Shown: in pieces, positions 1 through 64,000 of the stretch | Layout: the number at the start of each line of letters is the position of its first letter | Numbering within the stretch: the first letter of the stretch is position 1 | NCBI GenBank assembly: GCA_001899255.1 | Contig: MKVX01000018.1 | Location: 1,055,150 to 1,119,149 of the forward strand | Direction: 5' to 3' | Length of the DNA: 64,000 nt | From: Rhizobiales bacterium 62-47 | GTDB taxonomy: Bacteria > Pseudomonadota > Alphaproteobacteria > Rhizobiales > Xanthobacteraceae | The notes under the pieces: generated by a model | The model's database searches: none | The model's input: only the letters and a program-made list of their open reading frames with translations | What the model was told of the DNA's origin: nothing | Program-made: the position numbers and the translations under genes

Positions 1-93
1 AAACTTTCGAGATTGATTTACGCGCTTTTTGAAATTTCAGCACGACGCGTAACATCTTGCCGCGCCATCCAGCGCCCAACGTGACCGAACGAG

Positions 94-411
94 TCAGTTT
101 GACTTGACCACCCGCACCAGATCGCGCGGATTCGCGAAGTCGAGTTGATAGCGCACGCGCTCATCGAGCATGTCCGGGTCCACCCGGTCCGCGCGCAGCA
201 ACGACACACGCTTCTCGCCTTCGATGCGTTCCTGCTTCAGCCGCGCCAGTTCGGAGGTCAGCGCGATGATTTCCTGATCGAGCTCCTGGCGAGCGTTCAA
301 ACCGTACTTGCCGGTGTAGGCATTGACGCCAAAATAGCCGACCATCGCGGCCGCTATCGAATAGAGGGCCACGCCGGTCAGGAATGCTTTCAATCGTGCG
401 CGAGAAACCAT
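94..411 (-). CDS. ftsB: FtsB/DivIC-family septum formation initiator
   Basis: A 105-residue bitopic division protein. A short basic N-terminus is followed by one membrane segment (about residues 10–28) and then a charged heptad-like stretch (about 40–70, rich in E, L, K, R) that should form the periplasmic coiled coil. This is the architecture of FtsB, which bridges FtsL and FtsQ in the divisome. The length matches the family. It lies downstream of eno and the flavin reductase on the same strand, a typical position in alphaproteobacteria, where the pyruvate dehydrogenase genes usually follow. Family assignment rests on architecture and the conserved C-terminal region; sequence identity in this family is low. 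Confidence 0.85.
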   Translation of the reverse strand: MVSRARLKAFLTGVALYSIAAAMVGYFGVNAYTGKYGLNARQELDQEIIALTSELARLKQERIEGEKRVSLLRADRVDPDMLDERVRYQLDFANPRDLVRVVKSN

Positions 412-476
412 GCTGCGACGATGCGACGACCCGGTTAATGGACCGCTAACAACCGGGTCGCCCTCCGCAAAACACC

Positions 477-1043
477 TTACGATGCCGTTTTGGCGTGCTG
501 GCCGACCCAGGCCTCGAACGCTGTCAGATAGAGCTTGAGGAAGTCGCGCAGCGACTCTTTGGTCAATTCGCCCTTGTCGTCGAAGGCGTCGCCCAGCGCG
601 CCAAGGTACATTTCCGGCTGCTGCAGGATCGGCCCGCTGATGCCCGGAAGGATCTGTTGCAGATGCTTGACCGCGCTGACGCCGCCATGCGCGCCCGGCG
701 AGGTCCCGATAATTCCGATCGGCCTGCCGTTGAGCGAACTCTTGCCGGACGGCCGCGACGCGACGTCGATGGCATTCTTGAGCACGCCTGGAACCGAGCG
801 ATTGTATTCCGGCGTGACGAACAGCACCGCAGCCGACGCCTTGATCCTGTCACGGAAGGCGACCCAGTCGGCCGGCGGTGTGCCTTCGAGATCCTGATTG
901 AAGAACGAAATATCCTGCAGCGTGACGACCTCGAGTTGCAGCGAGGGTGGGGCCAGTTTGACGAGTGCGTTGGCAACTCTGAGCGAGAATGCCTGCTTCC
1001 GCAGGCTGCCGACGATGACTGCGACACGGTGGGAGGTGGCCAT
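477..1043 (-). CDS. NADPH-dependent FMN reductase (flavodoxin-fold, ChrR/YieF-like)
   Basis: A 188-residue flavoprotein. The N-terminal strand followed by GSLRKQAFS (residues about 10–18) is the FMN-phosphate loop of this family. The central PEYNRSVPGVLKNAIDVAS segment is the other family hallmark and contacts the isoalloxazine ring. Such enzymes reduce FMN, quinones, azo dyes or chromate with NAD(P)H in the cytoplasm. The start at 1043 (MATSHRV) was chosen over a frame-open Met 15 codons upstream because the conserved fold begins immediately after it. The physiological substrate cannot be read from the sequence. It stands between ftsB and an MDR oxidoreductase, all on the minus strand, but the 160-bp gap to the latter argues against tight coupling. 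Confidence 0.85.
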   Translation of the reverse strand: MATSHRVAVIVGSLRKQAFSLRVANALVKLAPPSLQLEVVTLQDISFFNQDLEGTPPADWVAFRDRIKASAAVLFVTPEYNRSVPGVLKNAIDVASRPSGKSSLNGRPIGIIGTSPGAHGGVSAVKHLQQILPGISGPILQQPEMYLGALGDAFDDKGELTKESLRDFLKLYLTAFEAWVGQHAKTAS

Positions 1044-1203
1044 GACAACTATCCTTGTTTCGCGACGACTGATGACGTCTCGCCTCACCTAGCGACACCT
1101 CAAAGAAGATGCAAGTGCATGGACATGCATTGGCGGCAACAGACCGCCTTTGAAGAAGTGCCGTGGCGATGAAACCCCACGCGGATACCATCGCGATGCT
1201 GCG

Positions 1204-2346
1204 TCACCCGGCCTTGTTCGGATTGATGAGGAATTTCTCCCCGGTGGCACGCTTGGCGTAGGCCGCAATGTTGGGCAGTTGCAACGTCTCCTGCAGCGAA
1301 ATCACCCGGGTGTAGTGGCTCGCAAATGTCGTCTTGAGTTCGGCGACCACCCGCGCCCGCAGCCGGGCCGCGCCTTCCGGACCGATCTTCTGAAGGAAGG
1401 GAAACAGCAACCAGCCGCCGATGCCCCACGCCATGCCGAACGACCGGTTCAGTTCGGTCGGTCCCGGATCGAGCATGCCGTACATGTAGACCTGCTTGTG
1501 CACGCTCGAGCCGTAGCGGCTGTAGACCTTGGCATTCTTGTTCGCTGCGATTTCCATGCAGGTCAGAATTTGACCGGCGAGCTTGCCGCCCCCGATGGCA
1601 TCGAACGCCAGCGTTGCGCCGGTCTCGACCAGCGCGTTGGTGAGATCGTCCATGAACGTCGGCGACGTTGAATCGCAGACATACTTGGCCCCGATGTCGC
1701 GCAGCAGCTTGGCTTGCTCGGCATTACGCACGATGTTGACGAGGCCAATGCCATCCTTGATGCAGATCTTGTTGAGCATCTGACCGAGGTTCGATGCCGC
1801 CGCCGTGTGCACCAGTGCCGTATGGCCCTCGCGACGCATCGTCTCGACCATGCCGAGCGATGTCAGCGGATTGACGAAACACGACGCGCCGTCGGCCGGC
1901 GTTGCGCCGGGCGGCAACACCAGACAGTCCGACGCCTTCATGGTCCGAAACTGCGAGTACATCGCGCCGCCGATCATCGCGACGGTCTTGCCGAGCAGCG
2001 CCTGCGCAGCCTCGGAAGAACCTGCCTTGACGACAACGCCCGCGCCTTCGTTGCCGACCGGCATCGATTCATCGAGGCGCGGCGCCATGGCTCTCATCGC
2101 GCCCGGCGGAACGCTCGCGGTGATCACAGGATTGGTCGCGGTACCGGACGCCTTCGCCGTTCGCATATCGGCCGGTCCCAGCAAAAGGCCGAGATCGGAT
2201 GGATTGATCGGTGTCGCTTCGACGCGAACCACCACTTCGTCTGCACCCGGTTCGCCAACCGGAACCGGCACCAGCGACAACTCCAGTTCACCGCTTTTCT
2301 TGATCAGGGAGCGAAGCTGAAGTCCTGTTTGCGGATTCTCTGACAT
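1204..2346 (-). CDS. Medium-chain dehydrogenase/reductase, quinone-oxidoreductase-like
   Basis: A 380-residue MDR-superfamily protein. The N-terminal GroES-like domain contains GNEGAGVVVKAG (residues about 98–109). The nucleotide-binding domain has an alanine-rich loop, HTAAASNLGQ (about 180–189), in place of a classical GxGxxG, as in the ETR/quinone reductase branch. The closely spaced cysteines of the structural zinc site are absent, so an NADPH-dependent, zinc-free enoyl/quinone reductase is more likely than an alcohol dehydrogenase. An open frame extends about 215 codons upstream, but that part is antisense to the esterase gene, so the start at 2346 (MSENP) was chosen. It is divergent from the esterase, with about 160 bp between starts. 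Substrate unknown. Confidence 0.8.
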   Translation of the reverse strand: MSENPQTGLQLRSLIKKSGELELSLVPVPVGEPGADEVVVRVEATPINPSDLGLLLGPADMRTAKASGTATNPVITASVPPGAMRAMAPRLDESMPVGNEGAGVVVKAGSSEAAQALLGKTVAMIGGAMYSQFRTMKASDCLVLPPGATPADGASCFVNPLTSLGMVETMRREGHTALVHTAAASNLGQMLNKICIKDGIGLVNIVRNAEQAKLLRDIGAKYVCDSTSPTFMDDLTNALVETGATLAFDAIGGGKLAGQILTCMEIAANKNAKVYSRYGSSVHKQVYMYGMLDPGPTELNRSFGMAWGIGGWLLFPFLQKIGPEGAARLRARVVAELKTTFASHYTRVISLQETLQLPNIAAYAKRATGEKFLINPNKAG

Positions 2347-2508
2347 GGGCTGTTTCCTCACTCCGGCTGCATCGTTTTTCGCAGTGTCATCATCTTGGCC
2401 GCCAAACACAAGCCTCATCGGTAAGCACCGATGCCGTTGGCAGGCGGGTACAGCCTGCCGTAAGCTCCGATGCGACGAACAGGCCAGCAGACCATGGAAG
2501 GCGCGCCG

Positions 2509-3393
2509 ATGGGCCAACGCGAAATTGACGCGATCCGCACATTGCTGACGTCCAAGCCCCGCCCGGTCGGTTGGGATGAGCGCCGCCAGCGCATCGAAGA
2601 GGTCGGTGCGACCTGGCCGATCGCCGACGACATCGCGACCACCGCCGTCGATGTCGCGGGGATGCGCGGAGAATGGTCGATCGCTCCCGGCAGCGACGAA
2701 ACGCGCGCGCTGCTGTTCTTTCATGGCGGCGGTTATTGCTCGGGTTCGATCCGCAGCCATCGCAGTTTGGTCACGGAAGCGGGCCGCGCCGCCAGCGTTC
2801 GGACGCTCGCGGTCGAATATCGGCTCGCGCCTGAACATCCGTTTCCGGCAGCGCTCGATGACGCGCTCGCCGCATGGCGCTTCCTTCGCGGACAGAATAT
2901 CGCCGCGCATCGCATCGTGGTGGGCGGCGATAGCGCCGGTGGCGGCCTGACGATTGCGCTGATCAACCGGCTGCGTGCGGACGGCGAACAACTCCCCGGC
3001 TGTGCGTGGCTGCTGTCACCGTGGACCGATCTCACATTGTCGGGTGCGACGCTCGCCAGCAAGGACGCCGTCGATCCGCTCATTCACAAAGCTTACCTGG
3101 CCGAACTGGCCGACGCATACGTCCCGCGCGAGATGGATCGCAGGGATCCGCGCGTATCGCCGCTGTTTGCTGAGCTTGCCGGTTTTCCGCCGACGCTGAT
3201 TCAGGTCGGCGCGTGCGAAACGCTGCTTGCCGACGCAACGCGCTTCGCCGCATCGGCCGGCGCCGCCAATGTCGCGGTGACCTTAGAGGTCTGGCCCGAC
3301 ATGATCCATGCGTGGCCGCTGTGGAACAAGCATCTCGAGCCGGGCCGCCGCTCGCTCGCGAATGCCGGACGTTTCATCCGCGAGCGATTGTGA
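2509..3393 (+). CDS. Alpha/beta hydrolase of the hormone-sensitive-lipase (acetyl hydrolase) family
   Basis: A 294-residue serine esterase. HGGG (residues 72–75) is the oxyanion-hole motif of the HSL family. GDSAG (140–144) is the nucleophile elbow with Ser142, and HAWPLW (His about 267) supplies the catalytic histidine. The acid should lie in the stretch around CETLLAD. Three in-frame ATGs exist (2470, 2494, 2509). The last has a purine-rich GGAAGG at a suitable distance and was chosen, although the longer forms are possible. The gene converges on eno with only 9 bp between stop codons. It probably hydrolyses short acyl esters; the natural substrate is unknown. Confidence 0.85.
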   Translation: MGQREIDAIRTLLTSKPRPVGWDERRQRIEEVGATWPIADDIATTAVDVAGMRGEWSIAPGSDETRALLFFHGGGYCSGSIRSHRSLVTEAGRAASVRTLAVEYRLAPEHPFPAALDDALAAWRFLRGQNIAAHRIVVGGDSAGGGLTIALINRLRADGEQLPGCAWLLSPWTDLTLSGATLASKDAVDPLIHKAYLAELADAYVPREMDRRDPRVSPLFAELAGFPPTLIQVGACETLLADATRFAASAGAANVAVTLEVWPDMIHAWPLWNKHLEPGRRSLANAGRFIRERL

Positions 3394-3402
3394 CGATGAA
3401 AG

Positions 3403-4728
<1,326 letters not shown>

Positions 4729-4815
4729 CTACAGCATGGGGCCCAGCGAGAAAAGACCGCCGCCGGTCCGGTGGCCACCTTGCCCGATGCGCTGGCACGG
4801 GATACGGAGACGATC

Positions 4816-5292
4816 ATGTCGAAAAAGCCCCGCCCCGCACCGAAAACCCCCGCCCTGCAGCTCGGCCGCGCCGTCGAATGGCCGCGCTCGCCCGAGGAGG
4901 CCAAGCTCGACCGGGTCCCCAACCCGCAGAAGGATACCAACTACGTGGTGCGCTTCACCGCGCCCGAGTTCACCTCGCTGTGCCCGATCACCGGCCAACC
5001 CGACTTCGCACATCTTGTGATCGACTATGTGCCGGGCCAGTGGCTGCTGGAATCCAAATCGCTGAAGCTCTACGTCGCCAGCTTCCGCAACCACGGCGCA
5101 TTCCACGAGGACTGCACGGTAGCGATCGGCAAGCGCATCGTCGCCGAGATCAAGCCGCGCTTCCTGCGCATCGGCGGGTACTGGTATCCACGCGGCGGCA
5201 TCCCGATCGATGTGTTCTGGCAGACCGGCAAACTGCCGAAAGACGTCTGGATGCCGGATCAGGGCGTGGCGCCCTATCGTGGCCGCGGCTGA
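4816..5292 (+). CDS. queF: NADPH-dependent 7-cyano-7-deazaguanine reductase
   Basis: A 158-residue tunnel-fold enzyme that reduces preQ0 to preQ1 in queuosine synthesis. The catalytic pair is visible as Cys56 in [11 protein letters not shown] and Asp63. The substrate-binding ESKSLK motif (about 79–84) and the [11 protein letters not shown] segment follow. The length fits the short single-domain (YkvM-type) QueF. The start ATG at 4816 (MSKKPRP) was chosen over a much longer open frame that overlaps eno antisense. No other queuosine genes lie nearby in this window. Confidence 0.95.
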
Positions 5293-5408
5293 TCCTTCAC
5301 TAGGCAGCACTCGCTCGGAACTTTTCGGCAACGTGGCGCTTCTCCACGCTGGTTTGGCGGTCCGCTTGACGACGCGGCTTGTCGCCATGCGCGTTGCCGG
5401 AGCCATTC

Positions 5409-6653
5409 GTGTCCACACCAGAACAACGTTCGCCGGGAATTCGCGCGCTCGTCGCGCTAAACTTCTTCATGGCCGACATGCAGGCCGGCATAGGGCCCTT
5501 TCTCGGGGTATTCCTGCTCGCGCACGGTTGGCAGAGCGGATTTATCGGCACCGTCATGACGGTTGGCGGAATCGCCGGCATGATCATGACGACGCCCGCC
5601 GGGGCTCTGATCGATGCCACGCGACACAAGCGGGCCTTTGTCATCATTCCCGGTATTTGCACGGTGCTTGCGTCCGGCATCGTGCTGTTGTCGCAGCAAT
5701 TCTGGGTCGTCACCGCATCGCAGATCGCGACCGCCGTGGCCGGCGCGATGATCGTTCCCGCCGTCACCGGCATCACGCTCGGCATGGTCGGGCAACGCGG
5801 GTTCAACCGGCAGAACGGCCGTAACCAAGCCTCCAACCATGCCGGTAACATGGTGGGCGCCGGTCTCTCCGGGTTGTTGGGATGGCAGTTCGGATTCGTC
5901 GCCGTCTTCCTGCTCGCGGCTGTTTTCGGTGTCATCTCCATCGCTTGCGTGATGCTGATCCCGCGCGAGGCCATCGACGACGATGTCGCGCGCGGACTGC
6001 ACAAGGACGGCAGTTGCGATGAGCGCATCAGCGGGCTGATGGTCTTGCTGGAATGCAAACCGCTGCTGGTGCTTGCCGCTTCGCTCGCCCTGTTTCATCT
6101 CGGCAACGCTGCGATGTTGCCGTTCTATGGTCTCGCCGTGGTCGATTTGCAGCGCGCGGATCCTGCGAGCTTCGTCGCAACGACCATCGTCATCGCGCAA
6201 GGCGTCATGATCGCGATGTCGCTGGTGGCGATGCGCCTCGCCGAGAAGACCAGCTTCTGGCTGGTGCTGCTGATTTCGTTTGTCGCCCTGCCGGTGCGCG
6301 GCCTGATCGCGGCCTACACGATCAGTGAATGGGGCGTCATACCGGTGCAGATGCTGGATGGCGTCGGCGCGGGACTGCAAAGCGTCGCGGTGCCCGGCCT
6401 CGTCGCACACATTCTCAATGGCAGCGGGCGCGTCAATCTCGGTCAGGGGGCGGTGATGACGGTGCAAGGCGTCGGAGCGGCGCTCAGCCCGGTGGTCGGC
6501 GGCTGGATCGCCCAGAGCCTCGGTTATTCGGCCGCCTTCCTCGTGCTCGGATCGCTGGCAATCGGCTCCGTCATCATCTGGCTGATGTCTGCCTCGCTCG
6601 TGAAACGCGCCTCATCGCAACCGCACATGCTGGCGCCCGCGGGGGCACTCTAA
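5409..6653 (+). CDS. MFS transporter, probable drug/metabolite exporter
   Basis: A 414-residue inner-membrane protein with about 12 hydrophobic segments, beginning with ALVALNFFMADMQAGIGP. The GALIDATRHKR stretch in the loop after TM2 matches the MFS signature (G-x-x-x-D-x-x-x-R-K-R type). A GTG at 5409 is the likely start, because the family-like sequence begins just after it; an ATG at 5379 in the same frame would add ten unrelated residues. The gene converges on a second MFS gene with only 14 bp between them. Substrate not predictable. Confidence 0.8.
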   Translation: MSTPEQRSPGIRALVALNFFMADMQAGIGPFLGVFLLAHGWQSGFIGTVMTVGGIAGMIMTTPAGALIDATRHKRAFVIIPGICTVLASGIVLLSQQFWVVTASQIATAVAGAMIVPAVTGITLGMVGQRGFNRQNGRNQASNHAGNMVGAGLSGLLGWQFGFVAVFLLAAVFGVISIACVMLIPREAIDDDVARGLHKDGSCDERISGLMVLLECKPLLVLAASLALFHLGNAAMLPFYGLAVVDLQRADPASFVATTIVIAQGVMIAMSLVAMRLAEKTSFWLVLLISFVALPVRGLIAAYTISEWGVIPVQMLDGVGAGLQSVAVPGLVAHILNGSGRVNLGQGAVMTVQGVGAALSPVVGGWIAQSLGYSAAFLVLGSLAIGSVIIWLMSASLVKRASSQPHMLAPAGAL

Positions 6654-6667
6654 TCGAGCAACGACGC

Positions 6668-7846
6668 TCAGCCGGCGCGGGTAGCCGGTCGCGGTTGAAC
6701 CAGCAGTCGCGCCCCGACAACCCCGACCAGAAACACGATGACGGCGCAGATCGCCAGCGTCGGCATCTTGCCGATATGGGCAATACCGAAACCGTAGGAA
6801 ATCGGCCCCGCGGTCTGCCCGAGGAAGAAGAAGCAGGAGTGCAGCGACAACGATGTCGCCCGCGCTTCGACCGATAGTTCGCTGGCGAACACCTGCATGC
6901 AACCATGCAGCATGTAGAAGCCGAGCCCCATCACCACGAAACTCGCCAGTTGCGCCTGCCACGGCAAACCGAGGCCGAGTACCACAAGCTGCGCCGCGAG
7001 CAGCGCGCCGCCGACAATCATCAGCCCGCGCACGCCGAGCGCCGGCAGCATACGAGAAATACTCAACGTGTAGAACAGACCGCCCACCGCAAAACCAGCG
7101 ATGACGATGCCGGCGATCGACAGCCGCGTCTCGCCGAGCTCGAACAGGAACGCCGCCACGAACGGGAATACGCCGAGCACGCAGCAGCCTTCGAGAAACA
7201 CGATGCTGTAGCAAACCCGTGTGCGCGGATTGGCGAACAGCACCTGATATCCGTGCCACAACGACGACAGGCTGCCGCCACCGGACGACATCGTTTCGGA
7301 CTTGCGGCGCAAGCCGAAACCAATCGTAACAGATGCCACGACGGTGAGCACGCCAAGAACGCCAAGCACGCCCCGCCAGCCGAACAGGTCGCCGACGACA
7401 CCGCCGAGTGTCGAACCGAGAATGTTGCCGATCATGGCGCCGGCCAGCACCCGGCTGATCGCCACCTGGCGTCCGCTCACCGCCACCAGATCGCTGGTCA
7501 GGCTGAGCGTCACCGGAAACACGCCGCCGGCACCGATGCCGCAGACGATGCGCGTGGCGAGCAACATTGGAAACGAGGTCGCGAAGGCGCCGACAATGCT
7601 GCCGATACCAAGCAGCGCCAGGCAGACGATCATCACCCTCGCCTTGCCGATCAGGTCGGCAACGGCGCCGATGATCGGCTGCACGATCGCGAAGGTGAAG
7701 GCTAACGCCGCCGACAGGCCCGCGGCATGCGCGATAGAAACCGACAGATCGTCCGCCACATGCGGCAGCACCGGATCGATCGCGCGCACCGACAGATTGG
7801 CGGCGAACGAGGCCATGGCGATGAGATAGAGGATAGGCGGCATCAA
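6668..7846 (-). CDS. MFS transporter (DHA1-like)
   Basis: A 392-residue, 12-helix inner-membrane transporter. The first helix runs from the start (MMPPILYLIAMASFAANLSVRAIDP). ADLIGKARVMI after TM2 fits the MFS motif A region, and a GxxxGxxxG-rich TM5 (GAMIGNILGSTLGG) resembles the antiporter motif C of drug:H+ antiporters. It is probably an exporter of the DHA1 type. It lies 73 bp downstream of kdsA on the same strand, with a stem-loop in the gap, and converges on the other MFS gene. It is unrelated in detail to its convergent neighbour, so the pair is not a recent duplication. Confidence 0.82.
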   Translation of the reverse strand: MMPPILYLIAMASFAANLSVRAIDPVLPHVADDLSVSIAHAAGLSAALAFTFAIVQPIIGAVADLIGKARVMIVCLALLGIGSIVGAFATSFPMLLATRIVCGIGAGGVFPVTLSLTSDLVAVSGRQVAISRVLAGAMIGNILGSTLGGVVGDLFGWRGVLGVLGVLTVVASVTIGFGLRRKSETMSSGGGSLSSLWHGYQVLFANPRTRVCYSIVFLEGCCVLGVFPFVAAFLFELGETRLSIAGIVIAGFAVGGLFYTLSISRMLPALGVRGLMIVGGALLAAQLVVLGLGLPWQAQLASFVVMGLGFYMLHGCMQVFASELSVEARATSLSLHSCFFFLGQTAGPISYGFGIAHIGKMPTLAICAVIVFLVGVVGARLLVQPRPATRAG

Positions 7847-7864
7847 ATCGACCGTTGCCGGAAT

Positions 7865-7909
7865 TCCGTTGCGACACTGCCGATCTCAATGCTTCCGGCA
7901 CGCAACGGA
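7865..7909 (-). terminator. Stem-loop downstream of kdsA, terminator candidate without U-tract
   Basis: Perfect 9-bp arms TCCGTTGCG (7865–7873) and CGCAACGGA (7901–7909) enclose a 27-base loop that can form a further GCCG/CGGC stem. It begins 11 bp beyond the kdsA stop. No T-run follows on the minus strand, so it may be an mRNA 3'-end stabiliser or processing structure rather than an intrinsic terminator. Confidence 0.4.
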
Positions 7910-7919
7910 CCATCCAGCA

Positions 7920-8780
7920 TTAAAGTTGCCCGTTCTTGGCGACAGCATCGAACGCCATCAGCGTTCGCACCAAGGCTTCGAATTGATTGAGCGGCACCAT
8001 GTTGGGGCCGTCCGACGGGGCATGATCGGGATCGGGATGCGTCTCGATGAAAACACCTGCGACGCCGACGGCGACGGCGGCACGCGCCAGCACCGGCACG
8101 AATTCACGCTCGCCCCCGGACGACGTACCCTTGCCGCCCGGCTGCTGCACCGAATGCGTCGCGTCGAAAATCACCGGCACGCCGGTGGTGCGCGCGAGGA
8201 TCGGCAGCGCCCGCATGTCCGACACCAGCGTGTTGTAGCCGAACGATGCGCCGCGCTCGGTCACCAGCACATTGGGATTGCCGCCGCCGGTGATCTTGGT
8301 CACGACGTTGGCCATGTCCCACGGCGCGAGGAATTGGCCCTTCTTGACGTTGACGATCTTGCCGGTGGCCGCTGCCGCCAGCAGCAGGTCGGTCTGCCGG
8401 CACAGGAAGGCCGGGATCTGCAGCACGTCCACCGCCTGCGCGACCTCCGCGCATTGCGATGCTTCGTGCACGTCGGTCAGCACCGGCAATCCCAACGACG
8501 TGCGGATTTCGGCGAAGATCGGCAGAGCCTGCGTCAGGCCAATGCCGCGCGCAGCGGTGGCGCTGGTGCGGTTGGCCTTGTCGAACGAGGTTTTGTAAAC
8601 GAGACCGATGCCGAGTCGCGCCGCAATTTCCTTCAACGCGCTCGCCGTCTCGAGTGCGTGCGCGCGGCTCTCGAGCTGGCACGGACCGGCGATGATCGCG
8701 ATCGGCAACGCGTTACCGAACCGCACCGATCCGGCAGTCACCACGGGCGCGGCGGCGTGTGTTGCGGCGGAAGATGTCAA
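7920..8780 (-). CDS. kdsA: 3-deoxy-8-phosphooctulonate (KDO-8-P) synthase
   Basis: A 286-residue TIM-barrel enzyme condensing PEP with arabinose-5-phosphate to make KDO-8-phosphate for the lipopolysaccharide inner core. Visible hallmarks are [10 protein letters not shown] near residue 30–39, [31 protein letters not shown] and the [14 protein letters not shown] segment near the C-terminal third. CQLES retains the cysteine of the metal-dependent class. The start is an ATG or near-equivalent at 8780. Pairs functionally with the lipid A genes at 27.8–32.2 kb, though not linked to them. Confidence 0.96.
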
Positions 8781-8911
8781 ACGCGCGATCCTTTCTTATC
8801 AACCATGCAGGCTGGCGCGTGCTGGATCAAGCCGCCGCGACGCTGCGTATACGTGGGTTGCGCCCAAGGCGCGGCACTCGCGCCGCCACGCCGGAGCGCC
8901 CCATGCTCCAG

Positions 8912-9238
8912 CTATTTCACCGAGGAGAATGTCGTCGGCTGCAAGAACTGGTTGACGATATTCTCGACGATCTGGCCGTCCTTCTCGGTCTCGGCCCGTG
9001 CCGACAACCAGGCGGGATCGGTCTGAAAAGCGGTCCATTTCTTTTCGCGGTCGGCCATCGAGTCCCAGGCCAGAAAATAGGTCAATTCCTGATTGGAGAG
9101 GCCAACGAGCGTCGTGAAGAAACCCGCCTGCTTGATGCCGTGCTTCTCCCACAGCTTCAGGGTGATGCTATCGAAACGCTTCAACAGCGCCGGCAGCCGC
9201 CCCGGCACACAGCGATAGACGCGCATTTCATAAATCAT
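8912..9238 (-). CDS. NIPSNAP-family protein
   Basis: A 108-residue dimeric alpha/beta-barrel protein. It starts MIYEMRVYRCVPGRLPALLKRF, the standard NIPSNAP opening, and contains an aromatic-rich centre (LTYFLAWDSMADREKKWTAF). The length fits a single NIPSNAP domain. The frame is open upstream, but Met at 9238 is where family similarity begins. Molecular function is not established for this family. It lies between kdsA and pyrG on the same strand (131 and 93 bp gaps), probably as part of a loosely coupled transcript. Confidence 0.8.
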   Translation of the reverse strand: MIYEMRVYRCVPGRLPALLKRFDSITLKLWEKHGIKQAGFFTTLVGLSNQELTYFLAWDSMADREKKWTAFQTDPAWLSARAETEKDGQIVENIVNQFLQPTTFSSVK

Positions 9239-9331
9239 GAGGCCATTTCCGGTTCTTGTTCTTGCCAATCGGACCCGATCTTGTCGCAACAATCGGCGAC
9301 AACGTCAAAGGCCAAACAAAACACGACGTGA

Positions 9332-10975
<1,644 letters not shown>

Positions 10976-10989
10976 TTAAGCTGACCTGA

Positions 10990-11035
10990 GCGATTCGCCA
11001 AAACGAATCGCATCCGCGGCCCAGCCTTGGGCCGC
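10990..11035 (-). other. Two adjacent stem-loops between secG and pyrG
   Basis: On the + strand GCGATTCG (10990–10997) pairs with CGAATCGC (11004–11011) around six bases, and GCGGCCCA (11016–11023) pairs with TGGGCCGC (11028–11035) around four. Both stems are perfect 8-mers separated by only 4 bases. They lie in the secG–pyrG gap on the minus-strand transcript, about 27 bp before pyrG begins. No T-run follows either hairpin on the minus strand, so simple intrinsic termination of secG is unlikely. A leader or processing role is possible. Confidence 0.5.
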
Positions 11036-11127
11036 GCTGTGGGTGACTTTGAAATCAAAACGAAAACAGCTTCTTGTGGGTGGTCTTTAACAATTCACGC
11101 AAGCCGAACCAAGACAAATGCAACCGC

Positions 11128-11496
11128 TTAACGCGATTGCGGAGCCTGCGGTCCGGCCGGAGCCTGCTGTTCCTGCTGCTTCAGGGCGTCGAGGACGCCA
11201 CCGCTCGACGGCGCGACCGGGGTAGCCGGCTGCGACACCGGCGCTGAGCCGCTGTTGATGAGTGAACTCGGCGTACGGTCGAGGCCTGCCAGCCACGACA
11301 GTAACAGGCTGGTGGCGAAGAACCCGGCCGCAAGGAATGCGGTGGTGCGCGTCAGCAGGTTGGCCGTGCCGCGGCTCGACATGAAACCGCCGCCGCCTCC
11401 AATGCCCAGGCCGCCGCCTTCGGATTTCTGCAACAGCACCACGCCCGTCAAAGCGACGACGAGCATCAGATGAATGACGATTATGACGGTATGCAT
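11128..11496 (-). CDS. secG: Preprotein translocase subunit SecG
   Basis: A 122-residue auxiliary subunit of the SecYEG translocon. Two membrane helices (about residues 1–22 and 55–73) flank the conserved cytoplasmic loop with VLLQKSEGGGLG and a glycine-rich run followed by MSSRGTANLLTR. The C-terminal tail is Pro/Gln/Ser-rich, as is common in alphaproteobacterial SecG. The Met at 11496 starts exactly with helix one; an earlier in-frame Met adds six residues. It lies between tpiA and pyrG on the same strand, the usual alphaproteobacterial order. Confidence 0.95.
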   Translation of the reverse strand: MHTVIIVIHLMLVVALTGVVLLQKSEGGGLGIGGGGGFMSSRGTANLLTRTTAFLAAGFFATSLLLSWLAGLDRTPSSLINSGSAPVSQPATPVAPSSGGVLDALKQQEQQAPAGPQAPQSR

Positions 11497-11630
11497 AAGT
11501 ACCTTCCATCGCACGCGGCCAGAACCGGACCGGGTCCGCCTGACGGCCTGCGGGAGTTGAAGTCGCCGGGTGTCTACACGACCGGATGGGTGATTGTCAC
11601 CCCCGCGCAGCGCCGGAAAGCATCCACTAG

Positions 11631-12386
11631 TTAGGCAACCGCGGCGGCAATCGCAAGGAAATCGGCGGCCTTGAGGCTGGCCCCACCGATCAGCGCCCCG
11701 TTGACGTTCTCCACCGCCAGCAACTCCTTGGCATTAGAGGGTTTCACCGAGCCGCCGTAGAGCAGGCGGATGCCGGCCCCCTCGCCCTTGAACCGGGCCA
11801 TGAGTTCCTTGCGCATGAAGCCATGCATCTCGGCGACATCCGCGGCGGTCGGGGTGCGGCCGGTACCGATGGCCCAGACCGGCTCATAGGCCACGACGAG
11901 GTTGGCGGCCGTCGCACCGTCCGGCACGGAACCGGCGAGCTGGCGCCCGACCACATCGAGCGCCTGCCCGGCGTCGCGCTGGCCTTGCGTCTCGCCGACG
12001 CAGACGATGGCCAGCAGACCCTGCTGCCAGATCGCCTCCGCCTTCTGCCGCACCAGGGCATCGGTCTCGCCGTGGTCGGCGCGTCGCTCGGAATGCCCGA
12101 CGATGACCGCGCTGGCACCCGCATCGGCGATCATTTCCGCCGAAATATCTCCGGTATGGGCGCCCGAAACCGCGACATGGCAGTCCTGCGCCCCGATCTT
12201 GATCCGCGAACCAATGGCGGCAGCAGCCGACGTAAACAGCAAGGTGGCGGGCGGGCAGATCAGCAGATCGGCCTTGCGCCAGATCTCCGACGCCCCCTTG
12301 GCCATCAGCCCCAGTTCGCTGAGCGAGGCCTTGAGGCCGTTCATCTTCCAGTTCCCCGCAATCAGCGGGCGAATCGTTTCGGTCAT
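11631..12386 (-). CDS. tpiA: Triosephosphate isomerase
   Basis: A 251-residue TIM barrel interconverting glyceraldehyde-3-phosphate and dihydroxyacetone phosphate. GNWKMN (residues 11–16, catalytic Lys14), the GHSERR motif with the catalytic histidine, and [11 protein letters not shown] with the catalytic glutamate are intact. [12 protein letters not shown] forms the phosphate-binding end. Full family length. It is divergent from ppiD across 321 bp. Confidence 0.98.
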
Positions 12387-12707
12387 CGGTCAAATCTCGC
12401 GGCCAGATCCATGGTGTTGCGCTAGCAGAGCCCGCCGCCGGGCTCAAGAACGTTGACCGCGACACTTCGAACCGCCGAATTGCGCGTTTGCGTCACGGTT
12501 GCGACAGCGCGTCGGCCACTTTATGATGGCTTATCAATTCGGTGACGCCCTGCGGACGCCTTCAGGCGACGTGGAATGGCGGTTCATGTCAGGACAAGCT
12601 TTTGGCCGCCGCGCCGGGCAATGGACCTGGCGTTGGGCTCCTGTCCACGACGCGGAAACCAGCCTGCGGGGCTCTCGCCGATTCCCTCCTGCAAATAAGA
12701 TGGTCCT
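12387..12707. other. Gene-free divergent region between tpiA and ppiD
   Basis: 321 bp with no convincing gene. It must hold the promoters of tpiA (minus) and ppiD (plus), but I could not assign clear -35/-10 pairs. The only structure seen is a small hairpin, GAGCCC (12428–12433) with GGGCTC (12440–12445). Short open frames here have no coding character that I can recognise. Confidence 0.5.
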
Positions 12708-14612
12708 ATGCTTCGAGGAATACGCAACGCCTCATCGAACTGGCTCGGCAAAGCCATCATGACGCTGGTCATGGGCGTTCTGATTATCAGCTTCGGTGTG
12801 TGGGGCATCGGCGACATCTTCAAAGGCTTCGGCAAATCGACGGTGGCGTCGATCGGCCACACCGAGATTTCGACCGAGCAGTTCCGCCAGATCTATACTG
12901 ATCGGCTGCAGCAGATCAGCCGCCAGGTCGGCCGACCGCTGACGCCGGATCAGGCCCGCGCATTCGGGCTGGATCGCCAGGTGCTGCAGCAGGTGGTCGC
13001 GGAGACCACGCTGGACGAAGCCGCGTATCGCCTCGGCTTGCAGCAGTCCACCGACGACATCATGAAGCAGATCTACAACGATCCGAACTTCAAGGGACCG
13101 AATGGCGCGTTCGATCCGAACCGTTTCGCGCAACTGATCCGGCAGGCCGGGTTCAGCGAGCAGCGCTATATCGCCGAACAGCGCAAGGTATCGCTGCGCC
13201 GCCAGATCGCCGGCACCATTTCCGCCGGAGTCGCTCCTTCGACCACCCTGCTGGACGCGCTGAGCCGCTTCCAGAACGAGCAGCGCTCGATCGAATACGT
13301 CAAGCTTGGCGCCGCGCAGGCCGGCACCATCGAGACGCCGACGCCCGAAGCGCTGAACACCTATTACGACGAACACAAGGTGCAGTTCCGGGCGCCCGAA
13401 TATCGCAAGATTTCGTTCCTGGTCATGACACCGGACGAACTGGCGAAGTGGGCGACGGTCTCCGACGACGACGCCAGAAAGGTGTTCGAGGAACGCAAGG
13501 ACAAGTACGCCACGCCGGAGAAGCGCGAAGTCTCGCAGATCGTATTTCCGAATGCGGAAGATGCCAAGGCCGCGCGCGACCGCCTCAGCGGCGGATTGTC
13601 GTTCGACGATCTGGCCAAGGATCGCGGCCTGAAGCCGGCCGACGTCGATCTGGGTCTGGTCACCAAATCAGCGATCATCGACGCCAAGGTCGCCGATGCC
13701 GCCTTCACACTTGCGGCCAATGAAATCAGCCAGCCGATCCAGGGCACGTTCGGGTTTGTGCTGGTGAAGGTCGGCAAGATCGAGCCCGGCACGCAGGCCA
13801 GTTACGACAGCGTCGCAGCCGAACTGAAGCGAGAGATCGCGCTCGACCGCGCCAAGAAATCGGTGCAGGAACTGCACAACAAGATGGAAGACGAGCGCGG
13901 CGGCGGCGCCAGCGTCATCGAGGCAGCGCAAAAGCTTCACCTCAATGCAGTGACGGTCGAAGCCGTCGACCGCTCCGGTCGCGGCCCGGACGGCCAGCCC
14001 ATCACCTCGATCCCGCAGGGGCTCGATCTGGTCGCGCAGGCGTTCGGCAGCGACGTCGGCGTCGATAACGAAACTATCTCTTTCAACGGCGGCTACGTCT
14101 GGTTCGACGTGCTCGGTGTGACGCCATCGCGCGAGCGCAAGCTCGACGAGGTCAAGGATCAACTCGAAACCCGCTGGCGCGCCGATCAGATCACCACCCG
14201 ACTGCGCGCCAAGGCCACCGACATGGTGCAGAAACTGTCCAGCGGCACCAAGCTCGCGGACGAAGCAGCCAGCGCCGGCCTCAAGGTGGAGACGGCAGCC
14301 TCGTTCAAGCGCGGGGCGACGGTCGCCGGCCTGCCGGGAAGCATCGTCGAAGCCGCCTTCCGCACCGCCAAGGACGGTGCTGGCCAGGGCGAAGGCGCCA
14401 ACAATGCGGAATGGGTCGTATTTCGTGTCACCGACATCATCGATCCGCCGGTCGATCTCGCATCGGACGACACCAAGAAGCTCAAGGCCAACCTTGATCG
14501 CGCGCTGGCGGACGAATTGGTCGGCCAGTATGTCGTGAAGATGGAGTCAGATGTCGGCGTCACCATCAATCAGGCTGCCGTGGCGCAAATCACCGGTGCG
14601 GCGAACAATTAA
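12708..14612 (+). CDS. ppiD: SurA-N/PpiC-type peptidylprolyl isomerase (PpiD-like membrane-anchored foldase)
   Basis: A 634-residue periplasmic folding factor. A short cytoplasmic N-terminus (MLRGIRNASSNWLGK) leads into one membrane anchor (about residues 17–36, MTLVMGVLIISFGVWGIG). A SurA-like chaperone segment follows with repeated VxIGxxEIS/EQFRQ-type sequence, then a parvulin-like domain in the region of about residues 250–360 (KREVSQIVFPNAEDAKAA, GLVTKS, ISQPIQGTFGFVLVKV). It helps outer-membrane and secreted proteins leave the Sec translocon, which fits its place near secG. The first gene of the plus-strand run that continues to lexA, although a 117-bp gap separates it from trpD. Confidence 0.88.
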   Translation: MLRGIRNASSNWLGKAIMTLVMGVLIISFGVWGIGDIFKGFGKSTVASIGHTEISTEQFRQIYTDRLQQISRQVGRPLTPDQARAFGLDRQVLQQVVAETTLDEAAYRLGLQQSTDDIMKQIYNDPNFKGPNGAFDPNRFAQLIRQAGFSEQRYIAEQRKVSLRRQIAGTISAGVAPSTTLLDALSRFQNEQRSIEYVKLGAAQAGTIETPTPEALNTYYDEHKVQFRAPEYRKISFLVMTPDELAKWATVSDDDARKVFEERKDKYATPEKREVSQIVFPNAEDAKAARDRLSGGLSFDDLAKDRGLKPADVDLGLVTKSAIIDAKVADAAFTLAANEISQPIQGTFGFVLVKVGKIEPGTQASYDSVAAELKREIALDRAKKSVQELHNKMEDERGGGASVIEAAQKLHLNAVTVEAVDRSGRGPDGQPITSIPQGLDLVAQAFGSDVGVDNETISFNGGYVWFDVLGVTPSRERKLDEVKDQLETRWRADQITTRLRAKATDMVQKLSSGTKLADEAASAGLKVETAASFKRGATVAGLPGSIVEAAFRTAKDGAGQGEGANNAEWVVFRVTDIIDPPVDLASDDTKKLKANLDRALADELVGQYVVKMESDVGVTINQAAVAQITGAANN

Positions 14613-14640
14613 AGTGGGATGATATGAGTTCGATCCATCG

Positions 14641-14668
14641 TTTGTCTTCGTCACTGCTCGCAATGACG
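14641..14668. repeat. REP-like extragenic sequence between ppiD and trpD
   Basis: Read on the minus strand, this begins CGTCATTGCGAGC and continues with a GACGAAG element. It resembles short intergenic repeats that I associate with genomes of the Bradyrhizobium group. Only one copy is visible in the window, so its repeat nature is inferred from recall, not from the sequence itself. Confidence 0.3.
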
Positions 14669-14729
14669 CCGGGCGAACGTTGATCTATAAATTCATCGGA
14701 ATCCGAGCCCGCCAAACTGAAAGCATTCG

Positions 14730-15743
14730 ATGGACGACCTGAAATCTATCATCGCCAAAGTCGCCACCGGCGCCAGCCTGACCCGTGACGAAGCCGCCAA
14801 CGCGTTCGACCGCATGATGTCCGGCGAGGCAACCCCGTCGCAGCTCGGCGGCATCCTGATGGCGCTGCGGGTGCGCGGCGAAACCGTCGACGAGATTACC
14901 GGTGCGGTCACGGCGATGCGCGCCAAGATGCTGCGCGTCAAGGCACCGGACGATGCCGTCGATATCGTCGGCACCGGCGGCGACGGCTCCGGTTCGGTGA
15001 ACGTTTCGACCTGCGCTTCCTTCATCGTCGCCGGCGCGGGCGTGCCGGTGGCCAAGCACGGCAATCGCGCACTGTCGTCGAAATCCGGCGCCGCCGACGT
15101 GCTGGCCGCGCTCGGCGTCAAGCTCGACCTGACACCGGATCAGGTGTCGCGCTGCGTGCAGCAAGCCGGCATCGGCTTCATGTTCGCCCCCGCGCATCAC
15201 CCGGCGATGAAGAACGTCGGCCCGACGCGGGTCGAGCTGGCCACGCGCACCATCTTCAATCTGCTCGGTCCGCTGTCCAATCCGGCCGGCGTCAAACGGC
15301 AGATGGTCGGCGTGTTCTCGCGCCAATGGGTGCAGCCGCTGGCGCAGGTGCTGAAGAACCTCGGCGCGGAATCGATCTGGGTGGTGCACGGCTCCGACGG
15401 ACTCGACGAGATCACCCTCACCGGTCCGACATTCGTCACAGCACTTGAAGGTGGCAATATCCGCTCGTTCGAGATCACGCCGGACGACGCCGGCCTGCCC
15501 CGCGCCAGCGGCGAATCGCTCAAGGGTGGCGACGCCGCCGCCAATGCGGTGTCGCTGAGCGGCGTGCTCGAGGGCAAGCCCGGTGCGTTCCGCGATGTCG
15601 CGCTGCTCAATGCGGCGGCGGCGCTGATCGTCGCCGGACGCGCCAAGGACCTTAAGGAAGGCGTTGCCATCGGCACCAAGTCGCTCGACAGCGGCGCTGC
15701 AGCCGAGCGGCTGGCGCGCTTGATCACTGTATCCAATTCGTGA
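14730..15743 (+). CDS. trpD: Anthranilate phosphoribosyltransferase
   Basis: A 337-residue tryptophan-pathway enzyme joining anthranilate to PRPP. The PRPP loop [14 protein letters not shown] lies at residues 81–94. [17 protein letters not shown] and the [12 protein letters not shown] segment complete the active site. It is separate from the TrpG glutaminase, as usual outside enterics. trpC follows after 17 bp, and moaC/moeA complete the group. Confidence 0.97.
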
Positions 15744-15760
15744 GGCCTAAGGCATCGATC

Positions 15761-16582
15761 ATGTCCGACATCCTGACCAAGATCGAAGCCTACAAGCGCG
15801 AGGAGATTGCCGCCGCCAAGCGTGCGCGGCCGGTCGCTGAAGTCGAACAGGCGGCCAAGGCCGCAAGCGCGCCGCGCGGCTTTCTGAAGGCGCTGCGGAC
15901 TAAGCTTGCGCAGGGTCAGTACGCCTTGATTGCCGAGATCAAGAAGGCCTCGCCGTCGAAGGGCCTGATCCGGGCCGACTTCGATCCGCCTGCGCTGGCG
16001 CGCGCCTATGAGGCCGGCGGCGCGGCCTGCCTGTCGGTGCTGACCGACACTCCGTCGTTTCAGGGCCATCTCGATTTCATGGTTGCCGCTCGTGCCGCGA
16101 CGTCGTTGCCGGTGCTGCGCAAGGACTTCATGTTCGATCCCTATCAGGTGATCGAAGCCCGCGCCCATGGCGCCGATTGCATCCTCATCATCATGGCGGC
16201 GCTGAACGATGCCGATGCGCGCACGATCGAAGATACCGCGCTTGCGCTTGGCATGGACGTGCTGCTGGAAGTGCACGACGCCGCCGAACTCGAGCGCGCG
16301 CTGCGGCTGCGTTCGCCGATGATCGGCATTAACAACCGCAATCTGCGCACCTTCGAAACGACGCTGGCGACCAGCGAACAACTTGCCAGGAATATTCCAG
16401 CCGACCGCCTGATCGTCGGCGAGAGCGGCATCTTCACGCCGGACGATCTGCAGACCCTTGCGCGCGTCGGCATCGAAACCTTCCTGGTCGGCGAAAGCCT
16501 GATGCGGCAGGCGGACGTGACCGCTGCGACGCGCACGCTGCTGGCACGCCATGGCGCGCCACGCGCCGCCGGAGCGCGCTGA
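15761..16582 (+). CDS. trpC: Indole-3-glycerol phosphate synthase
   Basis: A 273-residue (beta/alpha)8 enzyme that cyclises CdRP to indoleglycerol phosphate. The signature [13 protein letters not shown], the lysine in [12 protein letters not shown], and the [10 protein letters not shown] and [10 protein letters not shown] segments are present. Monofunctional, not fused to TrpF. The start at ATG 15761 ([12 protein letters not shown]) was preferred over an upstream in-frame Met seven codons earlier, which overlaps the trpD stop. moaC follows after 4 bp, so the three genes are very probably co-transcribed. Confidence 0.97.
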
Positions 16583-16586
16583 CATC

Positions 16587-17105
16587 ATGGCGCGAAAGCA
16601 ATCGAAGGCAGGCACCAAGCTCACCCACATCGACAGCAAGGGCGAAGCCCGCATGGTCGATGTCTCGGCCAAGCCCGCAACGGAACGCGTCGCCGTAGCC
16701 GAAGGCTGCGTCGTGATGAGCAAGGCGACGCTCGACCTCATCGTCAAGGGGGACGCCGCCAAGGGCGACGTACTCGGCACCGCGCGCATCGCCGGCATCA
16801 TGGCCGCCAAGCGCACATCCGAACTGATTCCGCTGTGCCATCCGCTGGCGCTGTCCAAGGTGACGCTGGACATCACCCCGGACGCCAGCCTGCCCGGCTG
16901 CCGTTTGCGCGCGACGGTCAAGGTCACCGGCCCCACCGGCGTCGAGATGGAAGCGCTGACCGCAGTCTCGGTCGGCTGCCTCACGGTCTACGACATGATC
17001 AAGGCGGTCGAGCGCGGCGTGCGTATCGAAGGCATCCATCTGGTGGAAAAGCTCGGCGGCAAGTCCGGCCACTATCGCGCGCCGAAAAGCAGGAGCGGCA
17101 AATGA
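16587..17105 (+). CDS. moaC: Cyclic pyranopterin monophosphate synthase
   Basis: A 172-residue enzyme of molybdenum cofactor synthesis (with MoaA it makes cPMP from GTP). [19 protein letters not shown] opens the protein. [12 protein letters not shown] and [28 protein letters not shown] form the active-site region with the conserved lysine/aspartate pair downstream. Start chosen at ATG 16587, after the trpC stop; a Met 12 codons upstream lies inside trpC. Grouped with moeA. Confidence 0.97.
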
Positions 17106-17136
17106 GTCTCGTGCGCCATGTCTGCCGGAGCGCATC

Positions 17137-18348
17137 ATGGCGCTGATGCCCGCCGCCGAAGCGCTGGCCGCGATCCTCTCCGGCGTTACCGCACTGCCCG
17201 AGGAAACGGTAGCACTGCCCGCCGCACATCATCGCGTGCTGGCGCGCGATCTTGCGGCACGGCGGACGCAGCCGCCCGAAGATATGTCGGCGATGGATGG
17301 CTACGCCGTGCGCGCCGCCGACGTCGCGACGATTCCGGCGCGACTGACCGTTGTCGGCGAAGCCGCCGCCGGACGGCCCTGGGATCAAACACTGCAAGCG
17401 GGACAAGCGGTGCGGATCTTCACCGGCGGCGTCATACCCACCGGCGCCGACGCCGTGGTGATTCAGGAAAACACCGCACGCGACGGCGACATCGTCATTG
17501 TCAACGAAGCGTCGAAAGTCGGCCGCAACATCCGTTTCGCCGGCATCGACTTCCGCGAAGGCGACGTGCTGCTTCCCGCCGGCCGCCGTCTCTCGGACCG
17601 CAATCTCTCGCTTGCCGCCAGCATGAACTATCCGGAGATTCCGGTGCGGCGCCGTCCGCGCGTCGCGGTGCTGGCAACCGGCGACGAACTGGTGCCGCCG
17701 GGTTCGACGCCCGGACCGGGGCAGATCATCCTTTCCAACGGCTTCGCGCTGCGCGCGCTGGCAGAAAACGAAGGCGCCGAGACGATCGATCTCGGCATCG
17801 CGGCCGATACCATCGAGTCCACCACCGCGGCGATCCGTGCCGCCCGCGACAGTGCTGCCGACATTCTCATCAGCACCGGAGGCGCATCGGTCGGCGATCA
17901 CGACCTGATGAACGTCGCGCTGACGGCCGAAGGCGTCGAGATGGCGTTCTGGAAGATCGCGCTGCGCCCCGGCAAGCCGATGATGCATGGCCGCCTCGGA
18001 CCAATGCGCGTGATCGGCCTGCCCGGCAACCCGGTGTCGTCCTACGTCTGCGCCTTCCTGTTCATGGTGCCGTTGATTCGTGCCCTTTCCGGCCGGACCG
18101 ATGTCCATCACACCATCGAACACGCCGTTGTCGGCAAGGATCTCGCCGCCAACGATCAACGGCAGGACTATCTTCGCGCGCGCCTCGACGTGCGCGACGA
18201 CGGCGTCACCGTCGCGACGCCCGTGAACCATCAGGACAGTTCGCTGCTGGCCAATCTCTCTGTGGCGCAGGGACTTCTCATCCGTGCGCCGCATGCCGCA
18301 GCCGCCGCTGCCGGCTCGACATGCCCGTTCATACGGTTGCCCGGCTAA
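17137..18348 (+). CDS. moeA: Molybdopterin molybdenumtransferase
   Basis: A 403-residue enzyme inserting molybdate into adenylylated molybdopterin. The substrate region PPEDMSAMDGYAVRA, RIFTGGVIPTGADAVV and the MoCF-domain motif STGGASVGDHD (about residues 246–256) are intact. GLPGNPVSSYV lies near the C-terminal third. A GGAG sits six bases before the ATG at 17137, supporting this start. It is the last gene of the trpDC–moaC–moeA run. lexA follows after 172 bp with its own operator. Confidence 0.96.
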   Translation: MALMPAAEALAAILSGVTALPEETVALPAAHHRVLARDLAARRTQPPEDMSAMDGYAVRAADVATIPARLTVVGEAAAGRPWDQTLQAGQAVRIFTGGVIPTGADAVVIQENTARDGDIVIVNEASKVGRNIRFAGIDFREGDVLLPAGRRLSDRNLSLAASMNYPEIPVRRRPRVAVLATGDELVPPGSTPGPGQIILSNGFALRALAENEGAETIDLGIAADTIESTTAAIRAARDSAADILISTGGASVGDHDLMNVALTAEGVEMAFWKIALRPGKPMMHGRLGPMRVIGLPGNPVSSYVCAFLFMVPLIRALSGRTDVHHTIEHAVVGKDLAANDQRQDYLRARLDVRDDGVTVATPVNHQDSSLLANLSVAQGLLIRAPHAAAAAAGSTCPFIRLPG

Positions 18349-18391
18349 TCGATTTCGAATTCCATCGTTGACCGAAAATTAAGGTATTGCG

Positions 18392-18406
18392 GAACACATA
18401 TGGAAC
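18392..18406 (+). promoter_or_regulatory. LexA operator (SOS box) of lexA
   Basis: An exact GAAC-N7-GAAC direct repeat, the alphaproteobacterial LexA binding site: GAAC at 18392–18395 and 18403–18406. It lies 115 bp before the lexA start and so predicts autoregulation. A second, imperfect GTTC-N7-GTTT lies at 18418–18432, where the last base of the second half fails. A clear -35/-10 pair could not be assigned. Confidence 0.85.
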
Positions 18407-18520
18407 ATATAGTGTCCGTTCATGATTTGTTTCGAATGCTTGTGTCTCAAATGGGATCGCCGGGCCAGCGGACAGGCTGGCTCCAGGCGGCAGGCAATTG
18501 ATACGGGGGATTAGACTGCG

Positions 18521-19219
18521 ATGCTGACACGCAAACAATTCGAGCTGTTGCGATTCATCAATGAGCGCCTGAAAGACACCGGCGTCCCCCCGTCCTTCGA
18601 CGAAATGAAGGATGCGCTCGACCTGCGCTCCAAATCCGGCATCCATCGGCTGATTACCGCGCTGGAAGAACGCGGCTTCATTCGCCGCCTGCCCAACCGC
18701 GCCCGCGCCATCGAGGTCATCAAGCTGCCGGAGACGGCGGCCAGCGGCAATGCCCGCCGCGGTTTCACGCCCAGCGTCATCGAAGGCAATCTCGGCAAGA
18801 TCCGCCCCTCCAGCGGTATGGAGAGCGATGGAGAAACCCCGGTCGCCGTCCCGGTGATGGGACGCATCGCGGCCGGTACGCCGATCGAGGCGCTGCAAAC
18901 GCGCAGCCACACCATCAGCGTGCCGCCCGACATGCTCGGCTCCGGTGAACATTACGCACTCGAGGTGCGCGGCGATTCGATGGTCGATGCCGGCATTCTC
19001 GATGGCGACATGGCGCTGATCCAACGCAACGACAGCGCGGACACTGGCGACATCGTCGTCGCCCTGATCGACGAGGAAGAGGCTACGCTGAAGCGCTTTC
19101 GCCGCCGCGGCGCGTCGATCGCGCTGGAACCCGCGAACACCGCTTACGAGGTCCGCATCCTGCCGCCGAACCGCGTACGCATTCAGGGCAAGCTGATCGG
19201 GCTGTACCGGCGTTATTGA
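18521..19219 (+). CDS. lexA: LexA repressor/autopeptidase
   Basis: A 232-residue SOS repressor. The N-terminal winged helix ([17 protein letters not shown], residues 1–65) binds operators. The C-terminal peptidase domain has the autocleavage Ala118–Gly119 bond in GRIAAGT, Ser153 in GDSMVDAG and Lys191 in EEATLKRF. RecA filaments trigger cleavage, which relieves repression. Besides its own operator at 18392, the window holds a double LexA operator at 49297–49329. It converges with comEC across an extragenic palindrome. Confidence 0.97.
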
Positions 19220-19238
19220 GCGAACCAAGCTCAAGAAC

Positions 19239-19270
19239 GTGGATGGCCAGGACGAGCCCGGCCATGACGG
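19239..19270. repeat. Extragenic palindromic repeat between lexA and comEC
   Basis: ATGGCCAGG (19243–19251) and CCCGGCCAT (19257–19265) form a hairpin with one mismatch around ACGAG, flanked by GTGG and GACGG. This matches a dispersed GGATGGCC…GGCCATGACG palindrome that I associate with Bradyrhizobium-group genomes. Standing between convergent genes, it could stop transcripts from both sides. No T-run follows it. Confidence 0.5.
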
Positions 19271-19302
19271 AGAATTAGCCAGCTCGCCTCCGGATATTCA
19301 CC

Positions 19303-21564
19303 TTAATCCTCTGCCTGCCGGTCGGCCTCCGAAGGTGTGGCATCGACCGAAGGCGTCCGTGGCGCGCGGACGGCAGCCGTACTGGATGCCACGCCGACTG
19401 CTGGCGACCACGGCCGGTTGACGCCCTCGGGCCGGATCGCGGTGATCTCGAAAGCCCGCCCCGTCCGATAGAGCGCCAGCGTGCCCTGCCGCCGCAATCG
19501 CTCCTGATCGATCACCAGCGCGGCGCAATCCGCCGGAGCCTGCCGCGAGGTGACGAGAACCGCTGTCCGCGCACAATCGTCCGCCAATGCCTCCGGCTGC
19601 AGGACCAGCGCCGCCAGCCTGCCGTCGGCCATTTCGACCACGCAGCCATCGGCATCGCACGACACCCCCTCGGAGAGCGCCGGATGCGCCGCGTCGCGGC
19701 TGTCGGCATCGCCCGCGAGCCATTCGCGGACGAGGAAGCTGTCCTTGCTCGCCCGCATCAGATGCAGGCGGCCTTCCCTGCCCCGCACGGCGACGTTGTG
19801 GCCGTCGCCGGACACCAACAGGTCCGGCTGCGGCACCAGCAACGCCCAGACCGTGGCGGCCGTCAGCGCCCCCGCGCCAGCCCAGCGCAGCGGCGTCCGC
19901 AATAGCCCGAGCAGCACGATGCCAGCCGTCGCCAGCAGCAGCGGGCCGGTTCCGAACGCCGCCATCCGCCCGATGGCGCCGGGCAGCGCGGCGACCCAGA
20001 CCGTCACCACGATCATCCAGTCGATGCCGAGCCCCATCAGGTTCCAGAACACGCCGTCGAGCCCGAACGGCATCGCCGCCAGCCCCAGCAGACCTGCGGG
20101 CATGACAATGCCGGACACCACCGGCATCGCCGCCAGATTGGCGAGCACGCCATAGGGCGTAATGCGATGGAAATGAAACGCCGCGTACGGCGTCGTCGCC
20201 AACCCGGCGACGAACGACGCCAGCGCCAGCATCATGATCTCGCGACCGCCCCACAACGCAGCGCGGGCCACCTGCGAATTGTCGGGTGACGCGAACATCT
20301 GCGGCATGCCGATCTGGATCAGCGCCACCAGCCCGAGCGTTGCAGCGAACGACATCTGGAAACTGGGATGCACCAGCGCTTCCGGCGCTATCGCCAGTAC
20401 GATCATCGCTGCAACGGCCAGCGTGCGAAATGTCACCGCGCGACGATCGACCATGATGGCGATCAGCACTACCGCGGTCATGAAGAACGAACGCTGCGTC
20501 GCCACTTCGGCACCCGACAGCAGCAGATAGAACGTCGCCGCGGCGAGCGCGGCCGCCGCCGACCACTTCTTGATCGGGAAGGTCACGGTCAGTCCGGGGA
20601 TCAGCGCCAGCAGCGCACGCACGGCGAAGAACACCACGCCGGCAACCACCGCCATGTGATAGCCGGAGATCGACAGCACGTGCCCGAGGCCGGAAATGAA
20701 CATCGCGTCGTTGACCGGCGCCGTGATGGCATCGCGCCGCCCGGTGAGGAGTGCCGTGGCAATGGCGCGATTGTCGCCACTCAGCACGGTGCGGATGCGG
20801 GCATCGATAGCATCACGCATGCCCTGCATCGCTGCGACGTAACGCAGCCGCCAGCCGCCGCTCTCCGGCGGATCGAGCGTCTTGATCGCGCCCATCGCAA
20901 ATCCGGACGCGCCGATGCCCTGAAAATACATGTCGCGCGCGAAGTCGTAGCTTCCGGGCCGTAGCGGCGACAACGGCGGCAACAGCCGCGCCTTCAACGC
21001 GACGAAGCTGCCGACCGCAGGCGCGGTGCCCTTGCGTACCGAGAGCCGCACCCGTTCAAGCTTCGTCGTCCCACGCGCGATATCCATTTGCGTCACGCGC
21101 AGCACGAAGCGATCGGTGCGCTCGCGCTCCTCATGAGTTTCGACAAAGCCTTTGAGCTCGGCTGAATAGATCGGTTGGGCCAGCACGACATGCGAGACGC
21201 GCGCCGTCTTCACCGACGCAACCGCGAAGCCTGCGACCGTCGCTGCCAGCATCGCCATCGCGGCGAAGGCCTGCCGGCGCCGCAGCAGAAACGCCGCAAC
21301 GCCGAGCCCGACGGCGATGATGGAGACCAGCCATGCGACGGGCTCGCGAGCGGCGGCGAAGTAGATTGCGATGCCGCCTCCGAAAGCGATGGGCAGCCAC
21401 GGCAGCAGGCGGCCGTCGCCAGCCTCCCGTCGCACCCATTCATGCAGCTTGCCGGTCGCCGACGGCCACGCACTCATGGCCCCGGCACTGTCGCCAAGGG
21501 GCCGTGCGCCGTCCTGTGTCGGCCAGGTTTGTGCCCTGGCTCTCCCTTTGCCCCGCTCCGCCAC
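19303..21564 (-). CDS. ComEC/Rec2-family DNA-uptake channel
   Basis: A 753-residue polytopic inner-membrane protein. N-terminal hydrophobic helices (about residues 40–110) are followed by an OB-like DUF4131 region (about 115–240) and the Competence domain (about 260–530), recognised by SGLGHVLSISGYHMAVVAG and repeated long helices. In transformable bacteria ComEC carries single-stranded DNA across the inner membrane. The C-terminal 200 residues are soluble, but the HxHxDH motif of the metallo-beta-lactamase nuclease domain is absent. The start at 21564 is the longest; a Met 29 codons downstream is also possible. Competence in this organism is not shown by the sequence. Converges with lexA. 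Confidence 0.85.
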   Translation of the reverse strand: MAERGKGRARAQTWPTQDGARPLGDSAGAMSAWPSATGKLHEWVRREAGDGRLLPWLPIAFGGGIAIYFAAAREPVAWLVSIIAVGLGVAAFLLRRRQAFAAMAMLAATVAGFAVASVKTARVSHVVLAQPIYSAELKGFVETHEERERTDRFVLRVTQMDIARGTTKLERVRLSVRKGTAPAVGSFVALKARLLPPLSPLRPGSYDFARDMYFQGIGASGFAMGAIKTLDPPESGGWRLRYVAAMQGMRDAIDARIRTVLSGDNRAIATALLTGRRDAITAPVNDAMFISGLGHVLSISGYHMAVVAGVVFFAVRALLALIPGLTVTFPIKKWSAAAALAAATFYLLLSGAEVATQRSFFMTAVVLIAIMVDRRAVTFRTLAVAAMIVLAIAPEALVHPSFQMSFAATLGLVALIQIGMPQMFASPDNSQVARAALWGGREIMMLALASFVAGLATTPYAAFHFHRITPYGVLANLAAMPVVSGIVMPAGLLGLAAMPFGLDGVFWNLMGLGIDWMIVVTVWVAALPGAIGRMAAFGTGPLLLATAGIVLLGLLRTPLRWAGAGALTAATVWALLVPQPDLLVSGDGHNVAVRGREGRLHLMRASKDSFLVREWLAGDADSRDAAHPALSEGVSCDADGCVVEMADGRLAALVLQPEALADDCARTAVLVTSRQAPADCAALVIDQERLRRQGTLALYRTGRAFEITAIRPEGVNRPWSPAVGVASSTAAVRAPRTPSVDATPSEADRQAED

Positions 21565-21657
21565 CGCGCGCGATCCTCAAACGCCCGGTCTCAGATTGGA
21601 GCAATTGGCGCGCGTCAGCAATAAGCGCGTAAAGCTATAGGGAACGACGCCCGAAAC

Positions 21658-23340
21658 TTACCCCTTGCCGCCGACTTCCTTGGCGAAGGTATCGCGCAAG
21701 CCGATGGTGCGGTTGAACACCGGATGCTCCGTTGTCGAATCCGCGTCGCGCGTGAAATAGCCCTGCCGCTCGAACTGCATCACCTCGCCCGGGCTGGATG
21801 CGATGACGGCGGGCTCGACGCGCGCGTCGCGCAACACCTCGAGTGAGTCCGGATTGATATCGGCCGCAAAGTTCGCGGCATCCGGTGCCGGCTTCAGAAA
21901 CAATGGATTGTAGACGCGGATTTCCGCAGGCACCGACGTCGCCGCCGAGAGCCAGTGCATCGTCGCCTTGACCTTGCGGCCGTCGGGCGCATTGCCGCCC
22001 TTCGTCGCAGGATCGTAAGTGCAGCGAAGCTCGATCACCTCACCGGCAGCGTTCTTCACCACCTCGCGGCAGGTGATGAAATAAGCGTAGCGCAGCCGCA
22101 CCTCATTGCCCGGCGACAGGCGGAAGAACTTCTTCGGCGGGTTCTCCATGAAGTCGTCGCATTCGATGTAAAGCTCGCGGCTGAAGGTGATCGGCCGCGT
22201 GCCCGCGGCCGGATCGTCCGGATGATTGATCGCCTCAAGCTGTTCGGTCTGTCCCTCGGGATAATTCTCGATGACGACTTTCAGCGGCCGTAACACCGCC
22301 ATGCGGCGCACCGACGTCTTGTTGAGAATCTCGCGGATGCAGAATTCCAGCATGCCGACATCGACCACGCTGTTGGCCTTGGCGACGCCGATGCGTTTGA
22401 TGAATTCGCGGATCGCCGCCGGCGGCACACCCCGCCGCTTCAGGCCGGCAATCGTCGGCATGCGCGGATCGTCCCAGCCATTGACATGACCACCGCGCAC
22501 CAGCTCGGTCAGCACGCGCTTCGACAGCAACGTGTAGGTGAGATTGAGCCGGGCGAATTCGTACTGGCGCGGCTTGGACGGCACCGGCAGCTTGTCCAGC
22601 AGCCACTCATAAAGCGGCCGATGATCCTCGAATTCGAGCGTGCAGATCGAGTGCGTGATGCCTTCGATGGCGTCGGACTGGCCATGCGCGTAATCGTAGC
22701 TCGGATAGATCGACCACGCCTTGCCGGTGCGCGGGTGCTCGGCGTGAATGATGCGGTACAGCACCGGGTCGCGCAGATTGATGTTGCCGGCGGCCATGTC
22801 GATCTTGGCGCGCAACACGCGCGCGCCATTGGGAAACTCGCCGGCCTTCATGCGGCGGAACAGGTCGAGATTCTCCTCGACGCTGCGGTCGCGGAACGGA
22901 CTGTTCTTGCCGGGCTCGGTCAGCGTGCCGCGCGCGAGGCGGATTTCCTCCTGCGACTGATCGTCGACATAGGCCAGACCCGAGCGGATCAGGCTTTCGG
23001 CCCACTGATACAGCTGCTCGAAATAGTCCGATGCATGGAACAGGTTGTCGCCCCAATCGAAGCCGAGCCAATGCACGTCGCGCTTGATGGCGTCGATATA
23101 TTCCTGCTCTTCCTTGGCGGGATTGGTGTCGTCGAAGCGCAAATGGCAACGGCCGCCGAATTCCTGCGCGATGCCGAAATTGAGCGCGATGGATTTGGCG
23201 TGGCCGATATGCAGGTAGCCGTTCGGTTCCGGCGGGAAACGCGTCACGATCTGCGGGTACTTTTTCGCGTCGAGATCAGCCTGCACGATATCGCGAATGA
23301 AATCGCGCCCTGCGTCTGCCTGCTCCAATTCTACCGTCAT
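21658..23340 (-). CDS. glnS: Glutaminyl-tRNA synthetase
   Basis: A 560-residue class I synthetase charging tRNA-Gln. [18 protein letters not shown] puts the HIGH motif at residues 44–47. [14 protein letters not shown] supplies the KMSKS-like loop, and the C-terminal beta-barrel anticodon-binding part is complete. The start at 23340 (MTVELEQ) was chosen because the conserved domain follows directly; an upstream in-frame Met adds 15 unconserved residues. It is divergent from gltX, with about 200 bp between the two starts. Bacteria with GlnS need not rely on the GatCAB route for Gln-tRNA. Confidence 0.97.
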
Positions 23341-23544
23341 TCTGATGTCCTGCTGCCGATCCGGCGCACTATCGCTTGAGCACAATCTTGCGGAAAACCG
23401 GTGTCCACGTTTCCGGATCGTGCTCTATCTGCCAAATTCGACGGTCCCAGCCAACCCCACAAGGGAGGCTTTAGTTATGCGCCGTTCCTGCTATACACCG
23501 TTCGCGCTGCCCCGGCCCGCTCCCGTTCCTCTATTCCCGGCATC

Positions 23545-24969
23545 ATGACCAAACCTGTCGTTACGCGTTTCGCTCCCTCGCCCACCGGTTTCCTCCATAT
23601 TGGCGGCGCACGCACCGCGCTGTTCAACTGGCTTTATGCGCGCGGCCACGGCGGCAAGATGCTGCTGCGAATCGAGGACACCGACCGCGAGCGCTCGACC
23701 AAGGCGGCGATCGACGCCATTCTCGACGGCCTGCAGTGGCTGGGCCTCGAATGGGACGGCGACGTCGTTTACCAATACAGCCGCGCCGCGCGCCATCGCG
23801 AGGTGGTCGAGCAGATGCTCGCCGAGGGCAAGGCCTATCGCTGCTACGCCACGCAGGACGAACTGACCGCGATGCGCGAGAAGGCCCGCGCCGAAGGCAA
23901 GACGCGCCTTTACAACGGCCTGTGGCGCGACCGCGATCCATCCGAAACGCCGGACGGTGTCGCGCCGGTCATCCGCCTGCGGGCGCCGCTGACCGGCGAG
24001 ACGGTGATCGAGGATCAGGTGCAAGGTCGGGTCGTCTGGCAGAACGAGAATCTCGACGATCTCGTGCTGCTGCGCTCCGACGGCAATCCGACTTACATGC
24101 TGGCCGTGGTGGTCGACGATCACGACATGGGCGTCACTCACGTCATCCGTGGTGACGATCATTTAACCAACGCGGCACGGCAAAAGCAGATTTACGACGC
24201 GCTCGGCTGGGAGCTTCCCAGCATGTCGCATATCCCGCTGATTCACGGCCCCGACGGCTCCAAACTGTCGAAGCGGCACGGCGCGCTCGGCGTCGATGCC
24301 TATCGCGCGATGGGGTATCTGCCGGAGGCGCTGCGCAATTATCTGGTGCGGCTGGGCTGGAGCCATGGCGACCAGGAGATTTTCTCGACGCAGGAAATGA
24401 TCGAGGCATTCGATCTTCCGGCTATCGGCCGATCGGCAGCCCGCTTCGATTTCGCCAAGCTGGAAAACCTCAACGGCCATTATATCCGCAACAGCGACGA
24501 TCAATCTCTCGTGAATCAATTCGAGAACATGATCCGCTATCTGCCGGAGAAGGCGGAACTCGCGGCCAAGCTCAACGATACCACCCGGGCGCAACTGCTG
24601 CGCGCAATGCCGGGGCTGAAGGAGCGCGCCAAGACGCTGGTCGATCTGGTCGACAGCGCAGCCTTCATTTTTGCCAACCGGCCGCTGGCCATGGAAGCCA
24701 AGGCCGCCGCCCTGCTCACACCGGAGACGCGCGGCCTGATCGCCCAGCTTCGGCTGGCGCTGGCACAGGTCAAGGAGTGGAGCGCCGCAACAACTGAAGC
24801 AGCGATGCGTGCTTTTGCGGAACAAAATAACCTGAAACTGGGCTCCGTCGCCCAGCCGCTCCGCGTCGCGCTGACCGGGAAAACCACCTCGCCCGGGATC
24901 TTCGACGTGCTCGCCGTTCTCGGCCGGGACGAGTGTCTCGCACGGTTGCAGGATCAGTCGCCATCCTGA
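23545..24969 (+). CDS. gltX: Glutamyl-tRNA synthetase
   Basis: A 474-residue class I synthetase. [22 protein letters not shown] holds the HIGH-type motif (residues 18–21), [12 protein letters not shown] is the family signature, and [11 protein letters not shown] is the KMSKS-type loop. The C-terminal anticodon-binding helices are present. The start ATG at 23545 ([11 protein letters not shown]) was chosen; a 48-codon extension is open but unrelated to the family. GltX and the divergent GlnS come from the same ancestral family. A long stem-loop follows the stop codon. Confidence 0.96.
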
Positions 24970-24974
24970 CCTAC

Positions 24975-25027
24975 GAAAGGGGAATAGACGCATCTTGCAG
25001 TGCATACTGCAATGCGATACCCCTTTC
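24975..25027 (+). other. Extended stem-loop between gltX and gltA
   Basis: Nested inverted repeats begin 5 bp after the gltX stop. The outer arm GAAAGGGG (24975–24982) pairs with CCCCTTTC (25020–25027). A middle CGCA (24989–24992) pairs with TGCG (25013–25016). The inner TTGCAGT (24995–25001) pairs with ACTGCAA (25006–25012) around GCAT. No T-run follows beyond the outer arm, so it is not a standard terminator. It ends 95 bp before gltA and could be a gltX 3' structure or part of the gltA leader. Confidence 0.55.
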
Positions 25028-25122
25028 CGCGGCGCTTTCCAGAACGTCCGGCCGGGTACGCGATCTTGCGGTCGCGTCAAGCCATGCCGGGTACTTACAA
25101 CGATCGCATCGGGGATTTCACG

Positions 25123-26427
25123 ATGGACGCAAAAACCAACTCAAAATCGGCCACTCTCACCGTCGGTGGCAAATCGTACGACTTCCCCGTCAAGAGCGGA
25201 TCAGTTGGGCCGGATGTCGTCGATATCAGCAAGCTCTACGCTCAGGCCGGCATGTTCACGTACGATCCCGGCTTCACCTCGACGGGAAGCTGCGAATCAA
25301 AGATCACCTATATCGACGGCGACGCCGGCGTGCTGCTGTATCGCGGCTACCCGATCGAGCAGCTTGCTGAAAAAGGCGACTTCCTCGAGACCTGCTATCT
25401 GCTGCTTTACGGCGAGTTGCCGAACAAGGCGCAAAAGGCTGACTTCGACCAGCGCGTCACTCGCCACACCATGGTGCACGAGCAGATGGCGCGGTTCTTC
25501 CAGGCCTTCCGTCGCGACGCTCACCCGATGGCAGTGATGGTAGCCTCGGTCGGTGCCCTGGCCGCGTTCTATCACGACTCTACCGACATCAACGACCCGC
25601 AGCAGCGCATGATCGCCTCGATGCGGATGATCGCCAAGGTGCCGACACTGGCGGCGATGGCCTACAAGTATTCGGTCGGCCAGCCGTTCGTTTATCCGCA
25701 GAACAATCTCGACTACGCGTCGAACTTCCTGCGCATGTGCTTCGCGGTGCCGTGCGAGGAATACAAGATCAACCCGGTGCTGGCTGACGCGCTGGACAAG
25801 ATCTTCATCCTCCACGCCGACCACGAACAGAACGCTTCGACATCGACGGTGCGCATCGCCGGTTCGTCCGGCGCCAACCCGTTCGCCTGCATCGCGGCCG
25901 GCATCGCCTGCCTGTGGGGCCCGGCGCATGGCGGCGCCAACGAAGCAGCGCTGCAGATGCTCGCCGATATCGGTTCGGTCGAGAAGATTCCGGAATTCAT
26001 CGCCAAGGTGAAGGACAAGAATTCGTCGGTGCGCCTGATGGGCTTCGGCCATCGCGTCTACAAGAACTACGATCCGCGCGCCAAGATCATGCAGAAGATG
26101 TGTCACGCCGTGCTCAAGGAGACCGGGCACGCCAACGATCCGCTGCTGCCGATCGCACTGGAACTCGAGCGCATCGCGCTGAGCGACCAGTACTTCATCG
26201 AACGCAAGCTCTACCCCAATGTCGACTTCTATTCGGGCATCACGCTGAAGGCGATGGGCTTCCCCACCTCGATGTTCACCGTGCTGTTCGCCGTCGCCCG
26301 CACAGTCGGCTGGATCAGCCAGTGGAGCGAGATGATCGAGGATCCGGCACAGAAGATCGGCCGCCCGCGCCAGCTCTACACCGGTGCGACCAAGCGCGAT
26401 TATGTTGACCTGGGCAAGCGCAAGTAA
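25123..26427 (+). CDS. gltA: Citrate synthase (type II)
   Basis: A 434-residue TCA-cycle enzyme condensing oxaloacetate with acetyl-CoA. [17 protein letters not shown] and MGFGHRVYK carry the two active-site histidines, and the catalytic aspartate is in NVDFYSG. The N-terminal beta-strand domain ([29 protein letters not shown]) marks the Gram-negative hexameric, NADH-regulated type. The start at 25123 ([10 protein letters not shown]) was chosen; the frame is open to a GTG at 25000 but passes through the upstream stem-loop. A strong intrinsic terminator follows. Confidence 0.97.
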
Positions 26428-26454
26428 GCGCCCCCGTTCAATACCTTGAACATT

Positions 26455-26493
26455 CGGGCCCGATCCAACAACTGGATCGGGCCCGTTGCTTTT
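26455..26493 (+). terminator. Intrinsic terminator of gltA
   Basis: A perfect 13-bp stem, CGGGCCCGATCCA (26455–26467) with TGGATCGGGCCCG (26473–26485), has a 5-base loop ACAAC. It is followed by TTGCTTTT. It stands 27 bp after the gltA stop and isolates gltA from the amidohydrolase gene. Confidence 0.92.
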
Positions 26494-26540
26494 AAGCAGG
26501 ACTTGCGGCGCTACACCTGAAGACATTCGTTGGAGGTGTC

Positions 26541-27746
26541 ATGACCACGACCATGGACACGCTGTTCAGCAATGCCCGCCTTCCCGACGGAACGCCGGCC
26601 ACGATTGCAGTCGCCCAAGGCAAGGTAGCTCACATCGGGCCAGACGCAGGGCAAAACGCGATGGCGGCAAGCACCGTCGATCTCGGTGGGCAGCTGGTCT
26701 TGCCCGGATTTGTCGAAGGTCACATCCATCTCGACACCAGCTTTTATGGTGACGTGTGGCGACCGCACCGGCCCTACACAGCCGGCTTCGACGTGCGCGA
26801 GCGTGTCGAATTCCAGCGTCAGAACATGGCGGCCGCCGCACCGATGGAACAGCGCGCGCGAAACCAGCTCGAACTGTGCATCACCAACGGCACGACGCAG
26901 ATGCGCAGCCATGTCATGGTCGATGCCAGCGTCGGCCTCAAGTCGCTGCAGACCATCGCCGCGGTACGCGAAAAGTACAAACACCTGATCGATATTCAGC
27001 TCGTCGCCTTCCCGCAGAGCGGCATCCTCACCTGCCCGGGCACAGCCGAACTACTCGATGCGGCGTTCGATCATGGCGCCGACGTGATCGGCGGTCTCGA
27101 CCCCGCGTCGCTCGACCGCGACGTCAAAGGGCACCTCGATGTCGTATTCGGCATTGCCGAGAAACGCGGCGTCGGCGTCGATATCCATCTGCACGAACCG
27201 GACATGATGGGCGTGTTCTCGATCGAGGAAATCGCCGCGCGTACGCGCGCACTCGGCATGCAGGGCAAGGTCGCGATCAGCCACGCGTACGGACTCGGCG
27301 ATGTACCGCACGATACCGTGCAGCATACCGCCGATCTTCTCGCTAAAGCCGGCGTCGCCATCATGACCAACGCTCCCGGCGCCCGCGCCTTCCCGCCGGT
27401 GCTGACGCTGCGCAACACCGGCGTCACCGTGTTCAGTGGCAGCGACAACATTCGCGATAGCTGGTGGCCTTATGGCGACGGCGACATGCTCGGCCGCGCC
27501 ATGATGCTGGGCTATCGCTCCGGTTTCCTCACCGATGAACATCTCGGCGTCGCCTTCGACATCGTGACGGCGGCCGGCGCCAAAGCACTCGGCATTGCGA
27601 ATTATGGTCTCACGGTCGGCGCGCCGGCGGATTTCGTCACCCTACACGCCGCGCACGTGCCGGAAGCGGTGGTGGGAGTTCCGAAGCCGCGCTCGGTCTA
27701 CAAGGCCGGCAAATGCATCGCCCGCGACGGCGCGCTGCTCAGCTGA
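26541..27746 (+). CDS. Amidohydrolase-superfamily protein, cytosine-deaminase-like (CodA family)
   Basis: A 401-residue metal-dependent hydrolase. The metal-binding HIH is at residues 61–63 (GHIHLDTSF). Further ligands are expected in DIHLHEPD and ISHAYGLG, and the late aspartate lies in the diagnostic SGSDNIRDSWWPYGDGDML stretch, which is typical of cytosine/isocytosine deaminase relatives. It probably deaminates a pyrimidine or related ring compound. No CodB-type permease or pyrimidine gene lies beside it, so the substrate is open. It follows the gltA terminator and its own GGAGG-type site (TTGGAGGTGTC before the ATG). Converges on lpxB with 18 bp between stops. Confidence 0.82.
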   Translation: MTTTMDTLFSNARLPDGTPATIAVAQGKVAHIGPDAGQNAMAASTVDLGGQLVLPGFVEGHIHLDTSFYGDVWRPHRPYTAGFDVRERVEFQRQNMAAAAPMEQRARNQLELCITNGTTQMRSHVMVDASVGLKSLQTIAAVREKYKHLIDIQLVAFPQSGILTCPGTAELLDAAFDHGADVIGGLDPASLDRDVKGHLDVVFGIAEKRGVGVDIHLHEPDMMGVFSIEEIAARTRALGMQGKVAISHAYGLGDVPHDTVQHTADLLAKAGVAIMTNAPGARAFPPVLTLRNTGVTVFSGSDNIRDSWWPYGDGDMLGRAMMLGYRSGFLTDEHLGVAFDIVTAAGAKALGIANYGLTVGAPADFVTLHAAHVPEAVVGVPKPRSVYKAGKCIARDGALLS

Positions 27747-27764
27747 CGCAAATCGCGCGCCGTA

Positions 27765-28940
27765 TCACCGTCGCATCATATCGAGCACAACATCGGCGGC
27801 ACGCTCGCTCGGCGTACGCTCGCCGGTGGACATGATCGAGTCGAGGCGCGCGAATGCCGCCGCCTGCCGCTCTCGCAGCGGCGTGTCGGCAAGCACCTCC
27901 CGCAGCGCCGGCATCAGCTTCTCGGCAGTGCAGTCCTCCTGAATGAATTCCGGGATGACATTCTCGCCGATCACCAGATTGGCGAGGATCACCGAGCTGG
28001 AGCGAATGGCACGGCGCGCAATCCACGCCTCGACCGCACCAGCCTTGTAGGCCGTCACCATCGGCACCTGCGCCAACGCCAGCTCCAGCGTCACCGTGCC
28101 GGATTTGGCGAACGCCGCGCGTGCCTGGCGGAACGCCGCGCGCTTCGCTTCCTCGCCAACAACGACGCGCGGCTGCACCGGCCAGTCCTGCAGCATCGCA
28201 ACGATCATCTCCTGCAGATGCGGCATGGTCGGCAGCACCGCTTCGAAAGCAACGTTCTGCTGTCGCAACAAATCGAGCGTCGCGCCGAACACCGCCATGT
28301 GATGCCGAATCTCGCTGCGACGACTCCCCGGCAGCACTAATAACAATGGAGGCTCGGCGTCGCGGCGCTGCTGCTCCGACTCGTCGGGCCGCAGATTGGC
28401 GATCTGCTCGGTCAGCGGGTGTCCGACATAGGTGCAAGGCGGACCGCCGAGTTGCTGGAGCGATTCCGGCTCGAACGGCAAAATCGCCAGCACGTGATCG
28501 ACATAAGGCCGCATCGCACGGGCACGTCCCGGCCGCCATGCCCACACCGTCGGCGCAACGTAATCGACAATGCGGATATCAGGATTGCGCGCGCGTACGC
28601 GCTTGGCGACGCGATGGGTGAAATCCGGGCTGTCGACAATCACCAGCACATCGGGTGCCGCCTCAAGCACTGCATCCGCCGTCTCGCGAATGCGCCGCAA
28701 GATCATCGGCAGCTGCTTAAGGACGGCGGAAAATCCCATGATCGACAATTCTTCGATGGGAAATAGCGAGGCAATGCCTTCGCCGATCATGGCGCGGCCG
28801 CCGATACCTTCGAACTGAACGCTACCGCCGAGCCGCTGCCGCAGTTCGCGCATCAATGCGGCGCCGAGCCGATCGCCGGATTCCTCCGTCGCGACGAGGA
28901 AAATCTTTCGTATGTTCGAAGACGTCGCCGCGCCGGCCAT
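27765..28940 (-). CDS. lpxB: Lipid-A-disaccharide synthase
   Basis: A 391-residue GT-B-like glycosyltransferase of the inner-membrane face. It joins lipid X to UDP-diacylglucosamine to make the disaccharide core of lipid A. KIFLVATEESGDRLGAALMREL opens the protein. VIVDSPDFTHRVAKRVR, YVAPTVWAWRPGRA and LPFEPE are the family signatures, with VLPGSRRSEIRHH in the C-terminal domain. ATG 28940 shares one base with the lpxI stop; a GTG one codon earlier is also possible. Either implies translational coupling with lpxI. Last gene of the envelope run. Confidence 0.96.
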   Translation of the reverse strand: MAGAATSSNIRKIFLVATEESGDRLGAALMRELRQRLGGSVQFEGIGGRAMIGEGIASLFPIEELSIMGFSAVLKQLPMILRRIRETADAVLEAAPDVLVIVDSPDFTHRVAKRVRARNPDIRIVDYVAPTVWAWRPGRARAMRPYVDHVLAILPFEPESLQQLGGPPCTYVGHPLTEQIANLRPDESEQQRRDAEPPLLLVLPGSRRSEIRHHMAVFGATLDLLRQQNVAFEAVLPTMPHLQEMIVAMLQDWPVQPRVVVGEEAKRAAFRQARAAFAKSGTVTLELALAQVPMVTAYKAGAVEAWIARRAIRSSSVILANLVIGENVIPEFIQEDCTAEKLMPALREVLADTPLRERQAAAFARLDSIMSTGERTPSERAADVVLDMMRR

Positions 28941-29797
28941 CACAGCGGCAACCCGGTAACGAAAACGCCGGCCCGATCCGCTGCGTCGATCATCGCCTGC
29001 GCATCGGCGGCGATGGTGTGTCCAGCAATCGTTGCGATGCCGCCGAGCTTGGCCGCCACGATGCCTTCGACCGTTCGCACGCCGGTCGTCGGCAGATCGA
29101 AGCGCAGATCCTGATTGCTCTTCGGCGCCTTGATCAATACGCCACGGCCTTCACGCGAACGAAGACGGCCTTCGCCGCGCAACCGCGCAACACGTGCCAG
29201 CAACGCATCGGTGCCTTCGATGTCTTCGACGGCGACGACATGACCGTCAATCACCACCACGCCCTGCCCGATATCAAATGGGCTGAGCGCGCGCAGCAAC
29301 TCGCGCCCCTTTGCAATATCGGCAAGTGCGGCGGCATCGGGTGCGGAGCGGGTCAGGCAGCCCACCGGCATCAGCAACTCCGGCGCCAGCTCCTTGATAC
29401 CGACCAGCCGAAAACCTTCACGCTCAAGCACGCCACCGATGCTCGACAGCAGATGATCGTCACCGCCGCGAAACGCCGCGAGCACGTTGTGCAGCACGCG
29501 CAGCGTTCCCCAGTCGAGCCGAATCTCGGACAGCGACGGACGCACCAGTGTGCCGATGAATGTCAGGTCGCGGCATCGCTCGGCGCGCGCCAGACGCGCC
29601 AGCCTACCGAGTTGGCCAAGCGCAATCCAGTGGTGACGAAAGCGCGCGACCTGCACCGGGTCGCAAAAGCCCTTCAATGCAAACAGCACCGGGGTAACGC
29701 CACGCGCGGCCAAACTGTCCGCCACGGCAAACGGCAGCGCCCCGCCTCCCGCGACCAATCCGACCGGCGATGACATCTGCAACGTCTGGCTCGTCAT
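28940..29797 (-). CDS. lpxI: UDP-2,3-diacylglucosamine diphosphatase LpxI
   Basis: A 285-residue enzyme of the DUF1009/LpxI family that hydrolyses UDP-diacylglucosamine to lipid X. LVAGGGALPFAVADSLAARG opens the N-terminal domain, and the C-terminal domain has SREGRGVLIKAPKSNQD and LRFDLPTTGVRTVEG. Alphaproteobacteria use LpxI where E. coli uses the unrelated LpxH. It lies between lpxA (19 bp) and lpxB (1-bp overlap), which confirms the role. The frame is open upstream into lpxA, and Met 29797 is the first start outside it. Confidence 0.94.
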   Translation of the reverse strand: MTSQTLQMSSPVGLVAGGGALPFAVADSLAARGVTPVLFALKGFCDPVQVARFRHHWIALGQLGRLARLARAERCRDLTFIGTLVRPSLSEIRLDWGTLRVLHNVLAAFRGGDDHLLSSIGGVLEREGFRLVGIKELAPELLMPVGCLTRSAPDAAALADIAKGRELLRALSPFDIGQGVVVIDGHVVAVEDIEGTDALLARVARLRGEGRLRSREGRGVLIKAPKSNQDLRFDLPTTGVRTVEGIVAAKLGGIATIAGHTIAADAQAMIDAADRAGVFVTGLPL

Positions 29798-29816
29798 GGG
29801 GCTGCAAGACCTGTCG

Positions 29817-30620
29817 TCACGATTTGTCGCTGTGATCTCCCGGCAGACACAGCGCACGATGACTGCCGCTGCCAATGAAAGTCAGGATTTCAGCGATGGC
29901 CGGATCGTCAGCGGCCAGTGGCTGCACCGCTGCCAGCCTCTCGGCAAACACGCCGGGGCCATGAAACAGCTTCTGATAAAAGGCCCGCACCGCCGCAAGC
30001 CGTTCGCGCGTAAATTTGCGGCGGCGCATGCCGATGACGTTGAGACCTTCGAGGCGCGCATACTGGCCATTGACCAGACCATAGGGAATGATGTCACCGC
30101 GCACGCCGCAGACGCCACCAATCATCACCTGCGGTCCCACGCGCGTGAATTGATGGACGGCGGACAAACCGCCGATGAAAACAAAATCGCCAATCTCGCA
30201 ATGACCGCCGAGCGTCGCGGAGGTCGCGAAGATCGTATCGTTGCCGACCTGGCAATCATGACCGACATGCGCATTGTTCATGAAATAGCCGCGCGCGCCG
30301 ACGCGCGTGACGCCGCCGCCGCCGACGGTGCCGACATTCATGGTGACGCCTTCACGGATGCGGCACGCCTCGCCAATCTCAAGCCGCGTCGGCTCGCCAC
30401 GATAGGCCAGCGACTGCGGCGCAGTCCCAAGTGAGGTAAAGGGCGACACTTCGCAGCGCGGCCCCAGCGACGTGTGACCGGTAATGTTCACATGCGCGTC
30501 GATGCGGCACTCTTCGCCGATGACGACATTACGGCCGATGACACAGTAAGGCCCAATCGATGATCCCTCGCCGATCACCGCACCGTCCTCAATCCGCGCG
30601 GTGGGATCGATCTTGCTCAT
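29817..30620 (-). CDS. lpxA: UDP-N-acetylglucosamine acyltransferase
   Basis: A 267-residue left-handed beta-helix trimer catalysing the first step of lipid A synthesis. Hexapeptide repeats (I-G-x-x-x-x type) run from about residue 5 to 185, e.g. IGPYCVIGRNVVIGEE and IGDFVFIGGLSAVHQFTRVG, which includes the catalytic His region. A helical C-terminal domain follows (GLNVIGMRRRKFTRERL). Co-directional with fabZ (16 bp upstream) and lpxI (19 bp downstream). Confidence 0.97.
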   Translation of the reverse strand: MSKIDPTARIEDGAVIGEGSSIGPYCVIGRNVVIGEECRIDAHVNITGHTSLGPRCEVSPFTSLGTAPQSLAYRGEPTRLEIGEACRIREGVTMNVGTVGGGGVTRVGARGYFMNNAHVGHDCQVGNDTIFATSATLGGHCEIGDFVFIGGLSAVHQFTRVGPQVMIGGVCGVRGDIIPYGLVNGQYARLEGLNVIGMRRRKFTRERLAAVRAFYQKLFHGPGVFAERLAAVQPLAADDPAIAEILTFIGSGSHRALCLPGDHSDKS

Positions 30621-30636
30621 CCTGGGCTCACTTCAC

Positions 30637-31092
30637 TCAATCGGTCAGCATGGCGCCGACGTCGGCTTCGGCAACAACGACGCCATTGACCTTGGCATCG
30701 CTGTGAAACCACCACATCGTCTTGCGACGGCCAATGCTGCGCATGTGATATTCAATCGTATCGCCCGGCATCACCGGCTTGCGAAACTTGCACTTGTCGA
30801 TGGTGAGAAAATAAACCGCCGGCGGCTGCACGCCCTCGCCCGCGGACAGGATACCGATCACGCCTGCCGTTTGCGCCATGCCTTCGATGACAAGCACGCC
30901 CGGAAACACCGGACGCTCCGGAAAGTGCCCCTGAAACACCGGCTCGTTCATCGTCACGTTCTTGATGCCGATGCCGCTGAAGTCTTCACGGATGTTGATG
31001 ACCTTGTCGATCAACAGGAACGGATAACGGTGCGGCAACGTCTTGAGGATGGTGTTGATATCCACGGTCGCGATGCGGATCGGCGATTCCAT
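30637..31092 (-). CDS. fabZ: 3-hydroxyacyl-[ACP] dehydratase FabZ
   Basis: A 151-residue hot-dog-fold dehydratase of fatty acid elongation. [13 protein letters not shown] and [20 protein letters not shown] are the signatures; the second contains the catalytic His and Glu. Placed between lpxD and lpxA, it competes with them for 3-hydroxyacyl-ACP, so this arrangement balances phospholipid and lipid A supply. Its ATG shares one base with the lpxD stop, implying translational coupling. Confidence 0.97.
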
Positions 31093-32186
31093 CAGTCGTG
31101 TTCCCCAGCCTTGGAATTCTTGTCGACGCCCTGCGCCTTGACCTTCTGCGTCGTACTTTCCTGCGTCAAACGCTCCACCGCAAGAATTTCACGGAACCAT
31201 TGCTTGGTCGGCTTTGCGAAGTACCCGCCCCACCGCTCGCCGGCGGGAACGCTGTCCTTGACGCCGCTCATTGCCGTGATCTGCGCACCGTTGCCGATGT
31301 GAATATGATTATTGACGCCGACCTTGGCGCCCATCGCCACGTTGTCGCCAATCGTCAGGCTGCCGGCAAGGCCGCACTGTGCGGCGATCAGCGAATGCCG
31401 CCCGATCGTCACGTTATGTCCGACCTGTACCTGATTGTCGATTTTGGTGCCCTCGCCGATCACCGTATCGCGCAAGCTGCCGCGATCGATCGTCGTGCCA
31501 GCGCCGATCTCGACATGATTCTGGATCAGCACCCGGCCAGTCTGCGGCACCTTGAGGTGGCCGTTCGCGCCGAATACGAAGCCATAGCCGTCCTGGCCGA
31601 TATGGCAGCCGGGATGGATCAGGACGTTGTTGCCGATCAGAGCATAGTGAATCGTGGATCCCGCACCGACGTTACAGTCGCGACCGATCTTCACGCTGGG
31701 GCCGATCACCGCACCGGCACCGATCACCGTGCCGCTACCGATCTCGACATCCGGACCGATCACCGCCAGCGGGTCGACGATGACGTCATCCTCGAGACGT
31801 GCCGCCGGATCGATGATCGCAGATGGCGCGATACCGGCATTGCCGCAGGAAGATCCCGGCCGCAGCGCATCGGCGTGAAGCTCCCGCGCCAGATCGACAA
31901 AGGCCCGAAATGGATTGGCGACCCGCAAAACCGCAACGTGAGACGGTACGCTGGCTGCAAAGCGCTCGCTGACGAGGCAGGCGCCCGCATAGGTTTGCGC
32001 GAGCTGGCCGGCATATTTGACGTTATCGAAGAAGGTCAGATGCATCGGGCCGGCCTCATCGAGCGCGGCCAACCCAGTGATGACCTGCTGTCCGCGCGAG
32101 GCGTCGGCCAGATGCGCCTTCGTCCGCGCGGCGATATCAGCCAACGTCGACGAAGGCGGTTGTTTGTAAAACGACGGCTGCGACAT
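31092..32186 (-). CDS. lpxD: UDP-3-O-(3-hydroxyacyl)glucosamine N-acyltransferase
   Basis: A 364-residue acyltransferase, third step of lipid A synthesis. An N-terminal uridine-binding domain (residues about 1–110) precedes a long hexapeptide-repeat beta-helix (about 115–320) with the catalytic-His stretch [16 protein letters not shown]. The C-terminal extension (about 340–364) is charged and somewhat longer than in E. coli. It begins 119 bp after bamA and overlaps fabZ by one base. Confidence 0.97.
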
Positions 32187-32305
32187 ACCACCCGCTACGA
32201 TTCGGCTGGCGGACTATTGGTCCGATTCCAGTGGAGCTCGGATTTGGCGTTCGCTTCCCGCATCTGCGGCCAAGTGACTGCGAACGTTGAATCCACTCCC
32301 CTAGC

Positions 32306-34855
32306 TCAGAACGTGGTGCCGCCGCCAAACCTGAATTCCTGCACCCGGTCATACTTACCCTTTGTAATGGGCACAGCATAGTCGAAGCGCAGCGGTCCGA
32401 ACGGAGACTGCCAGATCAAGCCGACACCGACCGAGGTGCGGACAATGTTGCCATCGTCGTACTGCAGTCCGGCGCACGTACCGACCGAGCTTCCGGTGGC
32501 AGGAATACAGCCCGGTGCGTTGACCTCACCCGTCTGGATCCATGAGGTCGGACCCTTATAGCCGGAAAGCTGACCGGCGTCGGCGTAGACCGCACCCTTC
32601 AGGCCCACTTCCTTCGGCAGGAACCAGAACGGCATCTGCAGTTCAGCGGACGCCCCCCAATACTGCGTGCCACCCAGCGCGTCGCCCGTGCCACCAAGAT
32701 AGATGTTGGTGATATCACGTGGACCGATACCGTTCGGCTGGAAGCCGCGGACCAGGTTCGGACCCATTTGGAACTGGTCGAGCATGCGCAAATCCTTGCT
32801 GCCGACCTTGTTCATGATGCCGCCCTGCAGGTGGATGATGCCAACGATGTCGGACACCAGCGGCGCGTAGTACTTGGCGTCGAATGTCGACTTCAGATAG
32901 CTGACGTCGCCACCGACACCGGCGAAATCCTGCTTCCAGTCGATGAGCAGACCGTCGGTCGGGTTCTTGTTGTTGTCGAGCGTGTTGTAGGTGAGCGTAT
33001 AGCCAACCATCGAGGTCCAGGTCGGACCGCCAGCCAGCTCCTTGCGGATGGGCAAGGATGCTTCACCATCCGAGTAGCAGCCCAGGCTGCCATATTGCGC
33101 TACGAGAGCAGCCTGATTGCCCGAACCTGCCATGAAGGCCGGCGACGGGTAGAAGCTGGGACCAGCAATATTGTTACAGTTCTGCAGATTCGACGGCAGC
33201 GAGATTTCCTGCCGATAGGCCGAATAGCGGAGCTGTAGCGACAGGTCTTCGCGCAACTGGAAGCCGAGACGCGGGCTGAAACCGAACGTCTTAGTGTTAT
33301 ACGAGATGTAGCTGTTGGCCAGTTGCTCGCGGCTGAAGAAGTCGAGCCCCAACGCGACACGGTAGTCGAGCAGATACGGCTCCACGAACGACAGCGAGTA
33401 GCCGCGTGCATATTGGCCATACTGCACAGCGGCTCGCGCATAGAGGCCGCGGCCGAGGAAGTTACGCTCCGAGACGCTGACTTCGGCAAGCGCGCCATCG
33501 GTGGTCGAATAGCCGCCCGAGATCGAGAAATCACCCGTCGACTTCTCTTCCAGAGCCACCACGACGATCACGCGATCACTCGATGAGCCCGGTTCGGTGG
33601 TGATCTTGACCGACTTGAAGAAGTCGAGGTTCTTCAGCCGCCGTTCGGCACGGTCGACCAGCGCACGGTTGTAGGCGTCGCCCTCGGAAATATCGAACTC
33701 GCGGCGGATGACGTAGTCACGCGTCCGGGTGTTACCCCGCACGTCGATGCGCTCGATGTAAGTGCGTGGACCCTCGTCGATCGCATAGGTGATCGAGACG
33801 GTGTGCTGCTCGAAATTGCGCTCGCCACGCGGCCGCACCACAGCGAAGGCATAACCGCGCCGCGACGTTTCGACCTGCATTTCCTCGACGGACTTCTCCA
33901 GCGCTTCGGCATTGTAGAGCGAACCGACGCTTAGGCGCGAGAAACTGCGCAGCGAGTTGCCGTCCAGTGTACCGATGGTCGAGCGGAAATCGATCGAACC
34001 CACGCGATACTGCTGGCCTTCCTCGATCTTGAAGGTGACGAGGAAGCCCTTCTTCGCGGGATCGTACTCGGTCAGCGCGGCCACCACCTGCACGTCGGCA
34101 TAGCCATGCTTGAGGTAATAGCGACGGATCAGGTCACGGTCGGCCTCGACGCGGTCCGGATCGTAAAGATCGCCCGACGACAGGAAGCTCAACAGATTGG
34201 ATTCGTGGGTCTTGATGACGTCCTTCAGCCGATACGACGAAAACGCCTGATTGCCGATGAACTCAACCGACTTCACGCCGGTCTTCTCGCCCTCGGTGAT
34301 CACGAAGACCAGATCGACCCGGCCGTTGGGCTGGTCGATCATCTGAGGATCGACGCGGACGTCGTAGCGTCCGGCACGACGGTAGATTTCGGTAATCCGC
34401 AGCGCATCCGCCTGCACCATCGGGCGCGACAGGGTCCCACGCGGCTTGCTCTGGACTTCAGCCGTGAGCTGCTCGTCCTTGATCTTCTTGTTACCTTCGA
34501 AGGCGACGCGGTTGATGACCGGGTTCTCGACCACCGAAACGACGAGCCGGCCGCCGGCTTGGTTGACCCGCACGTCCTGGAACAGGCCGGTTTCGATCAA
34601 CGCCTTGAGGCCGTCGTCCACGCGGCCCTGATCCAGCCGCCCGTCCGGACCGGCCTTGAAGTAGGAACGGATGGTATCCGCTTCGACGCGACGATTACCC
34701 TCAACGACGATCGACGACTGGGCAGCGGCGGGCGACGACAGCAGCACGGACCCCAAGGTGACCGCACCAGGCATGGCAATCATGAACAGGGCGGCGACGA
34801 GACCGCTCCTTAGAACTCGAATTCCAGCATTCATGCGCCACGCGCCCTTATTCAT
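32306..34855 (-). CDS. bamA: Outer-membrane protein assembly factor BamA
   Basis: About 849 residues. A signal peptide ends near SSPAAAQ. Five POTRA domains follow (about residues 45–415; each opens like IVVEGNRRVEADTIRSYF or IDVRGNTRTRDYVIRREFD), then the 16-strand Omp85 barrel. The barrel carries the lid motif LVRGFQPNGIG, the family's (V)RGF, and ends in an aromatic strand (FRFGGGTTF). It folds outer-membrane proteins, including the TonB receptor and LPS machinery. Three in-frame Mets compete (34873, 34855, 34834). None has a strong ribosome binding site, so the start is uncertain. Follows rseP, a common proteobacterial order. Confidence 0.96.
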   Translation of the reverse strand: MNKGAWRMNAGIRVLRSGLVAALFMIAMPGAVTLGSVLLSSPAAAQSSIVVEGNRRVEADTIRSYFKAGPDGRLDQGRVDDGLKALIETGLFQDVRVNQAGGRLVVSVVENPVINRVAFEGNKKIKDEQLTAEVQSKPRGTLSRPMVQADALRITEIYRRAGRYDVRVDPQMIDQPNGRVDLVFVITEGEKTGVKSVEFIGNQAFSSYRLKDVIKTHESNLLSFLSSGDLYDPDRVEADRDLIRRYYLKHGYADVQVVAALTEYDPAKKGFLVTFKIEEGQQYRVGSIDFRSTIGTLDGNSLRSFSRLSVGSLYNAEALEKSVEEMQVETSRRGYAFAVVRPRGERNFEQHTVSITYAIDEGPRTYIERIDVRGNTRTRDYVIRREFDISEGDAYNRALVDRAERRLKNLDFFKSVKITTEPGSSSDRVIVVVALEEKSTGDFSISGGYSTTDGALAEVSVSERNFLGRGLYARAAVQYGQYARGYSLSFVEPYLLDYRVALGLDFFSREQLANSYISYNTKTFGFSPRLGFQLREDLSLQLRYSAYRQEISLPSNLQNCNNIAGPSFYPSPAFMAGSGNQAALVAQYGSLGCYSDGEASLPIRKELAGGPTWTSMVGYTLTYNTLDNNKNPTDGLLIDWKQDFAGVGGDVSYLKSTFDAKYYAPLVSDIVGIIHLQGGIMNKVGSKDLRMLDQFQMGPNLVRGFQPNGIGPRDITNIYLGGTGDALGGTQYWGASAELQMPFWFLPKEVGLKGAVYADAGQLSGYKGPTSWIQTGEVNAPGCIPATGSSVGTCAGLQYDDGNIVRTSVGVGLIWQSPFGPLRFDYAVPITKGKYDRVQEFRFGGGTTF

Positions 34856-35007
34856 TCCAGTGTCAGACGGCACCCCAGCCAGCTGACAGATTCCCTAACG
34901 ATTGCCCTGCTTGTAGCCAATTTTACCAGACTGGCAAACGCTCTTTAGCCGCGCAATTTCAATTTCATTCCAAGACGTTGCCTATCGGCCACGCCACCGA
35001 ATGCGCA

Positions 35008-36159
35008 TCAGGACGAGGCCAGATGCAAGATGTCGTTATAGGTGGCGAACACCATCAACATCAGCACCAGACCGAGCCCGATACGGAACCCCATCTCCTG
35101 CGCCCGTTCCGACAGCGGCTTGCCGCGTACGGCCTCGATTGCGTAGAACAAAAGGTGTCCACCATCGAGCAGCGGTACCGGAAACAGGTTCAGCAGCCCG
35201 ATCGAGACCGACAATACAGCCGCGAGGTGAATCAAAGCTGACAGCCCGATGGTCGCGACCTGTCCGGATATCTGCGCGATTCGCAGGGGCCCGCCAACCT
35301 GGTCGGCGGCCTCTCGTCCGGCAAAGACCCCGCCGATATAGGCCAGCGTCCGGTCGATAACGAACCAGGTCTCCTTGGCGCCGAGCCAGACCGCCGTGGC
35401 CGGATCGACCCTCTCGATCAGCACATCGCCCGGCTCGTTCGACCGGGTGATTCCGAGCACCCCGAGCTTGTGGACGTTGCCGAAGCTGTCCTTCACCTCT
35501 TTCAGTTCCGGCGTCGCCCTTAACGACACCGTGCTGTCGCCGCGCTTGACGCTGAAGGTCAGCGTATGGCCCGCATCGATGCTCACGATGCGCTGCATAT
35601 CGGAGAAGTTACTGATTTTGTTGCCATCGATGGCCAGCACGACATCCCCGGACTTGAAGCCGGCGGCTTCGGCCGCGCTGCCGGCCATCACCTTGTCGAC
35701 GCGTGCGGTGGCATTGGGACGTCCGAAAAACGTGAACAGTCCGGCAAAAATGGCAATCGCGAGGATAAAGTTGGCGATCGGTCCGGCCGCAACGATGGCG
35801 GCACGTGGACCGACCTTCTTGTGATGGAAGCTGCCCTTGCGCTCGTCCGCGGTCATGGCATCGAGCGTGGCGCTCGACGGCGTGCTGGCTTCACTCTCGT
35901 CGCCGAAGAATTTGACGTAGCCGCCCAGCGGGATGGCGGAGATCTTCCAGCGCGTGCCGTGACGATCGTTGAACCCGGCGAGTTCCGGGCCGAAACCGAG
36001 CGAAAAGGTCAGAACTTTTACACCCGCCCAGCGCGCGACCAGAAAGTGGCCGAGCTCATGGAAGAACACCACAATGGTCAAAACAAACAGGAACGGGATG
36101 ATATAGCCGATGACGCCATGGCTTAAAATATTGAAATTATGCAGGAAAAACTCAGACAT
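35008..36159 (-). CDS. rseP: Site-2 intramembrane zinc protease RseP
   Basis: A 383-residue inner-membrane protease. HELGH (residues 34–38) in the first helix binds zinc, and LFPVPLLDGGHLLFY near the C-terminus gives the third ligand (LDG motif). One PDZ domain lies around residues 135–215 (VMAGSAAEAAGFKSGDVVLAIDG). E. coli RseP has two, and alphaproteobacterial forms often one. It cleaves anti-sigma factors and remnant signal peptides. It lies between dxr and bamA, the classical envelope-stress neighbourhood. Confidence 0.95.
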   Translation of the reverse strand: MSEFFLHNFNILSHGVIGYIIPFLFVLTIVVFFHELGHFLVARWAGVKVLTFSLGFGPELAGFNDRHGTRWKISAIPLGGYVKFFGDESEASTPSSATLDAMTADERKGSFHHKKVGPRAAIVAAGPIANFILAIAIFAGLFTFFGRPNATARVDKVMAGSAAEAAGFKSGDVVLAIDGNKISNFSDMQRIVSIDAGHTLTFSVKRGDSTVSLRATPELKEVKDSFGNVHKLGVLGITRSNEPGDVLIERVDPATAVWLGAKETWFVIDRTLAYIGGVFAGREAADQVGGPLRIAQISGQVATIGLSALIHLAAVLSVSIGLLNLFPVPLLDGGHLLFYAIEAVRGKPLSERAQEMGFRIGLGLVLMLMVFATYNDILHLASS

Positions 36160-36203
36160 CCCATTCCCCTAACCGCGAGACCGAAGCCTCGCCCCCCAAC
36201 CCT

Positions 36204-37427
36204 CTAGGATGCCTTTAAGGCAATTTCAGGCAAGAGGGCGGCAGCGAGATTTCTCGCTTTATGATCAACAGCGATCGCCTCATCGGCTGACGTGAGCGGC
36301 GCCAGATTGCCTGCGCGGACCCATTTTTCCAGCGTCGCCTCGACCAGCCTGGCGATCGCCCCGAACCGGATTTTCTGCGCGATGAAGGCTGCGACCGCGA
36401 CCTCGTTGGCCGCATTGAAGACCGTCGTCGCGCCACGTCCAGTACGTAACGCTTCGAACGCCAGCCGCAAGCCGGGGAACCGCGCGAAATCCGGCGCCTC
36501 GAACGTCAGCTGGCCGATCTTGGCAAGATCGAGCGGCGCCGCCGGCCCGGCGATGCGATCCGGCCAACCCAGGCAATGCGCAATCGGCGTACGCATGTCC
36601 GGCGCGCCAAGCTGCGCCACCACCGAGCGATCGGAGAATTCGACGAGACCGTGCACGATCGATTGCGGATGCACCAGCACGTCGATCTGGTCCGGCTCCA
36701 GCGCAAAGAGATAGGCGGCCTCGATCACCTCCAGGCCCTTGTTCATCATTGATGCCGAGTCGATGGTGATCTTCTGCCCCATGCTCCAGTTCGGATGCTT
36801 CAGCGCCTGCGCCAGCGTCGCCTGCTCGATATCGGCCGCGCTCCAGGTGCGGAACGGACCACCCGACGCAGTGATGATGACGCGCGTGAGTTCGTCGCGG
36901 TTACCCGAACTCAAGGCCTGAAACAGCGCGTTGTGTTCGGAGTCCGCCGGCAGGATGCGGGCGCCGGCCTGTACCGCGCGCTGCATGAACATATCGCCGG
37001 CACAGACCAGACATTCCTTGTTGGCCAATGCGATGGTTGCGCCGCGATCGACCGCCGCCAGCGCGGGCTTCAACCCGGCAGCGCCGCTCACCGCGGCCAT
37101 TAGCCAGTCCGCCGGACGTGCCGCAGCCTCGATGATCGCGCTCTCGCCTGCACCGCAGGCGATGCCGGTACCGGCCAGCGCGTCCTTCAACTCATCGTAG
37201 CGCTGTGGGTCGGCAATCGCCGCGAACCCGGCATTGAATTCGCGCGCCAGCTTGGCGAGCCCCTGCACGTTGCTGTGAGCCGTCAGCGCCTCGACGCGGT
37301 AGCGCTCGCCGCCGCTGCGCAACAGATCCATCGTGCTGTCGCCGATCGATCCTGTCGCTCCCAGCACGGTCACGCTGCGCGGATGCCGCGCGGCCGGCTT
37401 ATCGTTCTTCAACGGAACTGCACTCAT
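36204..37427 (-). CDS. dxr: 1-deoxy-D-xylulose-5-phosphate reductoisomerase
   Basis: A 407-residue NADPH-dependent enzyme, second step of the MEP isoprenoid pathway. [18 protein letters not shown] is the nucleotide-binding loop, [12 protein letters not shown] the hinge, and [13 protein letters not shown] carries the metal ligand region. TITASGGPF-type sequence and [21 protein letters not shown] complete the active site. Met 37427 was chosen as start; a 14-codon upstream extension overlaps cdsA. It supplies precursors to uppS in the same block. cdsA ends 4 bp upstream. Confidence 0.97.
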
Positions 37428-37431
37428 CGTA

Positions 37432-38277
37432 TCACCAAACCATAAGACCTCGGGCGACGCCATCGACACCGCCGCGAATCGTCCCGATCAACGCCGCAAA
37501 CGCGATCGCCGCGACGAATCCATCGAGCCGATCCAATACGCCGCCGTGACCCGGAATGATATTGCTGGAATCCTTGACCCCGAACCGGCGCTTGACGGCC
37601 GACTCGAACAGGTCGCCGAACTGCGATACCACCGAAAGCGCGACTCCGAGCAGCAGCAGCGCAATCGTCTTGCCAAGGCCAGACATCGCAAAACCGGCAG
37701 CAACGATCAGGCTGCCAAGCAATCCTCCCACGGCACCGGCCCACGTCTTCTTCGGACTGACCCGCACCCACAGCTTCGGCCCGCCAATGCCACGCCCCGC
37801 GAAATAGCCGCCGATATCGGTCGCCCATACCACCAGCAGCACGAACATCAGCGCGGTGAATCCCCACGCCGCGTCGTGCCGCAAAAGGATCGAGGCAATG
37901 AGCGCAACCGCCGCATAGAGCAGACCGCCGGCAATCCAACGCCAGAGCTGGCGCGAAAACCACGCCACCCCAAGCAGACCGACGATCACCAGTGCCAGCC
38001 CGGCGGCGTGCTGTCCGAGCGCCAGACAAATGCCGACAGCGAGCAAAACGCCGACGCCGAAGACCGCGACGAAACGCGGCGTGTCGCCGACGATCAGCAG
38101 CCATTCGACATACATGGCGATGGCTGCCGCGACGACGAGCACAGCCCAGAGCCACCCACCGGCCCAGACAATTGCGACGGCCAGCGGCGCCATCACCGCA
38201 GCCGTCAGTACGCGAAGCAACAGATTGCGTGAATCCTGTTTGGCGCTCGCTGTTGTCGGCGCCTCGTTGCCGCTCAC
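37432..38277 (-). CDS. cdsA: Phosphatidate cytidylyltransferase (CDP-diglyceride synthase)
   Basis: A 281-residue polytopic inner-membrane enzyme making CDP-diacylglycerol, precursor of all phospholipids. About seven or eight hydrophobic helices are visible. [19 protein letters not shown] and [12 protein letters not shown] lead to the C-terminal signature [25 protein letters not shown]. The GTG start at 38277 overlaps the uppS stop as GTGA, which is the best-placed start and indicates translational coupling. A longer reading from an ATG inside uppS is less plausible. Confidence 0.93.
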
Positions 38278-39041
38278 GCGCGACCCGATCCGGCTTTGGC
38301 CGCCAGGCCGCCGAAGCGCCGTTCGCGGCGAGCGTATTCGGCAATCGCCTCTTCGAGAGCGGCTTTGTCGAATTCCGGCCAATGAATCGGTACGAACACC
38401 AGTTCGCTATACGCCGCCTGCCACATCAGGAAGTTGGACAGACGCTGCTCGCCGCTGGTGCGGATGATAAGATCGGGATCGGGAATATCCGGCGCGTCGA
38501 GATACTTGCTGACAGTTTCGACATCGATCGACGACGGATCGCGTTTGCCTTCGGCCACCTCGCGCGCCAGCTTCTGCGCGGCGTTGGCGATTTCCTGCCG
38601 TGAACCGTAATTGAACGCCACGATCAGATTGAGCTTGGTGTTGGCGCGCGTCAGTTCCTCGGCTTCGTTCAACAGCGCGCAAATATCGGGCTCCAGCCCT
38701 TCGCGCTCGCCGATCACCCGCACCCGCACGCCATCGCGATGCAGCGTTGCGAGGTCGTTGCGGATGAAGCGCCGCAGCAGGCCGAACAGATCGCCGATCT
38801 CGCTCGCCGGCCGCGACCAGTTTTCCGAACTGAACGAAAAAATCGTCAGGTAGCGGATGCCGAGTTCGCTGGAGGCCCGCACCACGCGGCGCAATGCCTC
38901 GACTCCGCGCCGATGACCTTCGGCGCGCGGCAATCCCCGTGCCGCCGCCCAACGTCCGTTGCCGTCCATGATGATCGCGACGTGCGCAGGCGCTCCGGTT
39001 TGATCCGGCGTATCGGCTGCGGGCATTGCGATATTCGACAT
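38274..39041 (-). CDS. uppS: Undecaprenyl diphosphate synthase (cis-prenyltransferase)
   Basis: A 255-residue enzyme extending farnesyl diphosphate to C55-PP, the lipid carrier for peptidoglycan and O-antigen. [19 protein letters not shown] contains the catalytic Asp26. [14 protein letters not shown] and [24 protein letters not shown] are further signatures, and the last holds the IPP-binding arginines. Met 39041 (MSNIAMPAA) was chosen over an upstream Met. Shares a GTGA overlap with cdsA. Confidence 0.97.
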
Positions 39042-39095
39042 GGTCCGGTCCTGCACTGGGGAAAGCCAGATCCCCGATCGAGGCAATTGAACAGG

Positions 39096-39659
39096 CTAGA
39101 CGGTGAGGATTTCTTTTTCCTTGCTGGCGAGCATCTGGTCGATTTCGGCGATCACGCCATCCGTCGCCTTCTGCACGTCGCCAGCAAAACGCTTCTCGTC
39201 GTCCTCGGAAATCTCGTGAGCCTTCTCGAGCTTCTTCAGCGTATCGAGTCCGTCGCGGCGCACATGGCGCACCGCAACCTTCGCGGCCTCGGCATACTTA
39301 TGCGCGACCTTGACCAACTCCTTGCGGCGCTCTTCGTTGAGTTCCGGAATGCGCAACCGCAGCACCTGTCCTTCGGTCGCCGGGCTCAGGCCGAGATTGG
39401 AGTCGACGATCGCCTTCTCCACTGCCTTGACCATCGACTTGTCCCAGACCTGCACCGACAGCAGCCGCGGCTCCGGCACGCTGACCGTCGCCACCTGGTT
39501 GAGCGGCATGTGGCTGCCATAGGCTTCGACCTGAACGGGTTCCAGCATCGAGGCTGCCGCTCGTCCGGTCCGCAAGCCGCCGAGCTCGTGCTTGAGCGAC
39601 TGCGTGGCGCCCTGCATGCGCCGCTTCAATTCACCGATGTCGAAACTGCCGGACGGCAT
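39096..39659 (-). CDS. frr: Ribosome recycling factor
   Basis: A 187-residue tRNA-mimic that, with EF-G, splits post-termination ribosomes. [27 protein letters not shown] is the domain I signature, and the C-terminal helix carries [23 protein letters not shown]. Length is exact for the family when starting at Met 39659 ([11 protein letters not shown]); a 23-codon upstream extension reaches into pyrH and is rejected. Follows pyrH by 65 bp. Confidence 0.97.
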
Positions 39660-39724
39660 GCCGTACTCCTCTCGATATCCAAACCTGAAATCATCTGTCT
39701 CGGCCGACGAGATCGAACCTGTCG

Positions 39725-40441
39725 TCAACCCGCGACGATTGTTCCGTATCCACGGCCGCTGAGAATCGCACCGATCGTCCCTGCCTCGACGATCGAGAAC
39801 ACAATGATAGGCAGCGACGTCTCGCGGGCAAGTGCGAAAGCCGTCGCATCCATCACCTTATAGCCGCCTTCCAGCGCTTGCGAATGGGTCAATCGTTCAA
39901 ACCGCGTGGCCGACGGGTCGCGCTTCGGATCGGCGCTGTAGACGCCATCGACGTTGGTGGCCTTGAGCACGGCCTGCGCCCCGATCTCGCCGGCGCGCAG
40001 CACTGCCGTGGTGTCGGTGGTGAAAAAAGGATTGCCGGTTCCACCTGCCAGCAGCACGATGCGGCCTTCGGCAAGATAGCGATGTGCGGCATTGCGAGTG
40101 AACAACTCGCAGACCTGCGGCATCACCAGTGCGGACAGCGTGCGCGCCGACTGCCCGGCCCGCTCCAGCGCCGCCTCGAGCGCGAGGCAGTTCATCACCG
40201 TCGCCAGCATGCCCATGGTATCGCCGGTCGGCCGCGACACGCCGCGCGACGAAACCTCGACGCCGCGAAAAATGTTGCCACCACCGACGACGACGGCAAT
40301 CTCGATACCGAGCTGCCGCGCGTCGATCAGATCCTTGGCGATGCGGTCAATGGTGCCCTGGTGAATCCCGAAGGGATCGCCGCCGGCGAAATACTCACCT
40401 GAAAGCTTGACGACAACCCGGCGATAGATTGGCTCACCCAT
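39725..40441 (-). CDS. pyrH: UMP kinase
   Basis: A 238-residue amino-acid-kinase-fold enzyme phosphorylating UMP to UDP, allosterically controlled by GTP and UTP in relatives. [45 protein letters not shown] and [15 protein letters not shown] are all intact. Standard rpsB–tsf–pyrH–frr order. Supplies UDP to the pathway that PyrG (9.3 kb) completes to CTP. Confidence 0.97.
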
Positions 40442-40533
40442 GATGCGGTCGATCCTTTCGATGAGCCCGGACTTCAGTGGTCCGATTCTAACGCTCGCAT
40501 TCCGTAGCGCCTCCGAAGGCGGTCAGCCGGCGA

Positions 40534-41460
40534 TCAGGCCTTCTGGCCGCTGGCAGCCGCCACTTCGGCAGCGAAATCGGATTCGGCTTTTTCGATTCCC
40601 TCGCCGAGAGCATAGCGCACAAATCCGGTGATTTTCACCGGCGAACCGACCTTGCCTTCGGCTTCCTTCACTGCCTGCGCCACCGACTTGCCGGTATCGT
40701 GGATGAAGGCCTGCTCGAGCAGGCAGACTTCCTTGTAGTAGGTCTTCAGACCCGACTCGACGATCTTCTCGATGACGTTCTCGGGCTTGCCCTGCTGACG
40801 ATACTTGTCGGACAGCACGTCCTTCTCGCGCTTGACCACCTCCGGATCGAGGCCGCTCGCATCCAGCGCTTGCGGATTGGCAGCGGCGACATGCATGGCG
40901 ATCTGGCGGCCGAGCGCAGCCAGTTCGTCGGCCTTGCCGGCCGATTCCAGCGCGACGATGACGCCCATCTTGCCGGCACCATCGATCACGGCGTTATGCA
41001 CGTAGCTGGCCACGACGCCCTTGCTGACTTCGAGTCCAGCAGCGCGGCGTAGCGACATGTTCTCGCCAATGGTGGCGATGGCATCGGAGATCGCCGCCTC
41101 GACGGTGGCCGAGCCGACCTTGGTCGCCTTGATCTTCTCGACATCGGAGCCGGCATGCAGCGCGACCTGCGCGATCATCTTGACCAGTCCCTGGAACTGA
41201 TCGTTGCGCGCCACGAAATCGGTCTCGGAATTGACTTCGACGACGACGCCCTTGGTGCCGGAGGTCATGGCGCCGATCAGTCCCTCGGCAGCAACGCGGC
41301 CAGCCTTCTTCGCAGCCTTCGACAAGCCCTTCTTGCGCAGCCAGTCGATCGACGCCTGCATGTCACCACCGTTTTCGGTAAGCGCCTGCTTGCAATCCAT
41401 CATGCCGGCGCCAGTGGTGTCGCGCAGCTCCTTGACCATCGCTGCTGAAATCGTTGCCAT
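40534..41460 (-). CDS. tsf: Translation elongation factor Ts
   Basis: A 308-residue nucleotide-exchange factor for EF-Tu. The N-terminal UBA-like module ([25 protein letters not shown]) and the exchange motif [17 protein letters not shown] are present. The dimerisation/core subdomain follows, ending in [21 protein letters not shown]. Separated from rpsB by 132 bp that contain a GC-rich hairpin. Confidence 0.98.
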
Positions 41461-41560
41461 GTCTGCTTGTCCTTTGCCTGTTCAGGCGAACACGGACCTG
41501 CTGCCGCCGCCGCGCCGCCCGCCGTCAGGGTGTCTATCGGGAATTCGGGCCGAAAGGTGC

Positions 41561-41582
41561 GCGGCCGGAGCGATCCGGCCGC
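41561..41582 (-). terminator. Hairpin between rpsB and tsf (attenuator candidate)
   Basis: A perfect 9-bp stem, GCGGCCGGA (41561–41569) with TCCGGCCGC (41574–41582), has a four-base loop, 11 bp after the rpsB stop. No T-run follows on the minus strand. Its place suggests partial termination or RNA processing that sets the S2 to EF-Ts ratio, as described for rpsB–tsf in E. coli. Confidence 0.55.
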
Positions 41583-41592
41583 GACCAGAGTG

Positions 41593-42588
<996 letters not shown>

Positions 42589-42714
42589 AGGTTTCTTCTC
42601 CGGTTGGTTCCTCCGGAAACGTGTGAGCAATACGAGCTTCAAAGCGACATGCTTTGCGGCCCGGATAGCCACCGGACGGCCAAATCAGCCATGTTTCCGT
42701 GTGAGATGGCGCGG

Positions 42715-42743
42715 CTTATAACCGCCGCACCGGCTTAACGCAA
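42715..42743 (-). promoter_or_regulatory. Candidate sigma-70 promoter of rpsB
   Basis: On the minus strand TTGCGT (42738–42743) and TATAAG (42715–42720) are separated by exactly 17 bp. It would give a leader of roughly 120 nt before rpsB, containing a 6-bp hairpin CAAAGC/GCTTTG at 42640–42656, a possible site of S2 autoregulation. Confidence 0.5.
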
Positions 42744-42773
42744 GGATTTCCGCCCCATTATGGTGCGGCGGAA

Positions 42774-42800
42774 CCGGCCAGACGGCTGGCATCTGGCCGG
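42774..42800 (-). terminator. Stem-loop downstream of the pseudo-caspase gene
   Basis: CCGGCCAGA (42774–42782) pairs with TCTGGCCGG (42792–42800) around nine bases, 9 bp after the stop codon. No T-run follows, so termination is uncertain. Confidence 0.35.
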
Positions 42801-42809
42801 GTTCTCAAT

Positions 42810-45323
42810 TCAGCATCGCGGCACGTTCGGCGGGCACTTCTTGGCTGCCGGCGCAGGCGCGGCCGGGCGTGGCGGCGGGGCCGGACGCGCCATCGGCGGG
42901 GGAGCCGGCCGGGCCATGGGAGGCGGAGCGGCCCGCGGCGGCGGTGGCGCCATGCGAGGCGGAGGTGGCGGTGCTGCCCGCGGTGGCGGAGGCGGTGCCA
43001 TGCGGGGCGGTGGCGCAGCGCGCGGTGGCGGCGGGGCCATCCGGGGCGGCGGTGCGGCGCGTGGCGGCGGAGCGGCGCGCGGCGGGGCGGCTTGCGGCGG
43101 TGGGGCCGGCCGTGCGGCCGGTGCCGTTCGTGCGGACGGCGGAGCGGCCATCCGAGGCGGCTGGGCTTGCGGCGGCGCAGTCCGCGCAGCCGGGCCACCC
43201 GGACGCTGGGCCTGAGGATTGACCGGAGCCGGAGCGGCACCCGGCCTTGCGCCCGGCCCTTGTCTTGCTCCCGGAGCAGGCGTCCCCACAGGCGCAGCGG
43301 TTGCCGGGGCTGTCGCCGAAGGCGGCGAGGCTCCGCCTGGAAGTATTCGACCCGGAGGTATTGCACCCGGCGCACCCGGCCCTGCCCGATTCGGACCACG
43401 ACCCGCCTGAGGTGAACCAGCCGGCGCGCCGTTGGCGCCGGGAACGGGCAACGCATTCCCTCTCTGCAATTGATTGGGCGCACCCGCACCTCCAGGTGTT
43501 GGCTGACCGGGGCGTGCCCCAGGCGCGAGCCGCTGTCCTGTCGCAGGCGCAGCCCCCGGAGCCGCCGTTGGCGGTTGCGGCGCGCCGCCACCCTGCACCG
43601 GCGTGGTAACGGCAGGAGCCGCTCCGCGCGGTCCACGTGGGCCGGCTCCCGGAGTAAGCGCCGTATTTCGGGCAGCCGGATTGATCGTCGCACTTGCCGG
43701 GACCGGCGCTTTGCCCTGCTGGATCAGGCTCGCCCTTTGTGCCACTGCCGCCGGCAATGCCGCTGTCGCGTTCTGCGTGCCGATTTGGCCGCCGGGTGCC
43801 CTCGCGCCAGCCGCAGCGTTGGACGCAGCCGGATTCACCAGCGGCGCCGCCGGATTCAGCGTGCCCGCGGGAGCCGGACGATTGATGACGTTATTAATCA
43901 CCGTCGTGTTGTGGATGTTGTTGTAGATAATGTTGTTCGGCGGCGGCCGGACATAGACCGGTGGACGCACATAGATCGGAATCGGGACGAAGAACGGACG
44001 CGGCAAAAAGAACAATCCGATCGGCGGCGGCGGCGGCTCCAGCACGATAAAATCCGGCGGCGGCGGCGGCAGGAAAAAGACCGGAGGCGGTGGCGGCGGT
44101 GCAAAGCCGAATTCCGGATCGCTGAACATCAGCACCGGCCGATCGACATAGACGATCTCGTCCGGAGGCGGTGGCGGCACATCGTAATCCAGCATCGCGA
44201 ACGATGACGGCGGCTCAAGCGGCGCCGTCAAAATCGTCAACCGGCGACGTGCATCGGCAGCGTGCGGGCCGCGCGGATAACGCCGCAGATACGACCAATA
44301 GGCGTCCGGCGTGTCGGCGCGGTAAGTGCGCCGCCAGGTGATGGCTTCGCGCCGCGCGGCGACGATCGCCCGCACCCGCTTTGCCATCGGGTCCTGCGGG
44401 TAAGCCGCGAGGAAATCCTCGTAACCTTGCAGTGTGTCGCGTTCGACCGCGACGACGTAAGCATCCGCCGCGCCGAGATCGCGCATCGGCTTGTCGCGCA
44501 GCGCCGCGGTCTGATCCGGCGTGGCCGTTTGCGGCGCATCCGGTGCGCGGTCGAAGAACATGAACTGCGCATCGACCTTCTGCGTATCCCACGGCACCTG
44601 AGCGCCCTTGGTGTTTTCGTTGACGCGCAGCCGCACGCGATTGAACAGCTCGGGCAGCGGCAAGCCGCCAGCGCGGATCATTTCGGCCAGCGCCTGAGCA
44701 TAGGCGCCGTAAGGCCCCTGCTCTTCCGGTGCCACCGTACCCGGCGCGGCGTTGAAGGCGACCAGCATGCGCGGATTGGGCTCGACAAGCGCAAGGCCGC
44801 TGGCGATCGATTGGCCGCCTTCGATGAACGGCTGCTCGCGGGCCAGATCCAGCACGACAATGCTGAGCTTCAGCGGCAGCGCGGTGAGCTGGCGCATGTA
44901 ATCGCTGATGCGGAGCCCTTCGATCGGAATGTCGGTATCGCGCGCAATCGTGGAATCGACCGGAATGAAATAGTTCTCGCCGGCAAGCTGGATGCCGTAC
45001 CCCGCGAGATACACCACCGCAACGGTATCCGGGCCGGATGCTTCCGCCTTCTTGACGAAATCGCGGAACGCTCCGCGCAACGTATCGCCGTCGAGGTCGC
45101 GGGCGCCCGCGACATCGAAACCTGCCGCCTGCAGTGTCTGGGCGATCAGGCCACCGTCGTTCGCGGCAGTCGCGAGCGGTACCTTGGTATAAGCGCCGTT
45201 GCCGATCACCAGCGCGATGCGCTTTTCCTGCTGCTGCGCAGAAGCGCTATCGGGACTGACGGCAAACGCGACCAAAAGCAGCAGGCAGGTCGCGACGATC
45301 GAGAGGCTTCGGTGCAGGCGCAT
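42810..45323 (-). CDS. Secreted caspase-fold (peptidase C14) protein with Pro/Ala-rich tail, probable pseudoenzyme
   Basis: An 837-residue exported protein. A signal peptide (residues 1–29, ending SASA) precedes a caspase p20-like domain (about 34–260: KRIALVIGNGAYTKVPL, VAVVYLAGYGIQLAGENYFI). At the catalytic histidine position (normally G-H-G) stands Tyr109, and where D-A-C-R is usual the sequence reads D-L-A-R (159–162), with Ala161 at the nucleophile. Both catalytic residues are therefore missing. A middle region has repeat-like helices and then proline clusters (PPPPPDEIVYVD, PIPIYVRPPVYVRPP). The last 270 or so residues are almost wholly Pro, Ala, Gly, Arg and Gln. GGAGAG lies just before ATG 45323, fixing the start. 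Function unknown; a scaffold or binding role in the periplasm is an inference. Confidence 0.8.
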   Translation of the reverse strand: MRLHRSLSIVATCLLLLVAFAVSPDSASAQQQEKRIALVIGNGAYTKVPLATAANDGGLIAQTLQAAGFDVAGARDLDGDTLRGAFRDFVKKAEASGPDTVAVVYLAGYGIQLAGENYFIPVDSTIARDTDIPIEGLRISDYMRQLTALPLKLSIVVLDLAREQPFIEGGQSIASGLALVEPNPRMLVAFNAAPGTVAPEEQGPYGAYAQALAEMIRAGGLPLPELFNRVRLRVNENTKGAQVPWDTQKVDAQFMFFDRAPDAPQTATPDQTAALRDKPMRDLGAADAYVVAVERDTLQGYEDFLAAYPQDPMAKRVRAIVAARREAITWRRTYRADTPDAYWSYLRRYPRGPHAADARRRLTILTAPLEPPSSFAMLDYDVPPPPPDEIVYVDRPVLMFSDPEFGFAPPPPPPVFFLPPPPPDFIVLEPPPPPIGLFFLPRPFFVPIPIYVRPPVYVRPPPNNIIYNNIHNTTVINNVINRPAPAGTLNPAAPLVNPAASNAAAGARAPGGQIGTQNATAALPAAVAQRASLIQQGKAPVPASATINPAARNTALTPGAGPRGPRGAAPAVTTPVQGGGAPQPPTAAPGAAPATGQRLAPGARPGQPTPGGAGAPNQLQRGNALPVPGANGAPAGSPQAGRGPNRAGPGAPGAIPPGRILPGGASPPSATAPATAAPVGTPAPGARQGPGARPGAAPAPVNPQAQRPGGPAARTAPPQAQPPRMAAPPSARTAPAARPAPPPQAAPPRAAPPPRAAPPPRMAPPPPRAAPPPRMAPPPPPRAAPPPPPRMAPPPPRAAPPPMARPAPPPMARPAPPPRPAAPAPAAKKCPPNVPRC
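42880..43180. repeat. Degenerate low-complexity repeat within the pseudo-caspase gene
   Basis: On the + strand the DNA is a run of GGCGG/GGCGC-type units. It encodes, on the minus strand, irregular copies of PPRAAPPPRMAPPP. Units are imperfect and vary in length, so this is a coding low-complexity tract prone to slippage, not a CRISPR or intergenic array. Confidence 0.7.
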
Positions 45324-45499
45324 ATTCTCTCCGCCTTCATCAACATCGAAATTAAAGAGCCTCGCGCATTCAGCGCGCTGCTGGCTGAACAGAATTTGAA
45401 CGAAAGTCGTTCCGAGTAAGGCAGTTCCACAACAAACGAACCGGCCGGCTTGCGCCGCCACGGCGAGATAGCTCAAATCAAACAGCGAGGAGCTTTGCC

Positions 45500-48400
45500 T
45501 CAGATTGTCTGGACGTCAACAACGCCCGACACCGCCTTGATGGCTCCGGCGATCTGCGGCGAGACCTTGTAGCGGCCGGGCAGCTTCATTTCGACTTCGG
45601 TTTCGAGGTCGAGCATCAGCACCAGCGACACGTCGCCTTCGCCGGCGGTGCGCCCCTGCGGAGCCGCAGCACCGGTGCCGCCTGCCGGGCCTTGCAGCCG
45701 CTTGGCGATCGACTCCAGCGACTTGGTGTTACGCAGGAATATCCGCAGCCCTTTTTGCGTCTTGGCGGCAGCATCGTCGAGCGGCTCGGCGTGCAGCACG
45801 CGCGCGCGCACCTCCTCGCCCTGCAGTTCCGCGCCCAACTGCAACAGCACGGCCGCGCCCGGCTCCAGCACCTCGCGGAACTGCGCCAGGCCTTCGGAGA
45901 ACAGCACGGCCTCGAAATGCCCGGTGGGATCGGACAGCCCGATGATGCCCATCTTGTTGCCGGTTTTGGTGCGCCGCTCCATGCGCGACACCACGGTCGC
46001 CGCGACCTTGCCGGCCGTCGCGCCGGTCTTCACCGCGCGCGAGAATTCGGCCCAGGACTGCACCCGCAGCCGCTTCAACACTGTCGCGTAGTCATCCAGC
46101 GGATGGCCGGACAGGAAGAAGCCGATGGCGTCGTATTCGCGGCGCAGGCGCTCCGCAGGCAGCCACGCATCGATGGCCGGCAACATGACGCTCGGTGCAT
46201 CCGCCATGCCGCCGAACATGTCGTTCTGGCCGGACGTCGCAGCCTCGTGGCCGCGCTGGCTGGCCGCGAGAATAGCTTCGGCGCCCGCGAACGCGCGCGC
46301 CCGATTGCTTTCGATGGTGTCGAACGCGCCGGCCGCAGCGAGACTTTCGATGACCCGCTTGTTAATGGCGCGCGGATTCACCCGTCCGGCGAAGTCGGCC
46401 AGCGAGGTAAACGCGGCGTTCTGCCGTGCCTCGACGATCTGCTCCACGGCATGCGCACCGACGCCCTTCAACCCTGCCAGCGCGTAGTAGATCGTGTTCT
46501 CGCCAACCTCGAATGTCGCGCCGGAGCGATTGACCGACGGCGCCTCGACCTTGATGCCGAGCCGTTGCGCCTCGGCACGAAATTCCGACAGCTTGTCGGT
46601 GTTGCTCATGTCGAGCGTCATCGACGCGGCGATGAATTCGACCGGATAGTGCGCCTTCATGTACGCGGTCTGGTAAGAGACCAGCGCATAGGCCGCCGCG
46701 TGGCTCTTGTTGAAGCCGTAGTCGGCGAACTTCGCCAGCAATTCGAAAATGGTATCGGCCTGCGCTTGCTGCACGCCGTTCTTGACCGCGCCGGCGACGA
46801 AGATCGCGCGCTGCTTTTCCATTTCGGCGCGGATCTTCTTGCCCATCGCGCGGCGCAGCAGGTCGGCGTCGCCGAGCGAATAACCCGCCATCACCTGCGC
46901 GATCTGCATCACCTGTTCCTGATAGATGATGACGCCGAACGTCTCCTTGAGAATCGGCTCCAGCATCGGGTGCAGATATTCCGGCTCCTCTTCTCCATGC
47001 TTGCGCGCGCAATAGGTCGGGATGTTCGCCATCGGACCCGGCCGATACAGCGCCACCAACGCGATGATGTCCTCGAAGCGGTCCGGCCGCATGTCGACCA
47101 GTGCGCGCCGCATGCCCTGACTTTCAACCTGGAACACGCCGACCACATCGCCGCGCGTCAACATCTGATAGGTCGGCGCGTCATCGAGCGGCAGCGTTGA
47201 GAGGTCGATGTGAATGTTGCGCTGCTTGAGCAACTTCACCGCGACGTCGAGCACTGTCAGCGTCTTGAGGCCGAGGAAGTCGAACTTCACCAGCCCCGCC
47301 GGCTCGACCCATTTCATGTTGAACTGCGTCACCGGCATATCGGATTTGGGATCGCGATAGAGCGGCACGAGATCGCTCAGGGGCCGATCGCCGATCACGA
47401 TGCCGGCGGCGTGGGTCGAGGCGTGACGATTGAGCCCTTCGAGCTTCTGCGCGATGGCGAACGCGCGCGCCACCACCGGATCTTCGTCGCGGAAGGCCTG
47501 CAGCTTCGGCTCGCTCTCGATCGCCGCCGACAACGTCACCGGTGCCGCGGGATTCTGCGGCACCAGTTTGGTCAGCTTGTCGACCTGCCCGTAAGGCATC
47601 TGCAATACGCGGCCAACGTCGCGCAGCACGCCGCGCGCCTGCAACGTACCGAACGTGATGATCTGCGCGACATGATCGCGGCCGTAACGCTGCTGTACGT
47701 AGTCGATGACTTCGCCGCGCCGGTCCTGGCAGAAATCGATGTCGAAGTCCGGCATCGACACGCGTTCGGGATTGAGGAAGCGCTCGAACAGCAGGCCGAA
47801 GCGGATCGGATCGAGGTCGGTGATGGTCAGCGCATACGCCACCAAAGAACCGGCGCCGGAGCCTCGCCCCGGCCCGACCGGAATGCCCTTCGACTTCGCG
47901 TGCTTGATGAAATCGGACACGATGAGGAAGTAGCCCGAATATTTCATGCGGGTGATGACATCGAGTTCGAAGTTCAGCCGCGCATTGTAGTCTTCCTCGC
48001 TGGCGCCCTGCGACAGGCCATGCAGCTTCAGCCGGCGCGCAAGACCCTCCTCGGCCTGCCGGCGCAATTCGGCCGCCTCCTCGCGCTCGGCATCGGCGCC
48101 GCTGGTGTTGGCGTCGACAGTAAAGTGCGGCAGGATCGGCTTGCGCGTGCGCGGACGGAACGCGCAGCGCGACGCGATCTCGACCGTGGAGGCCAGCGCT
48201 TCCGGCAGATCGGCGAACAGTACCGCCATCTCGGCGCGCGTCTTGAACCGATGATCCGGAGTCAACTGGTCGCGATCGGCTTCGGCGAGCAGCCGGCCGC
48301 CGGCGATGCACAGCAAGGCGTCGTGCGCTTCATAATCGTCGGCACTGGCGAAGTACGGCTCATTGGTCGCCACCAACGGCAGACCCTTAGCGTAGGCCAG

Positions 48401-49015
48401 ATCGATCAGGCCGGGCTCGGCGCGGCGTTCGCGCTCGACGCCGTGGCGCTGAAGCTCGATGTACAGCCGGTCGCCGAACAGCCCCGCCAGTTGGTCACAC
48501 CGTTGTGCCGCCAGCGCCGCATGATCGGCAGTGAGCGCCACGGCCAGCGGTCCCTCCGGGCCGCCGGTCAGCGCGATCAATCCTTCGGTTTCGTTTTCGA
48601 GCCACGCCAGCTTGATATGCGGCGTCTGGTTCACCGGCGTTTCAAGGAACGCACGCGAGTTGAGACGCATCAGGCTGCGATAGCCCTGCTCGCGCGACGC
48701 AAGCAGCACGATCCGCGACGGGGCGGTTACAGCGCTGGCGCGGGCATTGGGATCCTGATCGCCGAAATCGATGCCCAGTTCGCAGCCGACGATCGGCTGG
48801 ATGCCGTAACCGACAAGCTTCTCGGAGAATTCCAGCGCGCCGAACAGATTGTCGGTATCGGTCAACGCCAGGGCCGGCTGCCGGTCCGCCTTGGCGAGTT
48901 CGGCGAGCTTCTGCACCTTCATCGCGCCACGCAGCAGCGAATACGCCGAGTGGACGTGCAGGTGAATAAATCCGGGGCCTGCGGTCACAGGCGTCGACGT
49001 ATCGGTCTTGGGCAT
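45500..49015 (-). CDS. dnaE: DNA polymerase III alpha subunit
   Basis: A 1171-residue replicative polymerase of the DnaE1 type. The N-terminal PHP domain (FIHLHVHSAYSLLRGAMK, about residues 16–200) is followed by the C-family polymerase core. GPGRGSGAGSLVAYAL and MPDFDIDFCQDRRGEVIDYV (catalytic aspartates near residues 421–423) lie in the palm. A helix-hairpin-helix region (LAGLKGVGAHAVEQIVEAR) and an OB-fold (VAATVVSRMERRTKTGNKMGII) follow. Full length, start MPKTDTS at 49015. The gene upstream on the same strand is a predicted SOS-controlled small membrane peptide. Confidence 0.98.
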   Translation of the reverse strand: MPKTDTSTPVTAGPGFIHLHVHSAYSLLRGAMKVQKLAELAKADRQPALALTDTDNLFGALEFSEKLVGYGIQPIVGCELGIDFGDQDPNARASAVTAPSRIVLLASREQGYRSLMRLNSRAFLETPVNQTPHIKLAWLENETEGLIALTGGPEGPLAVALTADHAALAAQRCDQLAGLFGDRLYIELQRHGVERERRAEPGLIDLAYAKGLPLVATNEPYFASADDYEAHDALLCIAGGRLLAEADRDQLTPDHRFKTRAEMAVLFADLPEALASTVEIASRCAFRPRTRKPILPHFTVDANTSGADAEREEAAELRRQAEEGLARRLKLHGLSQGASEEDYNARLNFELDVITRMKYSGYFLIVSDFIKHAKSKGIPVGPGRGSGAGSLVAYALTITDLDPIRFGLLFERFLNPERVSMPDFDIDFCQDRRGEVIDYVQQRYGRDHVAQIITFGTLQARGVLRDVGRVLQMPYGQVDKLTKLVPQNPAAPVTLSAAIESEPKLQAFRDEDPVVARAFAIAQKLEGLNRHASTHAAGIVIGDRPLSDLVPLYRDPKSDMPVTQFNMKWVEPAGLVKFDFLGLKTLTVLDVAVKLLKQRNIHIDLSTLPLDDAPTYQMLTRGDVVGVFQVESQGMRRALVDMRPDRFEDIIALVALYRPGPMANIPTYCARKHGEEEPEYLHPMLEPILKETFGVIIYQEQVMQIAQVMAGYSLGDADLLRRAMGKKIRAEMEKQRAIFVAGAVKNGVQQAQADTIFELLAKFADYGFNKSHAAAYALVSYQTAYMKAHYPVEFIAASMTLDMSNTDKLSEFRAEAQRLGIKVEAPSVNRSGATFEVGENTIYYALAGLKGVGAHAVEQIVEARQNAAFTSLADFAGRVNPRAINKRVIESLAAAGAFDTIESNRARAFAGAEAILAASQRGHEAATSGQNDMFGGMADAPSVMLPAIDAWLPAERLRREYDAIGFFLSGHPLDDYATVLKRLRVQSWAEFSRAVKTGATAGKVAATVVSRMERRTKTGNKMGIIGLSDPTGHFEAVLFSEGLAQFREVLEPGAAVLLQLGAELQGEEVRARVLHAEPLDDAAAKTQKGLRIFLRNTKSLESIAKRLQGPAGGTGAAAPQGRTAGEGDVSLVLMLDLETEVEMKLPGRYKVSPQIAGAIKAVSGVVDVQTI

Positions 49016-49127
49016 CCGCTACTGGCTTTTGTAAACAAGGGGAATGAGACGGCAGAGCGCGACTCGCCGATCATCGTGCGGCGATGCTCCGCCCCTGTCC
49101 ACTTGCAATAGCCTGCTCCCGGTCGCT

Positions 49128-49152
49128 GTCCCGGCTTTCCTCAGGCCGGGAC
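49128..49152 (-). terminator. Hairpin between the small SOS gene and dnaE
   Basis: GTCCCGGC (49128–49135) pairs with GCCGGGAC (49145–49152) around nine bases, 31 bp beyond the small gene's stop. No T-run follows on the minus strand. It may end or stabilise the short SOS transcript before dnaE. Confidence 0.4.
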
Positions 49153-49183
49153 CGAACTGACCTCACCGCGTCACGCCCGGTCA

Positions 49184-49282
49184 TCAGAGCTGCGGGATCA
49201 CCTGTGCCCAAACCGCAACCATCCCCACGAACAAGGTAATCGACGTCAGCGCGGCAGCCTCTTCAACGAACACTTTCAACAT
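49184..49282 (-). CDS. Small (32-residue) single-pass membrane peptide under LexA control, SidA-like candidate
   Basis: A 32-residue peptide. A short amphipathic start (MLKVFVEEAAAL) leads into one hydrophobic helix (about residues 13–29, containing TLFVGMVAVWAQVI) and ends IPQL. A near-ideal GGAGG lies six bases before ATG 49282; an ATG three codons earlier overlaps that site and is less likely. Two exact LexA boxes overlap its predicted promoter, so it should be induced by DNA damage. By size, topology and control it recalls SidA, the 29-residue SOS-induced inner-membrane division inhibitor of Caulobacter that acts on FtsW. The functional parallel is inference: I cannot show homology. It lies 168 bp upstream of dnaE on the same strand. 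Confidence 0.75.
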   Translation of the reverse strand: MLKVFVEEAAALTSITLFVGMVAVWAQVIPQL

Positions 49283-49296
49283 ATTCGCCTCCATGA

Positions 49297-49311
49297 GAAC
49301 ATAAGACGAAC
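49297..49311 (-). promoter_or_regulatory. LexA operator, proximal box of the small membrane-peptide gene
   Basis: Exact GAAC-N7-GAAC on the + strand (GAAC at 49297–49300 and 49308–49311). It covers the expected transcription start and early leader, 14 bp before the ATG. Confidence 0.85.
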
Positions 49312-49339
49312 ATTGTTCTAGTTTTGTTCTGAGAGTCAA
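49312..49339 (-). promoter_or_regulatory. Candidate promoter of the small SOS gene
   Basis: On the minus strand TTGACT (49334–49339) and AACAAT (49312–49317) are 16 bp apart. LexA box 49315–49329 fills most of the spacer and overlaps the -10, so bound LexA would block polymerase. Transcription would start near 49305, leaving a leader of about 23 nt that contains GGAGG. Confidence 0.6.
49315..49329 (-). promoter_or_regulatory. LexA operator, distal box of the small membrane-peptide gene
   Basis: Exact GTTC-N7-GTTC on the + strand (GTTC at 49315–49318 and 49326–49329). With the proximal box it makes a symmetric 15–3–15 bp arrangement around ATT. Confidence 0.85.
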
Positions 49340-49514
49340 GCATCCAATTGAGCTGGAATAAACGACCCTAACAAATGGTTGATACCGTTGCCCCTGCATT
49401 GCGACGACAGCATCGGCGCTGCTCCGGAACGTGAGTTGACCTTAAGCGGCAATACCGGCTTGAGTTTGCATGAAGAATCACAGGACCGGCTGCGGCCGGC
49501 AGCGGAGGTTTAAG

Positions 49515-49778
49515 ATGCGTGCGGCAATTTTGGCGGTATTGGCCCTGGGCGTGACTGCGGCCATCGACGTGGCCCACGCGCAATCGCGGGAGCTCCCTTT
49601 TTGCATGAAGGGCCAAGGCATCGCCGACGCCCACGGCGATTGCAGCTTCGCCACTTACGAGCAGTGTGCGGCCAGCGCCTCGGGGCGCTACAATTATTGT
49701 GACGTGAATCCGTTCTATCGCGGAAATGCGGCACCTGCGCCGGCCCCTCAGCGACGCACACCCAATCGCGGGTACTGA
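49515..49778 (+). CDS. DUF3551-type small secreted cysteine-rich protein (copy 1)
   Basis: An 87-residue exported protein. A signal peptide (about residues 1–22, ending AHA) is followed by a compact domain with the pattern C-x12-C-x7-C-x10-C-x2-NPFY, then a Pro/Ala/Arg-rich tail. The four cysteines should form two periplasmic disulfides. GGAGG lies shortly before ATG 49515, fixing the start over a Met 15 codons upstream. The second copy follows 66 bp later on the same strand. DUF3551-like proteins are frequent and multicopy in Bradyrhizobium relatives; their function is unknown. Confidence 0.75.
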   Translation: MRAAILAVLALGVTAAIDVAHAQSRELPFCMKGQGIADAHGDCSFATYEQCAASASGRYNYCDVNPFYRGNAAPAPAPQRRTPNRGY

Positions 49779-49844
49779 CGCCGAGCCTGCGACGGGGGTT
49801 GACGGCGACGCAGTCGCCAATCGGCACGCATAAGGACGCGAACC

Positions 49845-50105
49845 ATGAGGATCCCCGCCGGTTTGCTGACGTTATGGGCAACTGGAATGGCGTTCACCGC
49901 AGTTACGCCGACGAGCGTTCGTGCTGACACCGACTATCCCGTTTGTCTGCACGTGTACGGTCCCGTGACCTACGATGAATGCCGCTACACGTCGATCGCT
50001 CAATGCACTCCGGCGGCCGTTGGCCGCCCGGCGTCGTGCATGATCAATCCATTCTACGCGGGGCCGAACGTTCCGCCTCGACGCAAGCCGCGCTACAACG
50101 GCTAA
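49845..50105 (+). CDS. DUF3551-type small secreted cysteine-rich protein (copy 2)
   Basis: An 86-residue paralogue of the preceding gene. A signal peptide runs to about residue 27 (SVRA), followed by C-x11-C-x7-C-x10-C-x2-NPFY and a basic tail (RRKPRYNG). It shares the cysteine spacing and the NPFY box with copy 1, but little else, so the duplication is old. It converges on lolD with 49 bp between stops. Function unknown. Confidence 0.75.
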   Translation: MRIPAGLLTLWATGMAFTAVTPTSVRADTDYPVCLHVYGPVTYDECRYTSIAQCTPAAVGRPASCMINPFYAGPNVPPRRKPRYNG

Positions 50106-50154
50106 CCGGCGGCATTTCAGCCACCGGTAACCGCTTCCCTGCCGTTTGCGGCGA

Positions 50155-50853
50155 TCAGTCCAGTTCGATGACCTGACCGTTCTCGAGCGAGACGCGGCGA
50201 TCCATTCGCGCCGCAAGGTCCATGTTGTGGGTCGCAATCAACATCGCGACACGCGTGGCGCTGACAAGTTGCATCAGCGCGTGGAAAACATGGTCTGCGG
50301 TATGCGGATCGAGATTTCCAGTCGGCTCGTCCGCCAGCAACACCCGAGGCGCATTGGCGACCGCACGCGCAATCGCGACGCGCTGCTGCTCGCCGCCCGA
50401 CAATTCCGACGGCCGATGCGTGACGCGCGCGTCGAGGCCGAGATAGGCAAGGATTTCGCGCGCGCGATCGGCGGCTTCACTGCGCTTCAGGCCACGGATC
50501 ATCTGCGGCATCATGACGTTTTCCAGCGCTGAGAATTCCGGCAGCAGCCGATGCGACTGATAGACGAACCCGATTTCGGTGCGGCGAATTCTGGTGCGCT
50601 CGGCATCGGACAGGCCTGACGTGGCGTCGCCGCCGACATAGACCTCGCCTTCGTCGGGCTGCTCAAGCAGCCCGGCGATGTGCAGCAAGGTCGATTTGCC
50701 CGATCCGGATGGCGCCACCAGCGCGACCGACTGCCCTGCCCACAGCGCCAGCTTGGCGCCGTCCAAAATCGTCAGCGTCGTCTCGCCCTGCTGATACTGG
50801 CGCCGGATGTCATGCAAATAGACAACCGGAATTTCCTCGGCCTCCTCCGCCAT
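50155..50853 (-). CDS. lolD: Lipoprotein-releasing ABC transporter ATPase LolD
   Basis: A 232-residue ATPase of the Lol system, which extracts lipoproteins from the inner membrane for delivery to LolA. Walker [10 protein letters not shown] (residues 47–55), the signature LSGGEQQRV and Walker [10 protein letters not shown] are intact. The DxxR-type N-terminus ([12 protein letters not shown]) and [11 protein letters not shown] fit the MacB/LolD branch. Start at 50853 ([10 protein letters not shown]), 8 bp after the lolC/E stop; an upstream extension lies inside that gene. Confidence 0.93.
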
Positions 50854-50861
50854 CTCAGCCC

Positions 50862-52130
50862 TCACTCGTACCGCAATGCTTCGACGGGATCGAGGCGTGC
50901 GGCACGCCACGAGGGATACAGCGTCGCCAGGAACGACAAGGTCAGCGCCATGATGACCACGGCGGTCGTTTCACCGACATCGATGACCGCCGGCAGCTTC
51001 GACAGGAAATACAGTTCCGGCGAGAACAGCTCGGTATTGGTCATCCACGACAGGAATTGCCGGATCGATTCAATGTTCAGACACACCAGCAACCCGACGA
51101 TAAATCCGGTCAGCGTGCCGACCACGCCGATGGCAGCGCCGGTGATGAGGAATATCCGCATGATGGAACCTTGCGAGGCCCCCATGGTGCGCAGGATGGC
51201 GATATCGCTGCCCTTGTCCTTCACCAGCATGATGAGGCCGGAGATGATGTTGAGCGCGGCCACCAGCACGATCAGCGTCAGGATCAGGAACATGACGTTG
51301 CGCTCGACCTGCAGCGCGTTGAAGAAGGTCGAATTGCGTTGCCGCCAATCGACCATGAAAATTGGCCGCCCCGCGGCCTCGGCAATCGATTTGCGGAATT
51401 GGTCGATCTTGTCGGGATTGGTGGTGTAGACCTCGATCGACGTCACATCGTTTGCGCGATTGAAATAGGCCTGCGCCTCGGCGAGCGGCATGAACACCAT
51501 TGTCGAGTCATATTCCGACATGCCGATTTCGAAGACCGCGGCGACCTTGTAAGGCTTGATGCGCGGCGTCGTGCCCATCGGCGTCACCGCGCCCCTCGGC
51601 GCGACCAGCGTGATGTTGTCGCCGGCATGAATCGAAAGCTGATCGGCGAGCCGGCGGCCGATCGCTACGCCCTGCGCATCGTCGAAGCCTTCCAGCGTGC
51701 CCTGCTTGATGTTCTTGGCGATCGACGTGATGTTATCGAGATCGCCGGCGCGGATGCCGCGCACCAGTACGCCCGAGGCATTGAAGGGAGAAGACGCCAG
51801 CGCCTGCCCGTCCACCACCGGCGCAGCCAGTCGAATGCCCGCCACCTGATTGATGCGATCGGCGACATCCTTCCAGTCGGTCAGCGGGCTCTCCAGCGGC
51901 TGCACCAGCAGGTGCCCGTTCAGCCCGAGGATCTTGTCGAGCAGTTCCTTGCGGAAGCCGTTCATCACCGCCATCACGATGATCAACGTCGCGACGCCGA
52001 GCATGATGCCGAGAAACGAGAACCCGGCGATGACCGAGATGAATCCTTCCTTGCGCCGCGCCCGCAGATAACGCTTCGACAGCAGCCATTCGAAGGCCGC
52101 GAAAGGTGGGGTTCGAACTGGCTCGCTCAT
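50862..52130 (-). CDS. lolC: Lipoprotein-releasing ABC transporter permease LolC/LolE
   Basis: A 422-residue inner-membrane permease. One N-terminal helix ([34 protein letters not shown]) is followed by a large periplasmic MacB-PCD-type domain (about residues 55–270) and three C-terminal helices ([20 protein letters not shown] onward). Alphaproteobacteria typically carry a single LolC/E-type permease (LolF-like) acting as a homodimer, in contrast to the LolC plus LolE pair of E. coli. Only one is present here. The start MSEPV at 52130 was preferred because a GGAT precedes it; ATG 52142 is also possible. Followed directly by lolD. Confidence 0.92.
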
Positions 52131-52228
52131 GGCATCATCCATCGTTCGAATTTCACACGATTCGGGCTAATTCTAGCCGCGCCAACTGGCAATGTCCGCG
52201 AGCGGACGGTGGATAAATCATCACAACT

Positions 52229-53554
52229 TCAATGCGGCGCCGTCAGCCGCACCACCACATCCGCAAGACTCAGCATCTCGCGCGAACCATCGCCGCGCTG
52301 CTTGAGCTCGACCTTGCCTTCCGCCAAACCGCGCGGGCCGATCATGACCTGCCACGGAATGCCGATCAGGTCAGCGGTCGCGAACTTGCCGCCGGGCCGC
52401 TGATCGGTGTCGTCGTACAGCACATCGGCGCCCTTAGCGGTCAACTCGCGATAGAGCTGCTCGCACGCGGCGTCGGTCTCGCTCGCGCCCTGCTTCAGGT
52501 TGAGGATGGCGACGCGGAACGGCGCCACCGCTTCCGGCCACTTGATGCCGGCATCGTCGTGGCACGCTTCGATGATGGCGCCAACGAGGCGCGACACGCC
52601 GACGCCGTAGGAACCGCCGTGGATGGGCACTTCGACGCCGTCCGGGCCGGCAACCAGCGCCTTCATCGAGTCGGAATACTTGGTGCCGAAGTAGAAGATC
52701 TGGCCGACTTCGATACCGCGCGTATTGACGCGGCGATCTTCCGGCACCTCGCGCTCGAAACGCGCGGCATCGTGCACGTCTTCGGTGGCTGCGTAGACGC
52801 TGGTCCATTGCTTGATAATCGGCGTCAGGTCGCCGTCGTAATCGGTATCGGCGCCGGGCACCGGCAGGTTCAGCACTTCGCGATCGCAGAACACGCCGGA
52901 CTCGCCGGTCTCCGCCAGCACGATGAATTCGTGGCTGAGATCACCGCCGATCGGGCCGGTCTCCGCGCGCATCGGAATCGCCTTCAGCCCCATCCGCGCG
53001 AACGTCCGCAGATACGCCACGAACATCTTGTTGTAGGAGCGCCGTGCGCCGGCCTCGTCGAGATCGAACGAATAGGCATCCTTCATGAGGAATTCACGGC
53101 CGCGCATCACGCCGAAGCGCGGGCGCTGCTCATCGCGGAACTTCCACTGGATATGGTAGAGATTGAGCGGCAGGCCCTTGTACGATTTCACGTAGCTGCG
53201 GAAGATCTCGGTGATCATTTCCTCGTTGGTCGGCCCGTAGAGCAATTCGCGCTTGTGGCGGTCGGCGATGCGCAGCATCTCCGGGCCATAAGCATCGTAG
53301 CGGCCGCTCTCGCGCCACAAGTCGGCCAATTGCAAGGTCGGCATCAGCAGTTCGATGGCGCCGGCGCGATCCTGCTCCTCGCGGACGATCTGCTCGATCT
53401 TCTTCAGCACGCGAAAGCCCAGCGGCAGCCAGGCATAAATGCCGGCGGCCTCCTGCCGCATCATGCCCGCGCGCAGCATCAGCCGATGCGAGACAATTTC
53501 GGCCTCCTTGGGATTTTCCTTCAGGATGGGCAACAAGAACCGCGACAATCGCAT
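52229..53554 (-). CDS. proS: Prolyl-tRNA synthetase (short bacterial form)
   Basis: A 441-residue class II synthetase. It starts [34 protein letters not shown]; motif 2 lies in [28 protein letters not shown]; and a motif 3-like [16 protein letters not shown] comes near residue 325. It lacks the ~180-residue editing insertion of E. coli ProS, as is usual in alphaproteobacteria, where free-standing editing proteins take over. Start at 53554, chosen over an upstream Met. Followed by lolC/E (98 bp). Confidence 0.96.
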
Positions 53555-53708
53555 GGGGACGCTCAAGAATCGGTTGGCATTGGGGATTGCCGCAGTGAAA
53601 GCGGATCGGCGGGCAAAACACAAGGGTTGCCACGACGCAGCCCTGCGAAAACGGCGGAATTCCGGCCACTTTTACGCGAGAGGCGACAGAAGTTGCGGTT
53701 TGGCGGCG

Positions 53709-55283
53709 TTATTTGATCAGGATCGGCGCGTCGACATCGACGACATCGAAATCCGAGACACGCACCGCGAGCCCAAGCGACCAGCGGCCCGCCGCCGGCG
53801 CGGTCATCGTCGCCTGCCATTGACCTGCCGGAGTCATCCGCGCCTCCGTCGCGATGCGCTCGATGCCAAGCTCGGCATTCTCCAGCGTCACGGTGACAGC
53901 CTGCGCTGTCAGCAGACGTTCGTCCGGTGTTTGCAAATTGATCGAAATATCCTGAGGTCCGGCTCGCCCTGGCGCGATCGTGACGTCGGCCATCAGTTTG
54001 TCGGTATGCAGATGCGTGAAGAACGGTTCGGCTGGCGGTGGCAACGCCCTCGGCGGTGGCGTGAAACGCCATAGCCCGACAACGCCGAGGATGGCGGCGG
54101 CCACCACCAGTTCGGCGACGATCGAACGCCGCATCGCATGATGCGCCGGCGCTTCTCCACGTGCGACGCGCGGCGTCAATGCGGCGCGATTCCACAACGC
54201 CAGCGAAAACAGCACGACGAGCAGGGCCAGCTTGATGCTCAGCACGCGCCCGTAATCTGTCTTCCACATCGCTTCGACGTGCGCCACCTGCACGACGGCG
54301 AGCAGCACGCCACTGACGACCAGCGCGCCTACAGCATAAGGAATGACACGCGAGAAGCGTTGGAGTGTTGTCGTCGCGTCGACTCCGGGCTTGCGCATCG
54401 CGGCCAAGAGCGGCGGCAACGCGCCGATCCAGAACGCCAGGCTGACGCCGTGCAGAAACACCGCGCTGCCCATCAGCCAGCGCGGATTAGTCGTCGCGGC
54501 ATGGCCGCTCGATGCCAGCGCCAGTCCGACACCGACGAGGGCGACAAGCGAAAGCGCTCGAGCCATTGTGGCGCGGCAGTTGATGGCAACGAGACCTAGC
54601 GCCAGGGCAATAGCGGCAATGGCCATCGCGCGCCCGAACGATCCGCCCGCGCCCGCGCGCCAGACGTCCAGCGATGCAATTCCGGACAGCGGCACGGCAA
54701 GAGCGTCTAGCCCCTGCAAGCCCACCGCAGCGACTAACGCCGCCAGCGCCGGCAACATCGACACACACGCGACACGTCGCGGCCAATCTGCGGACGATAT
54801 CGGTTGCAACCACGTTGCGAAGAACGCGCCGCCAACGCCGACGAACAATCCGACATAGACCAGCAGCCGCGCCAGCCAGATCGCAACGCGCACCGGCGCG
54901 CCTTCCGCATCGGCAATCTGAGGCGTGGCCACCTGACGACTGCCGACATAGAACGTCAACGCACCGCCGATCGGATGCCCATCCGCGGAGATCACGCGCC
55001 AGCTCAGGACGTAGGCGCCCTCACTCAGCGACGAAGGCATGTTGACGACGAGCCGCGCGCCGTCGCGCACGATTTCGCTGATCGGCGAGACGACGCTGTT
55101 ACCCACGAGGCGAACGGTCAGAGGCTCGACCGGTTCGTTGAACGTCAGCGTCACCTTGGCAGGTGAATGCGCCAGCACGGCGGTGTTGGCGGGATCGCTG
55201 CCGGTCAGGCTGGCATGGGCCAACGCCACCGTAGGCATCAGCAGCCACAGCAACATCCATGCGATCCGCGCCAGAGCTTTCAC
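53709..55283 (-). CDS. CopC–CopD fusion, copper import/resistance protein
   Basis: A 524-residue inner-membrane protein. The signal peptide should be cut before His23 (ALA/HASLTGSDP), giving the N-terminal histidine that CopC domains use for Cu(II); the second ligand region is SADGHPIGGALTFYVG (about 105–120). The CopC domain ends near residue 125. CopD-like helices follow from about 135 to 400, with a soluble C-terminal domain (about 420–524) of immunoglobulin-like character. Last gene of the copper cluster. Similar fusions (YcnJ, PcoCD-like) are linked to copper uptake. 16 bp after the YcnI gene. Confidence 0.85.
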   Translation of the reverse strand: MKALARIAWMLLWLLMPTVALAHASLTGSDPANTAVLAHSPAKVTLTFNEPVEPLTVRLVGNSVVSPISEIVRDGARLVVNMPSSLSEGAYVLSWRVISADGHPIGGALTFYVGSRQVATPQIADAEGAPVRVAIWLARLLVYVGLFVGVGGAFFATWLQPISSADWPRRVACVSMLPALAALVAAVGLQGLDALAVPLSGIASLDVWRAGAGGSFGRAMAIAAIALALGLVAINCRATMARALSLVALVGVGLALASSGHAATTNPRWLMGSAVFLHGVSLAFWIGALPPLLAAMRKPGVDATTTLQRFSRVIPYAVGALVVSGVLLAVVQVAHVEAMWKTDYGRVLSIKLALLVVLFSLALWNRAALTPRVARGEAPAHHAMRRSIVAELVVAAAILGVVGLWRFTPPPRALPPPAEPFFTHLHTDKLMADVTIAPGRAGPQDISINLQTPDERLLTAQAVTVTLENAELGIERIATEARMTPAGQWQATMTAPAAGRWSLGLAVRVSDFDVVDVDAPILIK

Positions 55284-55299
55284 CGCCGCGCCGCCATGC

Positions 55300-55833
55300 C
55301 TATTGGCCCTTGGCCTTCAACCGGATGAACGGCGCCGGCTCGCGCAATTTGTCGGCATCTTGTCCGCTGGCCGGAATCTCGATCCAGCGATGCACGCCCT
55401 TTTCGCATTCCTGCACGATGGGGAAGTACAGGTTTTGCCCCGCTTTGTCTGGCAGCCGCACGATCATGCCGAACGTGTCGTAGAGATTGTCTGGCAGTGG
55501 GCCGCCGCGCCACGCCACTTCATCGACGACTTCGCTGACGGTCCCGCCGTGCGGACCCGCCTTGGGCGTGTCGAGTTTCTTCATCTTGATGTCGACGTTC
55601 CAGCCCGGCTTCATCTGCGGCTTGGCCGAGATGATACCGTCCGGCAGTTTGACACGCACCGCAACGGTGGCACTGCCGTCGCAGCCATGCGGTACGCTAA
55701 AGGCGAGCTGGAAATAGCTGTCGGCTGTCGCCTCGCGCGGCTGCACCGTCACATGCGCCGCCGCGGGCACCCCAAGCATCGAGGCCGCCAGCACGCTGGC
55801 GACACCCGCGACCCGTTGTATCGATATACGCAT
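55300..55833 (-). CDS. YcnI-family (DUF1775) copper-binding protein
   Basis: A 177-residue periplasmic protein. The signal peptide is cut before His27 (AAA/HVTVQPREA), leaving the N-terminal histidine. With the tryptophan in KPGWNVDIK, this forms the mono-histidine brace that binds Cu(II) in Bacillus YcnI. Its ATG overlaps the stop of the PCu(A)C gene by one base, so the two are translationally coupled. CopC–CopD follows after 16 bp. Together they hand copper from periplasm to the inner membrane. Confidence 0.85.
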   Translation of the reverse strand: MRISIQRVAGVASVLAASMLGVPAAAHVTVQPREATADSYFQLAFSVPHGCDGSATVAVRVKLPDGIISAKPQMKPGWNVDIKMKKLDTPKAGPHGGTVSEVVDEVAWRGGPLPDNLYDTFGMIVRLPDKAGQNLYFPIVQECEKGVHRWIEIPASGQDADKLREPAPFIRLKAKGQ

Positions 55834-56375
55834 TACATTTTGCCTCCCGAATGTCCGGTCATTGCCTTGTCGTCCATATGCCCGCCCCCGCTGGCTCCTT
55901 GCGGACCTTGTGCGCCGATACCGCCGACGTCGAGCGTCACATCGACCTTGCCGGCTTTCTCGAACTGCAGCGTCACCGGCACCTTGTCGCCCTGCTTGAG
56001 CGGATGCTTCAAATCCATCAGCATCAGGTGGTAGCCGCCCGGCGCCAGCTTCACCGACTTGCCCGGAGCAATGGCCAGTCCGCCGTCAACCGGATGCATC
56101 TTCATCACGCCGTTCTCGACGCTCATCTGGTGGACTTCCAGCCTTCCAGCCGCGTCGGTCGAGCCGCCCACCAGTTTGTCCGGTGCGCTGCCCTTGTTTT
56201 CCACAATGAGATAACCGCCGCCGACCTTGGCTCCGCCGGGTGTCGCGCGCGTCCAGGCCTGCGATATCACCAGATCGCCGGCCTTGACCTCCTGCGCGTA
56301 AGAGACGGAGGTCAGTCCGAGCGAAACGAACAACAGCGTCCCGAGCAGAACGTGTTTGGATGGAGAGCGATGCAT
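55833..56375 (-). CDS. PCu(A)C-family periplasmic copper chaperone
   Basis: A 180-residue exported Cu(I) chaperone. A signal peptide (about 1–27, ending SYA) is followed by the cupredoxin-like domain. The metal site is H82-x10-M93-x22-H116-x-M118, close to the family pattern H(M)x10Mx21HxM. Such proteins deliver copper to cytochrome oxidase CuA/CuB sites. AAGGAG lies before ATG 56375, choosing it over a Met five codons upstream. A short Gly/His/Met tail (GGGHMDDKAMTGHSGGKM) may bind extra copper. Between the TonB receptor and YcnI. Confidence 0.9.
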   Translation of the reverse strand: MHRSPSKHVLLGTLLFVSLGLTSVSYAQEVKAGDLVISQAWTRATPGGAKVGGGYLIVENKGSAPDKLVGGSTDAAGRLEVHQMSVENGVMKMHPVDGGLAIAPGKSVKLAPGGYHLMLMDLKHPLKQGDKVPVTLQFEKAGKVDVTLDVGGIGAQGPQGASGGGHMDDKAMTGHSGGKM

Positions 56376-56461
56376 GATTTTCTCCTTCATTGGTTCGATG
56401 TTTCGATTGTCGCGGATCGTTCGGTGCCCCAACACCGCGCGATCCGTGGTTTGAGAGATGG

Positions 56462-58663
56462 TCACCACCTGACCTTGAACCCAGCATAGACGGCGCGGCC
56501 GGTGCCAGGTTCAAACAACGGTGAAGTCGGCGTCGCCCGATCGATGATCGATGCCGATGCGATGTACGCCTTGTTGGCGATGTTGCGCGCTTCGATGTAG
56601 CCGGAATAGGTGCCGCCGTTGTCGAAGCCCGCCTTCAGGCCGTAGATGGCGTAAGGCTCGGTCGCCAGCGTGTTGGCGCTGTCGACGTAATAGGCCTGCG
56701 GCACCCATTCGAGATTCGGCCCAACATAGAACCCGCTCGGATGCTTGTAGAGAAGTTCGGCACGAAGCAGGTGACGCGGTGCGCCCGGCAGCAGATTGTT
56801 GCCGAACACGGGATCGTTGTCGAAGCGGAAATCGCTGAAGGTGTATGCAAAATTCAGCCAGATCTTGTCGGGTTGATCGCCGCGGGTGAAGACGTTCTTG
56901 AACAGCGCAACGCCCGCCCCCGCTTCGATGCCCTGATGCATGGTGCGATCGGCATTGGTCACGTTGCAATTGCCGAACGCACTGTAGAGACACAACAGCT
57001 CATTCCGGATCTGTGCGTGATAGGCCGTCAGTTCCCATTTGAAATCCGGACGCTGGCCACGCGTACCGATCTCATAGGTCGTGGCGGTTTGTGCCAGGAT
57101 GCTGGTGAACGGAATGGTCGGGATGCCTGGCCCCGATGCACTCTCGCCGAAACTCGGCACTTCGGCGCTGCGCGATACGTTGGCATACACCTGCCACGTC
57201 GGATCGACGTTCCACAGCAATCCGCCTTTCGGGCTCCAGATGTTGAATTCGGTCGAGCCGGATTGACTTTGGAACCGCGCCAACCGGTCACGCGTCGCAT
57301 ACAGGAACTGCGTCCCCGTCACCGCCGCGACGTTTGGCAGGAAGTAGAACGAATCCTCGACATAGGCCGCAGTGTTCTTCGAACTGTCGATCGATGACGA
57401 CAGCAGCGCACCCTTCTGTCCGCCGATATTGGCGAACTGCTGATTGTCGATACTTCCATTGATGACGTTGACGCCCGCGATCAGCCGATTGCGGTAGCCA
57501 CCGATCATGCGGTCGTCCGTCGCCCGCACATAGCCGCCGTAATCCTGATAGCGATAATCCAGCCACTGGAAGATCGGATGCATCAGATGGCGATCGATCC
57601 CGAACAGACCGAAATCCACCGTAGTGTTATCGAAACGTATGGTCGTCTTGTTTGCGAGGCGAACCGTGTCGATGTTGCGCTGCTGGTCACCCGAGATATT
57701 TCCCGGCGCCGCAGCCTCCGGCGTTGTCAGGGCTGACATCTTGGTGACGGTGCCGGGAATCCGCTGCCGCACGTCGTTGGCATTGAGATAGAACCGCGTT
57801 TCGAAATCCGGCGAGAATTGATAACCGACGTTGCCACTCATCCGCGTCGCCTGGCCGAAGCTGTGATCGCGGAAACCTTCGGCGGCTTGCGTCGAAGCCG
57901 TGACGAAGCCGTCCCATGGGCCGTTTGTGCCGCCAGCGTTCGCCTGCAATCGGCGGAATCCGAACGCGCCGAAATCAACGCTCGCGCCGTTGACGAACGG
58001 ATCACGCCCCGTCGGCGTCACGAAGTTGATGGCGCCGCCCAGCGAATTCGCGCCGAAGCGTAGCGCGTTGCCGCCCTTGAACACCTCGACATATTTGTAG
58101 GCCGTGGGATCGATTTCCTGGAAATCGCCGTAGCCGTCGGCGGTGTTGATCGGGATGCCGTCCATGTAAAGCTGCACGCCGCGCAGATGGAAGTTGCGCG
58201 ACAGGCTGGAACCTCGGATCGACAGGCGGGTGTCGTCGCCCCACTTCGGCTGGACGAACACGCCCGGCACATAGTCCAGCACGTCCTTGATCGTATTGGC
58301 CACGGTCGAGGTCTTATAGTCATCCGCGGTCACCAGCGTCACCGCTCCGGGATATTGCTGGAGTTCGCGCAGCGCCTGCTGGGCCGTCGCCACGGTGAGC
58401 GATCCGGGCATGGCCGGGACGACAACGTGGGACGTCGGCGTCGCCGCGACGACGCGGCGCGTTGCCTGCGCGGATTGCCGGGCCGCACGCAACGCGCGCG
58501 CAGGTTGCTGGCGTTTTTGCTGTGGCGCGTCGATTGTCACCGGCGGTAGCGAACTGGCGGAGTTTGACTGCGCAATCGATGGCGGCGCCGCGACGGCAGT
58601 TGCACATGCGGCGAGCACGACGCTTAACGCGCCGCGCCCTCTCGAAATTGAGCGGCAAGACAT
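56462..58663 (-). CDS. TonB-dependent outer-membrane receptor, probably for copper or a copper chelate
   Basis: A 733-residue barrel. A signal peptide (ending about SIAQ, residue 32) is followed by a Ala/Arg-rich linker (about 45–90) and the plug domain (about 100–240: IKDVLDYVPGVFVQPKWGDDTRLSIRGSSLS, NALRFGANSLGGAINF). 22 strands then lead to the C-terminal RAVYAGFKVRW, ending in an aromatic residue as BamA needs. No N-terminal STN/signalling domain was recognised, so it should not be transcriptionally self-regulating. It resembles FecA-type siderophore receptors, but its operon is entirely copper-related. It lies 86 bp upstream of the PCu(A)C gene. Confidence 0.85.
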   Translation of the reverse strand: MSCRSISRGRGALSVVLAACATAVAAPPSIAQSNSASSLPPVTIDAPQQKRQQPARALRAARQSAQATRRVVAATPTSHVVVPAMPGSLTVATAQQALRELQQYPGAVTLVTADDYKTSTVANTIKDVLDYVPGVFVQPKWGDDTRLSIRGSSLSRNFHLRGVQLYMDGIPINTADGYGDFQEIDPTAYKYVEVFKGGNALRFGANSLGGAINFVTPTGRDPFVNGASVDFGAFGFRRLQANAGGTNGPWDGFVTASTQAAEGFRDHSFGQATRMSGNVGYQFSPDFETRFYLNANDVRQRIPGTVTKMSALTTPEAAAPGNISGDQQRNIDTVRLANKTTIRFDNTTVDFGLFGIDRHLMHPIFQWLDYRYQDYGGYVRATDDRMIGGYRNRLIAGVNVINGSIDNQQFANIGGQKGALLSSSIDSSKNTAAYVEDSFYFLPNVAAVTGTQFLYATRDRLARFQSQSGSTEFNIWSPKGGLLWNVDPTWQVYANVSRSAEVPSFGESASGPGIPTIPFTSILAQTATTYEIGTRGQRPDFKWELTAYHAQIRNELLCLYSAFGNCNVTNADRTMHQGIEAGAGVALFKNVFTRGDQPDKIWLNFAYTFSDFRFDNDPVFGNNLLPGAPRHLLRAELLYKHPSGFYVGPNLEWVPQAYYVDSANTLATEPYAIYGLKAGFDNGGTYSGYIEARNIANKAYIASASIIDRATPTSPLFEPGTGRAVYAGFKVRW

Positions 58664-58753
58664 TGGAAATTCCTGATTGCCGACCTAGCGTCGGCGGATT
58701 CGATTGCTCAAATTGCAGCGGATGAGCCGCTGCAACCGTGAAACGTGGATCGA

Positions 58754-59125
58754 TCAGGAAAGTACGGGAGGGCCACGCGCCTGCGCATTGGAGGCCGTGC
58801 GCAACAACGGCAATGCCGGTGCTGCATCGAACCAGACGACGGTTGCCGTCGGGCGTTCGAGTTTGCTGAACGAGGATTGGGGATCGTCGGTTGGTGTGAC
58901 GGTCTGCGCGACACAACACAGACTGCAGCAACCGCCCTGTGCCTGCTGTTGATCCGACCGGCCATCTTGCGATGTCGCGCCAGCATCGTGCGAGCAGATC
59001 AGCGCCCCGGCAAGCGGATCGGAAGCGACTTGCGCTGCAGCCCAGCAGGCCGCAACCGGCGCAAAGAATTGCACCAGCAACGCAAGCATGACGATTGGAA
59101 GAAACCGTCCCAGCCGCCGTCGCAT
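58754..59125 (-). CDS. DUF2946-like small Cys-rich protein at the head of the copper cluster
   Basis: A 123-residue protein. A basic start and a hydrophobic segment (about residues 6–30, LGRFLPIVMLALLVQFFAP) act as a signal peptide or anchor. Cysteines and a histidine then cluster in ICSHDAG and GGCCSLCCVAQ, a plausible metal site. A variable acidic to proline-rich tail follows. Similar DUF2946 proteins accompany copper TonB receptors in alphaproteobacteria. It is the first gene of the minus-strand cluster, 90 bp before the receptor. Confidence 0.65.
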   Translation of the reverse strand: MRRRLGRFLPIVMLALLVQFFAPVAACWAAAQVASDPLAGALICSHDAGATSQDGRSDQQQAQGGCCSLCCVAQTVTPTDDPQSSFSKLERPTATVVWFDAAPALPLLRTASNAQARGPPVLS

Positions 59126-59507
59126 AATGAGCCCACCCTTCAGGTATTCGAACTACCACTCACAGAGTCGGGAGTCGAGGCGAGGTTCCCGACAAAGTGT
59201 CGCTGGCGTTCGATGGTTGCATCATTATCACGCAACCCCTGCTCCCAGATTGTCGCTGCACAAAGAAGCGGCCGAGCTCAGCGACCGACGCCAACATTCT
59301 ATCCGCGGCAGGTCGTCAGCGGCACTCACTTCACCCTCAAAGATCCATTATTCTGCGTTTGATTTCCAATTTGAACTTTTGTTCCGGAAGGTCGTGACAA
59401 AGCAAAAAAGATGGGCTACGACTCAAAGCTCAGGCAGCCCTCTGGGCGATAGTCTGGTGGTCCGAGTCTCGGGAGGAACCCTGGCGCGCATAAGCGGCGT
59501 CGCCCCG

Positions 59508-59590
59508 TACAATAGCAAAAAATCCAATCATTCGGGGAAATAGGGTCGACACAATTTTCCGAGCAGGGCTTTGGCCCTGCTCTCTTTTTT
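59508..59590 (+). ncRNA. Possible small RNA ending in a strong terminator
   Basis: TACAAT (59508–59513) is a good -10, but the -35 is poor. A transcript starting near 59520 would contain a weak hairpin (TCGG…AAAT with ATTTTCCGA) and end in a 9-bp GC-rich stem followed by a T-run at 59585–59590. No gene on the + strand needs this terminator, which is the main argument for an RNA gene. No similarity to a known RNA was recognised. A longer transcript beginning further upstream is equally possible. Confidence 0.35.
59561..59590 (+). terminator. Intrinsic terminator, plus strand
   Basis: GAGCAGGGC (59561–59569) pairs with GCCCTGCTC (59574–59582) around TTTG, followed by T/C then six Ts (59585–59590). 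The T-run lies only on the plus-strand side. Confidence 0.85.
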
Positions 59591-59633
59591 GAGCTTCAGC
59601 CAAGTCGCTGGCCAACCCACCACCGGTCACCAC

Positions 59634-59657
59634 AAGCGGGGTTCAGCCCCGCTTTTT
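59634..59657 (+). terminator. Second intrinsic terminator, plus strand
   Basis: AAGCGGGG (59634–59641) pairs with CCCCGCTT (59647–59654) around five bases and runs into five Ts (59653–59657). It follows the first terminator by 43 bp, so the pair would block read-through firmly. Confidence 0.75.
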
Positions 59658-59791
59658 GGTTTGAAGGTGCCGTGAGACGCCTGCCAATTCGGCGATCAAA
59701 TGCTCTGCGGCGTCAGGCAGCAAACCGCACAAGGAATACTCGGGTGCGGACGCGCGCGGCGTCAAATTCCACAATGCGGAAATGGCAGCGT

Positions 59792-60085
59792 TTAATATTT
59801 GCGCGTGTTCAGCGGCGAAAAACCCATCAGTTCGCTCAGCCGCCCAACATTCAGATAGCCCAGCCGATAGAACACCATGGCGACGGCGAAAATCACCGCC
59901 GAGATCACCGTGGTCCACAGCAGTTTGCGCGCCATCATCGTCTTGATCGGCGCACCGGGATCGCTGCCCGCAACGGTCTCGTCGCTTTCCGCCTGGCTGC
60001 GCACGCCGAACGGCAGCGTGAGAAACAGCACGATCCACCACAGCACGAAGTAAATCGCGAGAACCGACGAGATGGTATAGGCCAT
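59792..60085 (-). CDS. DUF1467-family small membrane protein
   Basis: A 97-residue protein with two membrane helices: about residues 3–25 (YTISSVLAIYFVLWWIVLFLTLP) and 58–78 (LLWTTVISAVIFAVAMVFYRL). These flank a loop with FGVRSQAESDETVAGSDPGAP, the family signature. Start at Met 60085 (MAYTISSV), 4 bp after the mce stop. DUF1467 genes are widely found next to mce and proS in alphaproteobacteria; function unknown. Confidence 0.85.
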   Translation of the reverse strand: MAYTISSVLAIYFVLWWIVLFLTLPFGVRSQAESDETVAGSDPGAPIKTMMARKLLWTTVISAVIFAVAMVFYRLGYLNVGRLSELMGFSPLNTRKY

Positions 60086-60089
60086 GGCG

Positions 60090-60494
60090 TTATGCCTGCT
60101 CGATTTCGACCAGCGCTCCGGAAAAATCCTTCGGGTGCAGGAAGAGCACCGGCTTGCCATGCGCACCGATCTTCGGCTCGCCGTCGCCGAGCACCCGGGC
60201 GCCCTCCTTCACCAGCGTCTCACGCGCCGCGATGATATCCGGCACCTCGTAGCAGATATGATGAATGCCGCCGTCGGCATTGCGTTCGACGAACTTGGCG
60301 ATCGGCGAATTCTCGCCGAGCGGCTGGATGAATTCGATCTTGGTGTTGGGCAGCGTCGCGAACACGGTGATGACCCCGTGCTCCGGTAGCGGCACCGCCG
60401 CCGAAATCTCTGCACCGAACGCGGTGCCATAAATTTTCGCCGCCTTCTCCGCATCCTTGACGGCGATGGCAACGTGATTGAGCCGGCCCAACAT
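60090..60494 (-). CDS. mce: Methylmalonyl-CoA/ethylmalonyl-CoA epimerase
   Basis: A 134-residue vicinal-oxygen-chelate (glyoxalase-fold) metalloenzyme converting the (2S) and (2R) forms of methylmalonyl-CoA in propionate and odd-chain catabolism. Metal ligands are visible in LNHVAIAV, in DGGIHHICYEV and in the C-terminal ALVEIEQ glutamate. Met 60494 (MLGRLNHV) was chosen; one adjacent Met codon is also usable. It lies between rnj (13 bp) and DUF1467 (4 bp) in a tight run. Confidence 0.93.
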   Translation of the reverse strand: MLGRLNHVAIAVKDAEKAAKIYGTAFGAEISAAVPLPEHGVITVFATLPNTKIEFIQPLGENSPIAKFVERNADGGIHHICYEVPDIIAARETLVKEGARVLGDGEPKIGAHGKPVLFLHPKDFSGALVEIEQA

Positions 60495-60507
60495 CATGCT
60501 TCTCCTA

Positions 60508-62178
60508 CTAGACCACCAGCACGTGAACAAAGCACAGCGGTTTCTTGCCCCAATGTTCCGCCAACGTCGAGCGGACCGCGCGTCGCACCGATTCCGCTAC
60601 CGCATCCGGATCCCGCCGCCGCGCCCGCGGCAACGTTTCGATCGTCGACATCACGGCATCGAATACCACGTCGTCGAGCAGTTCACCTGCGGCATTCTTC
60701 TCCGGGATGCCGGCCAGATCGAGATCGGGGTCGTCGGCAAGCTCGCCCTTGTCGGTCAGCGCGATGGCCACCACCGCACAACCGGAAAACGCCATCTTGC
60801 GTCGCTCCACGACCGCACGCGACTTCGATTCCTCGAGCAGGTTGCCATCCTTGTAGATGCGCCCGGCCGGAACTTGATCGACGATGGCGGCATCGCCCGG
60901 CCCCAGCCGCACCATGTCGCCGTTCTTGCACGTCAGCACCTTAGGCACACCGGCGGCTCGCGCCAGCTTGGCGTGCTCTGACAGATGCAGCGCCTCGCCG
61001 TGCGCCGGGATCAGCACCTGCGGACGCACCCACGAGATTAGATCGCGCAATTCGTCGCGGCGCGGATGGCCCGAGACGTGCACCAGATGCGTGCGATCGG
61101 TGATGACCTCGATGCCTTGTGACACCAGGCCGTTGATGATTGCACCGACCGGCTTTTCGTTGCCGGGAATGGTGCGCGACGAGAAGATCACCGTGTCGCC
61201 CTTGTTGAGCGTGACCTGCGGATGATCGTCGTTGGCGATGCGCGCCAGCGCCGCGCGCGGCTCACCTTGGCTGCCGGTGCACAGCGCCAGCACCTTGTCC
61301 GGCGGAAAGTGACCGTAGTAATCGGCGCCACGAAAATTCTGTACGCCGTCGAGATGCCCGGTCTCGCGCGCCACCTGCACCACGCGCTCCATGGCGCGGC
61401 CGACGATGACCACCTCGCGGCCTGCAGCCCGCGCAGCGTCGGCGACGGCGCGGATGCGCGCGACGTTCGACGCGAACGTGGTGACGGCGACGCGGCCGCG
61501 CGCGCTCTGTACCAGCTTGGCCAAGGTCGCGGCGACTTCAATCTCCGATGGCGAACGCCCTTCGCGCACAGCATTGGTGGAATCGCCGACCAGCGCCAGC
61601 ACGCCCTCCTCGCCCAATTCGCGCAGTCGGCGTTCGTCGGTCGGCACGCCGATGATGGGCGTCGGATCGATCTTCCAGTCGCCGGTATGCAGCACGATGC
61701 CTGCGGCGGTGTGGATCGCCAGCGCATGCGATTCCGGAATCGAATGCGCCACCGGAATGAATTCCACCGCGAACGGCCCAAGATCGATCCGACTGCCGGA
61801 CGGCACCACGGTCACCGGAATCTTCGGTGCGTTGCGCTCGGCGGCACACTTGGCCTCGAACAGCGCGGCGCTGAATGCGGTCGCGTAGATCGGGCACCGC
61901 AGGCGCGGCCACAAATCGATGATGGCACCGAAATGATCCTCGTGCGCGTGCGTCAGCACCAGCCCGACCAGGTTGCCGAGTTCCTTCTCGAGGAAACTGA
62001 CGTCGGGCATTACCAGATCGATGCCCGGCAGATGGTCTTCGTCGCCGAACGACACGCCGAGATCGACCGCGAGCAGGCTGCGCTGATGCCGGTTGCCGAG
62101 GCCATAGACCGACAGGTTCATGCCGATCTCGCCGACGCCGCCAAGTGGCGTGAAAGTCAATTCGTCCGGGCGCGCCAC
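60508..62178 (-). CDS. rnj: Ribonuclease J
   Basis: A 556-residue metallo-beta-lactamase/beta-CASP ribonuclease with 5'-exonuclease and endonuclease activity in mRNA decay and rRNA maturation. The zinc motif HAHEDH is at residues 77–82 in LVLTHAHEDHFGAI. Further ligands are in HTGDWKIDPTP, the beta-CASP GDSTNA and HVSGHPRRDELRDLI. The GTG start at 62178 fits because the conserved FTPLGGVGEIGMN follows at once and its first base is shared with the birA stop. A longer upstream frame lies inside birA. Confidence 0.95.
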   Translation of the reverse strand: MARPDELTFTPLGGVGEIGMNLSVYGLGNRHQRSLLAVDLGVSFGDEDHLPGIDLVMPDVSFLEKELGNLVGLVLTHAHEDHFGAIIDLWPRLRCPIYATAFSAALFEAKCAAERNAPKIPVTVVPSGSRIDLGPFAVEFIPVAHSIPESHALAIHTAAGIVLHTGDWKIDPTPIIGVPTDERRLRELGEEGVLALVGDSTNAVREGRSPSEIEVAATLAKLVQSARGRVAVTTFASNVARIRAVADAARAAGREVVIVGRAMERVVQVARETGHLDGVQNFRGADYYGHFPPDKVLALCTGSQGEPRAALARIANDDHPQVTLNKGDTVIFSSRTIPGNEKPVGAIINGLVSQGIEVITDRTHLVHVSGHPRRDELRDLISWVRPQVLIPAHGEALHLSEHAKLARAAGVPKVLTCKNGDMVRLGPGDAAIVDQVPAGRIYKDGNLLEESKSRAVVERRKMAFSGCAVVAIALTDKGELADDPDLDLAGIPEKNAAGELLDDVVFDAVMSTIETLPRARRRDPDAVAESVRRAVRSTLAEHWGKKPLCFVHVLVV

Positions 62179-62984
62179 TAGGTCGACCTCACTGAAGCAA
62201 CAGAACCAAAATAAACGTCGCCGGCGGCGATCGTCTCGCGTTTTCCGGCCGATGTCACGATCACCATGCAGCCGGTCTCGTCGATACTCTCGAACGTCCC
62301 GGTCACGGTGGACGATCCGGTCTGGATCGAAACCGGCTCGCCCAGCGCGGCGGCCCGCGCCAGCCACAACTTGCGGATCTCCGCGAAATCACGACCGTTA
62401 TTCCAGATGCCGGAGAGTTCGGCCCAACTATCCGACAACGCGCTGAACAAATCTTCCGCGCTGACATCGACGCCCAGTGCCCGCAACGAGGTGGCCGGAT
62501 ATGGCGTGCCTTCCGGCGCAGCAATCACGTTGGTGCCGATGCCGACCACCACGGCGAGCCGACCGTCCTTGATCGCCTCGGCCTCGAGTAGGATACCGGC
62601 AAGCTTCTGCTTATTGGCCAGCACGTCGTTAGGCCATTTCAGCGTGTAATCGACGGCCTTGCCCGAGCGCACCGAAGCCTCGAGGCTGACGGTGCGCAAC
62701 GCCTGCTCCAGCGCAAGCCCGGCGGCAAACCCCAACGTCGCCGCGACGCTTGGTGCGACCTCGAGCACTTCGAGAATGCTGCTTGCGAGGTTGCCGCGTG
62801 GCGCCACCCAGGCCCGCTGCCGGCGCCCGCGGCCCGCGGTTTGCTCGGTGGTGACGAACCAGCGCGGTCCACGCTCCCCGGCCCGCGCGGCGGTTAGCGC
62901 CTCGGCATTGGTGGAGCCGATCCGATCGAACGCAGTCAACCCATACCCTGCCGCGCGCGCCCGTGGGCCGAGCGTCAACGCCAT
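62178..62984 (-). CDS. birA: Biotin–[acetyl-CoA-carboxylase] ligase
   Basis: A 268-residue class I biotin ligase without the DNA-binding N-terminal domain of E. coli BirA. STNAEALTAARAGERG opens the catalytic domain, and TAGRGRRQRAWVAPRGNLASSIL is the biotin/ATP loop. LKWPNDVL is the second signature, and the C-terminal SH3-like domain is complete (GTFESIDETGCMVI). Start ATG 62984 overlaps the nuoN stop by one base. Biotinylates carboxylases such as acetyl-CoA carboxylase. Confidence 0.95.
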   Translation of the reverse strand: MALTLGPRARAAGYGLTAFDRIGSTNAEALTAARAGERGPRWFVTTEQTAGRGRRQRAWVAPRGNLASSILEVLEVAPSVAATLGFAAGLALEQALRTVSLEASVRSGKAVDYTLKWPNDVLANKQKLAGILLEAEAIKDGRLAVVVGIGTNVIAAPEGTPYPATSLRALGVDVSAEDLFSALSDSWAELSGIWNNGRDFAEIRKLWLARAAALGEPVSIQTGSSTVTGTFESIDETGCMVIVTSAGKRETIAAGDVYFGSVASVRST

Positions 62985-64000
62985 TAGAAGAGCGACTTCG
63001 CAGCAGCGGTTGCCGCGCTGACCAGCGGCCCCGGATAGACGAAGAACAGCAGGTTGAAGATACCGGCAATCGCCAACACGGTGCGCAGTTCGATCCGCAT
63101 CGGATCGACCGCACCCGCCGGCTCGTCGAAGTACATCACCTTGATGATGTTGAGATAGTAGAACGCGCCTACCACGCTGCACAGCACGCCGACCACAGAG
63201 AGCGTAAACAGGCCGGCCTTGATCGCGGCGATGAAGACATAGAACTTGGCGAAGAAGCCCGCCAGCGGCGGCACGCCGGCCAGCGAGAACAACAGCATCG
63301 CGAAGAAGAACGCCAGCACCGGATTGGTGCGCGACAGGCCAGCGAAATCGCTGATCTGCTCCACCGCCTGGCCGTTGCGCTTCATGGTGATGATGACGGC
63401 GAACGAGCCGAGCGTCATCGCCACGTAGATCGCGAGGTAAAGCACCACGCCCTGGGCGCCTTCCGCCGTGCCTGCCGCGAGGCCGACCAATGCGAATCCC
63501 ATGTGGCCGATCGACGAATAGGCCATCAGGCGCTTGATGTTGCGCTGGCCGATCGCGGCGAACGAGCCGAGCGCCATCGAGGCGATCGCGACGAACACCA
63601 CGATTTGCTGCCACTCGTGCATGACGTTCGGAAATGCCGAGAGCACGACGCGCACGAACACCGCCATCGCCGCCACCTTCGGCGCTGAAGCGAAGAACGC
63701 CGTGACAGGCGTCGGCGCGCCCTCGTAGACGTCCGGCGTCCACATGTGGAACGGCACGGCGGAGACCTTGAAGCACAAGCCCGCGAGCAAGAACACGATA
63801 CCGAAGGCAACGCCGATGCTGCCGGCTTTGGCGGCAGCGGCGACGCCGGCGAAGCTGACGGTGCCGGTGAAGCCATAAATCAACGACATGCCGTACAGCA
63901 GCATGCCGGACGACAGCGCGCCGAGCACGAAATACTTCAGGCCCGCTTCAGTCGACTTGACGTTATCGCGGTTGCTCGCCGCCACGACGTAGAGCGCGAG
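62984..64000 (-). CDS. nuoN: NADH-quinone oxidoreductase subunit N (partial, 5' end outside window)
   Basis: The last 338 residues of the Complex I antiporter-like subunit NuoN. At least nine membrane helices are visible, with [28 protein letters not shown]-type sequence near the window edge. The conserved lysine/histidine channel region ([24 protein letters not shown]), [17 protein letters not shown] and [17 protein letters not shown] are present. The gene continues beyond 64000. It closes a nuo operon and runs into birA and rnj with one-base overlaps. Confidence 0.96.

Follow-up and report, generated by a model that had tools for sequence, protein, structure and literature searches.

A 64,000-nt stretch of the genome of Rhizobiales bacterium 62-47 (contig MKVX01000018.1, positions 1,055,150 to 1,119,149; hereafter the window) contains a frame of 32 codons upstream of dnaE, behind two sites of the LexA type. 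This raises the question whether so short a frame is a gene and, if so, whether its product could be an SOS-induced inhibitor of cell division comparable to SidA of Caulobacter. The features of the window that bear on this question are the following:

18392-18406: single LexA box of lexA
18521-18709, plus strand: match to lexA
38602-38616 and 45387-45401: further boxes, likely due to chance
45500-49015, minus strand: dnaE (DNA polymerase III alpha), downstream neighbour, beginning 168 nt past the peptide gene
49128-49152, minus strand: 8-bp GC-rich hairpin between the peptide gene and dnaE
49187-49282, minus strand: peptide gene (MLKVFVEEAAALTSITLFVGMVAVWAQVIPQL), by the best reading a sidA orthologue, 32 codons, single predicted helix (ATG 49282-49280, stop 49184-49186)
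49288-49292, minus strand: Shine-Dalgarno sequence GGAGG, 5 nt before the ATG
49297-49311, minus strand: LexA box 2, reading GTTC-N7-GTTC in the coding direction, directly downstream of the -10
49315-49329, minus strand: LexA box 1, reading GAAC-N7-GAAC in the coding direction, lying in the spacer between -35 and -10 and reaching into the -10
49297-49329: 33-bp mirrored double operator GAAC-N7-GAAC-N3-GTTC-N7-GTTC, an exact match whose geometry was counted across genomes
49312-49339, minus strand: sigma-70-type promoter-like site TTGACT-N16-AACAAT, found by motif scan
49470-49778 and 49845-50105, plus strand: tandem pair of DUF3551 genes, flanked by the lolD-like gene and the peptide gene
50155-50910, minus strand: lolD-like ABC ATPase gene, upstream neighbour on the strand of the peptide gene (best NCBIfam family LolD, E 8.5e-77, 257.6 bits, under the cut-off of 307.75)
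50862-52142, adjoining the lolD-like gene: lolC/E-like permease (NCBIfam lolCE, above cut-off)

Re-analysis of the window recovered what the original prediction had described here, i.e., the 32-codon frame with one helix, the GGAGG and the TTGACT-N16-AACAAT promoter, and the coordinates agree with its placement of box 1 in the spacer and of box 2 over the likely start region. The promoter-like site was observed once, compared to a mean of 0.1 in 50 shuffled sequences. An alternative in-frame ATG at position 49294 would extend the peptide to 36 residues, while the start at 49282 is common to all 25 aligned rows, with GTG (read as M) in L029. For the 36-residue form, AlphaFold2 predicted one helix comprising residues 2-35 (mean pLDDT 95). 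Searches with the peptide against Pfam and NCBIfam matched no family, plasmid and phage collections gave no match to the window peptide or to two provirus-type copies (one per collection), and an Rfam search of positions 48900-50200 was likewise without a match. The gene for lexA is located within the same window, about 31 kb from the peptide gene. Since both lexA and recA of this genome carry a box of the LexA type, the box type found before the peptide gene fits its host.

Matches to the peptide at E<=1.3e-4 were obtained in 30 of 37 genomes of the family, among them all eight genomes of the genus, its own included, and in one genome of another family (G055). A profile (E<=1e-3) detected the peptide in 146 of 198 family genomes and gave no match in 52. 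Twelve profile-negative family genomes were inspected, ten of which yielded a dnaE region; within the 900 nt before dnaE, none of these ten contained an exact box or a box combined with an ORF, and only G016 contained a matching peptide. Four weak matches (G039, G048, G050, and G053; E 0.04-0.64) were all located directly 5' of dnaE. Among the eight genus members, the frame displayed a pS of 0.453 and a pN of 0.044 (pN/pS 0.097), and shifted frames reversed the ratio, with pS below pN. Judged by this substitution pattern, the peptide frame is under purifying selection, and the gene for the putative 32-residue membrane peptide is real and conserved.

Its position also suggests another function, namely that of a leader peptide of dnaE, or of a short by-product frame behind an SOS promoter that places DNA polymerase III under LexA control. 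Consistent with this, dnaE is the next gene downstream of the peptide in 24 of 30 loci, a count that includes that of the window, and a scan revealed no terminator-like site between the two genes. In five of the eight genus genomes (L003, L005, L006, L007, and L008), however, the arrangement is lolD-peptide-secE-nusG with both boxes kept and no dnaE within the 1.5 kb read behind the peptide; here, the SecE of L003 and a NusG as found in L006 and L007 scored above the NCBIfam cut-offs. The further idea of the original prediction, that read-through could raise dnaE expression, has the lack of a terminator-like site in its favor and these five genomes against it. A further locus, L022, has another downstream gene and again both boxes. 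Moreover, the conservation of the amino acids goes beyond that of an open frame alone, and the gap between peptide and dnaE folds no better than shuffled sequences (z -0.62). Since peptide and operator precede secE-nusG in five of eight genus genomes, we conclude that the peptide is not a dnaE leader, a function to which we attach little probability and which was set aside on the strength of this arrangement.

Returning to a division inhibitor, we looked for related peptides in the class. A profile search of 385 class genomes resulted in strong matches only in the two genomes of the window's family among them, the next best hit (E 0.002) lying in a long frame. Since similarity alone is too weak at this range, we instead read the 900 nt upstream of dnaE and recorded boxes and any small hydrophobic ORF following a box within 130 nt. 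The other-order set comprised 20 regions from 23 genomes with a DnaE match (24 searched). For Caulobacteraceae, where 22 loci among 80 were used, 21 of 22 genomes had a DnaE match, the exception being L123, a C. vibrioides MAG, and a further class set supplied 109 regions out of 269 genomes with a DnaE match, three of them from the window's order. The forward box GAAC-N7-GAAC was present in 12/20, 13/21, and 16/109 regions, respectively, and was followed by a small hydrophobic ORF in 10/20, 11/21, and 14/109. On the opposite strand, 2, 0, and 7 regions had a box and no region of the three sets had the combination of box and ORF, and Markov sequences gave on average 0.50, 0.35, and 1.25 boxes and 0.00 combinations. 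The exact forward box was absent in 8 of the 21 Caulobacteraceae and 93 of the 109 further class regions.

Thus read, related peptides occur before dnaE in further families, both within the order and in the class, and all 21 Caulobacteraceae regions harbored a peptide of 29-30 residues directly 5' of dnaE (29 in 19 and 30 in two regions, counted from the nearest start). The 29-residue start is a choice, since eleven of these frames open at GTG or at a codon farther 5'. Two loci were tested for the other neighbor, L220 (Caulobacter sp. RHG1) and L222 (C. vibrioides OR37), and in both of them the peptide is located between dnaE and a gene for an inosine-uridine nucleoside hydrolase (PF01156, E 4e-76 and 2.4e-78, respectively).

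For comparisons between families, we used the profiles A5 (the window's family, without the row of G055), A2 (Caulobacteraceae), and A4, a mixed set of other families from which G016 of the window's family was left out and whose rows are ORFs picked for their position before dnaE, mostly behind a box. A5 matched A4 with 96.6% (E 6.1e-10) and A4 matched A2 with 87.9% (E 3.3e-6), while the direct comparison of A5 with A2 gave 59.6% (E 8.9e-5; 36% identity over 25 columns), a moderate similarity. When 2707 frames of the dnaE strand were searched together with 2751 of the opposite strand (threshold E<=5), A5 matched 31 of the former versus one of the latter and A4 matched 49 versus none, where not every match on the dnaE strand is the peptide. 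At the 21 Caulobacteraceae loci, A5 found 13, with weak E values of 0.045-4.8, and A4 found 20 (E 4.9e-5 to 2.6); L209 had no frame in the searched frame set. Matches of A4 to its own members are circular because these ORFs were chosen by position, but those to Caulobacteraceae are not.

SidA itself is described, in the part of the literature drawn on here, as a 29-residue inner-membrane protein acting on FtsW (PMC4211646) and encoded by CCNA_02004 (PMC10769358), the next locus tag, CCNA_02005, being an inosine-uridine nucleoside hydrolase (PMC3667746). As far as the cited sections give both numberings, dnaE is CC1926 (PMC1839093) and recN is CC1983 as well as CCNA_02062 (PMC1839093, PMC12700426), so that the offset of 79 at recN, which lies further along, places dnaE close to CCNA_02004, one or two genes away at most, without fixing the position exactly. 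Based on locus, length, and box, rather than on a letter-by-letter match, we strongly infer that the Caulobacteraceae peptide is SidA; a literature text search with the letters of the Caulobacter peptide gave no match.

The window peptide resembles SidA in being a peptide of similar length (32 residues) with a single predicted helix, in the LexA-type sequences at its promoter, two exact boxes in this case, and in its place beside dnaE, the neighbor of the peptide both in the window and in all 21 Caulobacteraceae regions. It also has the pattern E-x2-A-L-x-S-x3-F-V-x-M-x4-A-Q in common with the L220 peptide read as SidA. In contrast, it is three residues longer, its operator is double and mirrored, and its upstream neighbor is the lolD-like gene instead of the nucleoside hydrolase of L220 and L222. 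Since locus, box type, and profile similarity all link it to the Caulobacter peptide, the SidA-like candidate of the original prediction emerges stronger than it was proposed, and the best explanation is that the window gene is very probably the orthologue of Caulobacter sidA, which would be controlled by LexA and would arrest division in the SOS response.

The gene might instead encode a different SOS-induced membrane peptide, e.g., a depolarising toxin acting on the membrane rather than on the divisome, of the type to which the small hydrophobic SOS peptide TisB belongs. A single predicted helix would be compatible with such a toxin, and small hydrophobic SOS peptides such as DinQ do exist (PMC3567139, in part). 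We regard this as improbable, however, because the window peptide occupies the same locus as the peptide read as SidA and resembles it in profile comparison, and SidA, in the cited account, acts on FtsW in Caulobacter (PMC4211646). Other division inhibitors were compared by their described properties. In the sections cited, DidA of C. crescentus is likewise a damage-induced small inner-membrane division inhibitor, but it is a different gene whose product has 71 residues, is SOS-independent, and binds FtsN (PMC4211646). YneA of Bacillus, SosA of Staphylococcus (PMC6851548), and SulA of E. coli are SOS-induced division inhibitors as well, of which YneA is reported to act on FtsW (PMC13396833) and SulA on FtsZ (PMC4211646), and all three are different genes.

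The sidA orthology proposed here comes with an operator of its own, two exact LexA-type boxes that mirror each other across 3 bp. Because about 97% of Caulobacter SOS promoters carry a single box, according to the portion of the study cited (PMC12700426), the double operator is a departure. The original prediction had called the two exact boxes matches of a rare pattern. This does not apply to the single box, which was counted 69+65 = 134 times in the genome versus 63+62 = 125 for the reversed control; within the window, GTTC-N7-GTTC occurred five times compared to a shuffle mean of 2.17, with 3 of 100 shuffles reaching five. It does apply to the paired geometry, since the 33-bp pair was present in 114 of 198 family genomes and its control in 0 of 198. 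Apart from G011, where it was found on two contigs, the pair occurred once per genome in the positive family genomes, and all 75 operator sites among those listed were located 10-84 nt upstream of a peptide match. Conservation in relatives had been named beforehand as a point on which the prediction could fail; this check did not refute it, as the frame is kept throughout the genus (8/8) and the pair extends to the family share given above.

At the level of the order, the pair was found in 16 of 297 genomes (control: 1 of 297), namely in 10 of 11 genomes sampled from the window's family, in five of five of family f22, and in G677, where it is a GC-rich site and the stretch read contained no dnaE, lolC, or lolD. 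The five f22 sites lie between lolD and dnaE, before a hydrophobic peptide of 24-36 residues. The shortest peptides, 24 residues from an inner start, were seen in L346, L347, L348, and L349, each behind a full double operator.

For the details of the operator, 30 loci were compared, 29 from the family (including the window's own) and G055. Both boxes at 3-bp spacing were present in 24 of them; in L009 the boxes are 1 bp apart, and the remaining deviating loci lack one box or have a box elsewhere. In 26 of the 30 loci, again counting the window's own, a TTGAC begins 8-11 nt ahead of box 1, and a Shine-Dalgarno-like stretch is present in all 30. In three genomes of genus g23 (L028, L341, and L342), both mirrored boxes are kept about 31 bp apart. 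Taken from these counts, the mirrored pair is an unusual operator that in the family usually stands before, and marks, one gene. The usual form elsewhere in the class appears to be the single GAAC-N7-GAAC box, as shown in part by the dnaE regions, and the second box, in mirror orientation, seems to have been added later in the window's family and in f22. A chance open frame beside chance boxes, to which the background level of single boxes would lend itself, has a negligible probability in view of the counts of the pair in family and order, the profile matches, the pN/pS value, the location of all listed operator sites before the peptide, and the lack of box-ORF combinations on the opposite strand.

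For the sidA orthologue, the following mechanism is proposed. LexA dimers on the two mirrored boxes would cover the spacer, the -10, and the start region, exclude the polymerase, and keep the gene silent. By analogy with known LexA biology, DNA damage would activate RecA, LexA would cleave itself, and the peptide would be made. Like SidA, it would then enter the inner membrane and stall the late divisome, for which contact with FtsW is the most likely route, so that division would be held back until repair. In the cited part of the modelling work, SidA is placed next to TM7 of FtsW with low confidence (PMC13396833), and lexA mutants of Caulobacter are reported to filament because of sidA (PMC12700426, in part). 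The second box would likely serve a tighter or cooperative repression of this growth-arresting peptide.

Extra copies of the peptide family were detected in L337, L338, L339, L340, and L343 (position 2368, plus strand), with neither dnaE nor lolD within 3 kb and with no exact LexA box within 300 nt. Four of six neighbor proteins of L337, L338, and L340 matched PHROG families, including repressor and processivity-factor families, and the copy of L340 is also present on a 53.5-kb contig predicted to be viral (L343). By their surroundings, these copies appear to be SidA-like peptides on proviruses.

Taken together, we tentatively suggest, at slightly less than even confidence, that SidA is an ancestral SOS division checkpoint shared by a large part of the Alphaproteobacteria, passed down in the space ahead of dnaE and readily missed because it is so small. 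The window's family and f22 would have gained the 33-bp lock, as a rule one per genome, on which two LexA dimers would face each other and silence the gene cooperatively, and the box-less SidA-like peptides of proviruses may stop the division of their hosts. What may be new here is how far SidA extends, together with the mirrored operator. For the window's order, a candidate SOS division inhibitor can now be named, where a limited literature search found none described, and in alphaproteobacterial genomes the search can simply start directly 5' of dnaE. As the double operator marks one gene per genome, paired direct-repeat LexA sites would be open to testing for how they set when a growth-arresting gene comes on and how much it leaks.
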